Shown piece by piece: positions 1-64,000 of a stretch of 64,000 nt of DNA. The translations under genes and the position numbers were made by a program. Source of the DNA: Syntrophomonadaceae bacterium (GTDB lineage Bacteria > Bacillota > Syntrophomonadia > Syntrophomonadales > Syntrophomonadaceae); assembly GCA_012520725.1 (NCBI GenBank), contig JAAYNQ010000002.1, positions 62,001 through 126,000 of the forward strand, read 5' to 3'. A model generated the notes under the pieces. It saw only the letters and a list, made by a program, of their open reading frames with translations. It did no database searches and was not told the DNA's origin. Each line of letters begins with the position of its first letter. The stretch's first letter is position 1.

Positions 1-826
1 CGTAACAAACCCAAATATCATCTACTACTACCCGAATCGCAATTTTATCATATATTTCATCGATATCTTTATTCTGTTTGATCATTTTTTTATAGATACT
101 GTAAATGTTCTTGGGGCGCCCTTTTATATCGGCCTTAATGCCGGTCTTATCCAAGCCCTCCCGCAGCTGCTGGATGAGTTCATTAACATATTCTTCCCTC
201 TCCCGTCTTTTCTTCTTGAGACGGCTGGCAACTTCACGATATACATTATGATTAAGGTAGGAAAAGGCCAGATCTTCCAATTCCCATTTAAACCTAAAAA
301 TACCCAGACGGTGGGCCAGGGGAGCAAATATTTCCATGGTTTCCTGAGCTATTTCCTGCTGTTTGCGTTCACTCTGGTAATCAAGGGTACGCATATTGTG
401 TAGCCGATCAGCCAGTTTTATCAACAAAACTCTAATATCCCGGGCCATAGCCAGGAACATCTTGCGCAGGTTTTCGGCCTGGGCATCTTCTCTGGACTTA
501 AAATTGATCCGGCTCAACTTGGTTACCCCATCTACCAGGACGGCTATCTCTTCCCCAAAAATATGCAAAATATCGTTATAGGTATACTTGGTATCTTCCA
601 CCACATCATGTAAAAGGGCAGCACATATTGAGGCCGTATCCATTTCAATATCAGCCAGTATCAATGCTACTTCCAAAGGATGGGTTATATATGGATCTCC
701 TGAAATTCTCTTTTGTCCCTGATGAGCTTGATTAGCCAGCTCGAAGGCTTTAATGATTAAATCGGTATTAGCCCCCGAGTCATATCTCAAGACACAATCC
801 ACTAAAGGCTGAACTTGAACACACAT
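1..826 (-). CDS. relA: RelA/SpoT bifunctional (p)ppGpp synthetase/hydrolase, 3' end outside window
   Basis: The minus-strand frame from the ATG at 826 is open to the left edge, so only the first 275 residues are seen. The N-terminal HD hydrolase domain is clear: THP (His49), LLHDVVEDT (His73-Asp74) and LADRLHN (about 138-144). The start of the synthetase domain follows near residue 240 with GRPKNIYSIYKKM. Family knowledge: these enzymes make and degrade (p)ppGpp in the stringent response; the intact HD motif suggests the hydrolase half is active. The start is supported by AGGGTGAT upstream, and only 4 nt separate it from the recJ stop, so it is probably co-transcribed with recJ. Catalytic residues of the synthetase half lie outside the window. 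Confidence 0.95.
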   Translation of the reverse strand, partial: MCVQVQPLVDCVLRYDSGANTDLIIKAFELANQAHQGQKRISGDPYITHPLEVALILADIEMDTASICAALLHDVVEDTKYTYNDILHIFGEEIAVLVDGVTKLSRINFKSREDAQAENLRKMFLAMARDIRVLLIKLADRLHNMRTLDYQSERKQQEIAQETMEIFAPLAHRLGIFRFKWELEDLAFSYLNHNVYREVASRLKKKRREREEYVNELIQQLREGLDKTGIKADIKGRPKNIYSIYKKMIKQNKDIDEIYDKIAIRVVVDDIWVCY

Positions 827-830
827 AATA

Positions 831-3641
831 TCACCCTAAAAAAACTTTTACATCATTAGCAAAATTGCCCAAGGCCTGCTTTTCCTGTTCCCCTTCCCAA
901 TAATAAGGTGATTTACTAAGCTGCAATGGTTTTTTTTCTGTATTTTTTAGCTTTATTTCAATAATACTACCCTTTTTATCCATTTGACACAAGCCAAGAT
1001 CATCCAGAACATGCAAGACTCCCAGAAGATCCAGGTAGGAATACTCTTGCCCCATACTATGGTTAAGCTTTAAGAGCAGATCTCCTGGCTCCATACTAAT
1101 AATCCCTTTTCCTATAGCCTGCAGGCTTTCCCATACCTTTTCAAGCCTTTCCTTTACAGGATATACCCGCTTCAGGTAGTTCCAATTTAAAGTGATATCA
1201 TCTTTCGAAAACAAGGCTCCTGCACTCATAGATCCTTCCTGCAATTGTTCCAAAACCAGTTTGGCTTCATAAGAGCTAAATGGAGCATCAGCAAAGAAGA
1301 TTTGATCAAATCTACCTTCAAAGGTATTACAGCCGCTATAAGCTCCATCAGTAAGCAGAACCTTATTCTGAGCTTGCCAGAATTCCTGCCTGACTTTACG
1401 CCGCTGATTCAAACTGCTTAGTCCGGCCTCTATTTTTATGCCGGGTATCATCCGGCCAATCTTCTTCATAGTCATGGGGCGATTAGCATAGATTAAAACT
1501 TTTTCATAATAGGTCCTGGCCAGGCTAGCTTTTTTCCATTCTATATTCTTGGGTTTCTCATCCATAGTCTCTATTTCACAATTCTTAAAAGAAGAATAGA
1601 TATTTTTTTCTATGATATCAGGCCAAGGCTGAATAAGCAGTCTCAGCTGGGGTGGGCAATCGTATTTTCCCAAGAGAAACTTCAGATAAGAAAGGGTCAT
1701 CAAGTATATCTTGTGCTTGCCCTGCCGGAAATCACTTTCACCTTTTTTTCGCTGCTCGGCTGTTAGTCGTCCGTGAAGTTCAGCTATAAGATCAGGTCGG
1801 AAAAAACTCCGAAATACATGTAACTGTCGAATAAGAATCCGGTAAGTGGGGGAGACCAAAAGAACTGGTCGCTTATGATAGATTTCTTCCAAACATCTTT
1901 CCCCTACTCGAACCAATGCCGAGCTAAAACTATTGCTGCACAAGCTGTCCGGTTGCCAGGAAGGTTTCATATCCTTAAGCTTTAACTGTAAATTTTTTTG
2001 TCCTCGAAACTCATTTTGCACCAGCTCAAAACACTGATCATGATAGCAGACCTGGGTAGGACAATCAGCCAGGTCAGCCCGGTTAAAGGCTATGGCAGTC
2101 AAACCCTTACTGCCTACCCGACCCCGAAAATGACCTTGGCCTACCAGGCGGGCTGAGTATATGGGGGTATTTCTCAAGGCCAGTACCGGCATGGGATTTC
2201 CTTCTCCACAGGGTTGAAAGCTCTGCAACTCCTTTAGCAAGTTCAGGTTGATATCCTCCAATTCCACTTCCAGATCTATGTACTGTCTTCGCCCCCATTC
2301 CTCACCGCGATAATGATTTGCGCACCATTGGTTAATTGATTTTCTAAAATTCTCTCCATCCTCCCCCTTAAGGGTGAGCCCGGCGGCCAGTTTGTGCCCG
2401 CCGAATTGTATCAAATACTCCTGGCAGTGTTCCAAAGCCTGGTATAAATCAAAGCCTGGAATGCTCCGGCCTGAGCCTTTTCCTATTTGTCCATCCCAGG
2501 ATATTAGGATAGTGGGACGATGATAGCGCTCACATAAACGGGAGGCTACTATACCTATTACACCCTGGTGCCACCCTTCCCCTCCCAAGACTAGAACCCG
2601 GTCCTGGACCATCTGCTCCCTGTCAATGGCAGCTACAGCTTCTTGATAAATTTTATCCTCTATGGCCCGGCGCTGGGCATTCATCTCACTCAAGAGTTTA
2701 GCCTGGACCATGGCTTGTTTGCTATCCCGGGTCAATAGTAACTCGATGCTGATACTGGCATTCTGCAAACGACCGGCTGAGTTTAAGCGGGGAGCTAGGG
2801 CAAATCCTACCTGGGTAGGAAGTAAAGCCTTGTCCTGCAATCCACATTCAGCAATTAAGGCCTGCAGACCTACCCGGTGGCTTTGGGCTAATTTCTTAAG
2901 TCCATATTTGACAAAAATTCTATTATCACCGGTTAAAGGTACTATATCCGCAATGGTGGCCAGAGCTACCAGGTCCAGCCATTGGTAAACATCGATTTTC
3001 AGCCTTCCTGCCTGGCAAAGGGCTTGGGCTAATTTAAAGGCTACTCCTACTCCTGCCAGATCCCGGTTCTTTTCATTGCCGTCGATACGAGGATTGACGA
3101 TGGCTGCTACCTCCGGAATTTCATCACCTGGAGTATGATGATCAGTTATTACAATATCCAATCCCATTCGAGCTGCACTTTCTGCCTCTTGAATGGACTT
3201 TATTCCGCAGTCCACGCTGATTATCAAACGGTATCCCTGGGCGGCCAGCTTTTCTACAGCTTCCAGGTTCAGACCATAGCCTTCGCTGAAGCGCCCTGGA
3301 ACATAATAATCCACCGGATAACCCAGCTGATCAAAGCAGTCTTTTAAAAGCACTATACTGCATATACCATCCACATCGTAATCACCATAAATAACTATTT
3401 TTTCTTCATGCTCTATGGCCTGGTTTATTCTGGCCACCGCTGCCTGCATTCCGCCCAGAGAATAAGGAGAGCTTAAATCCTTCAGCTCACCATATAAAAA
3501 ATTATGAGCCCGTTCGGTGGTATCTATTCCCCTTTGCACTAATAACCTGGCTACCAGGGGTGATATATTCAGTTCCTCTTGTAGCTGCTGGGCTTTATCT
3601 TCATCAAAGCATTTAAATTGCCAGAAAGATTTTAACTGCAT
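831..3641 (-). CDS. recJ: single-stranded-DNA-specific exonuclease RecJ, long form
   Basis: The protein has about 936 residues with the DHH phosphoesterase motifs in order: YGDYDVDG (about 85), SVDCGI, TDHHTPGDE (about 168), then LAGVGVAFK and a DHHA1 part with FGGHKLAAG. RecJ is a 5'-3' single-strand exonuclease in recombination and mismatch repair. It is longer than the roughly 570-residue core; the last 350 residues form the extra C-terminal region seen in Firmicute RecJ proteins, which here includes VLLVSPTYR and a degenerate helicase-like segment. The ATG at 3641 is preferred over the one at 3653 because GGAGG at 3646-3651 sits just upstream. The gene is followed 4 nt later by relA. Confidence 0.94.
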   Translation of the reverse strand: MQLKSFWQFKCFDEDKAQQLQEELNISPLVARLLVQRGIDTTERAHNFLYGELKDLSSPYSLGGMQAAVARINQAIEHEEKIVIYGDYDVDGICSIVLLKDCFDQLGYPVDYYVPGRFSEGYGLNLEAVEKLAAQGYRLIISVDCGIKSIQEAESAARMGLDIVITDHHTPGDEIPEVAAIVNPRIDGNEKNRDLAGVGVAFKLAQALCQAGRLKIDVYQWLDLVALATIADIVPLTGDNRIFVKYGLKKLAQSHRVGLQALIAECGLQDKALLPTQVGFALAPRLNSAGRLQNASISIELLLTRDSKQAMVQAKLLSEMNAQRRAIEDKIYQEAVAAIDREQMVQDRVLVLGGEGWHQGVIGIVASRLCERYHRPTILISWDGQIGKGSGRSIPGFDLYQALEHCQEYLIQFGGHKLAAGLTLKGEDGENFRKSINQWCANHYRGEEWGRRQYIDLEVELEDINLNLLKELQSFQPCGEGNPMPVLALRNTPIYSARLVGQGHFRGRVGSKGLTAIAFNRADLADCPTQVCYHDQCFELVQNEFRGQKNLQLKLKDMKPSWQPDSLCSNSFSSALVRVGERCLEEIYHKRPVLLVSPTYRILIRQLHVFRSFFRPDLIAELHGRLTAEQRKKGESDFRQGKHKIYLMTLSYLKFLLGKYDCPPQLRLLIQPWPDIIEKNIYSSFKNCEIETMDEKPKNIEWKKASLARTYYEKVLIYANRPMTMKKIGRMIPGIKIEAGLSSLNQRRKVRQEFWQAQNKVLLTDGAYSGCNTFEGRFDQIFFADAPFSSYEAKLVLEQLQEGSMSAGALFSKDDITLNWNYLKRVYPVKERLEKVWESLQAIGKGIISMEPGDLLLKLNHSMGQEYSYLDLLGVLHVLDDLGLCQMDKKGSIIEIKLKNTEKKPLQLSKSPYYWEGEQEKQALGNFANDVKVFLG

Positions 3642-4070
3642 AAATACCTCCATGCTTGCTAATTGGCAATAAGAAACGTAAGGTCAGTCAACGATTTGGA
3701 ATTCAAACCCCTAGCCTTAAGGCCATTTAAATGGTTTTTCATTTTGGAATAATTCCCGGTAGGCCGGCGGCATTTAAGCGCCCGGTATATTCAGCTCAAT
3801 TATAACCTATTGTCATTGATCTGAGGGGATTAATTTGAGCCTTAATCCTTTAACTACCCTTATGGCTCAGCCCAAGTATTTATCAAATAGGGTTGTAGCT
3901 TTTAAATAATGGGATGGCCGGAATTTATGCCCCCCGAAATACAACTTTTCATCAGAAAAATATCTTTTTTATTGCATAGGCCGGACTTGACATATACAAT
4001 GCTTATTAACCATGTCATCTATTTAATGGTCTACAGCAGCAATGCATATTAAAGAAAAGAGGTGTTCTGA
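3642..4070. other. intergenic region, no gene seen
   Basis: About 430 bases between the divergent recJ and DUF896 genes. No open frame with a ribosome site is visible. A 12-bp palindrome CCATTTAAATGG followed by TTTTT lies near 3723-3740. A TTGACA hexamer at 3987-3992 could be a -35 element for the DUF896 gene, but I see no convincing -10 box at the right spacing. Confidence 0.5.
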
Positions 4071-4286
4071 ATGAGCGAGGAAATGATCAAGCGTATAAAT
4101 GAGTTGGCCCGGATAAAAAAGGAAATTGGCCTGACCCCGGAACAAGAACAGGAACAAAAACAACTATATCGCCAATATATTGAATACATTAAAGGCGGGG
4201 TTAGAGCCGCCCTGGATAAAGCCCAGGCCCAAAAAGCAAGCCCTTCCTGTTCCTGCGGCCATCCCAATTGTAAACATAGCCATTAA
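4071..4286 (+). CDS. DUF896 (YnzC-like) small protein with Cys/His-rich tail
   Basis: A 71-residue protein. The first 50 residues match the DUF896/UPF0291 family: RINELARIKKEIGLTPEQ followed by EQKQLYRQYIEYIKGGVR. Family members are small helical-hairpin proteins of Firmicutes, one of them SOS-induced in Bacillus, with no firm molecular role. The ATG at 4071 follows AAGAGGTG. Unusual is the tail: the last 12 residues are CSCGHPNCKHSH, three cysteines and three histidines, which could bind a metal. It stands alone, divergent from recJ. Confidence 0.85.
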   Translation: MSEEMIKRINELARIKKEIGLTPEQEQEQKQLYRQYIEYIKGGVRAALDKAQAQKASPSCSCGHPNCKHSH

Positions 4287-4396
4287 TCCTTCTGCCACCC
4301 GTCGAGCTTGCTAAAAATTTCCTCATCATTGGTGTTATCTGATAGTATTTACACCGAAATGGTATAATCCACCGAATACCGGTAATTATAACTTGC

Positions 4397-4415
4397 GGGC
4401 GAGCGCAGCTCGCCC
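4397..4415. repeat. short GC-rich inverted repeat (REP-like)
   Basis: GGGCGAG at 4397-4403 pairs with CTCGCCC at 4409-4415, and C4404-G4408 extends the stem to 8 bp with a GCA loop. It is followed by CTACA and a second partial GCTCGC. It sits in a 270-base gap between two plus-strand genes and is GC-rich in an AT-rich gap, as are dispersed REP-type elements. No T-run follows, so a terminator is unlikely. Confidence 0.5.
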
Positions 4416-4557
4416 CTACAGCTCGCTTGTGCCTGGTATTACAAAGCCAAAAACCGCTAATACTATTACCATTATAAACCGGTTCAAAATATTACCCCGG
4501 ACTCATAGCTATTAATATGATAAATGGATTTAGGTCTAAGCAAGGAGGTACCCAGTT

Positions 4558-5658
4558 TTGGGAGAGATTAGACATATGTTTCCGGGTGGAAATAGCCGTT
4601 ATGGTTTTTACTCCCTATATGAATACCTTATTTGGCCGCAAGTGGAACGAAAAATCATTTTAAAAGGGGGTCCCGGAACCGGTAAATCAACTTTAATGAA
4701 AAAAATAGGCCAGTTCCTGGCGGAAAAAGGCTTGGATATCGAATATCACTGGTGTTCATCTGATGACCATTCCCTGGACGGAATAGTAATGTCCAAACAT
4801 GGAATAGGTATAGTGGATGGTACCGCTCCCCATGTAATTGATGCCGCATATCCGGGAGCGGTGGATGAAGTCTTGAATCTGGGTCAATTTTGGAACCGCC
4901 GGCAAATCAAGTTATCCCGGGACAGTATAGTCCAATTAACCCGGGACATCAGTGAATTGTTTAATCTGGCCTATCTTCGCCTGCGAGAAAGTGGTATTGC
5001 CTATGAAGAGCTGCAAGGGCATCATAAAAGGGCCCTGGACCATTCAGCCTGGAAGCGAAACACCGAAGCCCTGTCCCTTGACTTCCTGGCCGGTGAAGTT
5101 CCTAGCATGGAGAAACCCCGACATCTTTTTGCCGCCGCCATTACCCCCAGCGGAGTAAATACCCATATAGACCGCCTGCTCCCGGAAAACTCCACTATTT
5201 TCGCAGTAAAAGGAAATCCAGGCAGCGGAATAAAAGAATTATTCAAATATGTCGAGAAAAACCTGCTCATAAAGGGTATTTATGCAGAAATCTATCATAA
5301 TCCTTTTGATCCCCTGGAAATAGACCTGATAATCTTACCCCAAAGCAGAAAACTCTTGCTGGATAACAGTTCCCATATCGTAGCTTATGAAAAGAAACTG
5401 GCCAACCCCAAATATCGGAGAATACTGGATTTCGATTCCCTTTTAAAAGCTTCGGTCCTGAGTCCACAGGCCAAAGCCATTGCCGAATGCAGGGATAGAA
5501 TGGAAAACAGGATAAAAGAGGCGGTTGCTTTCATCGCCCAGGCCAAGAAGGCCCATGATGAATTGGAGGCCTATTATATACCTGCTATGGACTTTGAAGC
5601 TATAGAAAATCTTGGCGATCAACTACAGCAGGAGTTGTGGCTGGAAGTTCAGGGTTAA
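4558..5658 (+). CDS. PRK06851-type two-domain P-loop ATPase
   Basis: A 366-residue protein with a clear Walker A, GGPGTGKST, near residue 38. A second similar segment, GNPGSGIKEL, near residue 218 marks a duplicated NTPase fold. The layout and length match the PRK06851 family of Firmicute proteins of unknown role. The second loop has an extra residue and lacks the Lys-Ser/Thr pair of a working P-loop, so that half is probably degenerate. The start is TTG at 4558, supported by AGGAGGT at 4542-4548; the first ATG (4576) is too far. It converges with the moeA-like gene ending at 5693. Function unknown. Confidence 0.75.
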   Translation: MGEIRHMFPGGNSRYGFYSLYEYLIWPQVERKIILKGGPGTGKSTLMKKIGQFLAEKGLDIEYHWCSSDDHSLDGIVMSKHGIGIVDGTAPHVIDAAYPGAVDEVLNLGQFWNRRQIKLSRDSIVQLTRDISELFNLAYLRLRESGIAYEELQGHHKRALDHSAWKRNTEALSLDFLAGEVPSMEKPRHLFAAAITPSGVNTHIDRLLPENSTIFAVKGNPGSGIKELFKYVEKNLLIKGIYAEIYHNPFDPLEIDLIILPQSRKLLLDNSSHIVAYEKKLANPKYRRILDFDSLLKASVLSPQAKAIAECRDRMENRIKEAVAFIAQAKKAHDELEAYYIPAMDFEAIENLGDQLQQELWLEVQG

Positions 5659-5692
5659 AAACAGGGTGACCGTCCCGGGTCACCCGTCTCAC

Positions 5693-6883
5693 CTATATCA
5701 GCAAGGCTCTTACTACCTCACCCTTTTTTCCCTGCCCTGCTTTTAGATCCAGAATTAAAGGAAGTTTTTGGGCAAAAGTATTCCAGTCCTGCAAAGGGCG
5801 AGCTTGGTTTTTCCCGGGACCAAGCAATACCATTTCCGCTCTTTTCAAGGAGCGTCGATTGGATATTTTATCTAGCGATGATTCCAGAGTGATTTCAAAC
5901 CAGCTGGGCTCTTGGTTTATTGCCCCCTGCATATTTAACAGCACCGGCTTTATCAATACTTCAAACAAAAGGCTGACCGCTCCCGGCCGACCGGCCAGGT
6001 TGTACAAGAGTTTACCCTGGTATACCGCTGCCGCTGAGCTGCGGCCGGGAATAATATCTATCCCCTTAAAAAGGAGGGAAGCATTAAGCACCCGCCAGGA
6101 TTCCTGGACCAGATCAGCCAGGCCGCTACCTGTGCCCCCACTTATAAGTACCATATCGGCAAGACTGATGCCTTTCCTGATTTCGTCGGTGATAAGCCGC
6201 TCCTCATCGGCGGTTCCTAGCTCAGCCAGGACCGGAGTGGCACCGGACCGAGCTACTTTGGCCGCCAAGAGACTGCGATTGCTGTGATAAATCTGTCCCG
6301 GCTGCAAGGGCTGACCGGGTAAAACCAGCTCACTGCCGGTATTTATTATATAAACCCGGGGACGCCGGTAAACCAGGACTTTTTCAACTCCGCAGCAGGC
6401 CAGGCGTTCAATCCTATCCGCATCCAAGGACTCCCCTTTTTGCAGCAGTTTGAAGCCCAGCGGTATATCACTTCCCTGCCCTTCTATATTGCTTCCCGGC
6501 TTTAGTTTGCGCCCGGGATAAATCAATCCATCCTTTTCTATTACCTCTTCCTGCTTGTAAACGGCAGCAGTGCCCTGAGGCAGCAAAGCACCGGTCATCA
6601 CTCGTACCGTTTCACCCCTGCCAATGGAAGTAAGCACGCTAGTGCCGGCCATTACTTGAGCAACAAGCCGCAAAGAGGAGCCTTCATCCATATCCAGCAA
6701 GTCCTCCCGGCATACAGCAAAGCCATCCACCATAGAGCGCTCAAAATCAGGAACGTTTATGGGGGCATAAAAATCCTGAGCCGATACCCTTTGTACCACC
6801 TCATTTATACTTACATACTCGGAATCCAGCTGGTAAACCGACTTTTTACCCAGAGCTACTGCATCTTCCAAACTTATAGCCAT
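5693..6883 (-). CDS. divergent MoeA-family molybdopterin molybdenumtransferase
   Basis: A 396-residue MoeA-fold protein. MoeA inserts Mo or W into adenylylated molybdopterin. The N-terminal SMVDGFAV motif is kept. Elsewhere it departs from the canonical neighbour at 6894: the usual GADAVV is GTAAVY, the SGG loop is SGGTGSGLADL, and the C-terminal KPGKP and GLPGHPVS motifs are IPGRSSAA and NLAGRPGAVS. The ATG at 6883 follows a GGGGG ribosome site, 10 nt after the upstream moeA stop, so the two form an operon. It could be a metal-selective (W versus Mo) MoeA or a changed-function paralogue. Confidence 0.82.
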   Translation of the reverse strand: MAISLEDAVALGKKSVYQLDSEYVSINEVVQRVSAQDFYAPINVPDFERSMVDGFAVCREDLLDMDEGSSLRLVAQVMAGTSVLTSIGRGETVRVMTGALLPQGTAAVYKQEEVIEKDGLIYPGRKLKPGSNIEGQGSDIPLGFKLLQKGESLDADRIERLACCGVEKVLVYRRPRVYIINTGSELVLPGQPLQPGQIYHSNRSLLAAKVARSGATPVLAELGTADEERLITDEIRKGISLADMVLISGGTGSGLADLVQESWRVLNASLLFKGIDIIPGRSSAAAVYQGKLLYNLAGRPGAVSLLFEVLIKPVLLNMQGAINQEPSWFEITLESSLDKISNRRSLKRAEMVLLGPGKNQARPLQDWNTFAQKLPLILDLKAGQGKKGEVVRALLI

Positions 6884-6893
6884 ATGCTTCCCC

Positions 6894-8105
6894 CTAAAAC
6901 AGCCAGGCGTCTACCCAACTGCCGGCCAAAACTCCCTGCTGCTCATAGGGTATATGAATATAGGCCGAGGCCAGAGCCAGAATGCTCATCAAGCCTGACT
7001 TGCCCAAAAGAGGCCGTCCCCAGGGCTCCGAATCCTTTTCTTCCCTTATACTGATAGGAATAAAATCATCCCGCCCCGGCTGAGAGGCAATATTCTGAGT
7101 CAGCTTTACCCTTATTCGCTGTTTTCGGTCAGCTATAAGAAAGGGACGACATATTATCAAAAACATCATCAAGGAGGATACCGGATGTCCGGGCAGTCCA
7201 ATTACCAATTGATCTTTTATTTTGACCGCCAAAGTAGGTTTGCCCGGCTTAACTGCCAAACCATGAAAAAGCAGTTCAGCTCCGGGAATTGACAGCAAAA
7301 CGTCAATGGTTACATCCATAATGCCTACTGAACTACCTCCGGACAATAGCAAGATGTCATTTTCCGCCAGGGCTTGCAAGACCCCCTGCTTTAAGTCCTG
7401 GAAATTATCTCCAAGGAGGGGATAGCTGTTAGGCACACTGCCGCAATCCTTCACCGCCGCAGACAGGGCATAAGTGTTGACATCTCGCACCTGTCCCGGC
7501 CCAGGCTGAACCTGTATAGGCACAATCTCATCACCGGTAGATATAATCCCTACCCGATAAGCCTCATAGATATCAAGCTGTTCTATTCCCAATGAGGCTA
7601 AAAGCCCGATATCCTGCGGCCGGAGTAGCTGACCGGGAGTAAACAGGGTCTGACCCTGGCTTACATCCTCCCCTTTCAGCATCAAGTTTTCCCCCGGTCC
7701 TACCGGACGATAAACCAAAACACTGTCATCCCCTAAGCGTTCGGTATGTTCAACCATGACTACTGCATCAGCCCCGATCGGCAGCATTCCCCCCGTGGGT
7801 ATCCAGGCACATTGTCCCCGATCCAGCTCAATGACAGCTGCCTGGCCCATTTTAATTTCACCTTGATAAGTCAGGTAGGCCGGCAGGGATTCACTGCTGC
7901 CAAAACTATCCCCAGCCCGCAAGGCATATCCATCCACGGTGGAGCGGTTAAAGGCGGGCAAATCTTCAGATCCCACTATCTCCTGGGCTAATATCCGACC
8001 GGAAGCCTCCAATAATCCACATCTTTTTATGCCCTGAGGGGGAAAGCAGGCCTTAAGTCTGTCAATGGCTTCTTCATATTTAACTACCTTTAAGAATTCA
8101 GTCAT
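6894..8105 (-). CDS. moeA: molybdopterin molybdenumtransferase MoeA
   Basis: About 403 residues with canonical MoeA motifs: FNRSTVDGYALR near residue 57, GGMLPIGADAVVMVEHTE near 110, VGIISTGDE, LLSGGSSVGIMD near 250, GLAVKPGKPTLA and VIGLPGHPVSS. It catalyses metal insertion in the last step of Mo/W-pterin cofactor synthesis. The ATG at 8105 is chosen because GAGGTG lies 6 nt upstream; a GTG at 8114 is in frame but overlaps that site. Cofactor-dependent enzymes lie nearby: formate dehydrogenase (10.6 kb) and AOR (19-21 kb), both Mo/W-bis-pterin proteins. Confidence 0.93.
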   Translation of the reverse strand: MTEFLKVVKYEEAIDRLKACFPPQGIKRCGLLEASGRILAQEIVGSEDLPAFNRSTVDGYALRAGDSFGSSESLPAYLTYQGEIKMGQAAVIELDRGQCAWIPTGGMLPIGADAVVMVEHTERLGDDSVLVYRPVGPGENLMLKGEDVSQGQTLFTPGQLLRPQDIGLLASLGIEQLDIYEAYRVGIISTGDEIVPIQVQPGPGQVRDVNTYALSAAVKDCGSVPNSYPLLGDNFQDLKQGVLQALAENDILLLSGGSSVGIMDVTIDVLLSIPGAELLFHGLAVKPGKPTLAVKIKDQLVIGLPGHPVSSLMMFLIICRPFLIADRKQRIRVKLTQNIASQPGRDDFIPISIREEKDSEPWGRPLLGKSGLMSILALASAYIHIPYEQQGVLAGSWVDAWLF

Positions 8106-8298
8106 CAGCAACACCTCACGCTTTCTATTGTAGTCAATTTTATCACACTTATTATTGGTACCTGGCCAAAAATTCTAGTCCGGGCCAGATCTGCCCATCA
8201 TGGGAGTGAAAAATAGGTAGAAAAAGTGAGCTTATATTTAGTGAAAAGCTTTTAATAATGATATACTTGATGAGAAATATGCTATAGCAGGTGAAAGA

Positions 8299-10218
8299 AT
8301 GGAGCGAAAGGTATATATAAAAAATACTCCCCTGGAACAGGCTTTGGAATTGTTTCTAAAAGAGCTGGAGGATAATGCTTATTTTAGCCTGGAAAAGGAA
8401 AGGATTGAGGTTTTATCCAGTTTGGGCCGGATCTTGGCCTCCCCGGCTTATGCCCGCAGGTCCTCACCCCATTATCCAGCTTCAGCCATGGATGGCATAG
8501 CAGTATGGGCGGCGGATACCTACGGAGCCAGCGAAATTAATCCTGTCCGGTTGGATAAAGATAAATATATGGAAGTTGACACCGGGGATTATGTGCCCCA
8601 GGCTTACGATGCAGTTATCATGATAGAAGATGTTAATTTTGAACAGGGACAGGCAGTTATCATTAAACCAGCCGTTCCCTGGCAGCATATACGCTCGGTG
8701 GGAGAAGATCTGGTGGCCATGGATATGATAGCCCCTTCTTTAACTACTATTGGCCCTTATGAACTGGCCTCTTTTGTTACTGCCGCCATCAATGAGCTGG
8801 AAGTGGTAAAAAAACCGCTGGTAGCAATAATTCCTACCGGCACCGAACTGCTGGACCGGGGCAGTGATGATATGAATCCCGGAGAAATAGTTGAGTCCAA
8901 CAGTAAAATGCTGATGGCCTTATGTGAACAATGGGGAGCTAAGGCTTTCCGCCATGAAATAGTGGTTGATGACCAGGAACTGTTACGGCAGGCAGTCCAA
9001 AGAGTTAAAGATCAGGCTGATATGATTGTTATCTGTTCCGGCTCTTCCGCCGGCCGGGAGGATTATACCTCGGCTGTTATTGAGGAAGCAGGCAAATTAT
9101 TGATTCATGGTATTGCCACCAGGCCGGGCAAACCGGCTATCCTGGGCCTAATTGACGGCAAGCCGGTTATCGGAGTACCGGGATATCCCATTTCCGCTCA
9201 ATTGGTTTTCCAGCTCTTTGCGCGACCCGTCCTCTACAAAAAACAAGGCCGGCAAATTCCGGCTGATACCATGATTGATTGCCGGGTGGCAAGAAAGATA
9301 GCTTCTTCCATGGGGGTGGACGAATTTGTCTATGTAAATGTAGCCCGGATAAAAGAAGACTATTTGGCCTATCCTCTTAACCGGGGTGCGGGTATAACCA
9401 CCAGCCTGGTAAAAGCCGACGGAGTATTACACATTGAACGGGGTCAGGAGGGACTGGAAGCTGGGAGTAGATGCCGGATAGTTCTAAATAAGCCCCAGGA
9501 AATACTGGATCGCACCCTGGTATGTATTGGCAGCCACGACCTGTCCATTGATTTTCTGGCTGATCTCTTGCAATCCCAGCATAAAATACGCTTGGTTTCA
9601 GCCAATGCTGGCAGTATGGGCGGAATATTCTCCCTGATGAGAAGTGAATGTCATTTGGCCGGAGTACACCTCCTGGATGAAGAAAACGGGGATTATAATA
9701 TCACTTATCTAAAAAAATACTTGCCTGACCGGCCCTGGATATTGATCAATCTGCTGCACCGGGAGCAGGGATTGATTGTTAAAAAAGGCAATCCTTTTAG
9801 TATTAACGGGATCAAGGATTTGAGCGATAATAGGATTAGATACCTTAATCGGCAGCCAGGAGCAGGAACCCGGGTTTTATTTGATTATTTGCTGCGCCAG
9901 CATGGGATAAGCCCCGACTGCATTAACGGTTACCACCGGGAGGAATATACCCATTTGGCCGTAGCCGCTGCAGTCAAAAACGATACTGCCGATTGCGCAC
10001 TAGGAGTATATGCCAGTGCCCGGGCTCTGGATTTGGATTTCATCCCCATTGTAGAAGAAAGGTATGATTTATGCATATTACCGGATTTGATAAAGCCTCA
10101 GTATTTGGAGAGCTTGAAGCAGGTAATCCGCAGCCAAGAGTTTAGACAAAGGGTATCAGAATTTGGAGGCTACAGCCTGGTAAACAGCGGAGATACCATT
10201 CATTCTTCTTATTTATAA
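8299..10218 (+). CDS. MoeA fused to a periplasmic-binding-like (LysR-type) domain
   Basis: A 639-residue fusion. Residues 1 to about 405 are MoeA-like (PASAMDGIAVW, SGSSAGREDYT, ATRPGKPA, GVPGYPISAQ). Residues about 410-639 match the PBP-like domain (PF12727 type) with CIGSHDLSIDFLADLL, NRQPGAGTRVLFDYLL, and DCALGVYASARAL. This architecture is known in archaea and anaerobes and is thought to sense or bind oxyanion or cofactor in Mo/W cofactor work. The ATG at 8299 follows AGGTGA. It lies divergent from the other two moeA genes and 360 bases upstream of fdhA on the same strand, which suggests a role in maturing that enzyme. Confidence 0.88.
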   Translation: MERKVYIKNTPLEQALELFLKELEDNAYFSLEKERIEVLSSLGRILASPAYARRSSPHYPASAMDGIAVWAADTYGASEINPVRLDKDKYMEVDTGDYVPQAYDAVIMIEDVNFEQGQAVIIKPAVPWQHIRSVGEDLVAMDMIAPSLTTIGPYELASFVTAAINELEVVKKPLVAIIPTGTELLDRGSDDMNPGEIVESNSKMLMALCEQWGAKAFRHEIVVDDQELLRQAVQRVKDQADMIVICSGSSAGREDYTSAVIEEAGKLLIHGIATRPGKPAILGLIDGKPVIGVPGYPISAQLVFQLFARPVLYKKQGRQIPADTMIDCRVARKIASSMGVDEFVYVNVARIKEDYLAYPLNRGAGITTSLVKADGVLHIERGQEGLEAGSRCRIVLNKPQEILDRTLVCIGSHDLSIDFLADLLQSQHKIRLVSANAGSMGGIFSLMRSECHLAGVHLLDEENGDYNITYLKKYLPDRPWILINLLHREQGLIVKKGNPFSINGIKDLSDNRIRYLNRQPGAGTRVLFDYLLRQHGISPDCINGYHREEYTHLAVAAAVKNDTADCALGVYASARALDLDFIPIVEERYDLCILPDLIKPQYLESLKQVIRSQEFRQRVSEFGGYSLVNSGDTIHSSYL

Positions 10219-10591
10219 AATTCGGTTATATTATATATTAATTTTAGTTATTCTTTGCTCTTATTCTGACAATTTGCAAGGAATTTAATTGTCAGTGTCG
10301 AAGTCTATAGCAGGTGAAGGTAAACGAATAGAACCTAATGCTGTTTAACAGCACAGTCACACCGGAGAGGGGAGGGGGGTTTATAGCCTGGTAATTTTTT
10401 CCCCATTATTATATATTTAGCCTGTAAGCTGTATAGGCCTAATATTTAGGCTCTATGCGCTTATTTTAGGGTGTCCAATTTTTGGCTGGGATGATTAAAT
10501 TTATAGCATATTCCTAGCACAAAAATTACCCTGGTACAAGAATTATTCCTAGTACAAAAATTGAATACGGCGAAAGGAGAGTGTGGAGTAT
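10219..10591 (+). promoter_or_regulatory. long leader upstream of fdhA
   Basis: About 370 non-coding bases. A strong hairpin GCTGT-TTA-ACAGC lies near 10341-10353, preceded by AGGT/ACCT pairing and followed by a purine-rich GGAGAGGGGAGGGGGG run at about 10363-10379. The block CTATAGCAGGTGAA near 10306 is also found just upstream of the moeA fusion at 8299, where it holds the ribosome site. A regulatory RNA is possible, but I cannot match it to a known riboswitch. Confidence 0.35.
10513..10563 (+). repeat. three tandem 16-bp direct repeats upstream of fdhA
   Basis: Three near-identical units start at 10513, 10530 and 10548: CCTAGCACAAAAATTA, CCTGGTACAAGAATTA and CCTAGTACAAAAATTG. The period is 17-18 bases. 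They end 10 bases before the AAAGGAG ribosome site of fdhA. Such spacing is typical of a multimeric regulator binding site; no protein is identified. Confidence 0.6.
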
Positions 10592-13500
10592 ATGAAGGTT
10601 ACCCGTAGACAATTTCTCAAGGTAACCGGGGCTACAGCAGCCAGTTTTGCACTGGTGGACTTAGGTTTTAATCTCCAAGCTACCGCATCCGCGGTCAAAG
10701 AGCTGAGAATTAAAAATGTAACCCCAGTGCCTACGGTATGTCCTTATTGTGCATCAGGTTGTGGCCTGGTTGTGTATTCGGAACGGGATGCCGAGGGAAA
10801 ATTTATTAGGTTGCTGAGCGTTCACGGCGACCCAGATAACCCGATTAATCAGGGAGGAGCTTGTTCCAAGGGAGCTGCCATGTTCAATCTGCGAGAGATA
10901 TATGATGAACATGGTGAACAGATAGTAAATCCCAAACGGGTGCAGAAACCTCTGTATCGCGCACCAGGGACTGACAAGTGGTTAGAAAAAGACTGGGATT
11001 GGATGCTGGATCAAATTGCACAGAGAGTTAAGGAGACTAGAGACAAGAGTTTTATTCACAAGGAGACTATAGCCGACGGAAGCGAAATCATAGTCAACCG
11101 GACTGAAAGAATCGCTTCTATAGGTGGTTCCGGATTGGATAATGAAGAGTGTTACTTATTGAGCAAATTGATGCGTGCCCTGGGTGTTGTTTACTTGGAA
11201 ACCCAGGCCCGTATCTGACACTCCGCTACGGTGGCAGGACTGTCACCTTCATTTGGACGCGGAGTTATGACCAATCATATTGTTGATTTAAAGAATACCG
11301 ATTGTGCTTTAATAATGGGCAGTAATGCCGCGGAAAATCACCCCATCAGCATGAGATGGTTGTTAAGAGCCAGAGAACAACGGAACGCCAAAATCATTCA
11401 TGTCGATCCTCGTTATACCAGAACTTCTGCCCGGGCAGATATCTATGCCCCTTTAAGGTCAGGTACTGATATAGCTTTCTTAGGTGGAATGATTAAGTAT
11501 ATTATTGATAATGAGAAATATCATAAAGACTATGTACTTGCATATACCAATGCCTCTTTCCTGGTAAAAGACGAATATGGCTTTGAAGATGGTCTATTTA
11601 GCGGCTATGATCCGGAAAAACGCAGCTATGATGTCAGCAGTTGGGATTACCAATATGATGAAAACGGGCTTCCGATTAAGGATCCTACTCTGCAGCATCC
11701 CCGTTGTGTTTTCCAATTATTGAAGCAACACTATGAACGTTATGATATTGATACTGTATGCCAGATAACCGGTACCCCCAAGAAGAAATACCTGGAGGTC
11801 CTGGAAGCCTTTTCTGCTACCGGTGCACCGGATAAAACCGGAACTATTATGTATGCCATGGGTATCACCCAGCATACCGTAGGTAGCCAAAATGTAAGGG
11901 CCTTTGCTATAGTACAACTGCTTTTGGGCAACATGGGACGCCCAGGTGGCGGAGTTAATGCATTGAGAGGAGAGAACAATGTTCAGGGGGCAACTGATAT
12001 GGCCCTGCTCTTCCATATCATACCCGGTTACATCGATTCTCCCACTAACGGGGCAGACAACAAAGACCTCTTAGCATATATTAGAAAAGCCACCCCGGGA
12101 GCAGCCAAGCTGCAGTTTAACAGCCTGGAAGAATTCAGGCAATTGGTTGCAGCTGGATTTCCCAATTCCGGTTTTAAGATTAATACCTCCAAATGGATGG
12201 TCAGTCTGCTTAAAGCCTGGTGGGGAGATGCAGCCAATGCTGAAAACGATTTTGCCTACCACTATATGCCCAAACGGGATGCAAACAAAAACTATTCCCA
12301 TATAGCATTGTTTGAGGCTATGCACCGGGGTGAAATAGACGGCCTGTTTGTTAACGGCACCAATCCGGTGGTGGGTGGTCCCAATGCCAACAAGGAACAA
12401 GAGGCTTTATCCAAACTTAAATGGATGGTATCCATAGACTTGTGGCTGAACGAAACCGCCGATTTCTGGACCTATCCAGCCTGGCAAAGACCGGTGGAAA
12501 ATGAGAATGTGCCCAAACTTGCCGCGAACGATATCCAAACTGAGGTATTTTTCCTTCCTGCGGCAGCGGTTTATGAAAAAGAAGGAACTGCTTCTCAAAC
12601 CGGACGTTGGGTACAGTATCGCTGGCAAGGTGCTGATCCGGTAGGTGAATCCAAGGCTGACCTTTGGATCTACAACGAGCTGGGCAAGAGAATCAAGAGT
12701 CTCTATGCAGGCAGCAGCAAACCGGAAGATGAGCCCATTACCCAGCTGGCCTGGAACTACGATGACGAGCATGGTCATGACGATATCATGAAAGTTGCAG
12801 CCGAACTATGCGGCTTTAATGTAGCAGATGGACTGCCGGTGGAAGGCTTCGCCAACCTGAAAGATGACGGCAGCACCGCCTGTGGATGCTGGGTTTATTG
12901 TGGAGCCATGACTTATAAAGATGGCAAGGTAATATACAAGCCCCAGCTTCGCGATAATAAAGACAACTCCAAAGAAGGTTTGGGCTTGTTCTCCAACTGG
13001 GCCTGGGCTTGGCCGGTAAATAGGCGAATAGTATACAACCGTTGTTCCATATCTCCGGATGGGGTTACCCCCTGGCCTGGGGATGAAAAACGGGTTTTAA
13101 TTCGCTGGGATGAAGCAGCCGGCAGCTGGGTGGGAGATGATGTGTGTGACACCGGCAAAACCTCACCACCGGAGAAGGCTATGCCTTTTATCATGCGCCC
13201 GGAAGGAATGGGTTGTATATTTGCTACCAAAACTTCCATGAAGGATGGTCCTTTCCCTGAACATTACGAACCCTGGGAAAGTCCCACCGCCAATACCATG
13301 AATAAGCAAAACCTGAATCCTGCGACCAAGGTATGGGAGCCCGACAAACAGGGGACCCCGGATAAATATCCCATAATAGCCACCACCTACCGGGTAGTGG
13401 AACATTGGCAGACCGGTGCTTTAACCCGTAATTTACCTTGGCTGGCCGAACTCATGCCGGATATGATGGTTGAAATCAGTGAAGAACTGGCCCGGGAAAA

Positions 13501-13756
13501 AGGCATTAAGAACGGACGCAAGGTGATCGTTTCCACCACCCGCGGTGATATTGAAGCAGTAGCTTGCGTTACCAAACGCTTCAAACCCTTTAATATCCAT
13601 GGAAAACAAATCCATGAAATAGGTCTCTTATGGCACTATGGTTTCAAGGGCTTTGCCACCGGTGACCCGGCTAATCGCCTGACTCCCCATGTAGGGTGCG
13701 CCAATACCATGATTCCTGAATACAAAGCATTCCTATGCGATGTAAGGAGGGCTTAG
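10592..13756 (+). CDS. fdhA: formate dehydrogenase alpha subunit, selenocysteine-containing, TAT-exported
   Basis: About 1054 residues when the in-frame TGA at 11216-11218 is read as selenocysteine (residue 209). The context QARI-U-HSATVAGL is the usual formate dehydrogenase active site. The N-terminus has a twin-arginine signal (TRRQFLK then a hydrophobic stretch). A 4Fe-4S ligand set CPYCASGC...C follows (Cys50, 53, 57, 91), then the bis-MGD domains (LLGNMGRPGGG, NNVQGATDM) and a C-terminal dinucleotide-binding domain from about residue 910. It oxidises formate or reduces CO2, here probably outside the membrane. ATG 10592 gives the typical MKVTRRQFLK start; GTG 10583 is in frame but too near the AGGAG. 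Operon with fdhB and fdhC. Confidence 0.96.
11216..11247 (+). promoter_or_regulatory. Sec UGA codon with bacterial SECIS hairpin
   Basis: TGA at 11216-11218 is followed 11 bases later by a perfect 7-bp stem: GGTGGCA (11230-11236), loop GGAC (11237-11240), TGTCACC (11241-11247). Position and GGNC tetraloop resemble the E. coli fdhF SECIS that recruits SelB. The genome must therefore carry selA, selB, selC and selD, none of which is in this window. Confidence 0.9.
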
Positions 13757-13758
13757 AT

Positions 13759-14562
13759 ATGGCAAATTTAACTAATCTTTATGATGTAAGCAAGTGTACT
13801 GCCTGCCGCGGTTGCATGGTAGCCTGTAAGGATTGGAACCAGCTTCCAGCAGTAATTGAGCCTTTTAAAGGCAACTATGATACCCATGGTGGAGACACCA
13901 ATGGTGATACCTTTACTGTGGTCAGGTTTATTGAAGGCGAGGATCCTGTAGATGGCGTATTTTGGAACTTTTTGAAGTACCAGTGTATGCATTGCTTCTA
14001 TCCAGCCTGCATGAAGGTATGTCCACAAGGGGCTTATTCCAAAACCGAATGGGGAGCCACCTTCCATGACCCGGAAAAATGTATAGGATGTCAATACTGC
14101 ACTTATGCCTGTCCTTTTATGATACCCAAGTATCGTAAGAGAGAAGATAAAATTAGCAAGTGCACTCTCTGTGTGGACCGAGTGGAGGAAGGATTAACCC
14201 CCGCTTGTGCCCGCACCTGTCCTACCGGTGCCCTGAAGTTTGGGGACCGGGAAGAACTATTGGCAGAAGCAGAAGAACGGGTAAAATTCCTGCAGGCCAA
14301 TGGCTTCCCCCGGGCTACTATTTATGGCCGGGTAGAACTGGGCGGTTTAAACAAGTTGTATGTTCTAACTGACAGCCCGGACAAATTTGGTCTGCCAGTT
14401 GATCCCAAGGTGCCGGGACAGATTTCTTTCTGGCAGAACTGGGTGCAACCCTATTTTGGCTGGCTGATTCCAGTAGCCTTGGCAGGATCTGCAGTGAGTT
14501 TTGTAACTACCCGGATACTGGCCAATAAAAATGGAGATCATACGGAAGGAGGTCATGAGTAA
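13759..14562 (+). CDS. fdhB: formate dehydrogenase beta subunit, four 4Fe-4S clusters, membrane-anchored
   Basis: A 267-residue FdnH-type electron-transfer subunit. Four cysteine groups are visible: CTACRGCMVAC (residues 13-23), CMHCFYPACMKVCP, CIGCQYCTYACPF and CTLC with CARTCPTG. They carry electrons from the alpha subunit to the cytochrome. A single hydrophobic segment near the C-terminus (WLIPVALAGSAVSF) anchors it to the membrane, as in E. coli FdnH. The ATG at 13759 directly follows the fdhA stop and has AAGGAGG at 13744-13750; an upstream in-frame ATG at 13735 lies inside fdhA and is rejected. The stop overlaps the first base of fdhC. Confidence 0.94.
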   Translation: MANLTNLYDVSKCTACRGCMVACKDWNQLPAVIEPFKGNYDTHGGDTNGDTFTVVRFIEGEDPVDGVFWNFLKYQCMHCFYPACMKVCPQGAYSKTEWGATFHDPEKCIGCQYCTYACPFMIPKYRKREDKISKCTLCVDRVEEGLTPACARTCPTGALKFGDREELLAEAEERVKFLQANGFPRATIYGRVELGGLNKLYVLTDSPDKFGLPVDPKVPGQISFWQNWVQPYFGWLIPVALAGSAVSFVTTRILANKNGDHTEGGHE

Positions 14563-15245
14563 TGCAATGGATTCCTGAATATAAAGATGACGTCCCCCGG
14601 GTAGAAAGATTTAATTTTCTTTCCCGCTTTACCCACTGGGGACACACCGTGACCTTTTTGCTCTGTCTCTTTACCGGTCTGGCCCTGTTTCTAAATAATG
14701 TGGACTGGCTGGCGGCTATTTTCGGCGGCTACCATGGCGCAGGCCTGGTACACAGAATTGCAGCAGTGATAATGACCATAGTGGTAGTCATATTCGTGAT
14801 AGGCAATTTCAAGGTGTTAATAGCCTGGATCAAGGATATACTTCGCTTTGGTATGAATGACATCAAGTTTCTCCTGGTATTCCCCTTGGAGTTTCTGGGC
14901 TTTAAGGTAAAAGTGCCACCCCAAACCAAGTTCAATGGAGGGGAAAAGGGAAATTCCATAGTAACACCTACAGCAGTTATTTTCTTAATACTCAGCGGTT
15001 ATATCATGTGGTTCCCGGCTATATTCCCAGCTGGCCTGGTAAGACTGGCATATCCCATTCATGATATCTCCATGGTCTTAGCCACCATGATGGTATGTAT
15101 GCATGGGTACCTGGGTTCCTTCCACCCCGGTTCCGGCGAATCCTTCTGGGGTATGTGGAAAGGTACGGTTCGAGAAGACTGGGCTAAACATCACCATAAA
15201 ACCTGGTATGACGAAACTTATGGAGAACAATCCAAGGCTGAATAG
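14562..15245 (+). CDS. fdhC: formate dehydrogenase cytochrome b gamma subunit
   Basis: A 227-residue integral membrane protein with four hydrophobic segments and histidines placed as in FdnI-type diheme cytochromes b (SRFTHWGHTVTFLL near residue 25, VHRIAAV near 65, and the HDIS and HGYLGSFH histidines near 168-187). It would pass electrons between quinone and the iron-sulfur subunit, making the complex an externally oriented, membrane-bound formate dehydrogenase. Such a complex could work in reverse electron transfer in a syntroph; that is inference. Start ATG 14562 overlaps the fdhB stop, and a GGAGG lies upstream inside fdhB. Confidence 0.93.
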   Translation: MQWIPEYKDDVPRVERFNFLSRFTHWGHTVTFLLCLFTGLALFLNNVDWLAAIFGGYHGAGLVHRIAAVIMTIVVVIFVIGNFKVLIAWIKDILRFGMNDIKFLLVFPLEFLGFKVKVPPQTKFNGGEKGNSIVTPTAVIFLILSGYIMWFPAIFPAGLVRLAYPIHDISMVLATMMVCMHGYLGSFHPGSGESFWGMWKGTVREDWAKHHHKTWYDETYGEQSKAE

Positions 15246-15266
15246 CGACCTTGAGATTACGTTGTA

Positions 15267-15293
15267 AAAGGGGGAGGCGGATACTCCCCCTTT
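15267..15293 (+). terminator. hairpin after fdhABC
   Basis: AAAGGGGGAG (15267-15276) pairs perfectly with CTCCCCCTTT (15284-15293) around a 7-base loop. The T-run is short (TTTATGACTTGTTTT), so read-through into fdhE is possible. It would lower fdhE expression relative to the structural genes. Confidence 0.7.
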
Positions 15294-15398
15294 ATGACTT
15301 GTTTTGGAGCTCCCACTCCGCTCAGGTTCGCTGGTCAATTAAAGAAATGAATCATGCTTGGCTGTTGAGGCATGATACCTAATCAAGGAGTGATGATA

Positions 15399-16226
15399 AT
15401 GAACAGAGGCAGTCCGGTTGAACTTCCTGAAGAATATTTGGATTTTTATAAAAACTTGGAGACCTGGCAAAATGAACAACAGATAAGACTTCAAAAGGAC
15501 TTTGCCCCCAGGCAGCTCAGCAATCCCAGAGCATTAATTGCCGAACAGAAAAAACCCTTGTTGATTATCGAAAAATGGGAGATTGACCCGGAACAATACC
15601 GGACCGTGTTTTCAGCTTTGCTGGAATTCATGCTCGAAACCCGTCCTGAGCTCAAGGATACCTTAGAGGATGTAAAGGTAAAAACCCAGAATTTGGACTT
15701 TAGCCCTTATATCAAAGACTTCTTAAATGACCATTTAAGCACTTTAGCTGCTTTAGCCCAAGAATATAAAATATCCCAGGAATTGCTGGTCTTTTTATTC
15801 GATCATTCCATCCGCCCTTTTTTAAGGCTGTATGCTCTTCCCTATCAGGAGGAACTGAGAGAAGAAACTTTCCAGCATTGGGACTTTCCTAATATATGCC
15901 CGGTTTGTGGAAGCAAGTCCCATTTCAGCCGCTTAAGACCAGCCGATAACCATAGATTCATGTTTTGTGACCGCTGTTTTACTGAATGGGAAAGCAGATA
16001 TCTTCTCTGTGTGCACTGCGGCAATGATACTCCTGGTACCATTTATTATCGTAGCGTGGAAAACGACGATGCCTACCGTATATATACCTGTGAGAAATGC
16101 AAAGGGTATCTTAAAACCTATGATGAAAAGTCGGGGGGAAGCACAATAGACCTTTTTATCGCCAATATTGAAACCATTTACCTGGATATGCTGGCACAGG
16201 AGCAAGGTTACACCAACCATGACTAA
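15399..16226 (+). CDS. fdhE: formate dehydrogenase accessory protein FdhE
   Basis: About 275 residues. The C-terminal part carries the paired rubredoxin-like metal sites of FdhE: CPVCGS, CDRCFTEW, CVHCGND and CEKCKGY, between residues about 168 and 240. FdhE binds the TAT-exported catalytic subunit before export and is needed for FDH-N/FDH-O type enzymes. The ATG at 15399 is chosen because AAGGAG at 15385-15390 precedes it by 8 nt; the upstream ATG at 15372 has no ribosome site. It is separated from fdhC by about 150 bases and a hairpin, so it may be expressed by read-through. Confidence 0.92.
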   Translation: MNRGSPVELPEEYLDFYKNLETWQNEQQIRLQKDFAPRQLSNPRALIAEQKKPLLIIEKWEIDPEQYRTVFSALLEFMLETRPELKDTLEDVKVKTQNLDFSPYIKDFLNDHLSTLAALAQEYKISQELLVFLFDHSIRPFLRLYALPYQEELREETFQHWDFPNICPVCGSKSHFSRLRPADNHRFMFCDRCFTEWESRYLLCVHCGNDTPGTIYYRSVENDDAYRIYTCEKCKGYLKTYDEKSGGSTIDLFIANIETIYLDMLAQEQGYTNHD

Positions 16227-16332
16227 TAAATTGCTAATGAGAGGATTACAGAGCTTATACCCAGACCAATGAGGTTTCATAACTTTTCTGGGGACAGTTT
16301 CAAACCGGAAAATGAGAATAATATAAAAATAA

Positions 16333-16368
16333 AGGCCGGATCATTCTGTGATTCGGCCTGCCTTTTTT
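16333..16368. terminator. bidirectional terminator between fdhE and UPF0251 gene
   Basis: AGGCCGGATCA and TGATTCGGCCT pair around a short loop, followed by CCTTTTTT on the plus strand and by TTTATTTTTAT on the minus strand. It serves the convergent fdhE and UPF0251 genes. Confidence 0.8.
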
Positions 16369-16388
16369 ACTTTGCCATAGCAGCAGCA

Positions 16389-16751
16389 TCAGTCATCCTG
16401 ATTCTTTCCGCGATCGTGTGATCCCCGGTGATGCCCCTGCTGATGGTTATGCTCACCTTCAACCAGTTGGTAGTTTCCACCTTCCAGCACCAGCATTTTG
16501 GAATTGATTAAAGCATCGGCCACCTTTTGCCGTGCTTCCACCAGAATTCGTTGAAAAGTAGTGCGGGAGATCCCCATTTCTACTGCACAATCCACCTGAT
16601 CCAATCCCATTAGATCCTTTAAACGCAAGGCTTCCGCCTCTTCTATTTTCAATATGATTTCTTCCAAATCATATGCAGGTATACCAGAAGGTTTGAAGAA
16701 ATTGGACTTAGGGATATGACCCACCCTTCTGCATTTGGTTTTCCTGGGCAT
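16389..16751 (-). CDS. UPF0251 (DUF134) DNA-binding protein with His-rich tail
   Basis: A 120-residue member of the UPF0251 family. It has the MPRKTKCRRVGHIP N-terminus, EEIILKIEEAEALRLKD, and a sigma-70 region 4-like helix-turn-helix DCAVEMGISRTTFQRILVEARQ (residues about 52-75). These proteins are predicted regulators, often beside iron-sulfur or MRP/NifX genes. The tail is unusual: GEHNHQQGHHRGSHDRG gives many histidines that could bind metal. It lies downstream of the aor cluster on the same strand, about 90 bases after it, so it may be its regulator. Start ATG 16751. Confidence 0.88.
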   Translation of the reverse strand: MPRKTKCRRVGHIPKSNFFKPSGIPAYDLEEIILKIEEAEALRLKDLMGLDQVDCAVEMGISRTTFQRILVEARQKVADALINSKMLVLEGGNYQLVEGEHNHQQGHHRGSHDRGKNQDD

Positions 16752-16844
16752 AATTATTTCTCCTCCATCATAAACTCAGATAGTATACCTGCTATTATAT
16801 CAGAAAGCCCCTGGCATTGATAAGTCTACCCTGGTAAAAGCTGT

Positions 16845-17312
16845 TTATGTCGATCCCAGCATGTTTCTGGCCACGGCCTCCCTCTTTTCTCCCAGAGCCC
16901 TTTCCAAAGGTAGATACTGCAGGGCTTCGGTCCAGCAGTATTCAACACATTGCGGATTTCCCCCACACAGATCGCATTTAAAAGCCGTACCCTGGTCAAA
17001 ATTAAAGTTGGCATGTCCAAAGGGGCAGGCCTGAACACATTGGCGACAGCCGATGCAAAGAATGGAGTTGATCGCAACCTCACCGTTTTGTGCATTCTTG
17101 CTAATGGCCCCACTAGGACAGACACTGACACAGGGGGGAAATTCACAAAATGCACAGGTGATGGGTACATTGAAAGCCTGGGTAGGATACCTTACTACTC
17201 TTATCCGGGAAAGAGAAGGGGAACATATACCTTCATGTACCAGAGAACACACCATTTCACAGGTAGCACAACCCACACACTTTTGGTGATCAATATAAAT
17301 TAGCTTATCCAT
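16845..17312 (-). CDS. 4Fe-4S ferredoxin-type electron-transfer subunit (AOR-associated)
   Basis: A 155-residue HycB/HydN-like protein with four cysteine groups: CVGCATCEMVC, CAFCEFPPCVSVCP, CIGCRQCVQACPF and CDLCGGNPQCVEYC, which should hold four 4Fe-4S clusters. The start ATG at 17312 follows AAGGAGG; an in-frame upstream start at 17375 lies inside the previous gene. It is the last gene of the aor operon, 20 bases after the FAD subunit. In the AOR of Aromatoleum-type bacteria a polyferredoxin (AorA) links the tungsten subunit to a FAD subunit. This operon has two such proteins, so this one may be a second wire or an alternative partner. Confidence 0.88.
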   Translation of the reverse strand: MDKLIYIDHQKCVGCATCEMVCSLVHEGICSPSLSRIRVVRYPTQAFNVPITCAFCEFPPCVSVCPSGAISKNAQNGEVAINSILCIGCRQCVQACPFGHANFNFDQGTAFKCDLCGGNPQCVEYCWTEALQYLPLERALGEKREAVARNMLGST

Positions 17313-17332
17313 TTTTGCCTCCTTTATGGCTG

Positions 17333-18583
17333 CTAGTTGGAGCAGGAAAGATATTGGCTGCTGTCTATATACCATGCCAGGTTGGGAACCAAGCGCCGGT
17401 TAAGTAATACTTTTCTGCTCTCGGATACCGGTGTCCCCTTTTTTATCATGGTAAAAATTGCTCCAGATCCCTCCACCTTTCCGATAGCTTGAAAACCGAC
17501 TATTCTATCTTCTACCATCAGAATCCGAAAATACTCATTCTCATCCTGCTGTTCAATAACTTCAACTTCATAGCCCTGCAGAGCCTCAAGGTTAAGCCCC
17601 ATGGCCACACAGGGTATACCCATTATGTCTTCAATAAGCAGACTACAACTGCCTTCATATTCATCAAGATATCCCAGGCAATTACGGGCTGCCACCTGGG
17701 CCTGCCTTTTAGCGCTGGACCAGAGAAGACTTAAACAGGGCTTACGGGTAAAAACCTGAAAGCTTTCCACACAGTCCCCACAGGCAAATACCCCTGCTTC
17801 ACTACTTTGCATATGGGTATCAACTTGAATTCCTCCCAGGGAGCCTATACTCAATCCTGCCTCCCGGGCTATATCAGTATTCTGCCTGACCCCCGCCGCC
17901 CAGATAACCGTATCCGCATTGATATCTTGCCCCTGGGTATGGACAACTTTAATATGGGTGTCCCCGCTTATCCTACTAACCCGCTCTCCGGTCAATACCT
18001 CTATCCCTTCTTCCAAGATTTTTTGTATAAGTGCTGACGGCTTTTGATCATAGAGCAAGGGCATTATACGATCCTTCATTTCCACCAGGCTTACCCGACA
18101 GCCCCTGTTTCTTAGGGCTGAAGCTGTTTCCACCCCAATATTGCCGGCTCCCACTACTACTACCTGCTTGGGCTTGTGAGCCAAAATCCGTTCAATATCC
18201 CCTGGGGTCTTTACTACAAAGTTGCCGGCCAAATCTGAACCCGGTACCGCCGGTATAACCGGTTGGCTGCCGGTGGCCAGAATCAGCCGATCATAATGGT
18301 ATACTGTCTCAGCTGTTTGCAGGCATTTTTCTGATAAATCAAGCTTGTTTACAGCTTGACCAAAACTTCTCTCAATCTTTAATCGGGCGTAATCCTCTTC
18401 CTTCAATAAAAATGTCTGCTTTAAGGGAATCCATCCTGCCAGTACATCAGGCAAGGCGCAGGCAGAGTAGGCCGGATAGCTCTCCCTGGCCAACATCACT
18501 ATTTCACAGTGGGAGTCGAGTTTTCTTAAGTTTACTGCAGCCTCATTGCCCGCAGCTCCATTACCGACTATCACTATTCTCAT
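17333..18583 (-). CDS. FAD/NAD-dependent oxidoreductase (AorC-like)
   Basis: About 416 residues of the pyridine nucleotide-disulfide oxidoreductase family. The N-terminal FAD site is VIVGNGAAGNEAA; the NAD-binding site is VVVGAGNIGVETA near residue 145; the second FAD motif is GVFACGDCVES near 270. The typical redox CxxxxC pair is absent; a SYPAYSACALP stretch near residue 44 resembles CoA-disulfide reductase/NADH oxidase relatives. In this operon it fits the FAD subunit that links AOR to NAD(H). The ATG at 18583 has GGGAGGGG 7 nt upstream and overlaps the stop of the preceding 4Fe-4S gene by 4 nt. Confidence 0.87.
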   Translation of the reverse strand: MRIVIVGNGAAGNEAAVNLRKLDSHCEIVMLARESYPAYSACALPDVLAGWIPLKQTFLLKEEDYARLKIERSFGQAVNKLDLSEKCLQTAETVYHYDRLILATGSQPVIPAVPGSDLAGNFVVKTPGDIERILAHKPKQVVVVGAGNIGVETASALRNRGCRVSLVEMKDRIMPLLYDQKPSALIQKILEEGIEVLTGERVSRISGDTHIKVVHTQGQDINADTVIWAAGVRQNTDIAREAGLSIGSLGGIQVDTHMQSSEAGVFACGDCVESFQVFTRKPCLSLLWSSAKRQAQVAARNCLGYLDEYEGSCSLLIEDIMGIPCVAMGLNLEALQGYEVEVIEQQDENEYFRILMVEDRIVGFQAIGKVEGSGAIFTMIKKGTPVSESRKVLLNRRLVPNLAWYIDSSQYLSCSN

Positions 18584-19101
18584 AATGATCCCCTCCCGTC
18601 CCGGGGTCGGGAAGCACGCCAAGCCCCTAAGCTTACTGCAGCTTTCCTCTTCCGCTCCCCGGCTTCGCTATCTTCCATATATAACAAAGCCCCTTCCGGA
18701 CATCCACTAACACATAGCGGATCTCCTTCACACAGATCACAATTTACCACCACTTCCCGGATAGGATCCATAACGGCGGCTGAGAAAGGGCAGGCTATCT
18801 CACAAGCCCGGCAGCCTATGCATTTATCTTCCCGGCGCAAGGTATAACCGGTATTGGGATCCTTATATATCAGATTCATTACGCAATAGACTTCACAGGG
18901 AGGATTGCTGCAGTGCAGGCATAACACCGGCACATTTAATTCCAACTCCGGCATCTCTTTTATCTTTATCCTGGCCAGGGCCGGATGCCATTGACCTGTT
19001 TTATGGACTGAACATAGCAGTTGGCAGAGGCCGCATCCGGTGCAGGCTTCGGCATTAACAAAAATTCTTTTCATCCTCATCCCCATCTTTTTACTATTCA
19101 C
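18580..19101 (-). CDS. 4Fe-4S ferredoxin-type subunit (AorA-like)
   Basis: A 173-residue protein if the GTG at 19101 is used. Cysteine groups CTGCGLCQLLC, CLHCSNPPCEVYC, CIGCRACEIACPF and CDLCEGDPLCVSGCP predict four 4Fe-4S clusters. The GTG has GGAG 8 nt upstream and overlaps the aor stop; in-frame ATGs at 19086, 19080 and 19074 are alternatives, the last giving a typical MKRIFVNAE start. Sandwiched between the tungsten and FAD subunits, it is the likely wire between them, as AorA in the three-subunit AOR. The C-terminal 30 residues are basic and not part of the ferredoxin fold. Confidence 0.87.
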   Translation of the reverse strand: MNSKKMGMRMKRIFVNAEACTGCGLCQLLCSVHKTGQWHPALARIKIKEMPELELNVPVLCLHCSNPPCEVYCVMNLIYKDPNTGYTLRREDKCIGCRACEIACPFSAAVMDPIREVVVNCDLCEGDPLCVSGCPEGALLYMEDSEAGERKRKAAVSLGAWRASRPRDGRGSL

Positions 19102-20998
19102 CCGGCTGCTCCAACTGCAAACGCTTCAAAGTAGCCCTTTCCGGTCTCCCAGTTTTAGGGTCCCAACCCCGAAGCTGATAGTAGATTTCCAGCACCTTTT
19201 GGATTTTTCCCTCATCCAGTACCTGTCCATTTAGTTCCTCTTCATAAAAGCGCCGGGGAAATTTGCTGGCCTCCGCCTTTTCCCCTTCCCGCAGATTAAA
19301 GAGCTTGATTAAATTCCAGGTTCTCTCTGCACTCTCCATCAGTTCAGCCGGGGTAAACTCTATTCCGGTAAAGGCCTGGCAGGCTTCGGCAATAATGGTT
19401 GGTCCTACCTTTTCCATCACTGGAGGCCGTATACAAATACCAACTGAATTGTATAGATTGATTAAATCCTCCGCCCATTTGGACATTTCTGGAATATATG
19501 TGATGTCATTTTCTAGATCGATTGTTTTGCGCTTCAATTCTTCCGGCATATCCAGCTTTTCATACATAGTTTGTTTGAAGCCAAATCGCTCTTTTCTATA
19601 CTCTTCATCTCTTTCATTAAAACGCAGGTTCTCCACCGGATTGCGGCAGCGCAGGTGATCTCCTCCTCTTATATTGGTCAGCATACCCAGAGTCCAGGTA
19701 GACCAGCGCCCCCGGGGATCGATCATGGGGATTTCCATACCTTTGACCTGAATAGCATATTTATCTCCCTGTTCAAATTGTTCTGCTGCCCTTTTGCTCC
19801 CTTCCGCCAGTATATCTCCTATGCCTTCCCGGTTGATTATCATATGGAACAGTTTAAAAGCCGCCTCATCATCGCCGAAATCCAGCTCAAATCCTACATC
19901 ATCTTCACTAATAATTCCTTGTTTATAGAGTTCAATGGCAAAACCCAGCACTCCTCCGGCACTTACCATATCTACACCATAGCGCTGGCATAACTCACAG
20001 GCCTTTATAATAGCTTCAGTATTCAGTCCCACCGTAGCTCCAAAGGACATTACCGGGGTGATTTCCAGATCTTTCATCTTAATCCCGGCATATTTACCTT
20101 CGCTCAACTCCACCCAGTGGCCACAGGCTATGATACATGATTGGCAAGCCACATGACGGCTCCCATATCTATCTACGATTGGCCTGCCTCCGATTTCTTT
20201 CCAGTTGGGCAGGGTGCCTTTGGTAAAATTATGGGCGGAAATGGCTTTAAAATTGGAATAAGGTATACTGGCATTTAAAGTTCCATATTCGGTAAAAGCA
20301 TGATAAGAAGAAGCTGATTTTATCAACTGCTGTCCCTTTTTTACTGCATTGAGTAAAGCCTGGGGGTCATGCGCCTTTCTTCCTTTAGTCCCTTTTACGG
20401 TAATGGCTTTTAGATTCTTGGAACCCATCACTGCTCCCAATCCGGTACGTCCCCAACCATCATAACGTCCATTTTCAATACTGGCAAAGCGAACTAAGTT
20501 TTCTCCGGCCGGCCCAATCAAAGCTATTTCTGATCCGTAATGTTTTTTTTCCAGGTAATCAACACATTCCCAACATTCCTTGCCCCACAAAGAATCGGCA
20601 GACAGAATCTTAACATCTTCATCATTGATGCTTATATAGACCGGCTGGGGCGACTTGCCCTTAATCACCAGGACATCATAGCCGGCGGTTTTTAACTGCA
20701 GGCCAAAAAAAGCCCCCGAATTGGAGGTGCCAAACCCTCCGGTTAATGGAGATTTAGCTGAAGCTTCGCTACGTGAAGCCGTCGGAAAGGGAGTACCAAC
20801 CAGGGTACCAGCAGCAAAAACCAATACATTTTCTTCTCCGAAAGGATCTGCTCCTATGGGTATTTCATCATAGAGAATTCTGGCATTGAAACCTATACCG
20901 CCTATATACTGCCTGACTAGTTGGGCTTCTATGTCCTTAATTCTAATCGATCCATGGGATAAGTCTATTTCCATTATTTTTCCAGAGTAATCTTTCAT
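19094..20998 (-). CDS. aor: aldehyde:ferredoxin oxidoreductase, tungsten-pterin large subunit
   Basis: About 634 residues, the usual AOR length. The pterin-binding part includes WGRTGLGAVMGSKNLKA (residues 182-198). The 4Fe-4S ligands are CQSCIIAC (Cys285, 288, 292) and Cys522 in SVGICIRPP. AOR interconverts aldehydes and carboxylic acids, normally with ferredoxin. The ATG at 20998 starts the typical MKDYSGKIMEIDL; a longer in-frame start at 21055 would run through a leader hairpin. Promoter and leader lie upstream. Together with the two 4Fe-4S genes and the FAD gene it resembles the NAD-linked AorABC enzyme, giving a possible acid-reducing or aldehyde-detoxifying route. Confidence 0.94.
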   Translation of the reverse strand: MKDYSGKIMEIDLSHGSIRIKDIEAQLVRQYIGGIGFNARILYDEIPIGADPFGEENVLVFAAGTLVGTPFPTASRSEASAKSPLTGGFGTSNSGAFFGLQLKTAGYDVLVIKGKSPQPVYISINDEDVKILSADSLWGKECWECVDYLEKKHYGSEIALIGPAGENLVRFASIENGRYDGWGRTGLGAVMGSKNLKAITVKGTKGRKAHDPQALLNAVKKGQQLIKSASSYHAFTEYGTLNASIPYSNFKAISAHNFTKGTLPNWKEIGGRPIVDRYGSRHVACQSCIIACGHWVELSEGKYAGIKMKDLEITPVMSFGATVGLNTEAIIKACELCQRYGVDMVSAGGVLGFAIELYKQGIISEDDVGFELDFGDDEAAFKLFHMIINREGIGDILAEGSKRAAEQFEQGDKYAIQVKGMEIPMIDPRGRWSTWTLGMLTNIRGGDHLRCRNPVENLRFNERDEEYRKERFGFKQTMYEKLDMPEELKRKTIDLENDITYIPEMSKWAEDLINLYNSVGICIRPPVMEKVGPTIIAEACQAFTGIEFTPAELMESAERTWNLIKLFNLREGEKAEASKFPRRFYEEELNGQVLDEGKIQKVLEIYYQLRGWDPKTGRPERATLKRLQLEQPGE

Positions 20999-20999
20999 T

Positions 21000-21140
21000 A
21001 CCCCAACACCCCCCTCTCGTGAAAGTAAGAAGGCGGTCCGAGACCGCCTGACCAAGTGCCAGAGCCCAGACCAGGTTAGCTATGATATCCTGGCCGACAC
21101 CTACCCCAATATGGGTAATATCCCCAATTAACTTGTATGC
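21000..21140 (-). promoter_or_regulatory. structured 5' leader of the aor operon
   Basis: Between promoter and aor start the transcript can form TACCC/GGGTA, then CCAGG...CCTGG, then a perfect 8-bp stem AGGCGGTC-TCG-GACCGCCT (21031-21049) followed by TCTTACTTT. The last hairpin plus U-rich run looks like an attenuator. Control by cofactor, metal or a protein is possible; I cannot match it to a known riboswitch. Confidence 0.4.
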
Positions 21141-21146
21141 AAATTA

Positions 21147-21175
21147 ATTATACATTAAGGAACCCTGTTCTGCAA
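21147..21175 (-). promoter_or_regulatory. sigma-A promoter of the aor operon
   Basis: On the minus strand, TTGCAG (21170-21175) and TATAAT (21147-21152) are separated by exactly 17 bases. Transcription would start near 21140, leaving a leader of about 140 nt. The -35 box lies within an ACCCTGTT/AACAGGGT inverted repeat (about 21162-21208) downstream of the deaminase gene, which may end the upstream transcript. Confidence 0.7.
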
Positions 21176-21245
21176 TAAGCCAATTGGTGGCCTGGCAAAA
21201 CAGGGTGATACAGCCCTTTAAATGATCATTAATCGTCCAGGCTAA

Positions 21246-22544
21246 TTATAGACGCAAAGCCAATTCCCTGGCATGCCTGGCGGCCTGATCCAAAACCAGC
21301 TCTTCATCAAAAGTAAGGATTTTACGGTTTTCCATGATGAGCTGCCCGTTTACCATCACCGTATCCACATCGGCGGCCTGGGCTGAATATACTATATTGG
21401 CCATAATATCGTGGATGGGCTGTATATGGGCCTGCTTTAAATCAAGCATGATTAGATCCGCTTTCAGTCCAGCTTGCAATGATCCTATTTCCTTATTTAG
21501 ACCCAGGGCCTGGGCTCCATTAACAGTAGCCATCTCAAGAGCTTGATAGGCGGTAATAACAGTGGGATCCATTTTATTAACCTTATGCAATAAAGCAGAG
21601 CTGCGCATCTCCTGCAGCATATCCAGATTGTTGTTGCTTGATGCCCCATCAGTCCCCAGGCCGACGGCCAGTCCTGCTTTCAGCATTTCAGGTACCGGGG
21701 CAATGCCACTTCCCAGCTTCATATTGCTCTCCGGATTATGGGCCACACCTACTCCTTGCTCTTTCAGTATCCTAATATCATCGGAGTTTAAATGCACACA
21801 ATGAGCGGCTATGGTATTTAGCTCCAATAATCCTACTTCCTCCATCAATTCCACTGGAGTCTTACCATATTGCTTCTTAATATTTTCTACTTCCCCTTCC
21901 GTCTCGGCAATATGGGTATGTATACCCACATTCAGCTCCCGGGCTAAAGCTATTACCCGCTTCAGGTAAGAAGGGGGACAGGTATAGGGAGCATGGGGAC
22001 CTAAGCGGAAGTTTATTCTTTCTCCGGCCGAACGATGCCATTTTTCTACCAGACGGCGGCTGTCCTCCAGACCACTGTCAGCCTCCGGTCCCAATCCTAT
22101 CAAGCCTCGACACAGGACGGCCCTGATTCCTGTTTCCTCTACTGCCCGGGCTGTTTCTTCCATAAAAAAGTACATATCATTAAAAGTTGTGGTCCCTGAT
22201 TTTATCATCTCCAAAATCGCCAGCATACTGCCCCAGTAAATGTCCTCCGGCTTAAGCTGAGCTTCCAGGGGCCAAATCTTCTGCTCCAGCCACTCCATTA
22301 AAGGCAGATCATCAGCATATCCTCTCATCAGACTCATGGCGGCATGAGTATGAGTGTTGATAAAACCGGGCATTACTACTTTGTCTTTTCCATCAATCAC
22401 CAGGTCATAGGGTCCTGGAGCAGCGGAACCAGCCCCCAGCTCTTTAATCAGCTGCCCTTCTATTATCAGGTAGCCCGGCTGGATAACCCTGTCTTGTCCG
22501 GTAATGGGCAGTATACAGGCGTTTTCTATCAGAATACGCACCAT
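21246..22544 (-). CDS. mtaD: 5-methylthioadenosine/S-adenosylhomocysteine deaminase-type amidohydrolase
   Basis: A 432-residue amidohydrolase with the metal site motifs in order: PGFINTHTHAAMSLMRG (about 55), HAPYTCP (about 185), HIAETEGE (about 215), HCVHL (about 245) and GTDGASSNN (about 295). The family deaminates MTA, SAH or adenosine. The neighbours are MTA phosphorylase, MTR-1-P isomerase and a class II aldolase, so MTA or its deaminated form is the likely substrate. It starts at an ATG right behind the aldolase stop (1 base), so it is the last gene of that operon. Confidence 0.9.
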   Translation of the reverse strand: MVRILIENACILPITGQDRVIQPGYLIIEGQLIKELGAGSAAPGPYDLVIDGKDKVVMPGFINTHTHAAMSLMRGYADDLPLMEWLEQKIWPLEAQLKPEDIYWGSMLAILEMIKSGTTTFNDMYFFMEETARAVEETGIRAVLCRGLIGLGPEADSGLEDSRRLVEKWHRSAGERINFRLGPHAPYTCPPSYLKRVIALARELNVGIHTHIAETEGEVENIKKQYGKTPVELMEEVGLLELNTIAAHCVHLNSDDIRILKEQGVGVAHNPESNMKLGSGIAPVPEMLKAGLAVGLGTDGASSNNNLDMLQEMRSSALLHKVNKMDPTVITAYQALEMATVNGAQALGLNKEIGSLQAGLKADLIMLDLKQAHIQPIHDIMANIVYSAQAADVDTVMVNGQLIMENRKILTFDEELVLDQAARHARELALRL

Positions 22545-23210
22545 TTATTCCTCCTTTACTATTTTACTGGGTCCGTAGCTCTTAAACTTCTGATACAGCT
22601 GAACAATTTCAGCGGATTCCAGAGTCCGGGCTCCTCCCAATTCCTGGGCATATAAGGCTATCTGGGCCGTTTTCTCCACCACATAGCATATCCTTAAAGC
22701 GTCCTCCATGGATACCCCGGCAGCCAGGAGGCCATGGTTGGCCAGCAGCACTGCCCTCCGGTCCTCTCCTAAACTATCCAGCACAGCAGTAGCCAGAGCC
22801 TGGGTGCCACAAAGGGCATATTCGGCTACCGGCACTTCATGCCCCACCACCTGGGCGGTTTCTTCCAGGATTACCGGGATACTTTTCCGGGCTACCGCAA
22901 AGGAGCTGGCATAAATGCTATGTACATGGACAATGGCCTTTACTCCTTCTCTATTTCTATATATTTCCATATGCAAGGGGGTTTCAATGGAGGGCTTATA
23001 ACTCCCTTCCCTGATTCTATAACTACTGTCAAGCAGCACCATATCTTCCATGGACATAAGCTGGTAATCAACTCCGCTGGGAGTAATAAGCATTAATTCA
23101 GGTTCTGGGCAACGCATACTAACATTGCCCCAGGTTCCCATAACCATACCGCTTTGGGAAATCTCCCGGGCTGCAGCTAAAACCTGCCGGCGTTCTTCCA
23201 GAAATCTCAT
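22545..23210 (-). CDS. class II aldolase/adducin family protein, probable methylthioribulose/deoxyribulose-1-P aldolase
   Basis: A 221-residue fuculose-phosphate aldolase-type protein. Zinc ligands are visible in HVHSIYA (about 95) and LLANHGLLAAG (about 155), with Glu75 region SIETPLHMEIYR. The family cleaves or dehydrates ketose-1-phosphates. MtnB dehydratases share this fold, but the other genes of the full methionine salvage (mtnC, mtnD, mtnW/X) are absent here. With mtnA and mtnP next door, cleavage of methylthioribulose-1-P (or deoxyribulose-1-P) to DHAP and an aldehyde, the DHAP shunt, fits better. That assignment is inference. Start ATG 23210, operon spacing 17 bases from mtnA. Confidence 0.85.
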   Translation of the reverse strand: MRFLEERRQVLAAAREISQSGMVMGTWGNVSMRCPEPELMLITPSGVDYQLMSMEDMVLLDSSYRIREGSYKPSIETPLHMEIYRNREGVKAIVHVHSIYASSFAVARKSIPVILEETAQVVGHEVPVAEYALCGTQALATAVLDSLGEDRRAVLLANHGLLAAGVSMEDALRICYVVEKTAQIALYAQELGGARTLESAEIVQLYQKFKSYGPSKIVKEE

Positions 23211-23227
23211 TATTATCTCCCCCTTAG

Positions 23228-24262
23228 CTAATTGGTTTTTAATTGTTCCAGAGCACTGAGGTAAGGTGGTTTAATGATACCTTTTTCGCTAATTATACCT
23301 GTTATCAAATGCTGGGGGGTTACATCAAAGGCAGGATTGAATACCTCTACTTCCGGAACCGTTAGATAACTACCGGCAATCAGCCGTACCTCGTCTTGAT
23401 GTCGCTCCTCTATGGGAATCTGGGCCCCATTATCTATACTCCAGTCGATAGTAGATAAAGGAGCCGCTACATAAAATGGTATATTATGGTAGGATGCTAA
23501 AACCGCAAGAGAAAAAGTTCCAATTTTATTGGCTACATCTCCATTGGCGGCTATGCGGTCGGCCCCCACTATTATCAGGTCAACTTTACCCAGCTGCATG
23601 GTATACCCGGCCATACCGTCAGTAATCAAAGCCACCGGTATACCTTCCTGCATTAATTCCCAAACCGTAAGACGGGCTCCTTGCAATACCGGCCTGGTTT
23701 CACAAGCCCATACCTTGTCTATCTTACCCCTGACGGCAGCGGAGCGGATCACTCCCAGGGCGGTACCATAGCCGCAGGTAGCCAGAGCCCCGGCATTACA
23801 TATAGTCAAAACCCGCCCCCCTTTAGGGACTACTTCTTGTCCATGATCACCAATAGCCCGGTTAATAGCAATGTCCTCGGCAAACATTGCTTCTGCCTCA
23901 GCCCTGAGTACCTGGGCCAGGGTCTCCAGATCCAAATGACGATGGGTCATATAGGCCTTCTCCATTCGTTTTAAAGCCCAAAAGAGATTCACGGCAGTAG
24001 GGCGAGTTGAGGCTAATAGCTTACGAGTAGCCTGAAAGTACTGATCCACCTGCTCTGCCGGCCCTCTATAATTACTTATCCCCAGGGCCAGGCCGAAGGC
24101 AGCTGTTACCCCAATCAAAGGCGCCCCCCGGACCTTGAGCCTGACAATGGCATCCGCTACTTGAGCTGGGTTATCACATTTTTCATAAAGCAGTTTATCC
24201 GGTAACTGGCTCTGATCCAGCAACATTAGCGAATCATCTTGAAAATAGACCGTTTTTATCAT
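23228..24262 (-). CDS. mtnA: S-methyl-5-thioribose-1-phosphate isomerase MtnA
   Basis: A 344-residue protein with family motifs VRGAPLIGVTAAFG (residues 44-57), CNAGALATCGYGTALG with the catalytic Cys155, and VGADRIAANGDVANKIGT with the catalytic Asp235. It converts MTR-1-P (and in some organisms 5-deoxyribose-1-P) to the ribulose form. The ATG at 24262 overlaps the mtnP stop as ATGA and has GGAG upstream; the longer frame from 24298 lies within mtnP. It is distinguished from eIF2B-type paralogues by these active-site motifs. Confidence 0.95.
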   Translation of the reverse strand: MIKTVYFQDDSLMLLDQSQLPDKLLYEKCDNPAQVADAIVRLKVRGAPLIGVTAAFGLALGISNYRGPAEQVDQYFQATRKLLASTRPTAVNLFWALKRMEKAYMTHRHLDLETLAQVLRAEAEAMFAEDIAINRAIGDHGQEVVPKGGRVLTICNAGALATCGYGTALGVIRSAAVRGKIDKVWACETRPVLQGARLTVWELMQEGIPVALITDGMAGYTMQLGKVDLIIVGADRIAANGDVANKIGTFSLAVLASYHNIPFYVAAPLSTIDWSIDNGAQIPIEERHQDEVRLIAGSYLTVPEVEVFNPAFDVTPQHLITGIISEKGIIKPPYLSALEQLKTN

Positions 24263-25050
24263 TGCTTTACTCCAGTTTGATCCATGATTTTCACACAATC
24301 ACAATTTCTTTCCGGTTTTATGTTTTTAATGCTTTCCAGCATCAGCTTTCTGACTTTGCTGGTACTCTCTTTCATCCTTTGTAAAACTTCGCTGTGGGTA
24401 AGTATGGTGGGAGAAATGCCGGCTGCATAATTAGTAATGATGGAAATATTAGCATAGCAGATTCCCAGCTCCCGGGCCAGACACACTTCGGGAACACTGG
24501 TCATACCTACCAGGTCTCCCCCCAATTGCTTAAACATATCAATTTCCGCTGCGGTCTCAAAGCGAGGTCCTTCCGTACATACGTAGGTACCACCGTTTTG
24601 CAGGGCAAAACCACATTCCTGGGCAGCTTGGGCTACTGCCTCACGCAGTTCCGAGCAATAAGGCACTGTCATATCACAATGAAAAACTCCCTGTTCCCCA
24701 CCATCAAAAAATGTATTTATCCTGTTTTTGGTAAAATCCAGGAATTGGTCAGCCAGGACAAACATGCCCGGCTTTAAATCCAGGTTCAAAGAACCCACCG
24801 CAGCCGTAGCCAGTATGCATTTAACCCCTAGCATTTTCAGACCCATAATGTTAGCCCGGTAGTTAATCAGGTGGGGCGGAACACTGTGTTGGGACCCATG
24901 CCGGGGGATAAAGGCTACCTCCTGACCATGATATTGGCCTATGGTCAAAGTGACTTTTCCATAAGCTGTATCCTGAGTAATCTCTCTAATATCATCTAAG
25001 ATCCTGGGGTCATAAACCCCGGTACCACCAATAATAGCTAATTCAAGCAT
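24259..25050 (-). CDS. mtnP: S-methyl-5'-thioadenosine phosphorylase
   Basis: A 263-residue MTAP-family protein with GGTGVYDP near the start, RHGSQHSVPPHLINYRAN (about 54-72), GGTYVCTEGPRFET and MTSVPEVCLARE. It phosphorolyses MTA to adenine and methylthioribose-1-P, feeding mtnA. The VCLARELGICYA-TNYAAG region is of the MTAP type rather than the purine nucleoside phosphorylase type. It is the first gene of the salvage operon; ATG 25050 follows AAGGAGG. MTA comes from polyamine or related SAM-consuming reactions, and radical SAM enzymes yield 5'-deoxyadenosine, which this pathway may also process. Confidence 0.94.
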   Translation of the reverse strand: MLELAIIGGTGVYDPRILDDIREITQDTAYGKVTLTIGQYHGQEVAFIPRHGSQHSVPPHLINYRANIMGLKMLGVKCILATAAVGSLNLDLKPGMFVLADQFLDFTKNRINTFFDGGEQGVFHCDMTVPYCSELREAVAQAAQECGFALQNGGTYVCTEGPRFETAAEIDMFKQLGGDLVGMTSVPEVCLARELGICYANISIITNYAAGISPTILTHSEVLQRMKESTSKVRKLMLESIKNIKPERNCDCVKIMDQTGVKQ

Positions 25051-25254
25051 TTTGTTTCCTCCTTAGCTGATCTTTAAATATTAAAAACTGTATCTTCTTA
25101 AACATCCCCCATGATCAGGGAACAGCAGTGAGTATGAATATTTATTTCTATACCCCACGGGTAATCAAGACCACTCCTTAAATTGCCACGTGTAAAAACA
25201 CTATCGGGATAAGCCTTGACCTTTGAAGTGAATAAAAGGGATCATGCTGCAAAT

Positions 25255-26334
25255 CTATTCAGCAAACAAAGCTCGGGCAAAGACCTCAGGGTCAAAGGCC
25301 TTCATATCGTCCAATCCTTCTCCTATACCTACATATTTGACCGGTATCTTCAGTTCGCTGGCTATAGCCAGTATAATCCCACCTTTGGCGGTTCCATCCA
25401 GTTTGCTTAATATTATGCCGCTTACTCCGGTGGCTTCCTGGAATACCCGGGCCTGACTGACAGCATTTTGTCCGGTAGTAGCATCTAAAACCAGTAAGAC
25501 TTCCTGTGCCACCTGGGGCATCTCCCGTTCAACAATCTTTTTAATTTTACTGATTTCCTTCATCAAGTTGGTTTTATTCTGTAGCCGGCCGGCAGTATCA
25601 ATTATCAAAACATCAGCTTTCCTGGCCCGGGCAGCATTAAGGGCATCAAATACTACCGCCCCGGGATCCGCTCCTTCCTGATGTTTGATTAGTTCTACCC
25701 CCACCCGGTCAGCCCAAATCTGCAACTGGTCTATGGCCGCTGCTCTAAAGGTGTCAGCTGCCGCTAAGAGTACTCGCTTCTCTTCATTTTTAAATCGATA
25801 GGCTAATTTGGCAATGGAGGTAGTTTTCCCAGCCCCATTGACTCCTACCACCATAATGACAGCCGGGGTGTCTCCTAATTCCAAGTCTGAATCCGGGTAA
25901 GTAAGCATTTTACGGACCTCTTCAGCCATAATACCCATCAGGGCTGAAGAATCAGAAATCTTCTCTTTGCGAGCGGTTTGCCTTATCCGCTCCACCAAGT
26001 CCAAGGAGGTATTAACTCCTACATCGGCTTGAATTAAGATCTCTTCCAGCTCTTCCCAAAAATCTTCATCGAGTTTTTTGGAGATACGCACCAGTTCGTT
26101 AATCTTACCACTCAGGTTGTTCCTGGTTTTGCTCAAACCCTTTTTAAGCTTTTCAAATAAACCGGTTTTTTCCTTCTGCCCATTCTCTCTGGCCAAGACT
26201 AAGGAGCCGGAATCAGTATCTTGCACTTCTTCTCTTGAAGGCAGCTCTGTTTCACTGCTTCTCAATTCTTCATTATTATTGTTTTTTGGCTCAGGATTTT
26301 CCCGGTTTTTGTTTTTTCGTTTAAATAATGCCAT
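25255..26334 (-). CDS. ftsY: signal recognition particle receptor FtsY
   Basis: A 359-residue GTPase. The N-terminal 60 residues are charged and low complexity (the A region). The NG domain follows with GVNGAGKTTSIAKLA (about 168), DTFRAAA, DTAGRLQNKTNL (about 250) and SKLDGTAKGG (about 318). It docks the SRP-ribosome complex at the membrane. The ATG at 26334 has an AAGGAG upstream, and the gene follows smc by 34 bases, the usual smc-ftsY arrangement in Firmicutes. Confidence 0.97.
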   Translation of the reverse strand: MALFKRKNKNRENPEPKNNNNEELRSSETELPSREEVQDTDSGSLVLARENGQKEKTGLFEKLKKGLSKTRNNLSGKINELVRISKKLDEDFWEELEEILIQADVGVNTSLDLVERIRQTARKEKISDSSALMGIMAEEVRKMLTYPDSDLELGDTPAVIMVVGVNGAGKTTSIAKLAYRFKNEEKRVLLAAADTFRAAAIDQLQIWADRVGVELIKHQEGADPGAVVFDALNAARARKADVLIIDTAGRLQNKTNLMKEISKIKKIVEREMPQVAQEVLLVLDATTGQNAVSQARVFQEATGVSGIILSKLDGTAKGGIILAIASELKIPVKYVGIGEGLDDMKAFDPEVFARALFAE

Positions 26335-26368
26335 TCTTTTTTCTCCTTGATCATTTTTTATCCAGCTT

Positions 26369-29300
26369 TTATCCAGCCAGTTCTTCCACTTGGCTGATAT
26401 TAAGGGTTAAGACTCTGGAAACCCCTTTTTCAGGCATAGTAACTCCGTAAATATTCTCCGCCCTTTCAATAGTGGCCTGTCGATGGCTAATTATAATATA
26501 CTGCATTTTTTCTCCCATTTTCTTAATAAAATTGCCAAAACGAATCAGGTTGGTTTCATCCAAAGAGGCGTCGATCTCGTCCAATATGCAGAAAGGAGCC
26601 GGTTTTAAATTTAAAAGGGCAAAGATAAAGGCTATACAAGTCAAGGCTCTCTCGCCGCCAGATAAAAGATTAAGGGCTTGATTCTTTTTGCCTGGCAGTT
26701 TCACTTCTATATCTATCCCGGCTTCCAAGCCATCTTTGCCGGATTCGATTCTTAAGCTGGCCTCTCCTCCCCCGAATATATCCTGGAAGGTTGAAGAAAA
26801 GCTCTGCTGAGCCAGGAGTAAGAAATCACTAAATTGCTCGGCCATCATCTCTTCTGTTTGCTGTAACAGCTGATTTAGGGAATCCCTGGCCTGTAACAGG
26901 TCCTCATACTGTTTACTAACAAATAAATAGCGCTCATTGACAGCTTCGAACTCGGCTAGGGATTCTGGGTCCACCGGTCCCAGTTCTTCCAGTTGTGCAG
27001 CCAATAATTCTGCCTGCTGACGAAAATCGCGTAGCTGGGACAGAGTAAATACTTGCTGTTCACCCATAGGCTCCGGCTTTTGCACTTCTTTGTTCCACTT
27101 ATGAGTGAGAACCGACAGTTCCGTTTCCAGTCGGGCTATATTTATCTCAAGATGGCGGCTGCTGCTTTCTATTTGCAGCAGAGCCTGTTTAAGAGGCATA
27201 ATCTCCTGACCCAGGTTCTTGATAGCCTCCTGGCACTCTTTTTCCTCTTGCTGCCGGCTCAAGATATTTTCCTTTATTCGGTTTAGTTTTATCTTTTCCT
27301 GCTTTATTATCTCCTTTGCCTCATTAATTCTATCATTTTCCTCTTGGACCAGCCTGCTTAGCCTTTCTTGCAATCCCCTGGCCTCCATCCTGGACTTTTC
27401 ATAAGATTTCTCTACCTGCCTAAACTGCTCCATATTCTTCTCAATGTTCAAAATCTCCCTTTGCTTGGATTGCAATTGCTCTTGATAGGATTTCTGCCTT
27501 TCTATATGTACCTGGTAATCCCTTTTATAGCTATCTATTTTCTCCTTCCAGGCTTCCAATTCTTCAGCTTCACTTTCACTTAGGTCCTGAATACTATCTT
27601 TCTTATTCTCCAACTCTTCTCGTTCCCTTAATAGCTCTTCATAGCTTGATTCCAGGCTGGCCAATTCATCTATGCAGTTCTGCCATTCCCGACCTGAACG
27701 CTCAAGCTCCTGTATCATCTGTCCAGTCTCTTTTCCAAGCACTTCCAGACGGAATTGCTGCTCCACCAGTCTTTGTTGCAGGGCATCTATTTGCTGCTGT
27801 ATCTGGTCTAGTTTTCTGGCTACTTTTTCGCGCCGGGCTTTATTGGCTTCCAATTGCTGCTTGACCTGAGCTAGCTGCTCTTGCAGCTTTCTCCTTTCTT
27901 TCTTACGCTGCCAGGGCGTTTCCCGGACTCTATCCCTACTCCCTCCGGTCATAGCTCCACTAACATTTATGAGTTCTCCCTCCAGGCTTACAATCTGCAG
28001 CGGATACTTGATGTTTTTAAAAAGCTTTATCCCGGTTTCCATATCCTTGACTAAAACCACCCGCCCCAACAAGTAGTTGACTGCCTTCCGGTAATCCGGG
28101 CTATAGTGAATGAGATCTGCCGCTAATCCCAATACCCCATCCACAGCCTGTAAAGCTCTTTTAATATCTGCTGGCAAGGGACTAGTCAAAAGAATGTCCA
28201 AAGGTAAAAAAGTGACTCTTCCTCCTTGGTTTCTTTTGAGATACTCTATGGCCTTCCTGGCTTTTTCGCTGCTGCTGACAATAATATTTTCCATTCTCCG
28301 GCCCAGGGCTACTTCGATAGCGGTTTCCAATCCTCCAGGTACATCAATGACCTCACCCACCAGACCCTTTATCCCCTCAAGCTCCCCCTGGGCTGAAGCC
28401 TTTAGGACTGATTTTACCCCCCAGGAATACCCTTCCATTTTCCTATCCATATCCTCTATTACCAAGAGCTGTTTATTGGTCTTAAACTCCGCTTCATTGA
28501 GTCGAGCTTCTTCAATTGCACTGGCTTTGGCCACTTTCTCTCTTTCCCGTTTTTGTTCTTCCAGCTCTTTAAGCTGTTTTTGTAGTTGAGGTATCTCTTC
28601 TTCAAAGAGCTCTTTCTCCTGCTGGAGATTTTGCAACAATTCTTCCTTTTGGCTGATTTGGCTTTTCAGCTCAGTGTTTAAAAGATGCAGACGCTCCTTC
28701 TTTTCCCGCAGTTTCCGCTCCCGGGCATCAATCTGAATCAAGTGGTTGTTGATCTTGCTGGCTTCTTGCATCCGTTCGAATACGCTGATCTTCTTGTGTT
28801 CAAAAAGCTGCCGGCTTTCCTGCAGCTTGCTTTCCAGTTGACTGAGTTCTTGATTTATCTTATCCAGGCTACTCTTAAGGCCTTCCAGCTGAACTTGCTG
28901 TTTCTGATAGTCTTCTGAGCGCTCCAGCAGCTCTTCCTGCAGCTTATCCAGCATCAGCCGGTACTTCTTCTCTTCTTCAGCCCCGGCCTTTAATCTCTCC
29001 TGGTAATTATAAATCCTTTCCTCCCTTAGCCTGGCATCATTGTTCAAATCGGCCAACCGGCGTTCGATTTCGAATTTCTCATCCTTCCCGGCATTTATGC
29101 TGTCACGGTACTCTAGCAAGTGCTGCTGCTCAGTGGCTATCTGCTCTTCCAATTCCTGCACTTGCCCCTGGATTCTCTCCCTTTCCTGCTGCTTTTCCTT
29201 CAGGAGTCCATGTTTTTTTAGTAAATCTCCATTTACCTTGGAGAGCTCAAATCTTAAAATCCTCTCTTCCAGTTCTTTTTTTTCTTTTTCCAGATTCATA

Positions 29301-29944
29301 TACCGGCGAGCTTTATCCGACTTCATTTCCAGTTCATCCCGGCGCTGCTTCAGTTCCACCAGTATATCCTTTAAACGGGTCAGATCCTGCCCGGTGCTAA
29401 GGAGCCGGTTTCTAACCTCGTCCCTTTGCTGCCGGTACTTGATGATGCCGGAAGCTTCTTCCAGAATAAAGCGCCGGTCCAGGGCGTGACCGCTTAAAAC
29501 CTGTTCCAGTTCACCCTGGCTGACAATAGAATATCCTTTACGTCCCAAGCCGGTACCGGCAAACAATCCATAAATATCTTTCATTCTTACCCGGGACTTG
29601 TTGATATAATATTCACTTTCCCCTGACCTGAATAATTTACGGATTATATGGACTTCATCATAATCCAAAGGCAGAATCCCGTCCCCATTTTCTATGGACA
29701 ATTCAACCATGGCCATGCCCAGAGCCCTTTTATTATCGGTACCATTAAATATTACGTCTTCACCCTTTTGCCCGCGCAGATGGCGAATATTGCTTTCCCC
29801 CAGGCACCAGCGCACGGCATCCACAATATTGCTTTTGCCGCAGCCATTAGGTCCAGCAATTACATTAATTCCGGGCTGCAATATCAATTCGGTATTATCG
29901 GCGAAGGATTTAAAGCCTTTAATTTCAATTCTCTTTAAGTACAC
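26369..29944 (-). CDS. smc: chromosome segregation protein SMC
   Basis: About 1191 residues with the ABC-type head split around coiled coils: Walker A GPNGCGKSNIVDA near residue 30, a hinge at about 505-655 (GLETAIEVALGRRMEN, GGSRDR), signature LNLLSGGERALT near 1095 and Walker B CILDEIDASLD near 1120. It compacts and segregates the chromosome with ScpAB. The start is GTG at 29944, because AGGAGG (29953-29958) lies 8 nt upstream and YLKRIEIKGFKSF is the family N-terminus; the longer frame from 29977 has no such support. ftsY follows. Confidence 0.97.
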   Translation of the reverse strand: MYLKRIEIKGFKSFADNTELILQPGINVIAGPNGCGKSNIVDAVRWCLGESNIRHLRGQKGEDVIFNGTDNKRALGMAMVELSIENGDGILPLDYDEVHIIRKLFRSGESEYYINKSRVRMKDIYGLFAGTGLGRKGYSIVSQGELEQVLSGHALDRRFILEEASGIIKYRQQRDEVRNRLLSTGQDLTRLKDILVELKQRRDELEMKSDKARRYMNLEKEKKELEERILRFELSKVNGDLLKKHGLLKEKQQERERIQGQVQELEEQIATEQQHLLEYRDSINAGKDEKFEIERRLADLNNDARLREERIYNYQERLKAGAEEEKKYRLMLDKLQEELLERSEDYQKQQVQLEGLKSSLDKINQELSQLESKLQESRQLFEHKKISVFERMQEASKINNHLIQIDARERKLREKKERLHLLNTELKSQISQKEELLQNLQQEKELFEEEIPQLQKQLKELEEQKREREKVAKASAIEEARLNEAEFKTNKQLLVIEDMDRKMEGYSWGVKSVLKASAQGELEGIKGLVGEVIDVPGGLETAIEVALGRRMENIIVSSSEKARKAIEYLKRNQGGRVTFLPLDILLTSPLPADIKRALQAVDGVLGLAADLIHYSPDYRKAVNYLLGRVVLVKDMETGIKLFKNIKYPLQIVSLEGELINVSGAMTGGSRDRVRETPWQRKKERRKLQEQLAQVKQQLEANKARREKVARKLDQIQQQIDALQQRLVEQQFRLEVLGKETGQMIQELERSGREWQNCIDELASLESSYEELLREREELENKKDSIQDLSESEAEELEAWKEKIDSYKRDYQVHIERQKSYQEQLQSKQREILNIEKNMEQFRQVEKSYEKSRMEARGLQERLSRLVQEENDRINEAKEIIKQEKIKLNRIKENILSRQQEEKECQEAIKNLGQEIMPLKQALLQIESSSRHLEINIARLETELSVLTHKWNKEVQKPEPMGEQQVFTLSQLRDFRQQAELLAAQLEELGPVDPESLAEFEAVNERYLFVSKQYEDLLQARDSLNQLLQQTEEMMAEQFSDFLLLAQQSFSSTFQDIFGGGEASLRIESGKDGLEAGIDIEVKLPGKKNQALNLLSGGERALTCIAFIFALLNLKPAPFCILDEIDASLDETNLIRFGNFIKKMGEKMQYIIISHRQATIERAENIYGVTMPEKGVSRVLTLNISQVEELAG

Positions 29945-30136
29945 TGAAGCTTCCTCCTGGAGATCTGATCTATCCACAGATCTTTAATATTAACTTACTT
30001 ATACAAAGAAGGGGGCAAACCCTTCCTGCAAAAATCAACATATTGTAAGTATACTGCAGATATCCCAGGCTTTTCTACAATTAAGACCAAGGTTCTACAC
30101 TTCTTCTAATATGTTGCTGGATTACTTAAAGCTTGT

Positions 30137-31231
30137 TTATTGAAGGTAGGTACTTAGAAAGGCCAATCGGGACAGAGTCATATCCGGATGGGCTGAAGAT
30201 GCCGGTCCAATTCCCAATTCATTCGGTTTCAGGTCGGGATGGACTTTAACCCCCTGTAAAGAGCCTAAGCCACATAAACCCTGTAGATAATGGAGGTTGC
30301 CCCTCTTGTATCCCAAGACCTTGGATAAATCCCGGTGGTTACTATATATTATTAAATTACGGATCCCGGTTTGAGCTGATATATAATCATTCAGCAGGGC
30401 TTGGGCCTGTTTTTGGAACACCAGTTGTTCCACCAATTCGCCAAAGGCAGGATGAAAGGGCCCGGCAAGAATCACACCCTCTTCCCGCAGTTCTTCCGAA
30501 GGATGCAGTCCCATACGGATAACCTTTATGTTCTGCTGCTGAAAGTGCATAAACATCCGGGCACAGACAGCAACCGCTTTATGCAGCTTAAGGGGCTGAT
30601 AATGGCCCGCCTCATACATGTCGGCTAAGGGGGTGTTTTTAATGACCAGAGTCGGATAAATCCGAACTAAATCAGGCTCCAGCTCAATTGTTTTGAAGGT
30701 AGTCTCCATATCGTTTTCAAAACTATCCCCTGGCAGTCCGATCATCAGCTGTATCCCCAGCCTGAACCCAAATTCCTTGATCAGACGGCAAGCATCCACC
30801 GCTATCTGGGAACTATAACCCCGGCCGGAAGCCGCCAAAACCTCTTCATTAAAAGACTGGATTCCCAATTCAATAGTACTTACTCCATGTCGACCCAGCA
30901 AGTCCAATACTGAAGGATCAATAAAATCAGGCCGGGTGGATAGTCTGATTCCGTCAATGGCTCCCTGCTTTAAACAGGATTGCAGAGCTAGTAGATACTT
31001 CTCTTGCAGGTCTTGGTCCAGAGCGGTAAAGCTCCCTCCATAATAGGCTACTTCGATTTCCCTTCCCTGGCTTAAGACAGGAAGGCTTTTCAAAGCAGAT
31101 TGAACCATATCCAAGACCAAATCCGGGTCCGGGGCCGGCACCAAGCTGGCAATTCTTTTTTGATTGCAAAATATACAATTAAAAGGACATCCCAGATGGG
31201 GAATGAAGATGGGAATATTATAGTGTTTCAT
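30137..31231 (-). CDS. Elp3-like radical SAM protein
   Basis: A 364-residue radical SAM enzyme with the cluster motif CPFNCIFCNQ (residues about 15-24), AYYGGSFTALD, STRPDFID, and ELGIQSFNEEV and GIQLMIGLPGDS, as in the radical SAM half of Elp3 and its bacterial relatives. No GNAT acetyltransferase domain follows. The gene overlaps rnc by 14 bases and precedes smc, a neighbourhood conserved in Clostridia. Substrate unknown; a tRNA or other RNA modification is possible given rnc beside it. Confidence 0.85.
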   Translation of the reverse strand: MKHYNIPIFIPHLGCPFNCIFCNQKRIASLVPAPDPDLVLDMVQSALKSLPVLSQGREIEVAYYGGSFTALDQDLQEKYLLALQSCLKQGAIDGIRLSTRPDFIDPSVLDLLGRHGVSTIELGIQSFNEEVLAASGRGYSSQIAVDACRLIKEFGFRLGIQLMIGLPGDSFENDMETTFKTIELEPDLVRIYPTLVIKNTPLADMYEAGHYQPLKLHKAVAVCARMFMHFQQQNIKVIRMGLHPSEELREEGVILAGPFHPAFGELVEQLVFQKQAQALLNDYISAQTGIRNLIIYSNHRDLSKVLGYKRGNLHYLQGLCGLGSLQGVKVHPDLKPNELGIGPASSAHPDMTLSRLAFLSTYLQ

Positions 31232-31949
31232 CTTTTAAGACCTTATCCAGGTATTGTAACACTTGTTCATTCTTTATAACTGCCTCTGCAGCTTTCTGTT
31301 CGGCTTCTTTTTTACTCTTTCCGCTTCCGGTAGCCAGCAAGTGCCCCTGATAGTAAACCCCGGCGGTAAAAACTTTGGCATGAGCCGGTCCGCTCTCATT
31401 AATAATCTGGTAGTAAACATTTTGCTTGTTTTTTCCTTGCACCAGCTCCTGTAAGCGAGATTTATAGTCATTATAGTCACCTCTGGCCGCCTCCTGGATC
31501 AAACCCTCCAGATAAGCAAGAATGAACTGGGCTGCCTTTTGGTAGCCTTGGTCTAAATATATGGCACCTATTACCGATTCAACCGCGTCAGCTAATATGG
31601 ATTTTCTCCTGCGGCCTCCAGACATTTCCTCGCCTTTGCCCAGCAGTAGATACTGACCCAGGTCTATGGATTTGGCCACTTCCATCAAGGAACGCTCACA
31701 AACCACCCGGGCCCTGATCTTGGTCAAATCGCCTTCTGCTTTATCTTTATAATGATTATACAAGTACTCGGCTACCACGAAATTAAGTACCGCATCACCC
31801 AGGAACTCCAACCTCTGGTTATTCCCCACCCCGCTTTTTTCCTGGGAATAGGAAGGATGTACTAAGGCCATTTGGATTAAATCAAGGTTATTAAATGGCA
31901 AATTCAAGTTTCTACAAAACTTCAGAACCAGATCTTTCTCATTACTCAT
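31218..31949 (-). CDS. rnc: ribonuclease III
   Basis: A 243-residue protein with the RNase III signature NQRLEFLGDAVLNFVV (residues about 43-58), a second acidic motif in LADAVESVIGAIYLDQG, and a C-terminal double-stranded RNA-binding domain (residues about 160-230; VYYQGHLLATGSGKSKKEAEQKAA). It processes rRNA precursors and structured RNAs. Its start overlaps the acpP stop by 8 bases, giving the plsX-acpP-rnc-smc-ftsY order typical of Firmicutes. Start ATG 31949. Confidence 0.97.
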   Translation of the reverse strand: MSNEKDLVLKFCRNLNLPFNNLDLIQMALVHPSYSQEKSGVGNNQRLEFLGDAVLNFVVAEYLYNHYKDKAEGDLTKIRARVVCERSLMEVAKSIDLGQYLLLGKGEEMSGGRRRKSILADAVESVIGAIYLDQGYQKAAQFILAYLEGLIQEAARGDYNDYKSRLQELVQGKNKQNVYYQIINESGPAHAKVFTAGVYYQGHLLATGSGKSKKEAEQKAAEAVIKNEQVLQYLDKVLKDETL

Positions 31950-32190
31950 TTTTTACCTTCTGAATATAAGAATAAAGTGCTTCCACCAGGCTGCCAAAAG
32001 TCGGAAAATCCTCTAAATCCTCTTCTGGAAATTCAATATCATATATGTCTTCCAGAGCCATAATTAACTCTACAATATCAATGGAATCTGCATCCAGTTC
32101 CTCGAAGGTAGTTTCCAACTCTATTTCCTGTGGATCCCGGTCCAACTGCTCAGCAAATAATTTTCTTGCCAGCTCAAGAAATTGTTGCAT
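31942..32190 (-). CDS. acpP: acyl carrier protein
   Basis: An 82-residue acidic protein with the phosphopantetheine attachment motif DADSIDIVELIMALED; the serine is residue 36 or so in a DSI rather than the more common DSL context. It carries acyl chains for fatty acid and phospholipid synthesis and lies between plsX and rnc. Start ATG 32190 with GGAGGT upstream. fabD and fabG, often between plsX and acpP, are absent here. Confidence 0.95.
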   Translation of the reverse strand: MQQFLELARKLFAEQLDRDPQEIELETTFEELDADSIDIVELIMALEDIYDIEFPEEDLEDFPTFGSLVEALYSYIQKVKNE

Positions 32191-32268
32191 TCATATAACC
32201 TCCATAATCTTTGTAAATATAGCTATCTCCATATATATCGTTCTTAATCAGAAGCAAAATTCCTGCCC

Positions 32269-33225
32269 TTAGATAAGAGTTTTTATTATATCCTGCTGCT
32301 TCTCTACTATATTCTCTTTTATACAATCCCTGGCCATACTGATTCCATTGTATATTGATTGGCGGCGTGAACTGCCGTGGCACACTATGCTAACACCCTT
32401 TACTCCCATCAAGGGTGCACCACCCACCTGAGTGTAGTCTAATTTTCTCAATACTCCGGGTACCAAACCCGACTCTTCCTTAATCAACCGGGCCACAAAG
32501 ATGGCCATGCCTTCTATGCTCTTAAGCACAATATTGCCGGTAAAACCGTCACATATAATAACATCACTTTTAGCACTGAATAAATCCCGACCCTCAATAT
32601 TGCCGATAAAGTTTAGATTTTTCTGCTTTCCCAGCAACTCATAGGCTTCCAGGCTAACACTGTTGCCTTTGCCTGCTTCTTCTCCATTGTTTAATAGAGC
32701 AATCCGGGGGTTACTCAGGCCCTGAACCGCTGAGGCATAGGAGCTGCCCAGGGCGGCAAACTGAAGAAGGTTGGAGGCTTTGCAGTCCACATTGGCTCCA
32801 GCGTCCATCAACAAGGTAGTGCTGCCAGCCTGATTGGGGATCGAAACTCCAATGGGAGGGCGTTCTACTCCCTCCATCCGACCCAGGATAAAAAGAGCTG
32901 CAGCCATTTGTGCGCCTGTGCTGCCACAGGACAATACCGCATCAGCTCGTCCTTCTTTTACCAATCTGGTAGCCACCAAAATCGATGCATCCTTTTTCTT
33001 CCTTAAGGCTAAGGCTGGTGATTCATCCATACCAATAATTTGGCTGGCATTTACTATGCTTAGCCTTGAACTATCATAATCGTAGTTCTTTAATTCATCA
33101 CTTAATTTATCCTGCTGACCTACCAATATGACCTGGTCAGTGCTAACCTGGCACCATTTTACCGCACCGGCCACCACTTCAGCTGGAGCATAGTCTCCGC
33201 CCATGGCATCTACCGCAATTTTCAT
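32269..33225 (-). CDS. plsX: phosphate acyltransferase PlsX
   Basis: A 318-residue protein with MKIAVDAMGGDYAP at the N-terminus, SCGSTGAQMAAALF near residue 95 and ICDGFTGNIVLKS near 215. PlsX makes acyl-phosphate from acyl-ACP for PlsY. The ATG at 33225 has AAGGAGG 6 nt upstream; the 33243 start is rejected. No fapR gene precedes it, unlike Bacillus. Upstream lie a tandem repeat and the rpmF terminator, so plsX probably has its own promoter. Confidence 0.96.
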   Translation of the reverse strand: MKIAVDAMGGDYAPAEVVAGAVKWCQVSTDQVILVGQQDKLSDELKNYDYDSSRLSIVNASQIIGMDESPALALRKKKDASILVATRLVKEGRADAVLSCGSTGAQMAAALFILGRMEGVERPPIGVSIPNQAGSTTLLMDAGANVDCKASNLLQFAALGSSYASAVQGLSNPRIALLNNGEEAGKGNSVSLEAYELLGKQKNLNFIGNIEGRDLFSAKSDVIICDGFTGNIVLKSIEGMAIFVARLIKEESGLVPGVLRKLDYTQVGGAPLMGVKGVSIVCHGSSRRQSIYNGISMARDCIKENIVEKQQDIIKTLI

Positions 33226-33275
33226 CTTATTCCTCCTTAGCATGCACCCTGCAGTCCGGGTTGAAATGCCTCGAT

Positions 33276-33303
33276 TAATATATATCCGGTAATATATATC
33301 CGG
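33276..33303. repeat. perfect 14-bp tandem duplication upstream of plsX
   Basis: TAATATATATCCGG occurs twice in tandem (33276-33289 and 33290-33303), then a partial CGGGATATAG. It lies 50-80 bases upstream of the plsX start and may overlap its promoter. It could be an operator or a slipped duplication. Confidence 0.6.
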
Positions 33304-33323
33304 GATATAGATGTACGAAAAAC

Positions 33324-33369
33324 AAAAAGTAAGCCTTTAGGCTTAAATCTAGCCCTAATCTTACTTTTT
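33324..33369 (-). terminator. terminator between rpmF and plsX
   Basis: On the minus strand AAAAAGTAAG (33360-33369) pairs with CTTACTTTTT (33324-33333), with an inner TTAGG/CCTAA stem, followed by GTTTTTC. A shorter hairpin AAGCC-TAAA-GGCTT inside, followed by ACTTTTT, is an alternative fold. It should end the DUF177-rpmF transcript. Confidence 0.75.
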
Positions 33370-33384
33370 GAGCCTGGATAACTA

Positions 33385-33555
33385 TTACATTACTGATTTA
33401 CCCTTATAATATCCACAACTTAAACAGGCATGATGAGGCAATTTTAACTCTTTGCACTGGGGACATTCAACCAGGCCTGGTTTATCTATCTTACGCCATT
33501 CTGCGGCCCGTTTGTTGCTGCGAGATTTAGAATGTCTTCTCTTGGGAGCGCCCAT
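33385..33555 (-). CDS. rpmF: 50S ribosomal protein L32
   Basis: A 56-residue protein starting [16 protein letters not shown] with the zinc ribbon pairs CPQC and CLSC (residues about 31-34 and 44-47). This is the four-cysteine (zinc-binding) form of L32. ATG 33555 follows AAGGAGG, 13 bases after the DUF177 stop, the conserved yceD-rpmF pair. Confidence 0.96.
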
Positions 33556-33568
33556 TTTATTAACCTCC

Positions 33569-34069
33569 TTACTTCATTTTTAATTCTTTTAGCTTCTGCC
33601 ACCTGGGATCCAGATCATTTTCCTCACAAGTGCAGCTTTGCTGGTTTTTGTTTATGCCGCAAGAGGGACATAAACCCCGGCAATCTTGCCGGCATAAAGG
33701 ATTCAACGGAATTAAGGAAAAGATTTCTTCCTCAACCCTGGGCATAATATCTGCCTGTTCATCCTCGATTAAAAGCATTTCCCCGTTATCTTCATAGGCT
33801 GATATTTCTGCTGCAGCCAGAATTAGCTCAAATAAAAGGGGGTATTCGAATTCCTCCAGGCAGCGCCCGCAGTTTAGGGCCAGGATAGTTGATACCCGGG
33901 CTCTTCCTGCCAGCTTTTTTCCGGTGTTTTCCATAATCAAATGAACCTTAATAGGGGTTAAAAACCTTCCTCCCATATCAGAAAGAAAGCCTTCCCTGCC
34001 TGCCTCATTAAGATAAAACTCCTCTAATTTCAGGGTACCTCTAATCAAAGGTTTTAGATTTACTTTCAT
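33569..34069 (-). CDS. DUF177 (YceD-like) protein
   Basis: A 166-residue YceD/DUF177 protein. Characteristic parts are the central [12 protein letters not shown] (about residue 70) and the C-terminal [13 protein letters not shown] followed by CTC. The family lies beside rpmF in most bacteria and has been linked to 23S rRNA production. The cysteine pairs suggest a metal site. ATG 34069; it is the first gene of the pair with rpmF. Confidence 0.92.
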
Positions 34070-34195
34070 AAGCCAAACACCCCATCAAAACACCAGATTA
34101 ATTATAGTCTGCTCTTATTATTATTGTCAACCTTACCCTAAACATACTGAATCAGGTAGATCATTCGTTGATTTTGACTACACCCTTTAAATGAA

Positions 34196-34229
34196 AAGTG
34201 AGGTGAGAGTTTTCCCCCCCACCTCACTT
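34196..34229 (-). terminator. rho-independent terminator of ackA
   Basis: AAGTGAGGTG (34220-34229 on the minus strand) pairs with CACCTCACTT (34196-34205) around a 14-base loop, followed by TTCATTT. It lies 13 bases after the ackA stop. Confidence 0.85.
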
Positions 34230-34241
34230 AAAGAATAGCCT

Positions 34242-35435
34242 TTATTTAGATAGTCTATAGGTATCCCGGGCAATAACCAGTTCTTCATTGGTAGGTATGA
34301 TAAATATACGAACCTTGGATTCCGGAGTTGCCACATCAACCGCTTTGCCTCTTACATTGTTCTTCTCTTCATCAATGATAATGCCCATAGCGTCCATATC
34401 TTTACAGATATTGGCCCTTACGTCTATGGCGTTCTCTCCTACCCCGGCGGTGAAGATAATGCAGTCACAGCCATTGAGATAAGCAAAATATTTACCGATA
34501 TATCCCTTGATGTTCTTGTAGTAAACATCCAGGGCGATTTGGGCTCTTTCATTGCCGGAGGCAGCCGCTTCCAATACATCGCGCAGGTCGTTGGATACTC
34601 CGGATAGTCCCAGCATGCCTGACTTTTTATTGAAGTAGTTGTTGGCTTCCTGAGAGTCCATGCCATATTTTTCCATTAAGGTAAACACTATAGCCGGATC
34701 TATGTCTCCGGACCTGGTGCCCATAACCAATCCTTCCAGGGGAGTGAAGCCCATGGAGGTTTCAATTACCTTGCCATCTTTAATGGCTGCCATACTGGCT
34801 CCATTACCCAGATGCAGGGTGATGATCTTGCATTCTTCATAAGGTTTGCCCAGCATTTCTGCAGCTTGATGAGATACATAATAATGGGATGTGCCGTGGA
34901 AGCCATATCTTCTAATGCCATATTTCTCATATGCTTCGTAAGGAATGGCGTACATATAATGAGCCGGTTCCATGGTCTGATGGAAGGCGGTATCAAAAAC
35001 CGCTACGTGGTTTACATTGGGCATCAGTCTCTGACAGGCCTCAATTCCCATCAGGTTGGGCGGATTATGTAATGGTGCCATATCAAAGCAATCTCTGATT
35101 ACCTTTTTCACCTGCTCATCAATGACTACTGATTCTGCAAAAGCTTCTCCCCCATGTACCACCCGGTGTCCAACTGCACCAATCTCGTCCATATTCTGAA
35201 TGCATCCGTACTCAGGGTTGACCAATACTTCCAGAACCAATTCCATTCCTGCGGTGTGATCAGGCAGATCCTTCTTGATTACTACTTCGTCTTTGCCCAA
35301 GGGTTTATGTTCCAAAGTGCTGCCGGGAATTCCTACCCGGTCTACCAGACCAACGGCTAATACCGTTTCATTGGTCATGTCCATTACTTGGTACTTGATT
35401 GACGAACTACCGGCGTTTACAACTAATACCTTCAT
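34242..35435 (-). CDS. ackA: acetate kinase
   Basis: A 397-residue protein with KVLVVNAGSSSIKYQ at the start, VGHRVVHGGEAF (about 85), FDTAFHQTM (about 147), HLGNGASMAAIKDGK (about 208) and TRSGDIDP. It converts acetyl-phosphate and ADP to acetate and ATP. With pta upstream it forms the ATP-yielding end of fatty acid oxidation in syntrophs. ATG 35435 has GGGGAGGT upstream; 72 bases separate it from pta. It ends at a strong terminator. Confidence 0.98.
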   Translation of the reverse strand: MKVLVVNAGSSSIKYQVMDMTNETVLAVGLVDRVGIPGSTLEHKPLGKDEVVIKKDLPDHTAGMELVLEVLVNPEYGCIQNMDEIGAVGHRVVHGGEAFAESVVIDEQVKKVIRDCFDMAPLHNPPNLMGIEACQRLMPNVNHVAVFDTAFHQTMEPAHYMYAIPYEAYEKYGIRRYGFHGTSHYYVSHQAAEMLGKPYEECKIITLHLGNGASMAAIKDGKVIETSMGFTPLEGLVMGTRSGDIDPAIVFTLMEKYGMDSQEANNYFNKKSGMLGLSGVSNDLRDVLEAAASGNERAQIALDVYYKNIKGYIGKYFAYLNGCDCIIFTAGVGENAIDVRANICKDMDAMGIIIDEEKNNVRGKAVDVATPESKVRIFIIPTNEELVIARDTYRLSK

Positions 35436-35507
35436 TAAATTTCTACCTCCCCAAATATACTGAATACTCGACCCTGATTTTTTTCCCTGCCGTAAGGTTT
35501 TCCCATT

Positions 35508-36500
35508 TTATGCCTGCATAGCAGTCATAGCTACTACGTTAACGATGTCTTCTACGCTACATCCCCTGGACAGGTCATTAACCGGTTTGGCTATACCTTG
35601 CAGGATAGGGCCGATTGCTTCCGCTTTGGCCAGTCTCTGCACCAGTTTATAACCAATATTACCGGCCTGAATATCCGGAAATACCAGTACGTTGCAGCCT
35701 CCTGCAATATCACTGCCTGGAGCCTTGGATGCACCTACACTGGGAACAATAGCAGCATCAAACTGGAATTCCCCATCCACTTTCAGTTCCGGGAATTTAG
35801 CCTTGGCGATATTGGTAGCTTCAACTACTTTATCTACCAACTCATGGCTGGCACTACCTTTGGTAGAAAAGGACAGCATTCCCACCTTGGGATCTTTAAA
35901 CCCGCAAACATTGACCGCGGTTTCCACTGAAGCCTTGGCAAATTCAGCCATCTGTTGGGCAGTGGGCACGATGGTTACAGCACAATCGGCGAAAACAAAC
36001 AAGCCATTATCCCCATATTCGCAATTGGGAACAATCATAATAAAAGCTCCGGAAACAGCTGAGATGCCAGGAGCAGTTTTAATTATCTGCAAAGCTGGTC
36101 TCAATACATTACCGGTAGTATTCTCAGCACCTGCCACTTCTCCATCCGCTTTCCCCATCATTACCATCATGGAACCAAAATACAGCGGGTCTAAGAGAGT
36201 AGCCGCAGCCTTATCCAATGTTACCCCCTTGTCCTTGCGCATTTCGTAGAAAGCCTGCACAAAGTCATCTTTAAAGGCCGCGGTAGCCGGGTTAATTATT
36301 TCGGCTCCAGAAATGTCGGCACCTATTTTGGCTGCCTTACCCTTTATCTCGCTCTCATCCCCCAGCAAGATTGGATTGGCTATTTTGTTGTCAATGATGC
36401 CTTTAATCGCCTGTAAGGTCCTCTCCTCGGTACCTTCGGGAAGAACAATAGTCTTTCCCTTCACTGCTGCCTTTTCCCTGATTTGAGCTAACAAACTCAT
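35508..36500 (-). CDS. pta: phosphate acetyltransferase
   Basis: A 330-residue short-form Pta (single PTA/PTB domain, no DRTGG or AAA part): IVLPEGTEERT, SGAFIMIVP, SFSTKGSASHE and CNVLVFPDIQAGNIGYK. It makes acetyl-phosphate from acetyl-CoA. The ATG at 36500 begins MSLLAQIREKA and has GGGGAGGT 8 nt upstream; the frame from 36554 is longer without support. Operon with ackA; divergent from tmcAL, with a 144-base promoter region between. Confidence 0.97.
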   Translation of the reverse strand: MSLLAQIREKAAVKGKTIVLPEGTEERTLQAIKGIIDNKIANPILLGDESEIKGKAAKIGADISGAEIINPATAAFKDDFVQAFYEMRKDKGVTLDKAAATLLDPLYFGSMMVMMGKADGEVAGAENTTGNVLRPALQIIKTAPGISAVSGAFIMIVPNCEYGDNGLFVFADCAVTIVPTAQQMAEFAKASVETAVNVCGFKDPKVGMLSFSTKGSASHELVDKVVEATNIAKAKFPELKVDGEFQFDAAIVPSVGASKAPGSDIAGGCNVLVFPDIQAGNIGYKLVQRLAKAEAIGPILQGIAKPVNDLSRGCSVEDIVNVVAMTAMQA

Positions 36501-36644
36501 TGGTTTAACCTCCCCCATTTCTTGTCTTGATCGAATTTTGTGATTATTGCTCACTTCACATTCTTAGTTAATTCTAGCATAAATCAAAATATTAGTGGTA
36601 CATTTATGTTACTATAATCACATAAATATTTACAGGAGTTAGCT

Positions 36645-37892
36645 ATGCAAGTACTTGCTATAATAGCTGAATACAATCCTTTTCACCACGGACACCGCTA
36701 TTTGATTGAAGCCGCTCAAAAAAAGCAAAATTTTGACGGAATTATCTGTGTAATGAGCCCCGATTTTGTTCAACGAGGTGAAGCAGCCCTGTGCAGTAAA
36801 TGGGCTCGGACTCAAATGGCCTTGCGGGGCGGTGTTGACCTGCTTATCGCTTTGCCTTTTGTTTACGCAGTCAGAAGTGCCTATTATTTTGCCCGGGGAG
36901 CCATGGAAATAATAGCTCAATGTGGGGTAGCCAGTCACCTGGCCTTTGGCAGCGAATCGGGAGATCTTAAGCAATTGCAGTATCTGGCCCAGATAATTAC
37001 TGAGGAACCGGAGAAATATAAGGAACTGATAAAAAAACACTTGACCCAGGGTTTAAGTTTCCCCGCCGCCAGAGCTCGGGCGTTGCATAACTATCTGAAG
37101 TCCGGGGACAAGGAAATGGTATCCTTGCTGGAAGAGCCTAACAATATTCTGGCCTTGGAGTACTTGCGGGCTATTTATGAATTGGGTTTGCCCATCCAGG
37201 CTATAAGCATAAAGAGGAAAGGCTCAGGCTATCATGACAGCAAATTGTCGCAAGTATCAAGTGCTACCGCTATCCGACATGCCCTTTTGAATTCAATGCC
37301 CCTGGACCGTATTGCCCCATCCCTGCCCCAATACAGCTGGGAAATACTGAAACGGGAAATAGCTCTAGGCCAGGCCCCCATCAACTCAGCTCTACTGGAA
37401 ACAGCCATCCTGAGTCGTTTAAGAACTATGAGCCGGCAGGAAATAAAGCAAATCTATGAGGTATCGGAAGGTTTGGAAAACCGCATTTATGAGGCTGCCC
37501 ACAGTTGTGGAACCCTGGAAGGTCTGCGCCAATACATAAAATCCCGGCGTTACAACATGACTAGAATTAACCGTATACTGCTCTATGCTCTCTTGGGAAT
37601 CACACAATCCATGATAGCCGAGTTGGACCAACAGGGTCCTTCTTATATTCATGTGCTGGGCTTTTCTCCCCGGGGCCGGATAATATTACAGCAGATGAAA
37701 AACCGCTGCCGGATACCGGTATTTAGCCGGGGCAAGGACCTGAAACGCTTTTATGAAGAAAACCGGGGATATCCCCCGGGGGATATGCTGGAAGTGGACA
37801 TTAAAGCAGCTGATATCTATCGCCTCTTCATGCCCAATCCCCAGGCCAGGGCTGGTGGCCGCGAATTCACTACCTCTCCCTTTAGAATCTAG
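36645..37892 (+). CDS. tmcAL: tRNA(Met) cytidine acetate ligase TmcAL
   Basis: A 415-residue protein of the former UPF0348 (YlbM) family. The nucleotidyltransferase HIGH motif is seen in AEYNPFHHGHRYLI (residues 8-21), with SPDFVQRGEAAL and the ISTSATAIR-like SQVSSATAIRHAL near residue 203. TmcAL uses acetate and ATP to form N4-acetylcytidine at the wobble base of elongator tRNA-Met. ATG 36645 follows AGGAG. It is divergent from pta-ackA, whose product acetate is its substrate. Confidence 0.94.
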   Translation: MQVLAIIAEYNPFHHGHRYLIEAAQKKQNFDGIICVMSPDFVQRGEAALCSKWARTQMALRGGVDLLIALPFVYAVRSAYYFARGAMEIIAQCGVASHLAFGSESGDLKQLQYLAQIITEEPEKYKELIKKHLTQGLSFPAARARALHNYLKSGDKEMVSLLEEPNNILALEYLRAIYELGLPIQAISIKRKGSGYHDSKLSQVSSATAIRHALLNSMPLDRIAPSLPQYSWEILKREIALGQAPINSALLETAILSRLRTMSRQEIKQIYEVSEGLENRIYEAAHSCGTLEGLRQYIKSRRYNMTRINRILLYALLGITQSMIAELDQQGPSYIHVLGFSPRGRIILQQMKNRCRIPVFSRGKDLKRFYEENRGYPPGDMLEVDIKAADIYRLFMPNPQARAGGREFTTSPFRI

Positions 37893-37896
37893 TCTT

Positions 37897-38685
37897 CTAA
37901 ACCTGGGGACTGAATTTCTGCTTCACTTCTTTTAATTCTTCAAGCTTGGCTAAAGTTGCTTCCCTGCCCAGTGCAATCAGTTCTTGGGCTTTATTAAAGT
38001 CCCAGGAATTATATCCGGCCACTGCCGGCTGTATTAAAACATCTGATTTATTGCAGATAGTATCCAATTGTTGTCTCTGCATTATATCCAGGGAGGTAAG
38101 AATAACGTCCAGGGTATTATTGATCACAATCTGCTTTCCAGCCCCAAATTTTACATCTACGGCAATAATTATGTCCGCTCCCATTTGGGCTGCAGCTTCA
38201 ACGGGAACCCGATCAGTAACTGCCCCGTCAACCAGCAGCATTTGACCCCGGGGTACTGGTCTGAAAATGCCGGGGATGGAAATGCTGGCTCGTATAGCCT
38301 CAGCTACCGAACCTTCATTTATGACTACTGTGGTCCCGGTATAGAGATCGGTAGCTACCATATACACCGGCAGAAAAAGATCCTCAAATCTTTTATTCTT
38401 GGTTAAGAGTTTCAAGAATTCATTAATCTTAGTCCCATTTATAAATCCCATGGTAGGGATACCTATTTCAAAAAAACGCCCCAGATCTATCTGTTCGAAT
38501 ACTTTTCCCAGGATTTTTATGTCAGTACCGCTGCCATATATGCCTCCTATCATAGCCCCCATACTGCTTCCCACTATGAAGTGGAAAGGGATGCCTTGCT
38601 CCTCCAGCACCTGCAGTACTCCCACATGGGCCAAGCCTCTGGCACTTCCAGCCCCCAATACCAGTCCTACTTTGGGCTTATCCAT
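37897..38685 (-). CDS. patatin-like phospholipase (YlbK/RssA family)
   Basis: A 262-residue protein with the patatin motifs: oxyanion loop GAGSARGLAH (about 10-19), nucleophile elbow GSSMGAMIGG (about 40) and the Asp of DGAVTDRV (about 155). It probably cleaves acyl ester bonds of lipids; the true substrate is unknown. The ATG at 38685 has GGAGGTGAGG upstream; the 38736 start is less likely. It converges with tmcAL, 4 bases apart, in the ylbK-ylbM neighbourhood. Confidence 0.9.
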   Translation of the reverse strand: MDKPKVGLVLGAGSARGLAHVGVLQVLEEQGIPFHFIVGSSMGAMIGGIYGSGTDIKILGKVFEQIDLGRFFEIGIPTMGFINGTKINEFLKLLTKNKRFEDLFLPVYMVATDLYTGTTVVINEGSVAEAIRASISIPGIFRPVPRGQMLLVDGAVTDRVPVEAAAQMGADIIIAVDVKFGAGKQIVINNTLDVILTSLDIMQRQQLDTICNKSDVLIQPAVAGYNSWDFNKAQELIALGREATLAKLEELKEVKQKFSPQV

Positions 38686-38830
38686 CTTTAGCCTCACCTC
38701 CGGGCGGTTTATCTTTTCCCACTTTATATCTATCAATCGAGAATTGTACTTCTACCTCTATCTATAGCATACATATATTGTAATTAATATAGTCCCCCTA
38801 TTTGAATAAACTTCCCGGGGAGCTGATCTT

Positions 38831-40015
38831 TTGACTGGTACTTATAGCCGAATATTTTTCCTCATTACCATCCTTGTCTTAACTGTATTCATGCTTATAA
38901 ACCCCCGGGAAACCGTTGATGCGGCAGGATATGGGTTTAAATTATGGTATATGGTTATAGTTCCGGCTTTACTTCCCTTCTTTATTGCCGCTGAGCTCTT
39001 GGTGGGTCTGGGCCTGGCTCAATTCCTGGGAGTACTTCTGGAACCGGTTATGAGGCCCTTGTTCTGCCTGCCGGGTTGCACTTCCCTGGTAGTAGCCATG
39101 GGATTTACTTCTGGTTTTCCGGTTGGGGCTATATTGACCAAACGATTATATGAGGAAGAACTGATAAAGCCCCAAGAGGCAGAACGCCTGGTATCCTTCA
39201 CTAATAATTCCAGTCCCTTGTTTATAATCGGAGCAGTAGGAGTGGGTATGTTCAATTCACCAGCTCTGGGATGTCTTTTGGCCTTATCCCATTATCTTGC
39301 CAATCTAGGGGTAGGGCTGGTATGGGGATTAACTGCCACCAGCACCTGGGATAGAAAAAGCAGCTCTTTCGGAGAACTTTGTAAAAGAGCATTCAGAACC
39401 CTGGTCCAGCACCAACAAACTTCTCTTCCCCCTGGCCAACAGCTAAGCAATGCGGTAAAAAACAGCATTAACAATATATTGCTTATAGCCGGCTTTATTA
39501 TTCTATTCTCGGTTCTAACCCGAATGCTTTCAGTATGGGGCATTATGCACTATATATCCCTGTTTTGGGGTCAGGTACTCTTTTTCCTTAAATTACCCTA
39601 TGAAGCCGCCTACGGAATCGCTATGGGTATGTTTGAAATTACCATCGGCTCCCAGACTGTTGCTGCCAGCAGCGGATTGAGCATATTAAATCAAATGCTG
39701 GCGGTAAGTATGATCCTGGCCTTTAGCGGTTTCTCCATTATTGCTCAGGTAATGGGGGTTTTATCCGGAATGCCGGTTCGCCTTTCCTTTTACCTTAAAT
39801 CTCGCCTTTTACAGGTATGCTTTTCCCTTTTGCTTACCTGGACCCTTTATCCTTTATTTTTTAGCCAGGAAGCAGTGTCTACTATAGCTATACCCCTGGA
39901 AAAAATCCTATACTCATTGAACGCCTGGCAGATCTCTCTCTACTCTATGGCGGCCGGTCTGATTATAATAGCTGTAATGATGATATTCAGTCTTTATCGA
40001 AGCAGCATCAAATAG
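38831..40015 (+). CDS. ylbJ: sporulation integral membrane protein YlbJ
   Basis: A 394-residue protein with about eight hydrophobic segments. Family features include IVPALLPFFIAAELL, GFTSGFPVGA and SFTNNSSPLFIIGAVGVGMF (about residues 118-140). YlbJ is a mother-cell protein needed for spore cortex or heat-resistant spores in Bacillus. The start is TTG at 38831 with GGGAG 8 nt upstream; the next ATG would remove the first transmembrane segment. It converges with the coiled-coil gene, overlapping 8 bases. Confidence 0.9.
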   Translation: MTGTYSRIFFLITILVLTVFMLINPRETVDAAGYGFKLWYMVIVPALLPFFIAAELLVGLGLAQFLGVLLEPVMRPLFCLPGCTSLVVAMGFTSGFPVGAILTKRLYEEELIKPQEAERLVSFTNNSSPLFIIGAVGVGMFNSPALGCLLALSHYLANLGVGLVWGLTATSTWDRKSSSFGELCKRAFRTLVQHQQTSLPPGQQLSNAVKNSINNILLIAGFIILFSVLTRMLSVWGIMHYISLFWGQVLFFLKLPYEAAYGIAMGMFEITIGSQTVAASSGLSILNQMLAVSMILAFSGFSIIAQVMGVLSGMPVRLSFYLKSRLLQVCFSLLLTWTLYPLFFSQEAVSTIAIPLEKILYSLNAWQISLYSMAAGLIIIAVMMIFSLYRSSIK

Positions 40016-40475
40016 ACCCCTGTTCGATTTCCCGGCGTAGCTCCTCCTTACCTGAGGCGATGGTTTCCAGAGTGCGATGCAAGACCAACTCGATATGGGA
40101 CAGAACCTGTTCAGCATACTGATTGGCTTCCCGTCTAACCTCCGCTGCTACTTCTTCTGCTCTTTGTACAATCTCTTCTGCCATCTTAACCGCATTGCGA
40201 GTGATTTCACTATCATCTACCATACGGGCCACCTTATGCCGGGATTCATCCACATACTGATCTGCTTGCTGATATGCCTCTTTAATAATCCTTTCCTTTT
40301 CAGAGATAAGCAATCGGGCGGTTTCCAGTTCCTCAGGCAGAATAGCCCGAAGCCTGTCTATGCGTTCCAGAAATTCGCCGCTGTCAATAATATTTTTCCC
40401 GCTGGATAAAGGTAGTTTTTTTCCGTCCTTTAAAATGGATTCCATATCATCCAATATCCTGAATATTTCTATCAT
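40008..40475 (-). CDS. coiled-coil protein, function unknown
   Basis: A 155-residue, highly helical protein with charged heptads (about residues 45-150; EELETARLLISEKERIIKEAYQQAD). It resembles the b-subunit or DivIVA-like proteins often annotated next to rsmD in Clostridia, but has no membrane segment, so it is not an F0 subunit. It overlaps rsmD as ATGA (40472-40475) and is co-transcribed. Start ATG 40475. Role unknown. Confidence 0.75.
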   Translation of the reverse strand: MIEIFRILDDMESILKDGKKLPLSSGKNIIDSGEFLERIDRLRAILPEELETARLLISEKERIIKEAYQQADQYVDESRHKVARMVDDSEITRNAVKMAEEIVQRAEEVAAEVRREANQYAEQVLSHIELVLHRTLETIASGKEELRREIEQGSI

Positions 40476-41050
40476 TTTTTTATATCCTCCTCATTTATCT
40501 GCTTATAATAATGCAAGGTGGACTCGCCATAATTATCAGCCCTGTATTCCATCAGACATTCCAAGTCCAGGGGCAGGTTCTTTTGGCGCCGGGTTCTGAT
40601 TATCATCCTGGCATCCTGATTCATTATCTCCCCTTTATCCATCCGATACAATATCCGGTCAAATATTTCCTCATCGCTAAAGGGGGGATCTATATATATA
40701 TAGTCGAATCGATACTTTTTCCTTTCCATTATATCCAGGGCTCTAAATACATCATTACGATATATTTCAAAGCACTGGGAATCAAATTTACAATTGTCGA
40801 GATTTTCCTTAAGCACTCGAATAGCCCTGGCATCTAGATCAATGAATACCACCTGGGCCGCTCCCCGACTTAAAGCTTCAATTCCTACACTACCGCTTCC
40901 GGCAAACAAGTCCAGGAAACGAGATCCCATTATATCACTTCCCAAAACATTAAACAGGGCTTCTTTGATCATATCAGTTACTGGCCTGGTGGACAAACCA
41001 GGCGGTGCCTTTAAACGTTTTCCTTTAGCCTTGCCCGCAATTACCCTCAA
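40472..41050 (-). CDS. rsmD: 16S rRNA (guanine(966)-N(2))-methyltransferase RsmD
   Basis: A 192-residue protein with the family N-terminus MRVIAGKAKGKRLKAP, RPVTDMIKEALFNVLG, SAM-binding FLDLFAGSGSVGIEALSRGA (about residues 42-60, only part quoted) and catalytic IDPPF near 122. It methylates G966 of 16S rRNA. coaD, usually the next gene, is instead at 49.8 kb. The ATG at 41050 follows a GGTGA. Confidence 0.95.
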   Translation of the reverse strand: MRVIAGKAKGKRLKAPPGLSTRPVTDMIKEALFNVLGSDIMGSRFLDLFAGSGSVGIEALSRGAAQVVFIDLDARAIRVLKENLDNCKFDSQCFEIYRNDVFRALDIMERKKYRFDYIYIDPPFSDEEIFDRILYRMDKGEIMNQDARMIIRTRRQKNLPLDLECLMEYRADNYGESTLHYYKQINEEDIKK

Positions 41051-41139
41051 AGAATATCACCTTCAGCATATTTATATCTACCACTTATTTCTAATATTTT
41101 ATCACAAAAATTTTTTTATTTATTGTATATAATCTGCCA

Positions 41140-41255
41140 TAGAAGGCAATCATATAAGTACCAGATAGAAATTCTGGTAAACAAACCCTCCCCAACAACT
41201 TTACAAAATTCTCCTCTCCCCAAAATGGCGATCTTATGATCGCCATTTTAATTAA
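41140..41255 (+). ncRNA. predicted orphan small RNA with anti-Shine-Dalgarno C-rich stretches
   Basis: In the 385-base gap between divergent rsmD and gpr, a TATAAT (41128-41133) is followed by an RNA-like layout. First comes a perfect 7-bp hairpin TACCAGA-TAGAAAT-TCTGGTA (41159-41179). Then an unstructured segment with CCCTCCCC (41186-41193) and TCTCCTCTCCCC (41210-41221). Last is a 12-bp perfect hairpin AAAATGGCGATC-TTAT-GATCGCCATTTT (41222-41249) followed by AATTAAG. C-rich single-stranded loops that can pair with GGAGG sites are typical of Gram-positive regulatory RNAs. No gene precedes the terminator, and the -35 region is poor. Identity is inference. Confidence 0.5.
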
Positions 41256-41435
41256 GCACAGCTACTTTCACCTTATTGATCCAGGCAATAATATGATGGG
41301 AAAAATTCCAACCTAGGCCTGGAAATACTTCTCCTGCTGACATTGTTTAAATCCTGTCTGATTCTCCGGTCTAACAATAATAATTTTTGTATAATATTGA
41401 GTATTTTAGCAAGAATAAAAGCAGGAGGTATGAAA

Positions 41436-42395
41436 ATGCAGAAAATCATTGATGAATTTAAGCTCCATATAGATTTAGCGGTGGAAGCCCGGGACCTGGT
41501 GCGAGGTACTCGTGATATTGAAGTTCCAGGGGTAGAAGAGAAGGTAGAAGAGTTTGAACATGTAAAAATAACTACGATTAGCATACTTAATCAAATAGGT
41601 GCTGAAAAGATGGGTAAACCCATCGGCACTTATATAACCATCGAAACCCCTCCTCTGAAAATCAACAATCCTTATGTAAATGATGAGGTTATTGAAGCTG
41701 TAGCCAAATCCTTAAGCACCTTAACTGCTGGAAAACTTGGCCCCAAAGATCTGGTTTTAATGGTAGGCCTGGGAAACTGGCGGGCCACTCCAGATGCCTT
41801 GGGACCCAAATTCATTCAGTATAGTCCAATAACCAGGCACTATCATCAATTTGCTCCTGATGCCCTGGTAGAAGGGATGCGGCCGGTTTCCGGGCTTGCT
41901 CCCGGAGTACTGGGCATTACGGGCTTGGAAACCTTTGAGGTTATCAAGGGCACCGTAGATAATGTTAAGCCCGCTTTGCTAATAGTAGTCGATGCTTTGG
42001 CAGCCCAGGATGTAGACCGGATCGGAACTACCATACAGATGTCAGATACCGGCATTCAACCCGGAGCTGGAGTAGGCAATGCCCGTCATGCTTTGATTGA
42101 GGAAGAACTGGGGGTGCCGGTTATCGCCATTGGTTGTCCAACCATTGTTAGTGCATCAATTATTTCGGTACAGGCTATTAAAAAGTTTTGTGCCCAGGGT
42201 GGTGCCATGTACAATGATTCAGTAGCCACTGCAAGTATTAATTCAGTACTATCCCGTTTTGGCGGCAGTTTAGCTGTAACTCCTAAAGAGATTGATGATA
42301 TTATAGAATACACCTCCCGAACTATGGCTATGGGAGTTGCACAATCATTATTTCCTGGTATTTCCCGGGAACAATTGGAACTCTATATTACCTAA
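41436..42395 (+). CDS. gpr: germination protease GPR
   Basis: A 319-residue GPR-family aspartyl-like protease that degrades small acid-soluble spore proteins on germination. Seen are [20 protein letters not shown] (part, near the start), [20 protein letters not shown]-like [11 protein letters not shown] and [27 protein letters not shown]. It matches clostridial length. The ATG at 41436 has AGGAGG (41423-41428) 7 nt upstream; the ATG at 41430 is too near and the frame from 41343 runs into the leader. An SASP, its substrate, is encoded 360 bases downstream on the other strand. Confidence 0.95.
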
Positions 42396-42414
42396 AAATA
42401 AGGCTTTAACAGTC

Positions 42415-42646
42415 TATTTCTATCAAGCTCTACACATCTACACCGCAAGCCTCTGGATAGTTGTTTCGGGCTTCAGCTTGTTCAGCAGCTTGCAGTGCCT
42501 CATATGTGATTTCTGTTCGTCAGGCCAGAAGTTTGCCTCCGGCTTCCTTCAGATTCCACCTAGCGATGGACACCTTGCCCTTGGCTATGTGCTTGGGACT
42601 ATCAACCCGCACTAGGGACTTTCACCCATTAGACTGCCGGGCGCAC
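42415..42646 (-). ncRNA. group II intron domain I-like RNA, or raiA-type ncRNA
   Basis: Read on the minus strand from 42646, the sequence opens GTGCGCCCGGCAG, then GGGTGAAAGTCCC, AAGGTGTCCATCG, GGTGGAATCTGAAGGAAG, CCGGAGGCAAAC and CTGACGAACAGAAATC. These blocks, in this order, are those of domain I of bacterial group II introns, beginning with the 5' GUGCG. No domain V/VI hairpin and no intron-encoded reverse transcriptase lie nearby, so it is either a truncated intron or a free-standing RNA of about 230 nt such as the raiA motif of Firmicutes. The boundaries at 42415 are approximate. Short open frames here are not genes. Confidence 0.65.
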
Positions 42647-42650
42647 TGAA

Positions 42651-42684
42651 AACAAGCGGATATTTTATAAATAATCCGCTTGTT
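42651..42684 (-). terminator. terminator of the SASP gene
   Basis: AACAAGCGGAT (42651-42661) and ATCCGCTTGTT (42674-42684) form an 11-bp stem with a 12-base loop. On the minus strand it is followed by TTGTTTTC. It lies 70 bases after the SASP stop and directly before the intron-like RNA. Confidence 0.8.
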
Positions 42685-42753
42685 AAGAGTATTATATTAG
42701 GCAATCTATTATTACTTCATGCTCTGATTTTGCTTTTTGATAGATGTTAGGTC

Positions 42754-42963
42754 TTAGTTCAACTGCCCACCGGCCTGTCTCTGCTGATAATCATAGACCA
42801 TTTTCTTAACCATCTGTCCACCTATGCTACCAGCCTGACGTGAAGTGAGGTCACCATTATAACCCGGCTTTAGGGTTACACCAACTTCCTGAGCTGCCTC
42901 CATCTTGAACTGATCCATGGCCTGTTTGGCCTGGGGAACTAAGATATTGTTGCTTCTTGCCAC
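42754..42963 (-). CDS. alpha/beta-type small acid-soluble spore protein
   Basis: A 69-residue SASP with AMDQFKMEAAQEVGV (the GPR cleavage region, near residue 20) and GYNGDLTSRQAGSIGGQMVKKM. Such proteins coat spore DNA and protect it from UV. Start is GTG at 42963 with AAGGAGGTG 7 nt upstream. It faces gpr on the other strand; the protease and its target therefore lie together. Confidence 0.95.
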   Translation of the reverse strand: MARSNNILVPQAKQAMDQFKMEAAQEVGVTLKPGYNGDLTSRQAGSIGGQMVKKMVYDYQQRQAGGQLN

Positions 42964-43033
42964 TTATTTTCACCTCCTTTGCTTTGCTAGTCTTATTGTC
43001 TCCCGTGTAAAAACTTATATGCTAGAAGTATTT

Positions 43034-43153
43034 TCAAGACTTTTTATTTTTTTTCTGCTTGGGTCTGGCATCCTCCTTAGTCGTGGTTACATCCTCAAAA
43101 GCCCCTAATTCGGCTGCTCTATCCTGGGTTCTTTGCTTCTTTTTCTTAGCCAT
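43034..43153 (-). CDS. 39-residue Lys-rich protein, function unknown
   Basis: A short reading frame with ATG at 43153 behind a good GGGAGGTG ribosome site. It starts MAKKKKQRTQDRAAEL and ends RPKQKKNKKS, so both ends are strongly basic with an acidic middle. It lies between the SASP gene and recG on the same strand, which suggests a spore or nucleic acid-binding role. The family is not recognised. Codon use and the ribosome site argue for a real gene. Confidence 0.6.
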   Translation of the reverse strand: MAKKKKQRTQDRAAELGAFEDVTTTKEDARPKQKKNKKS

Positions 43154-43247
43154 TTTTTCACCTCCCAAAAAATATAGTGCTGGGCTCTTGCCTGCACTAT
43201 TATCTTGGTCTTATTTCCCCATTTTATTTATACATTTATTTGTAAAA

Positions 43248-45278
43248 CTAGTTATTTACAATATCTTTATCCTTTTTAAACTTTTTTCCTATATATGAGT
43301 TCATCCACTCCGCCTGCCCGATCTCCTGTATTAATATCCGGCTTAATTCAAGCAGCTTAAGGTCTTTTAGTAAATCCGCTACCTTGAGCTGGTTTAAGCC
43401 ATGTTGCTTAACCCCCCAAAACTCACCGGCACCTCGCAAAAGCAAATCCTCCTGGGCTAGTCTAAAACCATCCTGAGTATTTTCCATAATCATCAGCCTT
43501 TTACAGCCATCTTCGGTGTGGGGATCTCCCAGCAAAAAACAATAAGACTGCTTTTTCCCTCTTCCCACCCGACCTCGCAACTGGTGCAGCTGAGATAAAC
43601 CAAATCGTTCAGCATGCATTACCACCATTATGGAAGCAGCCGGAACATCAACTCCAACCTCTATAACCGTAGTTGATACCAATACCTTTATTTCACCCGC
43701 TTTAAAACGCTGCATGATCTGCTCTTTTTCCCAGGCTTTTAGACGACCATGTATCAGACCTACCTCCAGATGGGAAAACATCCCCTCTTTTAGTCCTTCA
43801 TAAAGGGTAATAGCAGCCAGCAGATCCTGTTTTTCTGATTCTTCCACCAGAGGACAAACTATATAAGCCTGGACCGCCTCTTCTCTGACCTTGCGGGCAA
43901 TGAAGCGGTAAACCCGATCCGCATTTCTATTGGGGACAAACCTGGTATCCACCTTTTTCCGCCCGGGCGGCATTTGGTCGATAATGGAAAGGGATAAATC
44001 CCCATATAAGGTTAAAGCCAGGGTTCTGGGTATGGGGGTGGCAGTCATCACCAGCAGGTCGGGTGCATAGCCTTTATAGCTCAACAAGGCTCTTTGTTTT
44101 ACCCCAAAACGATGCTGCTCATCAATAACTGCCAAACCCAAACATTTAAATTCAACTTCATCCTGGATAATAGAATGGGTCCCTGCCAGTATATTTATTT
44201 CACCAGAAAGCAGAGCCTCCAGAATGCTGCGACGTTCACCGGCTGAAGTGGAGCGAGTTAAGCGGGCTACTTCTACTCCCTGATCCTGGAAAATTTTCCT
44301 CAAAGATTGATAATGCTGCTCCACCAGAATCTCGGTAGGTGCCATTATGGCGGCCTGATAACCGCTAGCTACAGCCCTGGCCATGGATAGAGCCGCCACC
44401 ACCGTCTTACCTGAGCCTACATCTCCCTGTAAAAGCCGGTTCATCTGCCGGGAAGCACCCATATCCTCATATATTTCTGCTAATACCCGGGTCTGGGCTG
44501 AAGTCAGAACAAAAGGCAACTGCTCTTGTATCCTCTCCAGCAGATTGCTTTGAGGCTGGTGTACTACATAGGAATCGGACTGCTGCTTTTTCTGTTCCTG
44601 AATCAGACTGTATTGAAAAAGCAGGAGCTCTTCCAGGGCCAATCTCTTACGAGCCCTAAGATAAGCGGGTCCATCCTGGGGAAAGTGCAAATTGTAAAAA
44701 GCAAAGCCTATATCGCAAAGATCATACTTTTGCTTCAGCTCCGGGCTTAATATATCCGGATAATGATGAAGATATTGGTTCAGAATATATAAAATAACCC
44801 CTCTTATGGTCTTCTGGCTTAATCCTTCCGTAAGAGCATATACCGGCAGTACATCTACCTGCTGGCTGCCGGCATCCAGTATTTCATATTCGCTGACATT
44901 TAACTCCATAAGACCCTGAGCAGTTTTGACTTTCCCGCTGACAAACAGTTCCTGCCCGGGATTAATAAGCTGGTCTAAAAAAGGCTGATTAAACCACACG
45001 GCAGTAATCAGCCCGGTATCATCCTCCATCAGGGCTTTAAAAATGTGCAGTCCACGCCGGCTGCGAGAGGCATGAGTACCTTTAACTGTAGCCCGTACCG
45101 CTGCTGCCTCCCCCGGCTTCAGGGACTTGATGGGGTCTGGGTGACCCCGGTTGAAGTAGGCCCGGGGCACATACCAGAAGAGGTCGAAGATATTATCTAC
45201 TCCCAGCCGTTTAAACTGCCGGCTTCTTTTAGGGCCAATTCCTTTCAGGTATTGAATATCCTGAAACAGAGCTTCCAT
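43248..45278 (-). CDS. recG: ATP-dependent DNA helicase RecG
   Basis: A 676-residue helicase with the wedge domain at the N-terminus (residues 1-150, LKGIGPKRSRQFKRLG) and SF2 motifs: LLQGDVGSGKTVVA (about 285), APTEILVEQHY, AGTHSII, DEQHRFG (about 390), TATPIPRTLAL and QLRGRVGRG (about 570). It reverses stalled forks and branch-migrates Holliday junctions. Start ATG 45278. It follows the yloV gene, as in Bacillus. Confidence 0.97.
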   Translation of the reverse strand: MEALFQDIQYLKGIGPKRSRQFKRLGVDNIFDLFWYVPRAYFNRGHPDPIKSLKPGEAAAVRATVKGTHASRSRRGLHIFKALMEDDTGLITAVWFNQPFLDQLINPGQELFVSGKVKTAQGLMELNVSEYEILDAGSQQVDVLPVYALTEGLSQKTIRGVILYILNQYLHHYPDILSPELKQKYDLCDIGFAFYNLHFPQDGPAYLRARKRLALEELLLFQYSLIQEQKKQQSDSYVVHQPQSNLLERIQEQLPFVLTSAQTRVLAEIYEDMGASRQMNRLLQGDVGSGKTVVAALSMARAVASGYQAAIMAPTEILVEQHYQSLRKIFQDQGVEVARLTRSTSAGERRSILEALLSGEINILAGTHSIIQDEVEFKCLGLAVIDEQHRFGVKQRALLSYKGYAPDLLVMTATPIPRTLALTLYGDLSLSIIDQMPPGRKKVDTRFVPNRNADRVYRFIARKVREEAVQAYIVCPLVEESEKQDLLAAITLYEGLKEGMFSHLEVGLIHGRLKAWEKEQIMQRFKAGEIKVLVSTTVIEVGVDVPAASIMVVMHAERFGLSQLHQLRGRVGRGKKQSYCFLLGDPHTEDGCKRLMIMENTQDGFRLAQEDLLLRGAGEFWGVKQHGLNQLKVADLLKDLKLLELSRILIQEIGQAEWMNSYIGKKFKKDKDIVNN

Positions 45279-45407
45279 TATTCCTGTTTATCCTCCCTGT
45301 TATCCATTATCTTAGGAGTCAATAGACCCTTCAGTTCTGCAGTTTAGCAGTTAGAATGCAGAATGAATAGCATGATCTTGGCTATATAGTTGGTGGCAGT
45401 ATAAAGA

Positions 45408-45444
45408 CAACCCGGAGCCAATTAAGGTATTCATCCCCGGGTTG
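45408..45444 (-). terminator. hairpin after yloV
   Basis: CAACCCGG (minus strand, 45437-45444) pairs with CCGGGTTG (45408-45415) 20 bases after the yloV stop, followed by TCTTTAT. The short T-run makes this moderate. Confidence 0.55.
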
Positions 45445-45465
45445 CCCTTAAACAATATTTCATCA

Positions 45466-47091
45466 TTACTCCACTGAAATAAAATAGCTATAATGAGGCT
45501 GTCCGCCCCAATGCATTTCCACTTCGTGTTCCGGGAAAGACTCTTCAATGATCTCCTTTAAAGCCATTGCTTCTTCTTCCCTTAAACCATTGCCATAGAA
45601 AAGGGTAATCAATTCACTATCTTCATCTACCATCTGCTCCAGGAGCTTTTGAGCAATCTCGTTTTCTTCATCTCCGGTTGCGGTAATTTCTCCCGCTAGA
45701 ATACCTATCTTATCCCCTTCTTTGATATCCAGACCGTTCATGGCTGAATCCCTGACCGCGTAGGTTATCTCGGCGAATTTAACCTGTTTGATCTCTTCCG
45801 TCATTTCACTTAATATGCTATCAATATCACCTTCGGGATCATAAGCCACCAAAGCGGTAATGGCTTGCATAACCGATAAGGTTGGCACCACCGCTATTTT
45901 CTTCTCAGTCAAGCTGTCCAGCTGTTGAGCAGCCATAATTATATTGCTGTTATTGGGAAATATTATCACGGCTGGAGAATTCACCTTTTCTGCTGCAGAT
46001 AAAAGGTCTTCGGTACTGGGATTCATAGTCTGCCCTCCCTCAACCACTTCATCCACGCCCAGGCTTTTCAGAATGTCAATAACCCCTGCTCCGGAAGCCA
46101 CCGCCACTAGTCCAATCTTCTTAGCTGCTTTTTGCTTCTGTTCATCTTCCAAGTTTAGACGGTGTTCGTGTACTTCTTCCAGCATGTTATTGATTTTGAT
46201 ATCACTTAATTGTCCCCATTGCAAACAGGATTCCAATACCTTACCAGGGTGGTTAACATGTATATGCACCTTAACCAGGTCATCTCCACCAACCACCAGC
46301 ATAGAATCCCCCAGTGGATTTAGATGCTCTTTTATTTCTTCGGGATTCAGATCATTGCCTTTTATCAATAATTCAGTACAATACTGGTATTCCAAGGCTT
46401 CCAACCTGACCGCCATGGCTTCAACTGTTTCCGGCGCCATATCCTGGCGATAGGTATCCAGGGGAATTTCGTTTTCAAGGGCAAAACCCTCCATAAAACC
46501 TTCCAGGAAATAGACCAATCCCTGTCCGCCGGAATCTACCACTCCTGCTTCCTTAAGCACCGGCAGCATATCCGGAGTCTTCTTCAGGGTTCTTGCTCCG
46601 GCATTGATACCGGATAAGAGCATGGCAATAATATCTTTATTATGGCTTGCTTCTTTTTCACAGGCTCGTGCTACCTCTCTAATAACAGTAAGAATGGTTC
46701 CTTCCACCGGTTTCATGACCGCCTCATAAGCGGTATCGGATCCATTTTTAAAAGCCCTGGCCAAATCCATGGAACCAGCTTTTTCCTTTCCCTCCAGTTC
46801 CCGGGCTATACCCCTGAAGATCTGGGAAAGTATAACTCCCGAATTGCCCCGGGCCCCCATCAAAGCGCCTTTGGATATGGCTTTGGCTACCTTACCCAGA
46901 GCTTGATCCTGGTTTTTTTCACCTTCTTTAACTGCTGACATCAGGGTAAGATACATATTGGTCCCCGTATCTCCGTCCGGTACTGGAAATACATTGAGTT
47001 GATCAACCCTATCTTTATTGTGTTCCAGTTTTATGCAGCCCGCCTTTATGCTTCTTACCAGATCGATTCCTTCAACAAACTCGAGACTCAA
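45466..47091 (-). CDS. DAK2-domain protein YloV (fatty acid kinase FakA-like)
   Basis: A 541-residue protein. The N-terminal DhaL-type kinase domain has VFPVPDGDTGTNM (about residues 33-45) and ALMGARGNSGVILSQ (about 75-90). A middle domain (PF21645 type) and a C-terminal DegV-like half follow (about 320-541). In Firmicutes, FakA phosphorylates fatty acids bound to FakB (DegV) for membrane lipid synthesis. Start ATG 47091, 14 bases after yloU. The order rpmB-yloU-yloV-recG is that of Bacillus. Confidence 0.93.
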   Translation of the reverse strand: MSLEFVEGIDLVRSIKAGCIKLEHNKDRVDQLNVFPVPDGDTGTNMYLTLMSAVKEGEKNQDQALGKVAKAISKGALMGARGNSGVILSQIFRGIARELEGKEKAGSMDLARAFKNGSDTAYEAVMKPVEGTILTVIREVARACEKEASHNKDIIAMLLSGINAGARTLKKTPDMLPVLKEAGVVDSGGQGLVYFLEGFMEGFALENEIPLDTYRQDMAPETVEAMAVRLEALEYQYCTELLIKGNDLNPEEIKEHLNPLGDSMLVVGGDDLVKVHIHVNHPGKVLESCLQWGQLSDIKINNMLEEVHEHRLNLEDEQKQKAAKKIGLVAVASGAGVIDILKSLGVDEVVEGGQTMNPSTEDLLSAAEKVNSPAVIIFPNNSNIIMAAQQLDSLTEKKIAVVPTLSVMQAITALVAYDPEGDIDSILSEMTEEIKQVKFAEITYAVRDSAMNGLDIKEGDKIGILAGEITATGDEENEIAQKLLEQMVDEDSELITLFYGNGLREEEAMALKEIIEESFPEHEVEMHWGGQPHYSYFISVE

Positions 47092-47105
47092 GTGTTTATC
47101 CTCCC

Positions 47106-47468
47106 CTATTTTTCTGTAAGAACCTTAACGCCTCTTACATTGACATTAACTGTGGCTACTGGTATGCCGGCAATGTTTTCCAATTCATAGCGCACTTTTT
47201 GCATAACATTGTTGCCCACTTCTTTTATCTTAATACCATAGCCCACTATAACATGTAAATCTACTTCCAGTCCATTTTCCCCTTTTTTTACCATAACGCC
47301 CTTTCGGACCGATTCTCTGCCTAAAATACTGCTTAATCCAGAATGGAAATCCTGGGCTACCATCCCTACCAGGCCATAACAGTCCATGGCTGCCAGACCG
47401 GCAATGCTTTGTACTACTTCTTTATCTACATTTACTGTTCCCAGGTCATTGGTCTTAATCGTGTACAT
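47106..47468 (-). CDS. Asp23/Gls24 family protein YloU
   Basis: A 120-residue Asp23 family protein with VQSIAGLAAMDCYGLVGM (residues about 20-37) and DLHVIVGYGIKI. The family is linked to the cell envelope stress response and, by position, to the YloV fatty acid kinase downstream. Start ATG 47468 with GGAGGT upstream. Divergent from rpmB, 120 bases away. Confidence 0.92.
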   Translation of the reverse strand: MYTIKTNDLGTVNVDKEVVQSIAGLAAMDCYGLVGMVAQDFHSGLSSILGRESVRKGVMVKKGENGLEVDLHVIVGYGIKIKEVGNNVMQKVRYELENIAGIPVATVNVNVRGVKVLTEK

Positions 47469-47589
47469 GAAACTACCTCCTATCTGTTATTGAATATTCT
47501 ACAAGAGAATATTTATTCCTTTTTCTTGCCCTTTATGGTTAGATTTGATAAAATATGTAGGTGCACTTCAATGAGAGGGGGCAAGAAAC

Positions 47590-47778
47590 GTGGCTAAATG
47601 TGACATTTGCGGGAAAGGCATTGGTTTTGGTAAAAAGTACAGCCACTCCCATATAAGAACTAACCGGCAATGGAAACCAAATATTCAACGGGTAAGAGCA
47701 ATAGTAGATGGCACTCCTAAAAGACTTAATGTTTGTACCCGCTGCCTGCGTTCGGGAAAAGTACAAAGAGCTATTTAA
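47590..47778 (+). CDS. rpmB: 50S ribosomal protein L28
   Basis: A 62-residue L28 starting [20 protein letters not shown] and ending with [10 protein letters not shown], so it is the zinc-binding CxxC...CxxC form. The start is GTG at 47590 behind GAGAGGGGG. Divergent from yloU and convergent with hslO. Confidence 0.96.
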
Positions 47779-47797
47779 TACTCATTTGACAAGAGAG

Positions 47798-47817
47798 CCC
47801 GGGGCTTATTCCCCGGG
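47798..47817. terminator. terminator between rpmB and hslO
   Basis: CCCGGGG (47798-47804) and CCCCGGG (47811-47817) pair around CTTATT, followed by TTATTTGCTTC on the plus strand. It directly adjoins the hslO stop and serves rpmB. Confidence 0.7.
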
Positions 47818-48699
47818 TTATTTGCTTCTATAAGCATCAATTTCTGCTTGATCAAATTGGTAAACCTGATTGCAGAAATTGCAGGTGATCTCCAATCCCC
47901 CCTCTTTCTCACAAATATCAGCTAGTTCCTCTTCAGATAGACCGGATAATATAACCCCCAGCCGCTCCCGGCTGCATTTACATTTAAAAGCTAAGGGCTT
48001 GGAGTCCAGCTGCTGATAAGCTATGCCTTCCATGACTTGGGCCAATACCTCTTCCAGGCTTTCATGCCGGTATATGGCATCACTTATGGGTCCTAATCTA
48101 CCTACGTTTTCTTCCAAGCTTTGCAGGAGATCGTCCTGGGCACCGGGCATGGCTTGAATGATTAAACCTCCAGCAGCCTTTATGCTCAAATCCGTATCAA
48201 CTAATACTCCTAAGGCCACCAAGGAAGGTATCTGCTCAGATTGCATAAAGTACTGGGCCAGATCTTCTGCGATCTCACCGCTCAGCAGCTTAACTTGTCC
48301 CCTAAAGGGCTGTTTCAGGCCCATATCCCTTATTACTTCCAAATAGCCTTCTTGTCCTACTAGTCCTCCCACATCCAGTTTTCCTGGAGCTTGGGGAGGC
48401 AAATCTGCCTGCGGCACTGAAATTAATGCTCTTCCATGGCCTGCTGCATCAACTGTAGCTACAATGGGCCCGGCCGGGCCATTGCCGTTAACCCTCAGGG
48501 TAAGGGCATGGTCTTCCCCCTTTAAGTCACTGCCCATCATCAGAGCTGCCGTTAGGACCCGGCCTAAGGCTGCAGAAGCAGTGGCTGAAGTCTGGTGGCG
48601 AATATGGGCTTCTTCCACTACCCCGGTAGTGCTGGCCAAAATAACCCTCACCTGTTTATCAGCGTCAAGGGCTTTTATCAAATAATCCTTTTTTATCAC
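47818..48699 (-). CDS. hslO: redox-regulated chaperone Hsp33
   Basis: A 293-residue Hsp33 with the redox switch CKCSRERL (about residue 236) and CNFC (about 270) that hold zinc when reduced. It prevents aggregation under oxidative stress. In this anaerobe it may guard against oxygen exposure. Start ATG 48699; converges with rpmB. Confidence 0.95.
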   Translation of the reverse strand: MIKKDYLIKALDADKQVRVILASTTGVVEEAHIRHQTSATASAALGRVLTAALMMGSDLKGEDHALTLRVNGNGPAGPIVATVDAAGHGRALISVPQADLPPQAPGKLDVGGLVGQEGYLEVIRDMGLKQPFRGQVKLLSGEIAEDLAQYFMQSEQIPSLVALGVLVDTDLSIKAAGGLIIQAMPGAQDDLLQSLEENVGRLGPISDAIYRHESLEEVLAQVMEGIAYQQLDSKPLAFKCKCSRERLGVILSGLSEEELADICEKEGGLEITCNFCNQVYQFDQAEIDAYRSK

Positions 48700-49015
48700 C
48701 TTAACATCCCTTTATAATAATACTTCACTAGTAATTATAACCACAAATAGCTTTAATTTAAAATTGATTGCTTAGAAAATACATCCCAAGCACTTTATTT
48801 TTTCGCCAGAGAACTGCTTTATAAACCTGCCATCTATATCTTAGCTTGTGACTCCATACTGCTTAATATAAGCTAATGGCTCATATTTCAGGGTCAGGTT
48901 TCTATCATGACCTGTTTCCATGACTAAATGACGGTTTAAATCCAGTTTGAAATGTAGTAATTTTAAATAGGAGCTATATTTTCATAAAACATAATACCAA
49001 GTGGAGGAAATGAAT
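48700..49015. other. intergenic region, no gene seen
   Basis: About 315 AT-rich bases between divergent hslO and the gamma-carbonic anhydrase gene. I see no open frame with a ribosome site, no strong hairpin and no clear promoter pair. Confidence 0.5.
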
Positions 49016-49546
49016 ATGGCAGTATATGCATTTGAAGGCAATCGCCCGGAAATAAGCAAACTGGCTTATATCCACCCCAGCGCATCGGTAATAGGCAATG
49101 TAATAATAGGTGATCAGTGTTTTATAGGTCCCGGAGCAGTTATCAGGGCAGACTATGGCAAAATATGTTTGGGATCCGGCTGTGCAATTGAAGACAATTG
49201 CATCATACACTCTGAACCTGACAGCATAGTATTAATGGAAAATGACATAATTGTAGGCCATGGTGCCATAGTACATGGTCCTTGTTTGATAAAAAACAAT
49301 TCCATCATCGGCATGGGATCTATCATATCAACCGGCTGCGAAGTTGGCTCTTATTGTTTTTTGGCCGCTGGCAGTCTGCTATTGCCCGGTCAGCATATTC
49401 CCGCCCGAACCATGGCCGCCGGCAACCCGGCCAGGCCCAAAAAAGCAGTGGATGGAAAGCTTTTGTTTTATTGCCAAAAAGCACCTGCCCTTTACCGTCA
49501 ACTCTCAGAACGCTATATTAAAGGGCTTGAACTATTAAGCCCTTAA
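49016..49546 (+). CDS. gamma-carbonic anhydrase family hexapeptide-repeat protein
   Basis: A 176-residue left-handed beta-helix protein. Hexapeptide repeats run from about residue 18 to 140, with metal ligand histidines in IIHSEP (about 66) and VGHGAIVHG (about 83-91). Relatives include YrdA/PaaY and Cam-type carbonic anhydrases. Carbonic anhydrase activity is possible but the catalytic loop of Cam is short here. The ATG at 49016 has GGAGG (49003-49007) 8 nt upstream; in-frame GTG 49001 and ATG 49010 overlap that site. Stands alone. Confidence 0.88.
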   Translation: MAVYAFEGNRPEISKLAYIHPSASVIGNVIIGDQCFIGPGAVIRADYGKICLGSGCAIEDNCIIHSEPDSIVLMENDIIVGHGAIVHGPCLIKNNSIIGMGSIISTGCEVGSYCFLAAGSLLLPGQHIPARTMAAGNPARPKKAVDGKLLFYCQKAPALYRQLSERYIKGLELLSP

Positions 49547-49813
49547 ACTGCCATACCAGCCAGGGGCAGCCCAATAGCAGCAGACAATGGACTTACATGG
49601 GGAGACTGGGGCAGACAGCCAGCTGCAGCATACTCTTAATAAGTATGGATACTGCTGTGGTAGTGCCAACGGTATGGACTCTATGACTTATGACCAGGAA
49701 AATAAAGTATTTTTATATTATTAAGAAAAGAAAAAAATAGGCTCAGGCAGGGAAATATAAGCTCAAAGTAGAACTTCTTATTTTGTGATTGTAGGATTAA
49801 AGGGGGCATTAGA
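49547..49813. other. intergenic region, no gene seen
   Basis: About 265 bases between two plus-strand genes. No coding frame and no strong hairpin are seen; the last 100 bases are AT-rich and may hold the coaD promoter. Confidence 0.4.
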
Positions 49814-50302
49814 TTGCGCTTAGCAGTTTACCCGGGAAGCTTCGATCCAATTACCAACGGTCATATCGACGTACTGGAGAGAAGCAGCAAACTATTTGAC
49901 CGGATCATTATTGCAGTAGTACACAACCTGACCAAAAAAGCCATGTTTTCTCTGGATGAAAGAGTAGAGATGATAAGAGAAAGTGTAGCACATATTCCCA
50001 ATGTAGAAATTGATTGCTTCAGCGGTTTATTGGCCAACTATCTGGCAGAAAAAAAGGCCTGTGCCATAATAAGAGGTTTGAGGACGGTTACCGACTTTGA
50101 GTATGAAATGCACATGGCCATGATTAACCGGGAACTTATCCCTGAAATCGATACCATATTTATAACTTCAGATAAGAACTATATATTTATCTCTTCCAGT
50201 GCAGTAAAGGAAGCGGCCATGGTAGGGGGTAAGGTTGAACAAATGGTACCCCCCATAGTAAACCGGGCATTAAAAGAAAAGTATTTATCGACCTTAAGCT
50301 GA
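49814..50302 (+). CDS. coaD: phosphopantetheine adenylyltransferase
   Basis: A 162-residue CoaD with AVYPGSFDPITNGHIDVLER (the T/HxGH site), IRGLRTVTDFEYEMHMA (about 88) and FISSSAVKEAAM near 128. It makes dephospho-CoA from 4'-phosphopantetheine. Start TTG 49814 behind AAAGGGGGC. In Bacillus coaD follows rsmD; here it has moved 9 kb away. Confidence 0.96.
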   Translation: MRLAVYPGSFDPITNGHIDVLERSSKLFDRIIIAVVHNLTKKAMFSLDERVEMIRESVAHIPNVEIDCFSGLLANYLAEKKACAIIRGLRTVTDFEYEMHMAMINRELIPEIDTIFITSDKNYIFISSSAVKEAAMVGGKVEQMVPPIVNRALKEKYLSTLS

Positions 50303-50422
50303 TATAAAACACAATATATTAAAAGTGATATAATCCCCATCATTCCAGTCATTGCTTTTGGGGTAGTTCATATATTTTCACCCTGTTAGCAGTTGATCCC
50401 GATAAAAAGGAGCTCTCTTTGA

Positions 50423-50932
50423 GTGATATTCTCACCGATTTTTTCCAGCATAGATAGAGCCAAACTGCAGAATCCATCCCAAATAAGAGCCTGGCTGCTA
50501 GAATTGATGCAAGCATATCCCTTGGAAATCAGTACTCCTCTGGCCTTGGCCATTTATGCCGGAGGAGTAAGACCTGATGGGAACAATTATGAAACCCTGG
50601 GGCAAGCTACCCTGCTGGACTATTTTATCTCGCAAGTGACCCGGGATTTATATCAATTAGCTGAAGTTTCAGAAGCTGAGTATGAGCGTTTTCTGGACCT
50701 GCTGGATCTCAAATCATCCCGGGCTCTCTTGCAATTAGGCCAGATAGCAGCCAAATATGATCTTTATCCATCCGATTATACCCCAGGTAATTTAAGCCGG
50801 ATAAGTGATGCAGATGACCGACGTGATTTTGAAAAGCACTTTTTGGAGGAAGCCTTTTTAAACTCTGCCTTTACCATACTGGCCGGTGTTTTTTACTATG
50901 TCCACGGAAAATTATACCCGCTTAAGACTTAA
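50423..50932 (+). CDS. conserved-looking hypothetical protein, 169 residues
   Basis: Not recognised. The protein is acidic and mostly helical, without signal peptide or membrane segment. A conserved-looking centre is AIYAGGVRPDGNNYETLGQ (about residues 45-63). The start is GTG at 50423 with AAGGAG (50407-50412) 10 nt upstream. It lies between coaD and ku on the same strand, separated from both by over 100 bases, so it may be a single-gene unit. Confidence 0.65.
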   Translation: MIFSPIFSSIDRAKLQNPSQIRAWLLELMQAYPLEISTPLALAIYAGGVRPDGNNYETLGQATLLDYFISQVTRDLYQLAEVSEAEYERFLDLLDLKSSRALLQLGQIAAKYDLYPSDYTPGNLSRISDADDRRDFEKHFLEEAFLNSAFTILAGVFYYVHGKLYPLKT

Positions 50933-51075
50933 GACTATACATTCCTTAATAAGAGCAGAATATCAAGTGCTTCTCTATCTACCCAATACTCCCCGGGAAA
51001 TTATGATTCAAGTAAAGTTAAAGCATAAAAGCCCTTCTTGTAATAAAAGCTAAGTACAAATCAACGGGAAGGAAG

Positions 51076-51909
51076 ATGGATTTGAGAACTCTGTGGAAGG
51101 GCGCAGTTAGTTTTGGTCTGGTCAATATCCCAGTAAAAATGTACGTAGCTACCGAAAAAAAAGATATTAAATTTAATTACCTGCATAAAGAATGCATGTC
51201 CCCGGTTAAGTATCGCAAATACTGCCCTAACTGTGATCGGGAGCTGAACGGTGAGGAAATCGTCCGGGGCTATGAGTATCAGAAAGACCAATATGTAATA
51301 ATCAACGAGGAAGATATGGAACGCATCCCTCTTAACAACACCAAAACTATCGATATATTGGACTTCGTAGATCTGAATCAACTGGATCCAATCTATTTTG
51401 ATAAAAGCTATTATCTAGAAGCTTCTGCCGGAGGTGAGAAAGCTTACACCCTATTGACTCAAGCTATGGAGCAAACCGGCAAAGTAGCAATAGCCAAGGT
51501 GCTAATTCGCAGCAAACAAAGTTTGGCCGCCCTGCGTATAAAAGATAGGGTCTTGGTGATGGAAACCATCTTCTATCCTGACGAAATTCGATCCCCTGCC
51601 TCTCTTAATACAGGAATAGAAGCAGTCCAGCTAAATGATAATGAGATGAAAATGGCAGTTAATCTGATCCAAAATCTTTCCAGCGATTTTGATCCTGCCA
51701 AATACCAGGATGAATACCGGGAGGCTCTCTGGGAGATGATACAGAGCAAGGTATCCGGCCAGGAAGTTGTAGTATCCCCGGCATCCCCGAACACAGCTAA
51801 TGTGGTGGACCTGATGGAAGCCTTGAAAGCCAGTGTGGAACTGGCCGAGAGTAAAAGAAAGGCCAGCGGTACTAAAAAGCCGGGCCGTCGTAAAAAAACC
51901 GGCAGCTAA
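51076..51909 (+). CDS. ku: non-homologous end joining protein Ku
   Basis: A 277-residue bacterial Ku: LWKGAVSFGLVNIPVKMY near the N-terminus, KYCPNCDRELNGEEIVRGYEY (part, about 50-70), and a central beta barrel with the typical YFDKSYYLEA. The C-terminal 20 residues are Lys/Arg-rich (KKPGRRKKTGS), the DNA-threading tail. It binds DNA ends and recruits the LigD ligase, which is not in this window. Such repair matters in germinating spores. ATG 51076 with GGAAGG upstream. The decayed pdx locus starts 40 bases later on the opposite strand. Confidence 0.95.
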   Translation: MDLRTLWKGAVSFGLVNIPVKMYVATEKKDIKFNYLHKECMSPVKYRKYCPNCDRELNGEEIVRGYEYQKDQYVIINEEDMERIPLNNTKTIDILDFVDLNQLDPIYFDKSYYLEASAGGEKAYTLLTQAMEQTGKVAIAKVLIRSKQSLAALRIKDRVLVMETIFYPDEIRSPASLNTGIEAVQLNDNEMKMAVNLIQNLSSDFDPAKYQDEYREALWEMIQSKVSGQEVVVSPASPNTANVVDLMEALKASVELAESKRKASGTKKPGRRKKTGS

Positions 51910-51947
51910 AGAGTAAATCGCCAGAGTATTAATTGTGTTATTGGGGG

Positions 51948-52238
51948 TTATTCTTTGCATAAAGGGCGGGTTAACTCGCTGTTGCTGATCCTTTTCCACC
52001 AGGAACAGCTCAGCTCCCGCAAGGGTTCCAGGATTCCTAATTCCCGGAGCAGTTTACCCATAGTGGTGCTCTCCCCTCCCGGCAGAATAATACCGTCTAT
52101 TCCAGACAATTGCTGGGGTTTCCTCACCTGGATAATATCTATTCCTGGAATCTTTTGCAGGCATTGAACATGTTCCATAACCGATCCCTGCAGGGCCAGC
52201 ACCCCCACCTGCAAACCTTTACCAACCTCGATGGGCAT
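51948..52238 (-). pseudogene. pdxT: pdxT remnant, 3' part lost
   Basis: The first 77 residues match PdxT glutaminase (VGVLALQGSVMEHV, IILPGGESTTMGKLLREL, GILEPLRE). After residue 77 homology ends abruptly and an unrelated tail of about 20 residues leads to a stop. A full PdxT has about 190 residues; the catalytic Cys of GTCAG and the His-Glu pair are missing. It cannot supply ammonia to PdxS. The deletion end faces ku. The 5' end overlaps pdxS by 20 bases, with GGAGG before the ATG, as in an intact pdxST operon. Confidence 0.85.
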
Positions 52239-52926
52239 ATTGATCCTCCAGTTTATCTATCTCCAAACCCTCCATAGCGTCACCTAATCCTTCCGAGACT
52301 TCCATAATAATCTGGGGGTCCTGATAGTTGGTAGTGGCCTTGACAATAGCCCGGGCTCTGGCTTCCGGATCTGCCGATTTAAAGATACCTGAACCGACAA
52401 ATATTCCATCACAGCCTAGCTGCATCATTAGAGCGGCATCGGCCGGTGTAGCTATTCCCCCGGCAGCAAAGTTGACCACCGGTAATTTTTTATGTTCGGC
52501 AATATAGTCCAGCAGCTCTACCGGAGATCCAATCTCTTTAGCATAAGTCATGCGTTCTTCCCGGGGCATAAGTTGTACCCGGCGAATTTGCGAGCTAATG
52601 CAGCGCATATGCCTGACGGCCTCTACCACATTACCGGTTCCGGCTTCACCTTTAGTGCGGATCATGGCCGCCCCTTCGCCGATTCTGCGCAGGGCCTCTC
52701 CCAGGTCTCTGGCTCCACATACAAAAGGAATATCAAAGCTCTTTTTGTCAATGTGGAACATTTCATCCGCCGGAGTCAAGACTTCGCTTTCATCAATAAA
52801 GTCGATACCAATAGCCTGCAATATTTGTGCTTCTACAAAATGCCCTATTCTCACTTTGGCCATGACTGGGATACTAACCGCCTTTTTTATCTCCTTAATC
52901 ATTTTGGGATCGGACATACGGTCTGC
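52219..52926 (-). pseudogene. pdxS: pdxS remnant, 5' part lost
   Basis: From the ATG at 52917 the frame matches PdxS from MSDPKMIK to the C-terminal RGW (232 residues), including [10 protein letters not shown] with the catalytic Lys, [10 protein letters not shown] and the [17 protein letters not shown] stretch. Homology runs three codons further upstream (to 52926), then meets a TGA. About 60 N-terminal residues of the family are absent, including the IMDV Asp of the active site. The join to the MocR fragment is right there. It lacks a ribosome site and promoter and is very likely non-functional. Confidence 0.85.
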
Positions 52927-53366
52927 TCAAAGCCAAACACTCTTCCGATATATCCACCCCGGGATTGATACAGAGAAGCTTTGATCTTTATTTAAAAAAA
53001 GGCCTGTGGCTAAAACACCTGCAGTTTATGAAAAACACTTATCAAGAAAGATACCAAATTATGCTAAAAGCCATGCAAGCTCACCTGCCTAAGGAAATAA
53101 GCTACACTGAGCCGGGGGGAGGCCTGAGTTTCTGGTTAAGGTTGCCCGCCGGCAGTTCGGCCAACTATTTCTATACCTGCTGTCTGGAAAAGCAGGTCAT
53201 TATCAGTCCAGGCAGCCTATTCTCTGCTTCCGATGAACGGGACAGCGAATATTTCCGCTTGAGCTTTGCCGGACTCTATCCTGATGAGATAGAAAAGGGT
53301 ATTTTAGCCCTCAATGCTGCCTATCAAGAGCAGGATTCTCCACCTCTCTACTCCCCCCTGCTCTAA
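52923..53366 (+). pseudogene. C-terminal fragment of a MocR/PdxR-type aminotransferase-like regulator
   Basis: From [12 protein letters not shown] at 52923 on, the frame matches the last third of the fold type I aminotransferase domain: PGGGLSFWLRLP, KQVIISPGSLF, YFRLSFAGLYPDEIEKGI. The N-terminal GntR-type DNA-binding part and most of the aminotransferase domain, with the PLP lysine, are gone. The frame has no upstream start and runs into pdxS. A PdxR-type MocR regulator divergent from pdxST is a common arrangement, so this was probably pdxR. A free aminotransferase is an alternative. Confidence 0.75.
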
Positions 53367-53436
53367 ATTTAAGCAGGGACTGGCCCCAAGTTAACTTATA
53401 GGATAAAATTACTAAAAAAGGAGAGGGAGCCGGTAC

Positions 53437-53829
53437 ATGTTTCTTCATACTATTTCCTGGATATTATTTGTAGTTATGTTCTTATTGGCCCTGATATTGC
53501 TGGTTAAAGAAAAACCATGGGTTAAAAGAGAAAAATATCCGGAAGGATATTGGATGGGGGTAGGCCTGGGTACCGGAATCGGAATATGCATGCCCCTGGG
53601 TCTGTTATTAGGCTACTTGATGGAAAATATCCCCATAGGTGTGGCTCTGGGACCGGTCCTGGGTGCTGGACTGGGAAGTATTTTGGGCAGCAGATGGGAA
53701 AAGCAACATGGAGATCCCCAGCAGGATGAAGAGCAGCCAACACTGGGTAAGTGGCTAAAAAAAGGAGCCATATTAATCCTACTGCTGGGCATAATTATCA
53801 TTATACTGCTGTTTGCTACCAAAAAATAG
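53437..53829 (+). CDS. small membrane protein, function unknown
   Basis: A 130-residue protein with an N-terminal segment (ISWILFVVMFLLALILLV), a Gly-rich pair of helices in the middle (GVGLGTGIGICMPLGLLLG and GVALGPVLGAGLGSILG) and a C-terminal segment (ILILLLGIIIIILLF). The middle resembles glycine-zipper membrane helices. ATG 53437 follows AAGGAGAGGGAG. No family is recognised. It stands alone, and just behind its stop a short hydrophobic frame without start is seen. Confidence 0.7.
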   Translation: MFLHTISWILFVVMFLLALILLVKEKPWVKREKYPEGYWMGVGLGTGIGICMPLGLLLGYLMENIPIGVALGPVLGAGLGSILGSRWEKQHGDPQQDEEQPTLGKWLKKGAILILLLGIIIIILLFATKK

Positions 53830-54092
53830 GCATTATCCTTAGCCATTATTCTGCCCCTGGTGGGCATTATAGGAATTATTTTCCCATAAACCTGGGGAAA
53901 GTAAAGGATGTAAAATGCCTAGGCTAAAACCGTAAATCAGGATTCTTCTCCTAAGCCGGATCTTCTCATCAGCCGGTGCTGAATCTCTATCAACACTGAC
54001 TTCAAGTGGAATCCGGTATATTACGGTATTCTTGGCTTGGCAATTTTACATCCTGTCTATATTATTAACCCAAAAGCAAATATTATTCTTTT

Positions 54093-55220
54093 TTATTTCC
54101 GGCTATCTTTTCCCCCGTCCTCCAATATCTGCGGAACCGACAATCGCCGTTCCCCAATCAGGAGGTCTACCATCCGGCCATAGGTATTTATGCCTTCTTC
54201 CTGTCCATTAAACTGAAGATAAGCATCGTTCACCCGGGCTGACGTCCTGGCCATAGGCCCCTTATACTGCTGCCAATACTGGCTTATGGCGGCAAGATCC
54301 CTTCTAACCCCAGCTGCATATCCCAATTGCAAATCCTGGTATTGTTCATAATCCAATCTGGCCAGAGCATTCATAGCATTGATCAAAGCCAGCAGGCTAC
54401 CTGAATACTGATGGTATGGGTCCGGGTGCTGCCTGCAGCTAAGGTAGGCAATATAATTGGCTTCATCTTCCCGGGCAAATCCCTTCTGATGAGCCATTTC
54501 ATGAGCTACTGTAGCTGGAAAAAGCGGGGTAGGTATGCCCATATTGACATTTGCTTCAGCAGTAAAAGGAAAATAGATACCAGATAAAGCCAAATGGGAT
54601 AAGAGTTCAGACATAATTAAAGCTTTTGGTTTTGTATAATTACCGCCCAGTTCCTGGTAGGTTCCAGCCAGTTGAGCAAAACCCTCACCTGCCTTGCGCA
54701 AGACCTCTCTTTTATCCCCCATTACCACTCCCTCACTATCTTCTGGCAAAGCCATACGCAATTCATTGCTCTCCTGTATTAATTGCATACATAGGGATTC
54801 AAGTTCCTCAGCCCGTATATGGGTAGTATCCAAGCCCATCAGTTCCGCCAGCGGAAGCCGGTAATAATTAAATCCCCATAACAATAAAAACAAGAAGTAG
54901 CCCAAGCTGAAAACCGCTACAAGAAATAAGGCATCCTTTTTGAGCGCCGCTTTTAAAGCAAGGGTTCCTTTACTGATATTCAGGCCCTGCTTTATCAGCC
55001 CCCCAAGCAATCCCAGTACTGCCATTGATACCAATACCTCGGCCAGGGACAGGGGCAAGCACTGGCTTATATAGCCTAAAGCCCTGGCCAGTAGGTGATA
55101 TAGGCCTTGGGAATAGTGTTTTTCAATTAGATCCGGACTCATAGAGAAAAGCCGGGTTAAGGTTAATCCACCCGGCAACAAGGATAGTATCAGCATTTGC
55201 TTTTTGCTTATCTTCTTCAT
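54093..55220 (-). CDS. DUF3810 membrane protein with HExxH motif
   Basis: A 375-residue protein. Three or four hydrophobic segments lie in the first 140 residues. A soluble domain follows with VAHEMAHQKGFAREDEANYIAYL (the HEMAH zinc motif and downstream Glu, part near residue 250). This is the DUF3810 family, predicted membrane metallopeptidases of unknown substrate. The ATG at 55220 starts MKKISKKQML; an upstream in-frame start at 55259 is less likely. No obvious partner gene. Confidence 0.88.
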   Translation of the reverse strand: MKKISKKQMLILSLLPGGLTLTRLFSMSPDLIEKHYSQGLYHLLARALGYISQCLPLSLAEVLVSMAVLGLLGGLIKQGLNISKGTLALKAALKKDALFLVAVFSLGYFLFLLLWGFNYYRLPLAELMGLDTTHIRAEELESLCMQLIQESNELRMALPEDSEGVVMGDKREVLRKAGEGFAQLAGTYQELGGNYTKPKALIMSELLSHLALSGIYFPFTAEANVNMGIPTPLFPATVAHEMAHQKGFAREDEANYIAYLSCRQHPDPYHQYSGSLLALINAMNALARLDYEQYQDLQLGYAAGVRRDLAAISQYWQQYKGPMARTSARVNDAYLQFNGQEEGINTYGRMVDLLIGERRLSVPQILEDGGKDSRK

Positions 55221-55326
55221 TTTCCAATCCTGATAAAAACCTGGTCCCGTCCCAACCAAAGTTTATAGTTACTGCTTAAGGCTTTTCTACCAGCAATATC
55301 TCAAGCATAATTAATTTAAAACTGCA

Positions 55327-55923
55327 TCAAGCTGATTCAGATTTGTTTTTCTGATAATGATAAGGCTTGGCGGCCTTTTCCAATCCCTTTAACCACAAAG
55401 CTACCAGTTGGGGGCCATTAATCAGCATAATATTAAGGCCTTCGGCATATTTTCTGGCATGTACGGTAAAATCGCTGGTGGTTACTACATATCCCCCTTT
55501 AGCTTGCTGCCGGTTCATTTGAGAGTGAATAATAGCTATCGGTTCATATGGAACCAGGTGGTCGGGAGCGTAGCATTTAACCTGACCCAAATACTTCCCG
55601 TTCTGCTGGTTATGTTCAATATCAACCCCATAATCTCCACTACCTCCAGTAACAAAAGCCTGACCACCATAATAGTTCACCATCACCCGGGCTACAAAAT
55701 TTTCAAATTCCAGGGGGTTTTCCTTCTTCCCCTCTTGCCGGCCCTCTCCCTGCTTAAAGCGCTCATAAAGCCCTACCGCCATGGTTTGATACATATCCTG
55801 GCTGCATTGCAGGATATCCAATCTGACTTTTCTTAATTGCCGGTATTCCTGGCGGCATTTTATCAGAAAATACAGTGTAATTGCTATTGCTATCAACAGC
55901 AATGCAGTTAAACTAAGATTCAT
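55327..55923 (-). CDS. membrane-anchored Mrr-type restriction endonuclease-like protein
   Basis: A 198-residue protein. The first 20 residues form a transmembrane helix (LSLTALLLIAIAITLYFLI), then a short coiled linker, then a restriction endonuclease-like fold at about 85-190: ENFVARVMVNYYGG, GSGDYGVDIEH and LGQVKCY, which give the PD-(D/E)xK residues Asp, Gln and Lys. The usual Mrr domain degrades modified DNA; membrane tethering is known in related proteins such as those linked to DNA uptake or phage defence. ATG 55923 has AGGGGTGG upstream. No methylase is nearby. Confidence 0.82.
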   Translation of the reverse strand: MNLSLTALLLIAIAITLYFLIKCRQEYRQLRKVRLDILQCSQDMYQTMAVGLYERFKQGEGRQEGKKENPLEFENFVARVMVNYYGGQAFVTGGSGDYGVDIEHNQQNGKYLGQVKCYAPDHLVPYEPIAIIHSQMNRQQAKGGYVVTTSDFTVHARKYAEGLNIMLINGPQLVALWLKGLEKAAKPYHYQKNKSESA

Positions 55924-56198
55924 AACTGTATCCACCCCTAATCATAAATCTACCTATAATATTTGCATTTGCAGGCATATTAACCGTATTTATGATAGAG
56001 ACGGATACATTTAAATCATTACTGATATACTGACCATTGAGAAGCATTCCCAGGGTCAATACCTGCGCCGAAAATAATTGATCCCGATTTATCCACTTTT
56101 ATTATGGTCAAATATTTGTTAGGGGGCATCAAATACAGCCCGTTTCCCGCCCAGCACAAGTTTTCATACTATCCGGGGTAGGCTGATCAGGAGGCTGG

Positions 56199-56591
56199 TT
56201 AAGACAACAACCTGAATTCGGTAGTGACCACCGCCAGCAATTTGCGTTCTTCATTGTAAAAGTCAATTTGCCAGACAGCAGCGGTCCTTCCCCTGCTTCT
56301 GGCTTTGGCCTCAGCCCGGACCGTCTCCCCTTCATTTACTGCCCGCAGATAATTGACGGACATGCTTACTGCTACCATGGCTTGACCGGGATAAGTGGCC
56401 ACCATTCCTGCTGTAACCGTAGTACTTGAAATAGCTGGGATTACTCCTGCATGCAGGTGATTCCCCTGGCTCAAGTGCCGCTTTTCAACCAGCAATTCAC
56501 CCACTGCCCATCCCTTTTCCAACTCCACAATCTTGATTCCAATATCATCCTGAAAAGTACCTGCTGCGCTTTGATTAATTTTCTCCAGCAT
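56199..56591 (-). CDS. PaaI-type hotdog thioesterase
   Basis: A 130-residue single hotdog domain with GNHLHAGVIPAISSTTVTAGM (part, about residues 46-66) and VSMSVNYLRAVNEGE. The family hydrolyses acyl- or aryl-CoA thioesters. The usual catalytic Asp/Glu after HGG is replaced in this region (HAGVIPAI), so activity is uncertain. ATG 56591 follows AGGAGG by 7 nt. It is divergent from the RuBisCO-like cluster, with 480 bases between. Confidence 0.87.
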   Translation of the reverse strand: MLEKINQSAAGTFQDDIGIKIVELEKGWAVGELLVEKRHLSQGNHLHAGVIPAISSTTVTAGMVATYPGQAMVAVSMSVNYLRAVNEGETVRAEAKARSRGRTAAVWQIDFYNEERKLLAVVTTEFRLLS

Positions 56592-56671
56592 GTTCAATCC
56601 TCCTACTTACAGAAAGCTCCCAACCGGGGCCTCATTATTTCATTTATAAATTATACTCCAAAGGGAGCATT

Positions 56672-56699
56672 TTGACTTGACCATCCCCTTATTTATAGT
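56672..56699 (+). promoter_or_regulatory. probable sigma-A promoter of the RuBisCO-like cluster
   Basis: TTGACT (56672-56677) and TATAGT (56694-56699) are 16 bases apart on the plus strand. It would start transcription near 56706, giving a leader of about 365 nt before the RuBisCO-like gene. Confidence 0.55.
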
Positions 56700-56705
56700 A
56701 TATAT

Positions 56706-57072
56706 CGCTCTATTGGATACCTAAATATACAGGAGCCCCACTAAAATATCTATTGGGTTTCAGGTATAAGTAGCCTGATTAGTAAAATAATAATCTTGAT
56801 GTCCCATTGCTGGAGGATATTAATTTTATCTATGAGGGAAAAGCCATTTTTTATATCATTAAATCTCACAAGACGGGTAATGCGAGGTAAAATAGAGTTA
56901 TAAACTGCGTTTTATTCTACCATATGCCGTCTAATAATAGCTTTCCATATTAACCCAGTAATATTAATTATCCTATCGGAATATCGAAGGTTCCTCCCCA
57001 GGGAGCAGCAGAAAGGATGATTATTATGGATGTCTAAATCCTAATAAAACGAAATACAAAGGAGGTATTGTA
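56706..57072 (+). promoter_or_regulatory. long 5' leader of the RuBisCO-like cluster
   Basis: No open frame. Visible hairpins are TCAGG-TATAAGTAG-CCTGA near 56759-56777, an imperfect 10-bp stem beginning GGTAAAATAG near 56887 and ending TTATTCTACC near 56922, and CTCCC-CA-GGGAG near 56994-57005. None matches a T-box, SAM or other riboswitch consensus that I can recognise. It ends at AAAGGAGGTATTG before the TTG start. Confidence 0.35.
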
Positions 57073-58389
57073 TTGTCAGAACTAGACATGTTGGTAATTC
57101 CGGAACAGGTCGAAGCCGAGGGTGGTTATGCCATTGCTACTTATTTTATTGAGACTGCTGTTAACACTGACATTGTAAAAAAGATAGCTTCCATTGGAAT
57201 AGAACAGACTACCGGAACCTGGGTAGCGGTTCCCGAAGAAACCCCTGAAGTTCGAGCCAAGCATGTGGCCAGAGTGGTAGGGATTTATGAAGTTCCAGCC
57301 CATGAGTTTGAAGTTCCGCCAGAGCAAAAAACCCGCCGCTTTGTGTTTCAACTGGCTTTCCCAGTAATTAACTTTGGAGCTCAGATCCCCATGATGCTAA
57401 GTACTATTATCGGCAACATTTCCATGGCCGGAAGGCTCAAGCTGCTGGATATCAAATTCCCCAAAGAATATATGGATGGGTTTTTGGGCCCCAAATTCGG
57501 GGTGGAAGGTATACGTGATTTGTTAGGGGTTTATGATCGTCCTCTCTTGAACAATATGGTTAAACCTTGCACCGGCTATACTCCGGAGGTGGGCTGCAAG
57601 CTATTCTCCCTGGCCATTGAAGGGGGAGTGGATATAGTAAAAGACGATGAATTGATTGCTGATCCTCCTTTCTGCCCCCGGGAGGAAAGAATCAAACTGT
57701 ATATGCAGGCCATAAAGCAGCATTACGAGGCAACCGGCCACAAAGTACTCTATTGTCCCAACATTACCGATTCAGCGGCTAAATTGATGGATAATGCCAA
57801 ACGAGCTATTGATGCCGGTGCCAACGCTCTTTTAATAAACTACTTAACTGTGGGTATATCTAATTTGCAAGCCCTGGCCGAAAGTCCCGATATTAATGTA
57901 CCTATCATGGCCCACCTGGATTTTGCCGGAACCATGTACGAATCCCCCATATCCGGTATGAGTTCACATCTTATTCTAGGCAAACTGGTTCGCCTGGCCG
58001 GAGCCGATATGGTAGTATACCCCAGTCCTTTTGGTAAATTCCCTCTTTTAAGAGAACGCTATCTGCAAATAGCTCATCATTTGAGCAGCCCCTGGTGTCA
58101 CATTAAACGAGTACTTCCCATGCCCGGCGGGGGTGTAATGCATAATTGCGTTCATGCCATTATTCGCGACCTGGGCATCGACAGCATATTAGGAGTTGGA
58201 GGTGCCATTCACGGGCATCCCATGGGACCGGTGGCTGGAGCCAGGTCCATGCGCTACGTAATAGACGCAGCAGTAAAAGGGATCTCCTTCCAGCAAGCTG
58301 CTGAAGAAAATCCTGAAGTGAGAGCAGCCTATGATGCCTGGGGAGTAATGGAAGAAGAGGAAAGCATGCTTTTTGAAATTAAAGGTTAA
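57073..58389 (+). CDS. RuBisCO-like protein (form IV), function unknown
   Basis: A 438-residue RuBisCO large-subunit fold. Conserved residues (spinach numbers): Glu44 (E60), Thr49-Trp50 (T65-W66), Asn115 (N123), Lys164 (K175), the IVKDDE motif with Lys190, Asp192, Glu193 (K201, D203, E204), His281 (H294) and Lys322 (K334). Changed: Cys166 (K177), Leu282 (R295), Val315 (H327), Gly352 (S379) and Ala (G404). It therefore keeps the carbamate/metal centre for enolisation but not carboxylation. Form IV proteins enolise or isomerise phosphosugar-like ketones. Start TTG 57073 with AGGAGG. First gene of the Tm-1/ComB cluster; the neighbours make MtnW a poor fit. Confidence 0.9.
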   Translation: MSELDMLVIPEQVEAEGGYAIATYFIETAVNTDIVKKIASIGIEQTTGTWVAVPEETPEVRAKHVARVVGIYEVPAHEFEVPPEQKTRRFVFQLAFPVINFGAQIPMMLSTIIGNISMAGRLKLLDIKFPKEYMDGFLGPKFGVEGIRDLLGVYDRPLLNNMVKPCTGYTPEVGCKLFSLAIEGGVDIVKDDELIADPPFCPREERIKLYMQAIKQHYEATGHKVLYCPNITDSAAKLMDNAKRAIDAGANALLINYLTVGISNLQALAESPDINVPIMAHLDFAGTMYESPISGMSSHLILGKLVRLAGADMVVYPSPFGKFPLLRERYLQIAHHLSSPWCHIKRVLPMPGGGVMHNCVHAIIRDLGIDSILGVGGAIHGHPMGPVAGARSMRYVIDAAVKGISFQQAAEENPEVRAAYDAWGVMEEEESMLFEIKG

Positions 58390-58408
58390 AGATTAAGGAG
58401 GTTTTACC

Positions 58409-59254
58409 ATGGCTAAACACTACACACGGGAAGAAGTATTGACCAGGCTTAAAAACAGTATTGGGGCGGGAAAGCCCATTATAATCGCCGGAGCTGGTAC
58501 CGGTATTTCGGGTAAATTCGCTGAGCAAGGCGGAGTTGACTTAATTGGAGTATACAATTCCGGTCTGTATCGCATGGATGGTAAAGGCTCTCTGGCTGGT
58601 CTGATGCCATACGGAGATGCCAATCAGATTGTCATCGACCTGGCTAACCGGGTTTTCCCGGTGATCAAAGAAACCCCTATGATAGCTGGTATATGTGGAA
58701 CCGATCCCACCCGGGAAATGGCTCCCTATTTAAAGACCCTGATAAACCTGGGTTTTTCCGCAGTTATGAACTTCCCCACCGTAGGCCTTATTGACGGCAG
58801 ATTCCGGCAGGAACTGGAGGATACCGGAATGGGTTACGGAGTGGAAATCGAAACCCTAAAAATTGCCAAATCACTGGGTATGTTTACTTTGGGTTATGCC
58901 TTTAATGTGGAAGAAGCCAGACTGGTGGGGCAAGCCCAATTGGATGTACTGATTTGCCACATGGGTCTTACCGCCGGCGGATCCATAGGTTCCAAATATG
59001 CCGAGGATAAACTGACCCTGGAAAAGTCAGCTGATTTGATCAATGAAATGACAGCCGCAGCCCGGGAAGGATATAAAGATATAATGATCTTCTCCCATGG
59101 TGGTCCCATAGCTTATCCGGAAGATACCCGCTATATTTATGAAAAAACTGAATCGGTAGGATTTTTGGGCGCTTCCAGTATTGAACGTATACCTATAGAA
59201 GTCCCCCTTAAGGAAGCCTGCCAGCAATTCAAGAACATCCCCTTGAAAAAATAA
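58409..59254 (+). CDS. PF09370-type TIM barrel (Tm-1 C-domain-like), copy A
   Basis: A 281-residue TIM barrel of the phosphoenolpyruvate mutase/hydrolase-like family found as the C-terminal domain of the tomato Tm-1 protein and as a separate bacterial gene. Motifs: IIAGAGTGISGKFAEQGG (about 26-43), YNSGLYRMDGKGSL, AGICGTDPTREM (about 93), NFPTVGLIDGRFR (about 121) and CHMGLTAGGSIG. An acid-type phospho-substrate is likely; reaction unknown. ATG 58409 has AAGGAGG 7 nt upstream, 19 bases behind the RuBisCO-like gene, clearly co-transcribed. Confidence 0.88.
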   Translation: MAKHYTREEVLTRLKNSIGAGKPIIIAGAGTGISGKFAEQGGVDLIGVYNSGLYRMDGKGSLAGLMPYGDANQIVIDLANRVFPVIKETPMIAGICGTDPTREMAPYLKTLINLGFSAVMNFPTVGLIDGRFRQELEDTGMGYGVEIETLKIAKSLGMFTLGYAFNVEEARLVGQAQLDVLICHMGLTAGGSIGSKYAEDKLTLEKSADLINEMTAAAREGYKDIMIFSHGGPIAYPEDTRYIYEKTESVGFLGASSIERIPIEVPLKEACQQFKNIPLKK

Positions 59255-59267
59255 GGGGGTTTAATAG

Positions 59268-59295
59268 GGGCCTGCTTCTTTTCAGGGGCAGGCCC
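59268..59295 (+). terminator. hairpin inside the cluster, weak terminator or processing site
   Basis: GGGCCTGC (59268-59275) pairs perfectly with GCAGGCCC (59288-59295) around a 12-base loop in the 87-base gap before the ComB-like gene. Only TTTTC follows 9 bases later, so it may attenuate rather than end transcription. Confidence 0.4.
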
Positions 59296-59341
59296 AGGCA
59301 AGTTTTCAAACAGAATCAAAATCCTGATAATGGGGGCTATT

Positions 59342-60094
59342 ATGCGAGCAATTGAAGTGGATGTGGCAGTTACTCCGGATGCCTTCCTGGCAGAATGGAA
59401 AAACAGGGTGGTTATGGTTATCGATGTACTCAGAGCCAGCTCTACCATAGTAACTTTGCTGGAACATGGATGCAAAGCTGTATATATACTAAGGGAAGAA
59501 AAAGAAGCCCTGAAACTGCATAAAAAAACCGGTATGATTCTAAGCGGTGAACGTGACGGGTTAAAACTACCCGGTTTTGCCATGGGCAATTCCCCTTGCG
59601 AAGTCTTGGAAGATAAGTCCAGAGTAAAAGACCAGGGTGTAATCCTTACCACTACCAATGGAACCCGAGTGATAGAAGCACTGGCTGATAGCCGGATTCT
59701 ATTGGCCGCTGCCTTATTAAATGCCCGATCCTGTGCTCAGACCGCACTGGACTTGGCCCGGAAACAGGATAGTGGACTGGCTCTGGTCTGTGCAGGTGAG
59801 AAAGGTCAATTCGTTCTGGATGATGCCTTTTGTGCCGGACATATTGTAAAGGAGATAATTAGTCTGGCCCATCAGCAAAACCTCCCCTTGCAATTAAATC
59901 CCACTAGCGAAGCGCTAATACAATTGTCCCAAAAATATGCTGACAGTCTCTCAGCTTTTAAAGACTCCTGGAGTGGCCAGAGATTGCTGGAAATTGACCG
60001 GCAGGATGATCTGGAATTCTGTTGCCAGGTTAACATTTATGAAACGGTCCCGGTGTTGGACCGAAACGGAAAGAAACACTTTACCCCTATGTGA
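59342..60094 (+). CDS. ComB-family 2-phosphosulfolactate phosphatase-like protein
   Basis: About 250 residues of the ComB family: VIDVLRASSTIVTLLEHG (about 24-41), LSGERDGLKLPGFAMGNSP (about 63-80), LTTTNGTRVIEAL and CAGEKGQFVLDDAFCAG (about 155-171). ComB dephosphorylates 2-phosphosulfolactate in coenzyme M synthesis; in bacteria without coenzyme M the substrate is open. Here a related 2-phospho acid or phospho-ketone is plausible. ATG 59342 with GGGGGC is preferred over ATG 59330, which overlaps that site. In the middle of the RuBisCO-like cluster. Confidence 0.87.
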   Translation: MRAIEVDVAVTPDAFLAEWKNRVVMVIDVLRASSTIVTLLEHGCKAVYILREEKEALKLHKKTGMILSGERDGLKLPGFAMGNSPCEVLEDKSRVKDQGVILTTTNGTRVIEALADSRILLAAALLNARSCAQTALDLARKQDSGLALVCAGEKGQFVLDDAFCAGHIVKEIISLAHQQNLPLQLNPTSEALIQLSQKYADSLSAFKDSWSGQRLLEIDRQDDLEFCCQVNIYETVPVLDRNGKKHFTPM

Positions 60095-60116
60095 ATAATA
60101 AAGGAGGGTGTTAATT

Positions 60117-61460
60117 ATGGCCAATCAACCTCAGATTCTAGTGGCAGGTATTTTGGATACCAAAGGTGATGAAATAAAGTTTCTGGCGGAGCGAGTAAAA
60201 GCGGCTGGTGGCAAGGCCACTATTTTGGAACTAAGCGTAGGCCATGAAGTTGGCTGGGCTGACATCAGTGTGAGCCAGGTAGTAGCCAGGATGGGAAAAA
60301 GCAAGGAAGACATTTTTGCTCTGGATAGAGGCCAGGCTTCAGATTTGATAGCTGCCGGGGCTATCAAACTGGCAGATGAGTTACTTAATGCCGGCCAATT
60401 GGATGGAATAATCGCCTATGGCGGTTCCATGGGAGCCAGCATCGCTACCCGGATCATGCAGTCCCTGCCCATTGGGATACCTAAATTCATGCTTACCACC
60501 ATGGCCTCGGGAGACGTTTCCCCTTATGTAGGTACCCGGGATATATGCATGATGTACCCCATTGCAGAAGCGGGCTTAAACAAGGTTACCCGGCAGGTGC
60601 TGAATAATGCAGCAGCAGCCATAGTAGGCATGGCTTCTGCCCCCCCCATGGAAAATATTGAGGAAAAACCGCTGATAGGTTGTATGATGTTCGGTGTTAC
60701 TACCCCCTGTGTTTTGAAAGCCTCTGCCTACATGGAAGATAAAGGATATGACGTGATTATCAACCACGCGGTGGGCAGTGGGGGCAGATCCTTGGAGGAA
60801 TTGATCCGGGATGGATTTATCGCCGGAGTCCTGGATATTACTACTCATGAAATAGGAGATGAAATGCTGGGCGGGGTGCTGGGAGCCGGAGAAGACCGGA
60901 TGACCGCAGCCGGTGATATGGGTATACCCCAGGTAGTGGCCCCAGGAGGATTGGATCTGATCAATTTTGGCCCCCGGGATACGGTCCCGGAAAAGTTCAT
61001 CCAGGAAACCGACCAACCAGGCCGTGGTTTGTATATACACAATCCTACCGTAACCTGTGTTGGGGTATCGTTGGAAGAGATCTATCGTATCGGTGAACAC
61101 ATGGCAGCCAAATTAAATAAGGCCCAGGGACCCAGTGTACTCTGTGTGCCCATGCGCGGCTGGGGAGCCTGTGATTTGCCTGAGCCAGATATAGAGCTGG
61201 GCTGGGCCGGTCCTGGAGCTGGTCCGGTATGGGTGGCCGACCCTGATCATCCCCAGTGGTCTTTAAGGTCGGTTCGCTATGTGGAGGCCCTGCGCCAGAG
61301 CATAGATAAAAACAAAGAAAACCTGGAGGTCATACTGGTTGACAGGCATATGAACCAACCCGAATTTGCCGTTCTTATGGCTGAACTCTTGACCGAAATG
61401 CTGGAAGGCCGGTGGACAAAAGGTAGTCATAGCGACCGTCCCGATATTATCCCCTTTTAA
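60117..61460 (+). CDS. UPF0261 (Tm-1 N-domain-like) ATP-binding protein
   Basis: A 447-residue UPF0261/PF06792 protein: LVAGILDTKGDEIKFLAERV (about 8-27), GLDGIIAYGGSMGAS-type IIAYGGSMGASIATR (about 95), TTMASGDVSPYVGTRD and ITTHEIGDEMLGGVLGAG (about 240). The same domain forms the N-terminal half of the plant Tm-1 virus-resistance protein and binds ATP. Bacterial function is unknown. ATG 60117 with AAGGAGG; GTG 60108 overlaps it. The TIM-barrel partner gene follows 18 bases later, matching the fused order in Tm-1. Confidence 0.9.
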   Translation: MANQPQILVAGILDTKGDEIKFLAERVKAAGGKATILELSVGHEVGWADISVSQVVARMGKSKEDIFALDRGQASDLIAAGAIKLADELLNAGQLDGIIAYGGSMGASIATRIMQSLPIGIPKFMLTTMASGDVSPYVGTRDICMMYPIAEAGLNKVTRQVLNNAAAAIVGMASAPPMENIEEKPLIGCMMFGVTTPCVLKASAYMEDKGYDVIINHAVGSGGRSLEELIRDGFIAGVLDITTHEIGDEMLGGVLGAGEDRMTAAGDMGIPQVVAPGGLDLINFGPRDTVPEKFIQETDQPGRGLYIHNPTVTCVGVSLEEIYRIGEHMAAKLNKAQGPSVLCVPMRGWGACDLPEPDIELGWAGPGAGPVWVADPDHPQWSLRSVRYVEALRQSIDKNKENLEVILVDRHMNQPEFAVLMAELLTEMLEGRWTKGSHSDRPDIIPF

Positions 61461-61478
61461 CACATGGAGGTGGAGCGA

Positions 61479-62312
61479 ATGGCAATCCAATACAGTCGTA
61501 AAGAAATAATCAGGCGGCTTTCCGAGCAGGTTAAACAAGGCCGTTCCCTGTTAATGTTTGGAGCTGGAAGCGGATTGACCGCTAAATGTGCCGATATTGG
61601 AGGAGCCGACCTGATTGCAGTATATTCCACCGCCAAATTTAGGATGATGGGGCAGCCTACCCTCCTGGCCTGGATGCCTTATGAAGACTGTAATGCCTGT
61701 GTCAAGGAAATGGCTTTGGAAATCATCCCGGTAGTAAAACAGGCCCCCTGTATAGCCGGCATCGGTGCTCACCACCCGGCACTAAACCTGTCCCGGACCA
61801 TTGATGAGATGATGGCCCTGGGCTTTTCTGGTATTACCAACGAGCCTTTTGCTGGTTTGTATGGTGATTTCTTTGCCCAGCAGCTGGAAGCAGCTGGTAT
61901 CGGTTTCTCCCGGGAGGTAGAGCTTATTCAAACTGCTCACGACAAGGATATCTTTACGGTAGCCTGGGCTTTCAATGCCCGAGAAGCCAGGCTGATGGCC
62001 CAGGCTGGAGCAGATGTGATCGGGGCTATAGTAGGGGTTACCAGTGGGGGTTTGACCGGAGCCCAGGAGATGATAAGCCTGGAAGAGGCGGTAAAAACCG
62101 TACAGGAAATCACGGATGCTGCCCAGGCCGTAAATCCTGAGCTTATGATCCTAACTCATGGGGGGCCATTCAAGGATGTGGATACTGCATCATATTCCGT
62201 TCAATACTCCGCCGCCCATGGTTATGCCTCCGGTTCCAGCGGCGAAAGGATGCCCACGGAAAATGCGGTAATAGAAATTACCCGGCAATATAAAGAGATC
62301 AGGTTAAAGTAA
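61479..62312 (+). CDS. PF09370-type TIM barrel (Tm-1 C-domain-like), copy B
   Basis: A 277-residue paralogue of the 58409 gene. Shared: LLMFGAGSGLTAKCADIGGADL (part), YSTAKFRMMGQPTL, WMPYEDCN and AWAFNAREARLMA. Differences at probable active-site loops: AGIGAHHPALN replaces AGICGTDPTRE, and TNEPFAGLYGDFF replaces the NFPTVGLIDGRF segment. So copies A and B probably act on different compounds or steps. ATG 61479 follows GGAGGTGGAG; the ATG at 61464 is rejected. Last gene of the cluster, followed by a terminator. Confidence 0.88.
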   Translation: MAIQYSRKEIIRRLSEQVKQGRSLLMFGAGSGLTAKCADIGGADLIAVYSTAKFRMMGQPTLLAWMPYEDCNACVKEMALEIIPVVKQAPCIAGIGAHHPALNLSRTIDEMMALGFSGITNEPFAGLYGDFFAQQLEAAGIGFSREVELIQTAHDKDIFTVAWAFNAREARLMAQAGADVIGAIVGVTSGGLTGAQEMISLEEAVKTVQEITDAAQAVNPELMILTHGGPFKDVDTASYSVQYSAAHGYASGSSGERMPTENAVIEITRQYKEIRLK

Positions 62313-62376
62313 TTTGTAACTCCTGGCAAGCAAAACCTGATTAAGGTTCCAGATACGCAGCAATATGAAAAACTGG

Positions 62377-62429
62377 AAAACCCCGTGCAGAAGTATAGCC
62401 AAAAGTACCTTCATGGCGGGGTTTTTCTT
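62377..62429 (+). terminator. rho-independent terminator of the RuBisCO-like cluster
   Basis: AAAACCCCG (62377-62385) pairs with CGGGGTTTT (62417-62425), with an inner GAAGTA/TACCTTC stem, followed by TTTTTCTTT. It ends the plus-strand cluster. Confidence 0.85.
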
Positions 62430-62507
62430 TAGCAAATCCCGAGCCTTATCTCCCCCTTTGGACAGTCTGGGATTTCAGGAAAGGGAGTGATAAGCCGGGC
62501 CAAACCT

Positions 62508-64000
62508 TTACCTGCTATGATAAGCCGGCAGGCATCTCTTACAACCGTCATAGCCACGATTTACCGCATCATTTAACAAATGGTAACCCCGTTGATGTTC
62601 TTCATAGGTATCCATCAGGGAATCACACCCGAGCTTATGTATCTCTCCGTTATTAATATTGACTATATACTTGGGTACATAAGGGACATGTTTTTTGAGT
62701 TCCATAAAGTATATATCTGCAGCCAGGATTACTTCATCAGGATCCACCTTCAGTTTCTTGCCTTCTATTATGAGATCCCAGTCCACCAGAGGCACATCCA
62801 CCGTAAAGGATGGGGTAAGAACAATGGGCGGAATAGCATCAACAATACTCGACTCACATAGATCCAGTATCTTATTAAAAAGCCATTCCGGAAAATTAAG
62901 GAAGGGGCAGTCGGTAAAAGCTATAAAATCCCAGTACAGATCCAATTCTTTAATCTTGACCTGCAGGGTATTGGTAGCATCATCCAGGACTATCTGGCCC
63001 ACCCCTTTTTTCACCTGCATATTGAAGAAGGGCACATGCATTTCGAAAATCTTGACTTCCACTCTATCATTAACTACTTCATAATCCGGTATGATATCAG
63101 GAAACCAACCGGTCGGATCAATCTCGACCGAATATTCAACATCCAGGAAAACAGCCAGGGAGAAAATGATATTGGTATTTAGTTGCTTTATTTTTACTTT
63201 ATTGTTGGGTAATAAATCGAATTCCGGTTTACTTAATAATTTTACGTCCGCACCTACCTCAAACCTCATACCCTTCATCTCAAAATGAGTTTCCACAAAC
63301 CCCAAAGTAGCTATTTCAGTAACGATGCGCTGGGTGATATCCACCACCTTGCCAATAGCATTTATTACCTCATTGAGCTTCCCGGTTTGGAAGCTTTTTT
63401 TGAATTTGAAGTGCCGGTCCCAGTTGCTTTTAGCCCAGAAAAAATCATAGACCTTGTACATGCCTATTTCCGATATGGCCACTGCGGCACTGCAGTTACG
63501 GGCAAAGTTGCTTAACTGCTGCTCATCCCCGCCCTCATAATCGTCAATTTGCACATTGATGGCTATGGCCATGGTGGTATCATCCAGGATTTTAACCGAG
63601 CGTATACTGAGGGGCAGGTGGTTTTCCGGAATATCATCCATATAAGGGAGCAGAGGATTGATACCCGGCAGCTTAAAGCTGAAACAATGGTTCTGATCCT
63701 TCAAATAAGCTTGGACCGCGTTTTCAACGATTCCATCCAGCTTCATGGTCACCGTTGTTTCCATTCCGTACCGGTATTTAATCTCCAGGGCTTCCAGGTC
63801 TGAATGGGCAAAGTCTATCTTCATCTCATGGGTGCTGCTGTCTATTTCCAAAGCGGCCAGTAGAGACAGGTGGGCATCAAATTTAATTTCCAGGCCATCC
63901 CACAACCAGAAATACACCCGCAAAGAGGTATGAATCCTGGCCCGGGCAGGTTCCCCCAAGACGGTTGAAGGCAGGAAATCCAGGGAGGGTTCATAATTTA
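62508..64000 (-). CDS. large beta-rich protein with Ada-like Cys/His tail, 5' end outside window
   Basis: The minus frame is open to the right edge, so the N-terminus is missing; about 497 residues are seen (the TTG at 63959 is internal). The body is beta-rich with alternating hydrophobic/acidic strands and segments such as DAIPPIVLTPSFTVD, faintly like lipid-binding TULIP/BPI proteins; this is a weak guess. The last 50 residues, IHKLGCDSLMDTY followed by GYDGCKRC, match the HxxxC...GYxxCxxC pattern of Ada-type metal-binding modules found at the ends of many clostridial secreted or nuclease proteins. Family not recognised. Confidence 0.6.
   Translation of the reverse strand, partial: NYEPSLDFLPSTVLGEPARARIHTSLRVYFWLWDGLEIKFDAHLSLLAALEIDSSTHEMKIDFAHSDLEALEIKYRYGMETTVTMKLDGIVENAVQAYLKDQNHCFSFKLPGINPLLPYMDDIPENHLPLSIRSVKILDDTTMAIAINVQIDDYEGGDEQQLSNFARNCSAAVAISEIGMYKVYDFFWAKSNWDRHFKFKKSFQTGKLNEVINAIGKVVDITQRIVTEIATLGFVETHFEMKGMRFEVGADVKLLSKPEFDLLPNNKVKIKQLNTNIIFSLAVFLDVEYSVEIDPTGWFPDIIPDYEVVNDRVEVKIFEMHVPFFNMQVKKGVGQIVLDDATNTLQVKIKELDLYWDFIAFTDCPFLNFPEWLFNKILDLCESSIVDAIPPIVLTPSFTVDVPLVDWDLIIEGKKLKVDPDEVILAADIYFMELKKHVPYVPKYIVNINNGEIHKLGCDSLMDTYEEHQRGYHLLNDAVNRGYDGCKRCLPAYHSR

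Follow-up and report, generated by a model that had tools for sequence, protein, structure and literature searches.

The window, a 64,000-nucleotide stretch of a Syntrophomonadaceae genome, contains five consecutive genes encoding a RuBisCO-like protein (RLP), a PF09370 TIM barrel (TIM1), a ComB-like phosphatase, a UPF0261 protein and a second PF09370 TIM barrel (TIM2) (Table 1). In a profile search of the window, all five open reading frames score far over their Pfam cut-offs, and their shared direction and family names agree with the initial annotation. Shine-Dalgarno sequences favour the starts at 57073 (TTG), 58409, 60117 and 61479, and the ComB-like ATG at 59342 has only a weak ribosome-binding site. 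With the starts backed by Shine-Dalgarno sequences, the intergenic gaps are 19, 87, 22 and 18 bases, also as annotated. Because the flanking genes are unrelated and lie on the opposite strand, the operon is limited to these five genes. No transporter gene lies within the cluster, an Rfam scan detected no RNA element near the operon, and promoter and terminator scans gave signals no better than those in shuffles. In the 2.64-Mb draft genome of the host, PF09370, PF04029 and close RLP genes are found only at this operon.

Table 1. Genes of the RLP operon, numbered by position in the window
Gene product	Coordinates	Strand	Remarks
RLP (RuBisCO-like protein)	57073..58389	+	438 aa, TTG start, AAAGGAGG upstream; PF00016/PF02788
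TIM1 (canonical PF09370 TIM barrel)	58409..59254	+	PF09370 358.9 bits
ComB-like phosphatase (PF04029), accessory	59342..60094	+	213.6 bits; ATG 59330 also possible
UPF0261 (Tm-1 N-domain family), predicted small-molecule kinase	60117..61460	+	alternative start GTG 60108
TIM2 (divergent second PF09370 TIM barrel)	61479..62312	+	316.0 bits; alternative ATG 61464

A genome-wide scan for the RLP yielded 80 loci, and the core RLP-TIM1-UPF0261-TIM2 is found in the same order in ~30 Bacillota loci. Clade A comprises 21 loci from Syntrophomonadaceae and from related Bacillota, some of them cut by contig ends, and clade B comprises nine loci from other Clostridia, Oscillospiraceae, Candidatus Formimonas warabiya and Desulfoscipio. 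The families also occur together in Caldisericota (L053), where the order is changed and two PF09370 genes, a ComB gene and a dehydrogenase gene are present. Within the Syntrophomonadaceae, nine genomes, the window's own included, carry an uninterrupted RLP with 75-100% identity, and in a tenth (G009) the gene is frameshifted; wherever the contig extends far enough, the RLP is followed by TIM1-UPF0261-TIM2. The presence of RLP and ComB in the loci of relatives was settled by tblastn (e.g. ComB in L145). Among 398 Bacillota genomes, a close RLP is present in 14, a close UPF0261 in 14 and both in 13 (hypergeometric p ~2e-22, shared ancestry ignored), and in all 13 double carriers the two genes share a contig and are separated by 0.9-1.9 kb. 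The record equivalent to the one genome with RLP and no UPF0261 match (G316; record L045) ends just past the RLP, and in the one genome with UPF0261 and no RLP match (G083) the adjoining RLP carries two stops. The order kept in relatives and the pairing of RLP and UPF0261 within 2 kb argue that the gene set is not due to chance. The check proposed in the initial annotation was co-occurrence in distant genomes, and UPF0261 and PF09370 do accompany the RLP in both Bacillota and Caldisericota. The cluster is a real catabolic module, widely distributed and so far uncharacterised. A scan of viral contigs found nothing, and neither did searches of the literature available to us for UPF0261 plus RLP, PF09370, and apionate plus RLP.

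The RLP matches PF00016 (154 bits) and PF02788 (36.9 bits), and its best PDB match is MtnW (2oek, 320 bits). Its large-chain domains, its carbamate lysine (Lys201), its Asp203 and Glu204 (RuBisCO numbering here and below) and its incomplete RuBisCO active site place it in form IV, and the missing Lys177, Arg295, His298 and His327 set it outside forms I-III. It falls under every NCBIfam equivalog cut-off among the MtnW, OiaX and RuBisCO models, scoring 340.0 bits against TIGR03332 (cut-off 513.6) and 385.6 bits against PRK09549 (cut-off 409) for MtnW, and 203.8 bits against NF042437 (cut-off 700) for OiaX. In our trees, which hold an incomplete set of the assigned form IV groups (Photo, NonPhoto, DeepYkr), MtnW and OiaX-like proteins fall into separate, fully supported clades (MtnW 100/100). 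The RLP family forms clades of its own and the window RLP is neither MtnW nor OiaX; its place outside the assigned clades supports the initial annotation.

The family retains Glu60, Thr65, Trp66, Asn123, Lys175, Lys201, Asp203, Glu204, His294 and Lys334, and mostly Gly380, 381, 403 and 404. Lys177, Arg295, His298 and His327 are lost family-wide, the window RLP having C, L, A and V at these positions; Lys177, Arg295 and His327 belong to the second phosphate site of RuBisCO. This residue pattern, read against established RuBisCO chemistry, implies an intact metal-carbamate and CO2-handling site with a single phosphate site in place of two. The four losses make ribulose bisphosphate an unlikely substrate. 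They also count, together with the catabolic appearance of the neighbouring genes, against true carboxylase activity on a monophosphorylated ketose, with CO2 added to its enediolate, a reading we consider highly unlikely even though RuBisCO catalytic residues including Lys334 are retained in strict anaerobes and archaea.

The resemblance to MtnW invites comparison with methionine salvage, in which MtnW and MtnX act as DK-MTP-1-P enolase and phosphatase. The two systems share the RLP fold, the 320-bit similarity and, in some lineages, a phosphatase gene. An MtnW-type enolase paired with the window's own MtnA would also fit the best PDB and NCBIfam matches, both of which are to MtnW, and the presence of MTAP, MtnA and class II aldolase genes at 21246-25050. 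However, both MtnW cut-offs are missed, MtnW is a separate clade, and MTAP, MtnA and the aldolase by themselves make up a complete DHAP-type shunt that needs no RLP. The analogy, drawn in the initial annotation, fails at the active site, since the MtnW references have Gly60, Lys123 and Ser/Thr334 where the window RLP has Glu, Asn and Lys. The window phosphatase is ComB-type and dispensable, and no mtn gene is seen in the clusters of relatives. The statement that the cluster itself holds no mtn gene stands, but MtnA lies within the window at 23228-24298, in another cluster 33 kb from the operon. We therefore give this reading very little probability, and assignment of the RLP to MtnW is rejected on cut-offs, residues and tree.

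UPF0261 is most likely the kinase that supplies the RLP substrate. Both of its domains exceed their Pfam cut-offs (PF06792, 176 bits; PF23189, 227.6 bits), and its sequence matches 9mpy with 223 bits and 33% identity over ~370 residues. Foldseek places 9MPY first among matches to the predicted structure; this is Saro_1862 of Novosphingobium aromaticivorans with acetovanillone bound. 9MPY and the tomato Tm-1 domain are the only close solved relatives found, at moderate TM-scores of 0.5-0.6 that probably reflect domain motion in the model. Acetovanillone catabolism in this organism is reported to begin with the single-component kinase MarK (PMC13101465), and we infer that MarK is Saro_1862. On that footing, the characterised relative supports the initial proposal that UPF0261 would use ATP. 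The UPF0261 family is common to both systems, with an aromatic ketone as substrate there and RLP and PF09370 as partners here. On a Pseudomonas putida plasmid, UPF0261 lies upstream of biotin carboxylase and HAD phosphatase genes, a layout shared with the Hpe pathway, which has the HpeHI kinase where the plasmid has UPF0261. HpeHI was rejected as a UPF0261 kinase, since this two-component dikinase is of the rifampin phosphotransferase type; MarK is the relevant enzyme. Homology to DUF1537 kinases was also rejected, none being among the best 50 Foldseek matches, and we treat the two families as unrelated.

The neighbours of related RLPs also point to a kinase role. RLPs of the family without UPF0261 usually adjoin another phosphorylating system, either a galactitol-type PTS or an FGGY kinase, and this, together with the 9MPY/MarK link, makes UPF0261 the most likely kinase for the RLP. 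In the PTS setting, EIIA, EIIB and EIIC genes, a SorC-type regulator, dehydrogenases and a class II aldolase lie beside the RLP; in the FGGY setting, a class III aminotransferase is often alongside. UPF0261 and RLP are 59-1041 bases apart in clades C and D, which include Petroclostridium. Clade C neighbours include triosephosphate-isomerase-like, RpiB and amidohydrolase genes. Clade D clusters consist of a ribose-type ABC transporter, a lactonase-like gene, UPF0261, RLP, a triosephosphate-isomerase-like gene and a class II aldolase, without PF09370. An annotated Rhizobium OiaX cluster holds DUF1537 kinase, OiaX, triosephosphate isomerase and RpiB genes. The simplest reading of these layouts is that UPF0261 would take the kinase slot and PF09370 the downstream aldolase or isomerase slot.

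The RLPs and their partners have separate histories. Trees of TIM1, TIM2 and UPF0261 place clades A and B as sisters (support 100, 99 and 92/97, respectively). The RLP tree instead joins clade B to the PTS-linked RLPs (100/100), and the AU test rejects a single RLP clade uniting A and B (p = 2.5e-8); the set tested for clade A included the Caldisericota RLP, whose unsure placement adds to this p value and not to the 100/100 grouping. Because the partners of clades A and B share ancestry and their RLPs do not, RLPs and module have recombined, either through replacement of the RLP in place or through movement of the three-gene module beside another RLP. The same three partners work with RLPs of separate descent.

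Glu60, Asn123 and Lys334, which are linked to CO2 chemistry in RuBisCO, are near-invariably present in clades A and B and in the PTS-linked and FGGY-linked groups. Clades C and D, the groups whose gene surroundings come closest to those of OiaX, have Gly at position 60 and Gly or Asn at 334; in L144, residue 334 is Lys in a first alignment and Gly in a second, so that residue claims for its divergent clade are weaker. The loss of Glu60 and Lys334 in clades C and D indicates that the family probably catalyses more than one reaction, and the RLPs of these clades may catalyse another reaction than the window RLP. The same loss suits an RLP that isomerises or tautomerises a ketose phosphate with no CO2 chemistry, as the R. 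rubrum RLP does, the PF09370 barrels then cleaving the isomer. The dehydrogenases and class II aldolases of PTS-linked relatives suit a polyol to ketose-phosphate route, and RLPs are exchangeable between PTS and UPF0261 settings. Against this reading stands the near-constant retention of the three residues in the other four groups, and Lys334 is retained in OiaX too. We regard a CO2-free isomerase as possible but somewhat doubtful.

Both barrels pass the Pfam cut-off of 33.8 for PF09370, a PEP hydrolase-like family. TIM1 matches 2p10 with 286.8 bits, and its AlphaFold model (pTM 0.89) retrieves 2P10 in Foldseek, then PdxS, triosephosphate isomerase, PdxJ, methylisocitrate lyase and indole-glycerol-phosphate synthase. 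The structural matches after 2P10 are phosphate-binding TIM barrels. TIM2 forms a distinct clade conserved in clades A and B, which makes two distinct steps or a hetero-oligomer likely. We know of no assayed member of PF09370.

The ComB-like protein matches 1vr0 and marginally reaches TIGR00298, the model for the 2-phosphosulfolactate phosphatase ComB (175.6 bits against a cut-off of 175.05). Most of clade A (at least 17 loci, plus G121) has the gene between TIM1 and UPF0261, and in Caldisericota it is found downstream instead. L043, L049 and the nine clade B operons lack it altogether, and only ~19 C-terminal residues are left in the nearest relative, L031. It is also the least conserved gene, with ~40-50% identity compared to 85-97% for TIM1. 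As it is missing from the nearest relative and from clade B, the phosphatase is accessory and lineage-specific, contrary to the expectation that it would co-occur as a core partner. The score just over the TIGR00298 cut-off could suggest that the cluster makes or degrades sulfolactate or coenzyme M precursors, but relatives dispense with ComB and the host genome has no PF02679 match and hence no ComA, so that a coenzyme M route is rejected and this reading keeps scarcely any probability.

Taken as a whole, we give roughly even chances to a scheme in which a UPF0261 kinase precedes enolisation or decarboxylation by the RLP and cleavage or isomerisation by PF09370, with ComB optional. The cluster probably degrades a phosphorylated keto-sugar or keto-acid. 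UPF0261 would phosphorylate a small ketone or keto-acid at the expense of ATP. The RLP would then remove a proton (or CO2) beside the ketone of this singly phosphorylated substrate through its carbamylated-lysine/Mg site, giving an enediolate. Because Glu60, Asn123 and Lys334 are retained, an OiaX-like reaction in which a phosphorylated 3-oxo sugar acid loses CO2 is slightly favoured over plain isomerisation. Both PF09370 barrels would convert the RLP product into fragments for central metabolism, retro-aldol cleavage or isomerisation being the likeliest reactions, and the ComB-like phosphatase may dephosphorylate a product or side product as a lineage-specific helper. Judging by the genes that surround the RLPs of clades C and D and of the PTS group, our guess for the substrate is a three- to five-carbon sugar acid or ketose. 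The gene set and its conservation, the separate RLP clade, the active-site residues and the recombination between RLP and module are observed directly in the sequences and trees, and the kinase role of this UPF0261, the order of reactions, the RLP and PF09370 reactions and the substrate are inferred.

A close parallel is OiaK-OiaX of apionate catabolism, a DUF1537 kinase and an RLP that decarboxylates 3-oxo-isoapionate-4-phosphate, where a kinase gene likewise adjoins the RLP gene. OiaX and the window RLP share the carbamate lysine, the metal ligands and Lys334, and triosephosphate-isomerase-like and RpiB or aldolase genes are common to the OiaX cluster and the clade C and D relatives. Unlike OiaK, the candidate kinase here belongs to the apparently unrelated UPF0261 family, and the window operon adds PF09370 barrels. 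The window RLP is only 28% identical to OiaX and lacks Arg295; its score, its separate clade and the lack of DUF1537 in the host genome rule out OiaX membership.

Plant Tm-1 and Tm-1-like proteins have UPF0261 and PF09370 in common with the operon, fused in plants and encoded here by separate genes, with two PF09370 copies and an added RLP. The two Tm-1 halves occur in bacteria, archaea, fungi and plants with no shared pathway that we know of, and form IV RLPs outside methionine salvage and apionate breakdown are, to our knowledge, mostly without assigned function. Having all three families in one operon, one of them linked to a kinase, makes the three functions testable together, and the retained catalytic residues make this RLP family useful for the origin of RuBisCO chemistry. 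A bolder reading, which we consider unlikely, is that the family keeps CO2 chemistry on monophosphorylated substrates, the operon then being a new CO2-releasing or CO2-fixing route in anaerobes and archaea; PF09370 would on this view form a new class of phospho-acid lyases and also explain the native role of Tm-1 in plants and fungi. Among bacterial genomes with a PF09370 (TBST) domain, 97.4% also have UPF0261, and the trees of the two are correlated (PMC5028733). Prokaryotes normally encode the two in separate genes, and the fused form of plants is derived (PMC5028733), so the phrase 'split Tm-1 domains' in the initial annotation is misleading.

In seven clade A loci (L042, L044, L046, L048, L049, L145 and L147), a gene for a GlpP-type glycerol-3-phosphate antiterminator lies directly upstream of the RLP, and SorC-type sugar-phosphate regulator genes adjoin many other RLP loci. 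These regulator genes are consistent with a small phosphorylated inducer.

The deaminase, class II aldolase, MtnA and MTAP genes (table) constitute a methylthioadenosine/5'-deoxyadenosine salvage set of the DHAP-shunt type, which is complete without a RuBisCO-like protein (RLP).

Further features of the window
Feature	Window position	Strand	Remark
Deaminase, class II aldolase, MtnA, MTAP	21246-25050	-	consecutive
Group II intron	42408-42570	-	RF02001, 88 bits
PdxS	52219-52917	-	~60 N-terminal residues missing
PdxR, C-terminal fragment	52965-53366	+	133 aa; adjoins shortened PdxS

Among relatives, the nearest (G013) encodes a second RLP of the clade B type (L027/L069), which is accompanied by PHP and SorC genes and lacks the UPF0261 module. 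Two further RLP genes are disrupted while their partner genes are intact: that of Syntrophomonas DTU019 UFZ-1H11 by a frameshift (L051 10001-11294), and that of genome G083 by stops (L199 9508-10431).

RLPs of the window family adjoin formate-tetrahydrofolate ligase and FolD genes at thorarchaeal and other archaeal loci (L074, L079, L083 and L085). At many Syntrophaceae/Deltaproteobacteria loci, the RLP gene is directly followed by a conserved 357-aa gene (cluster c7; e.g., L092 11344-12417), which matches no Pfam or NCBIfam family.

UPF0261, a predicted kinase, also occurs on a plasmid of P. putida YC-AE1, where biotin carboxylase and HAD phosphatase genes follow it (L156 5986-12328). In the hydroxyacetophenone pathway, the position held by UPF0261 on this plasmid is instead occupied by a two-component kinase.

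The group II intron was the only match in an Rfam scan of the window. Finally, PdxS and PdxR both appear to have been broken by a single deletion, or else reflect an assembly error.
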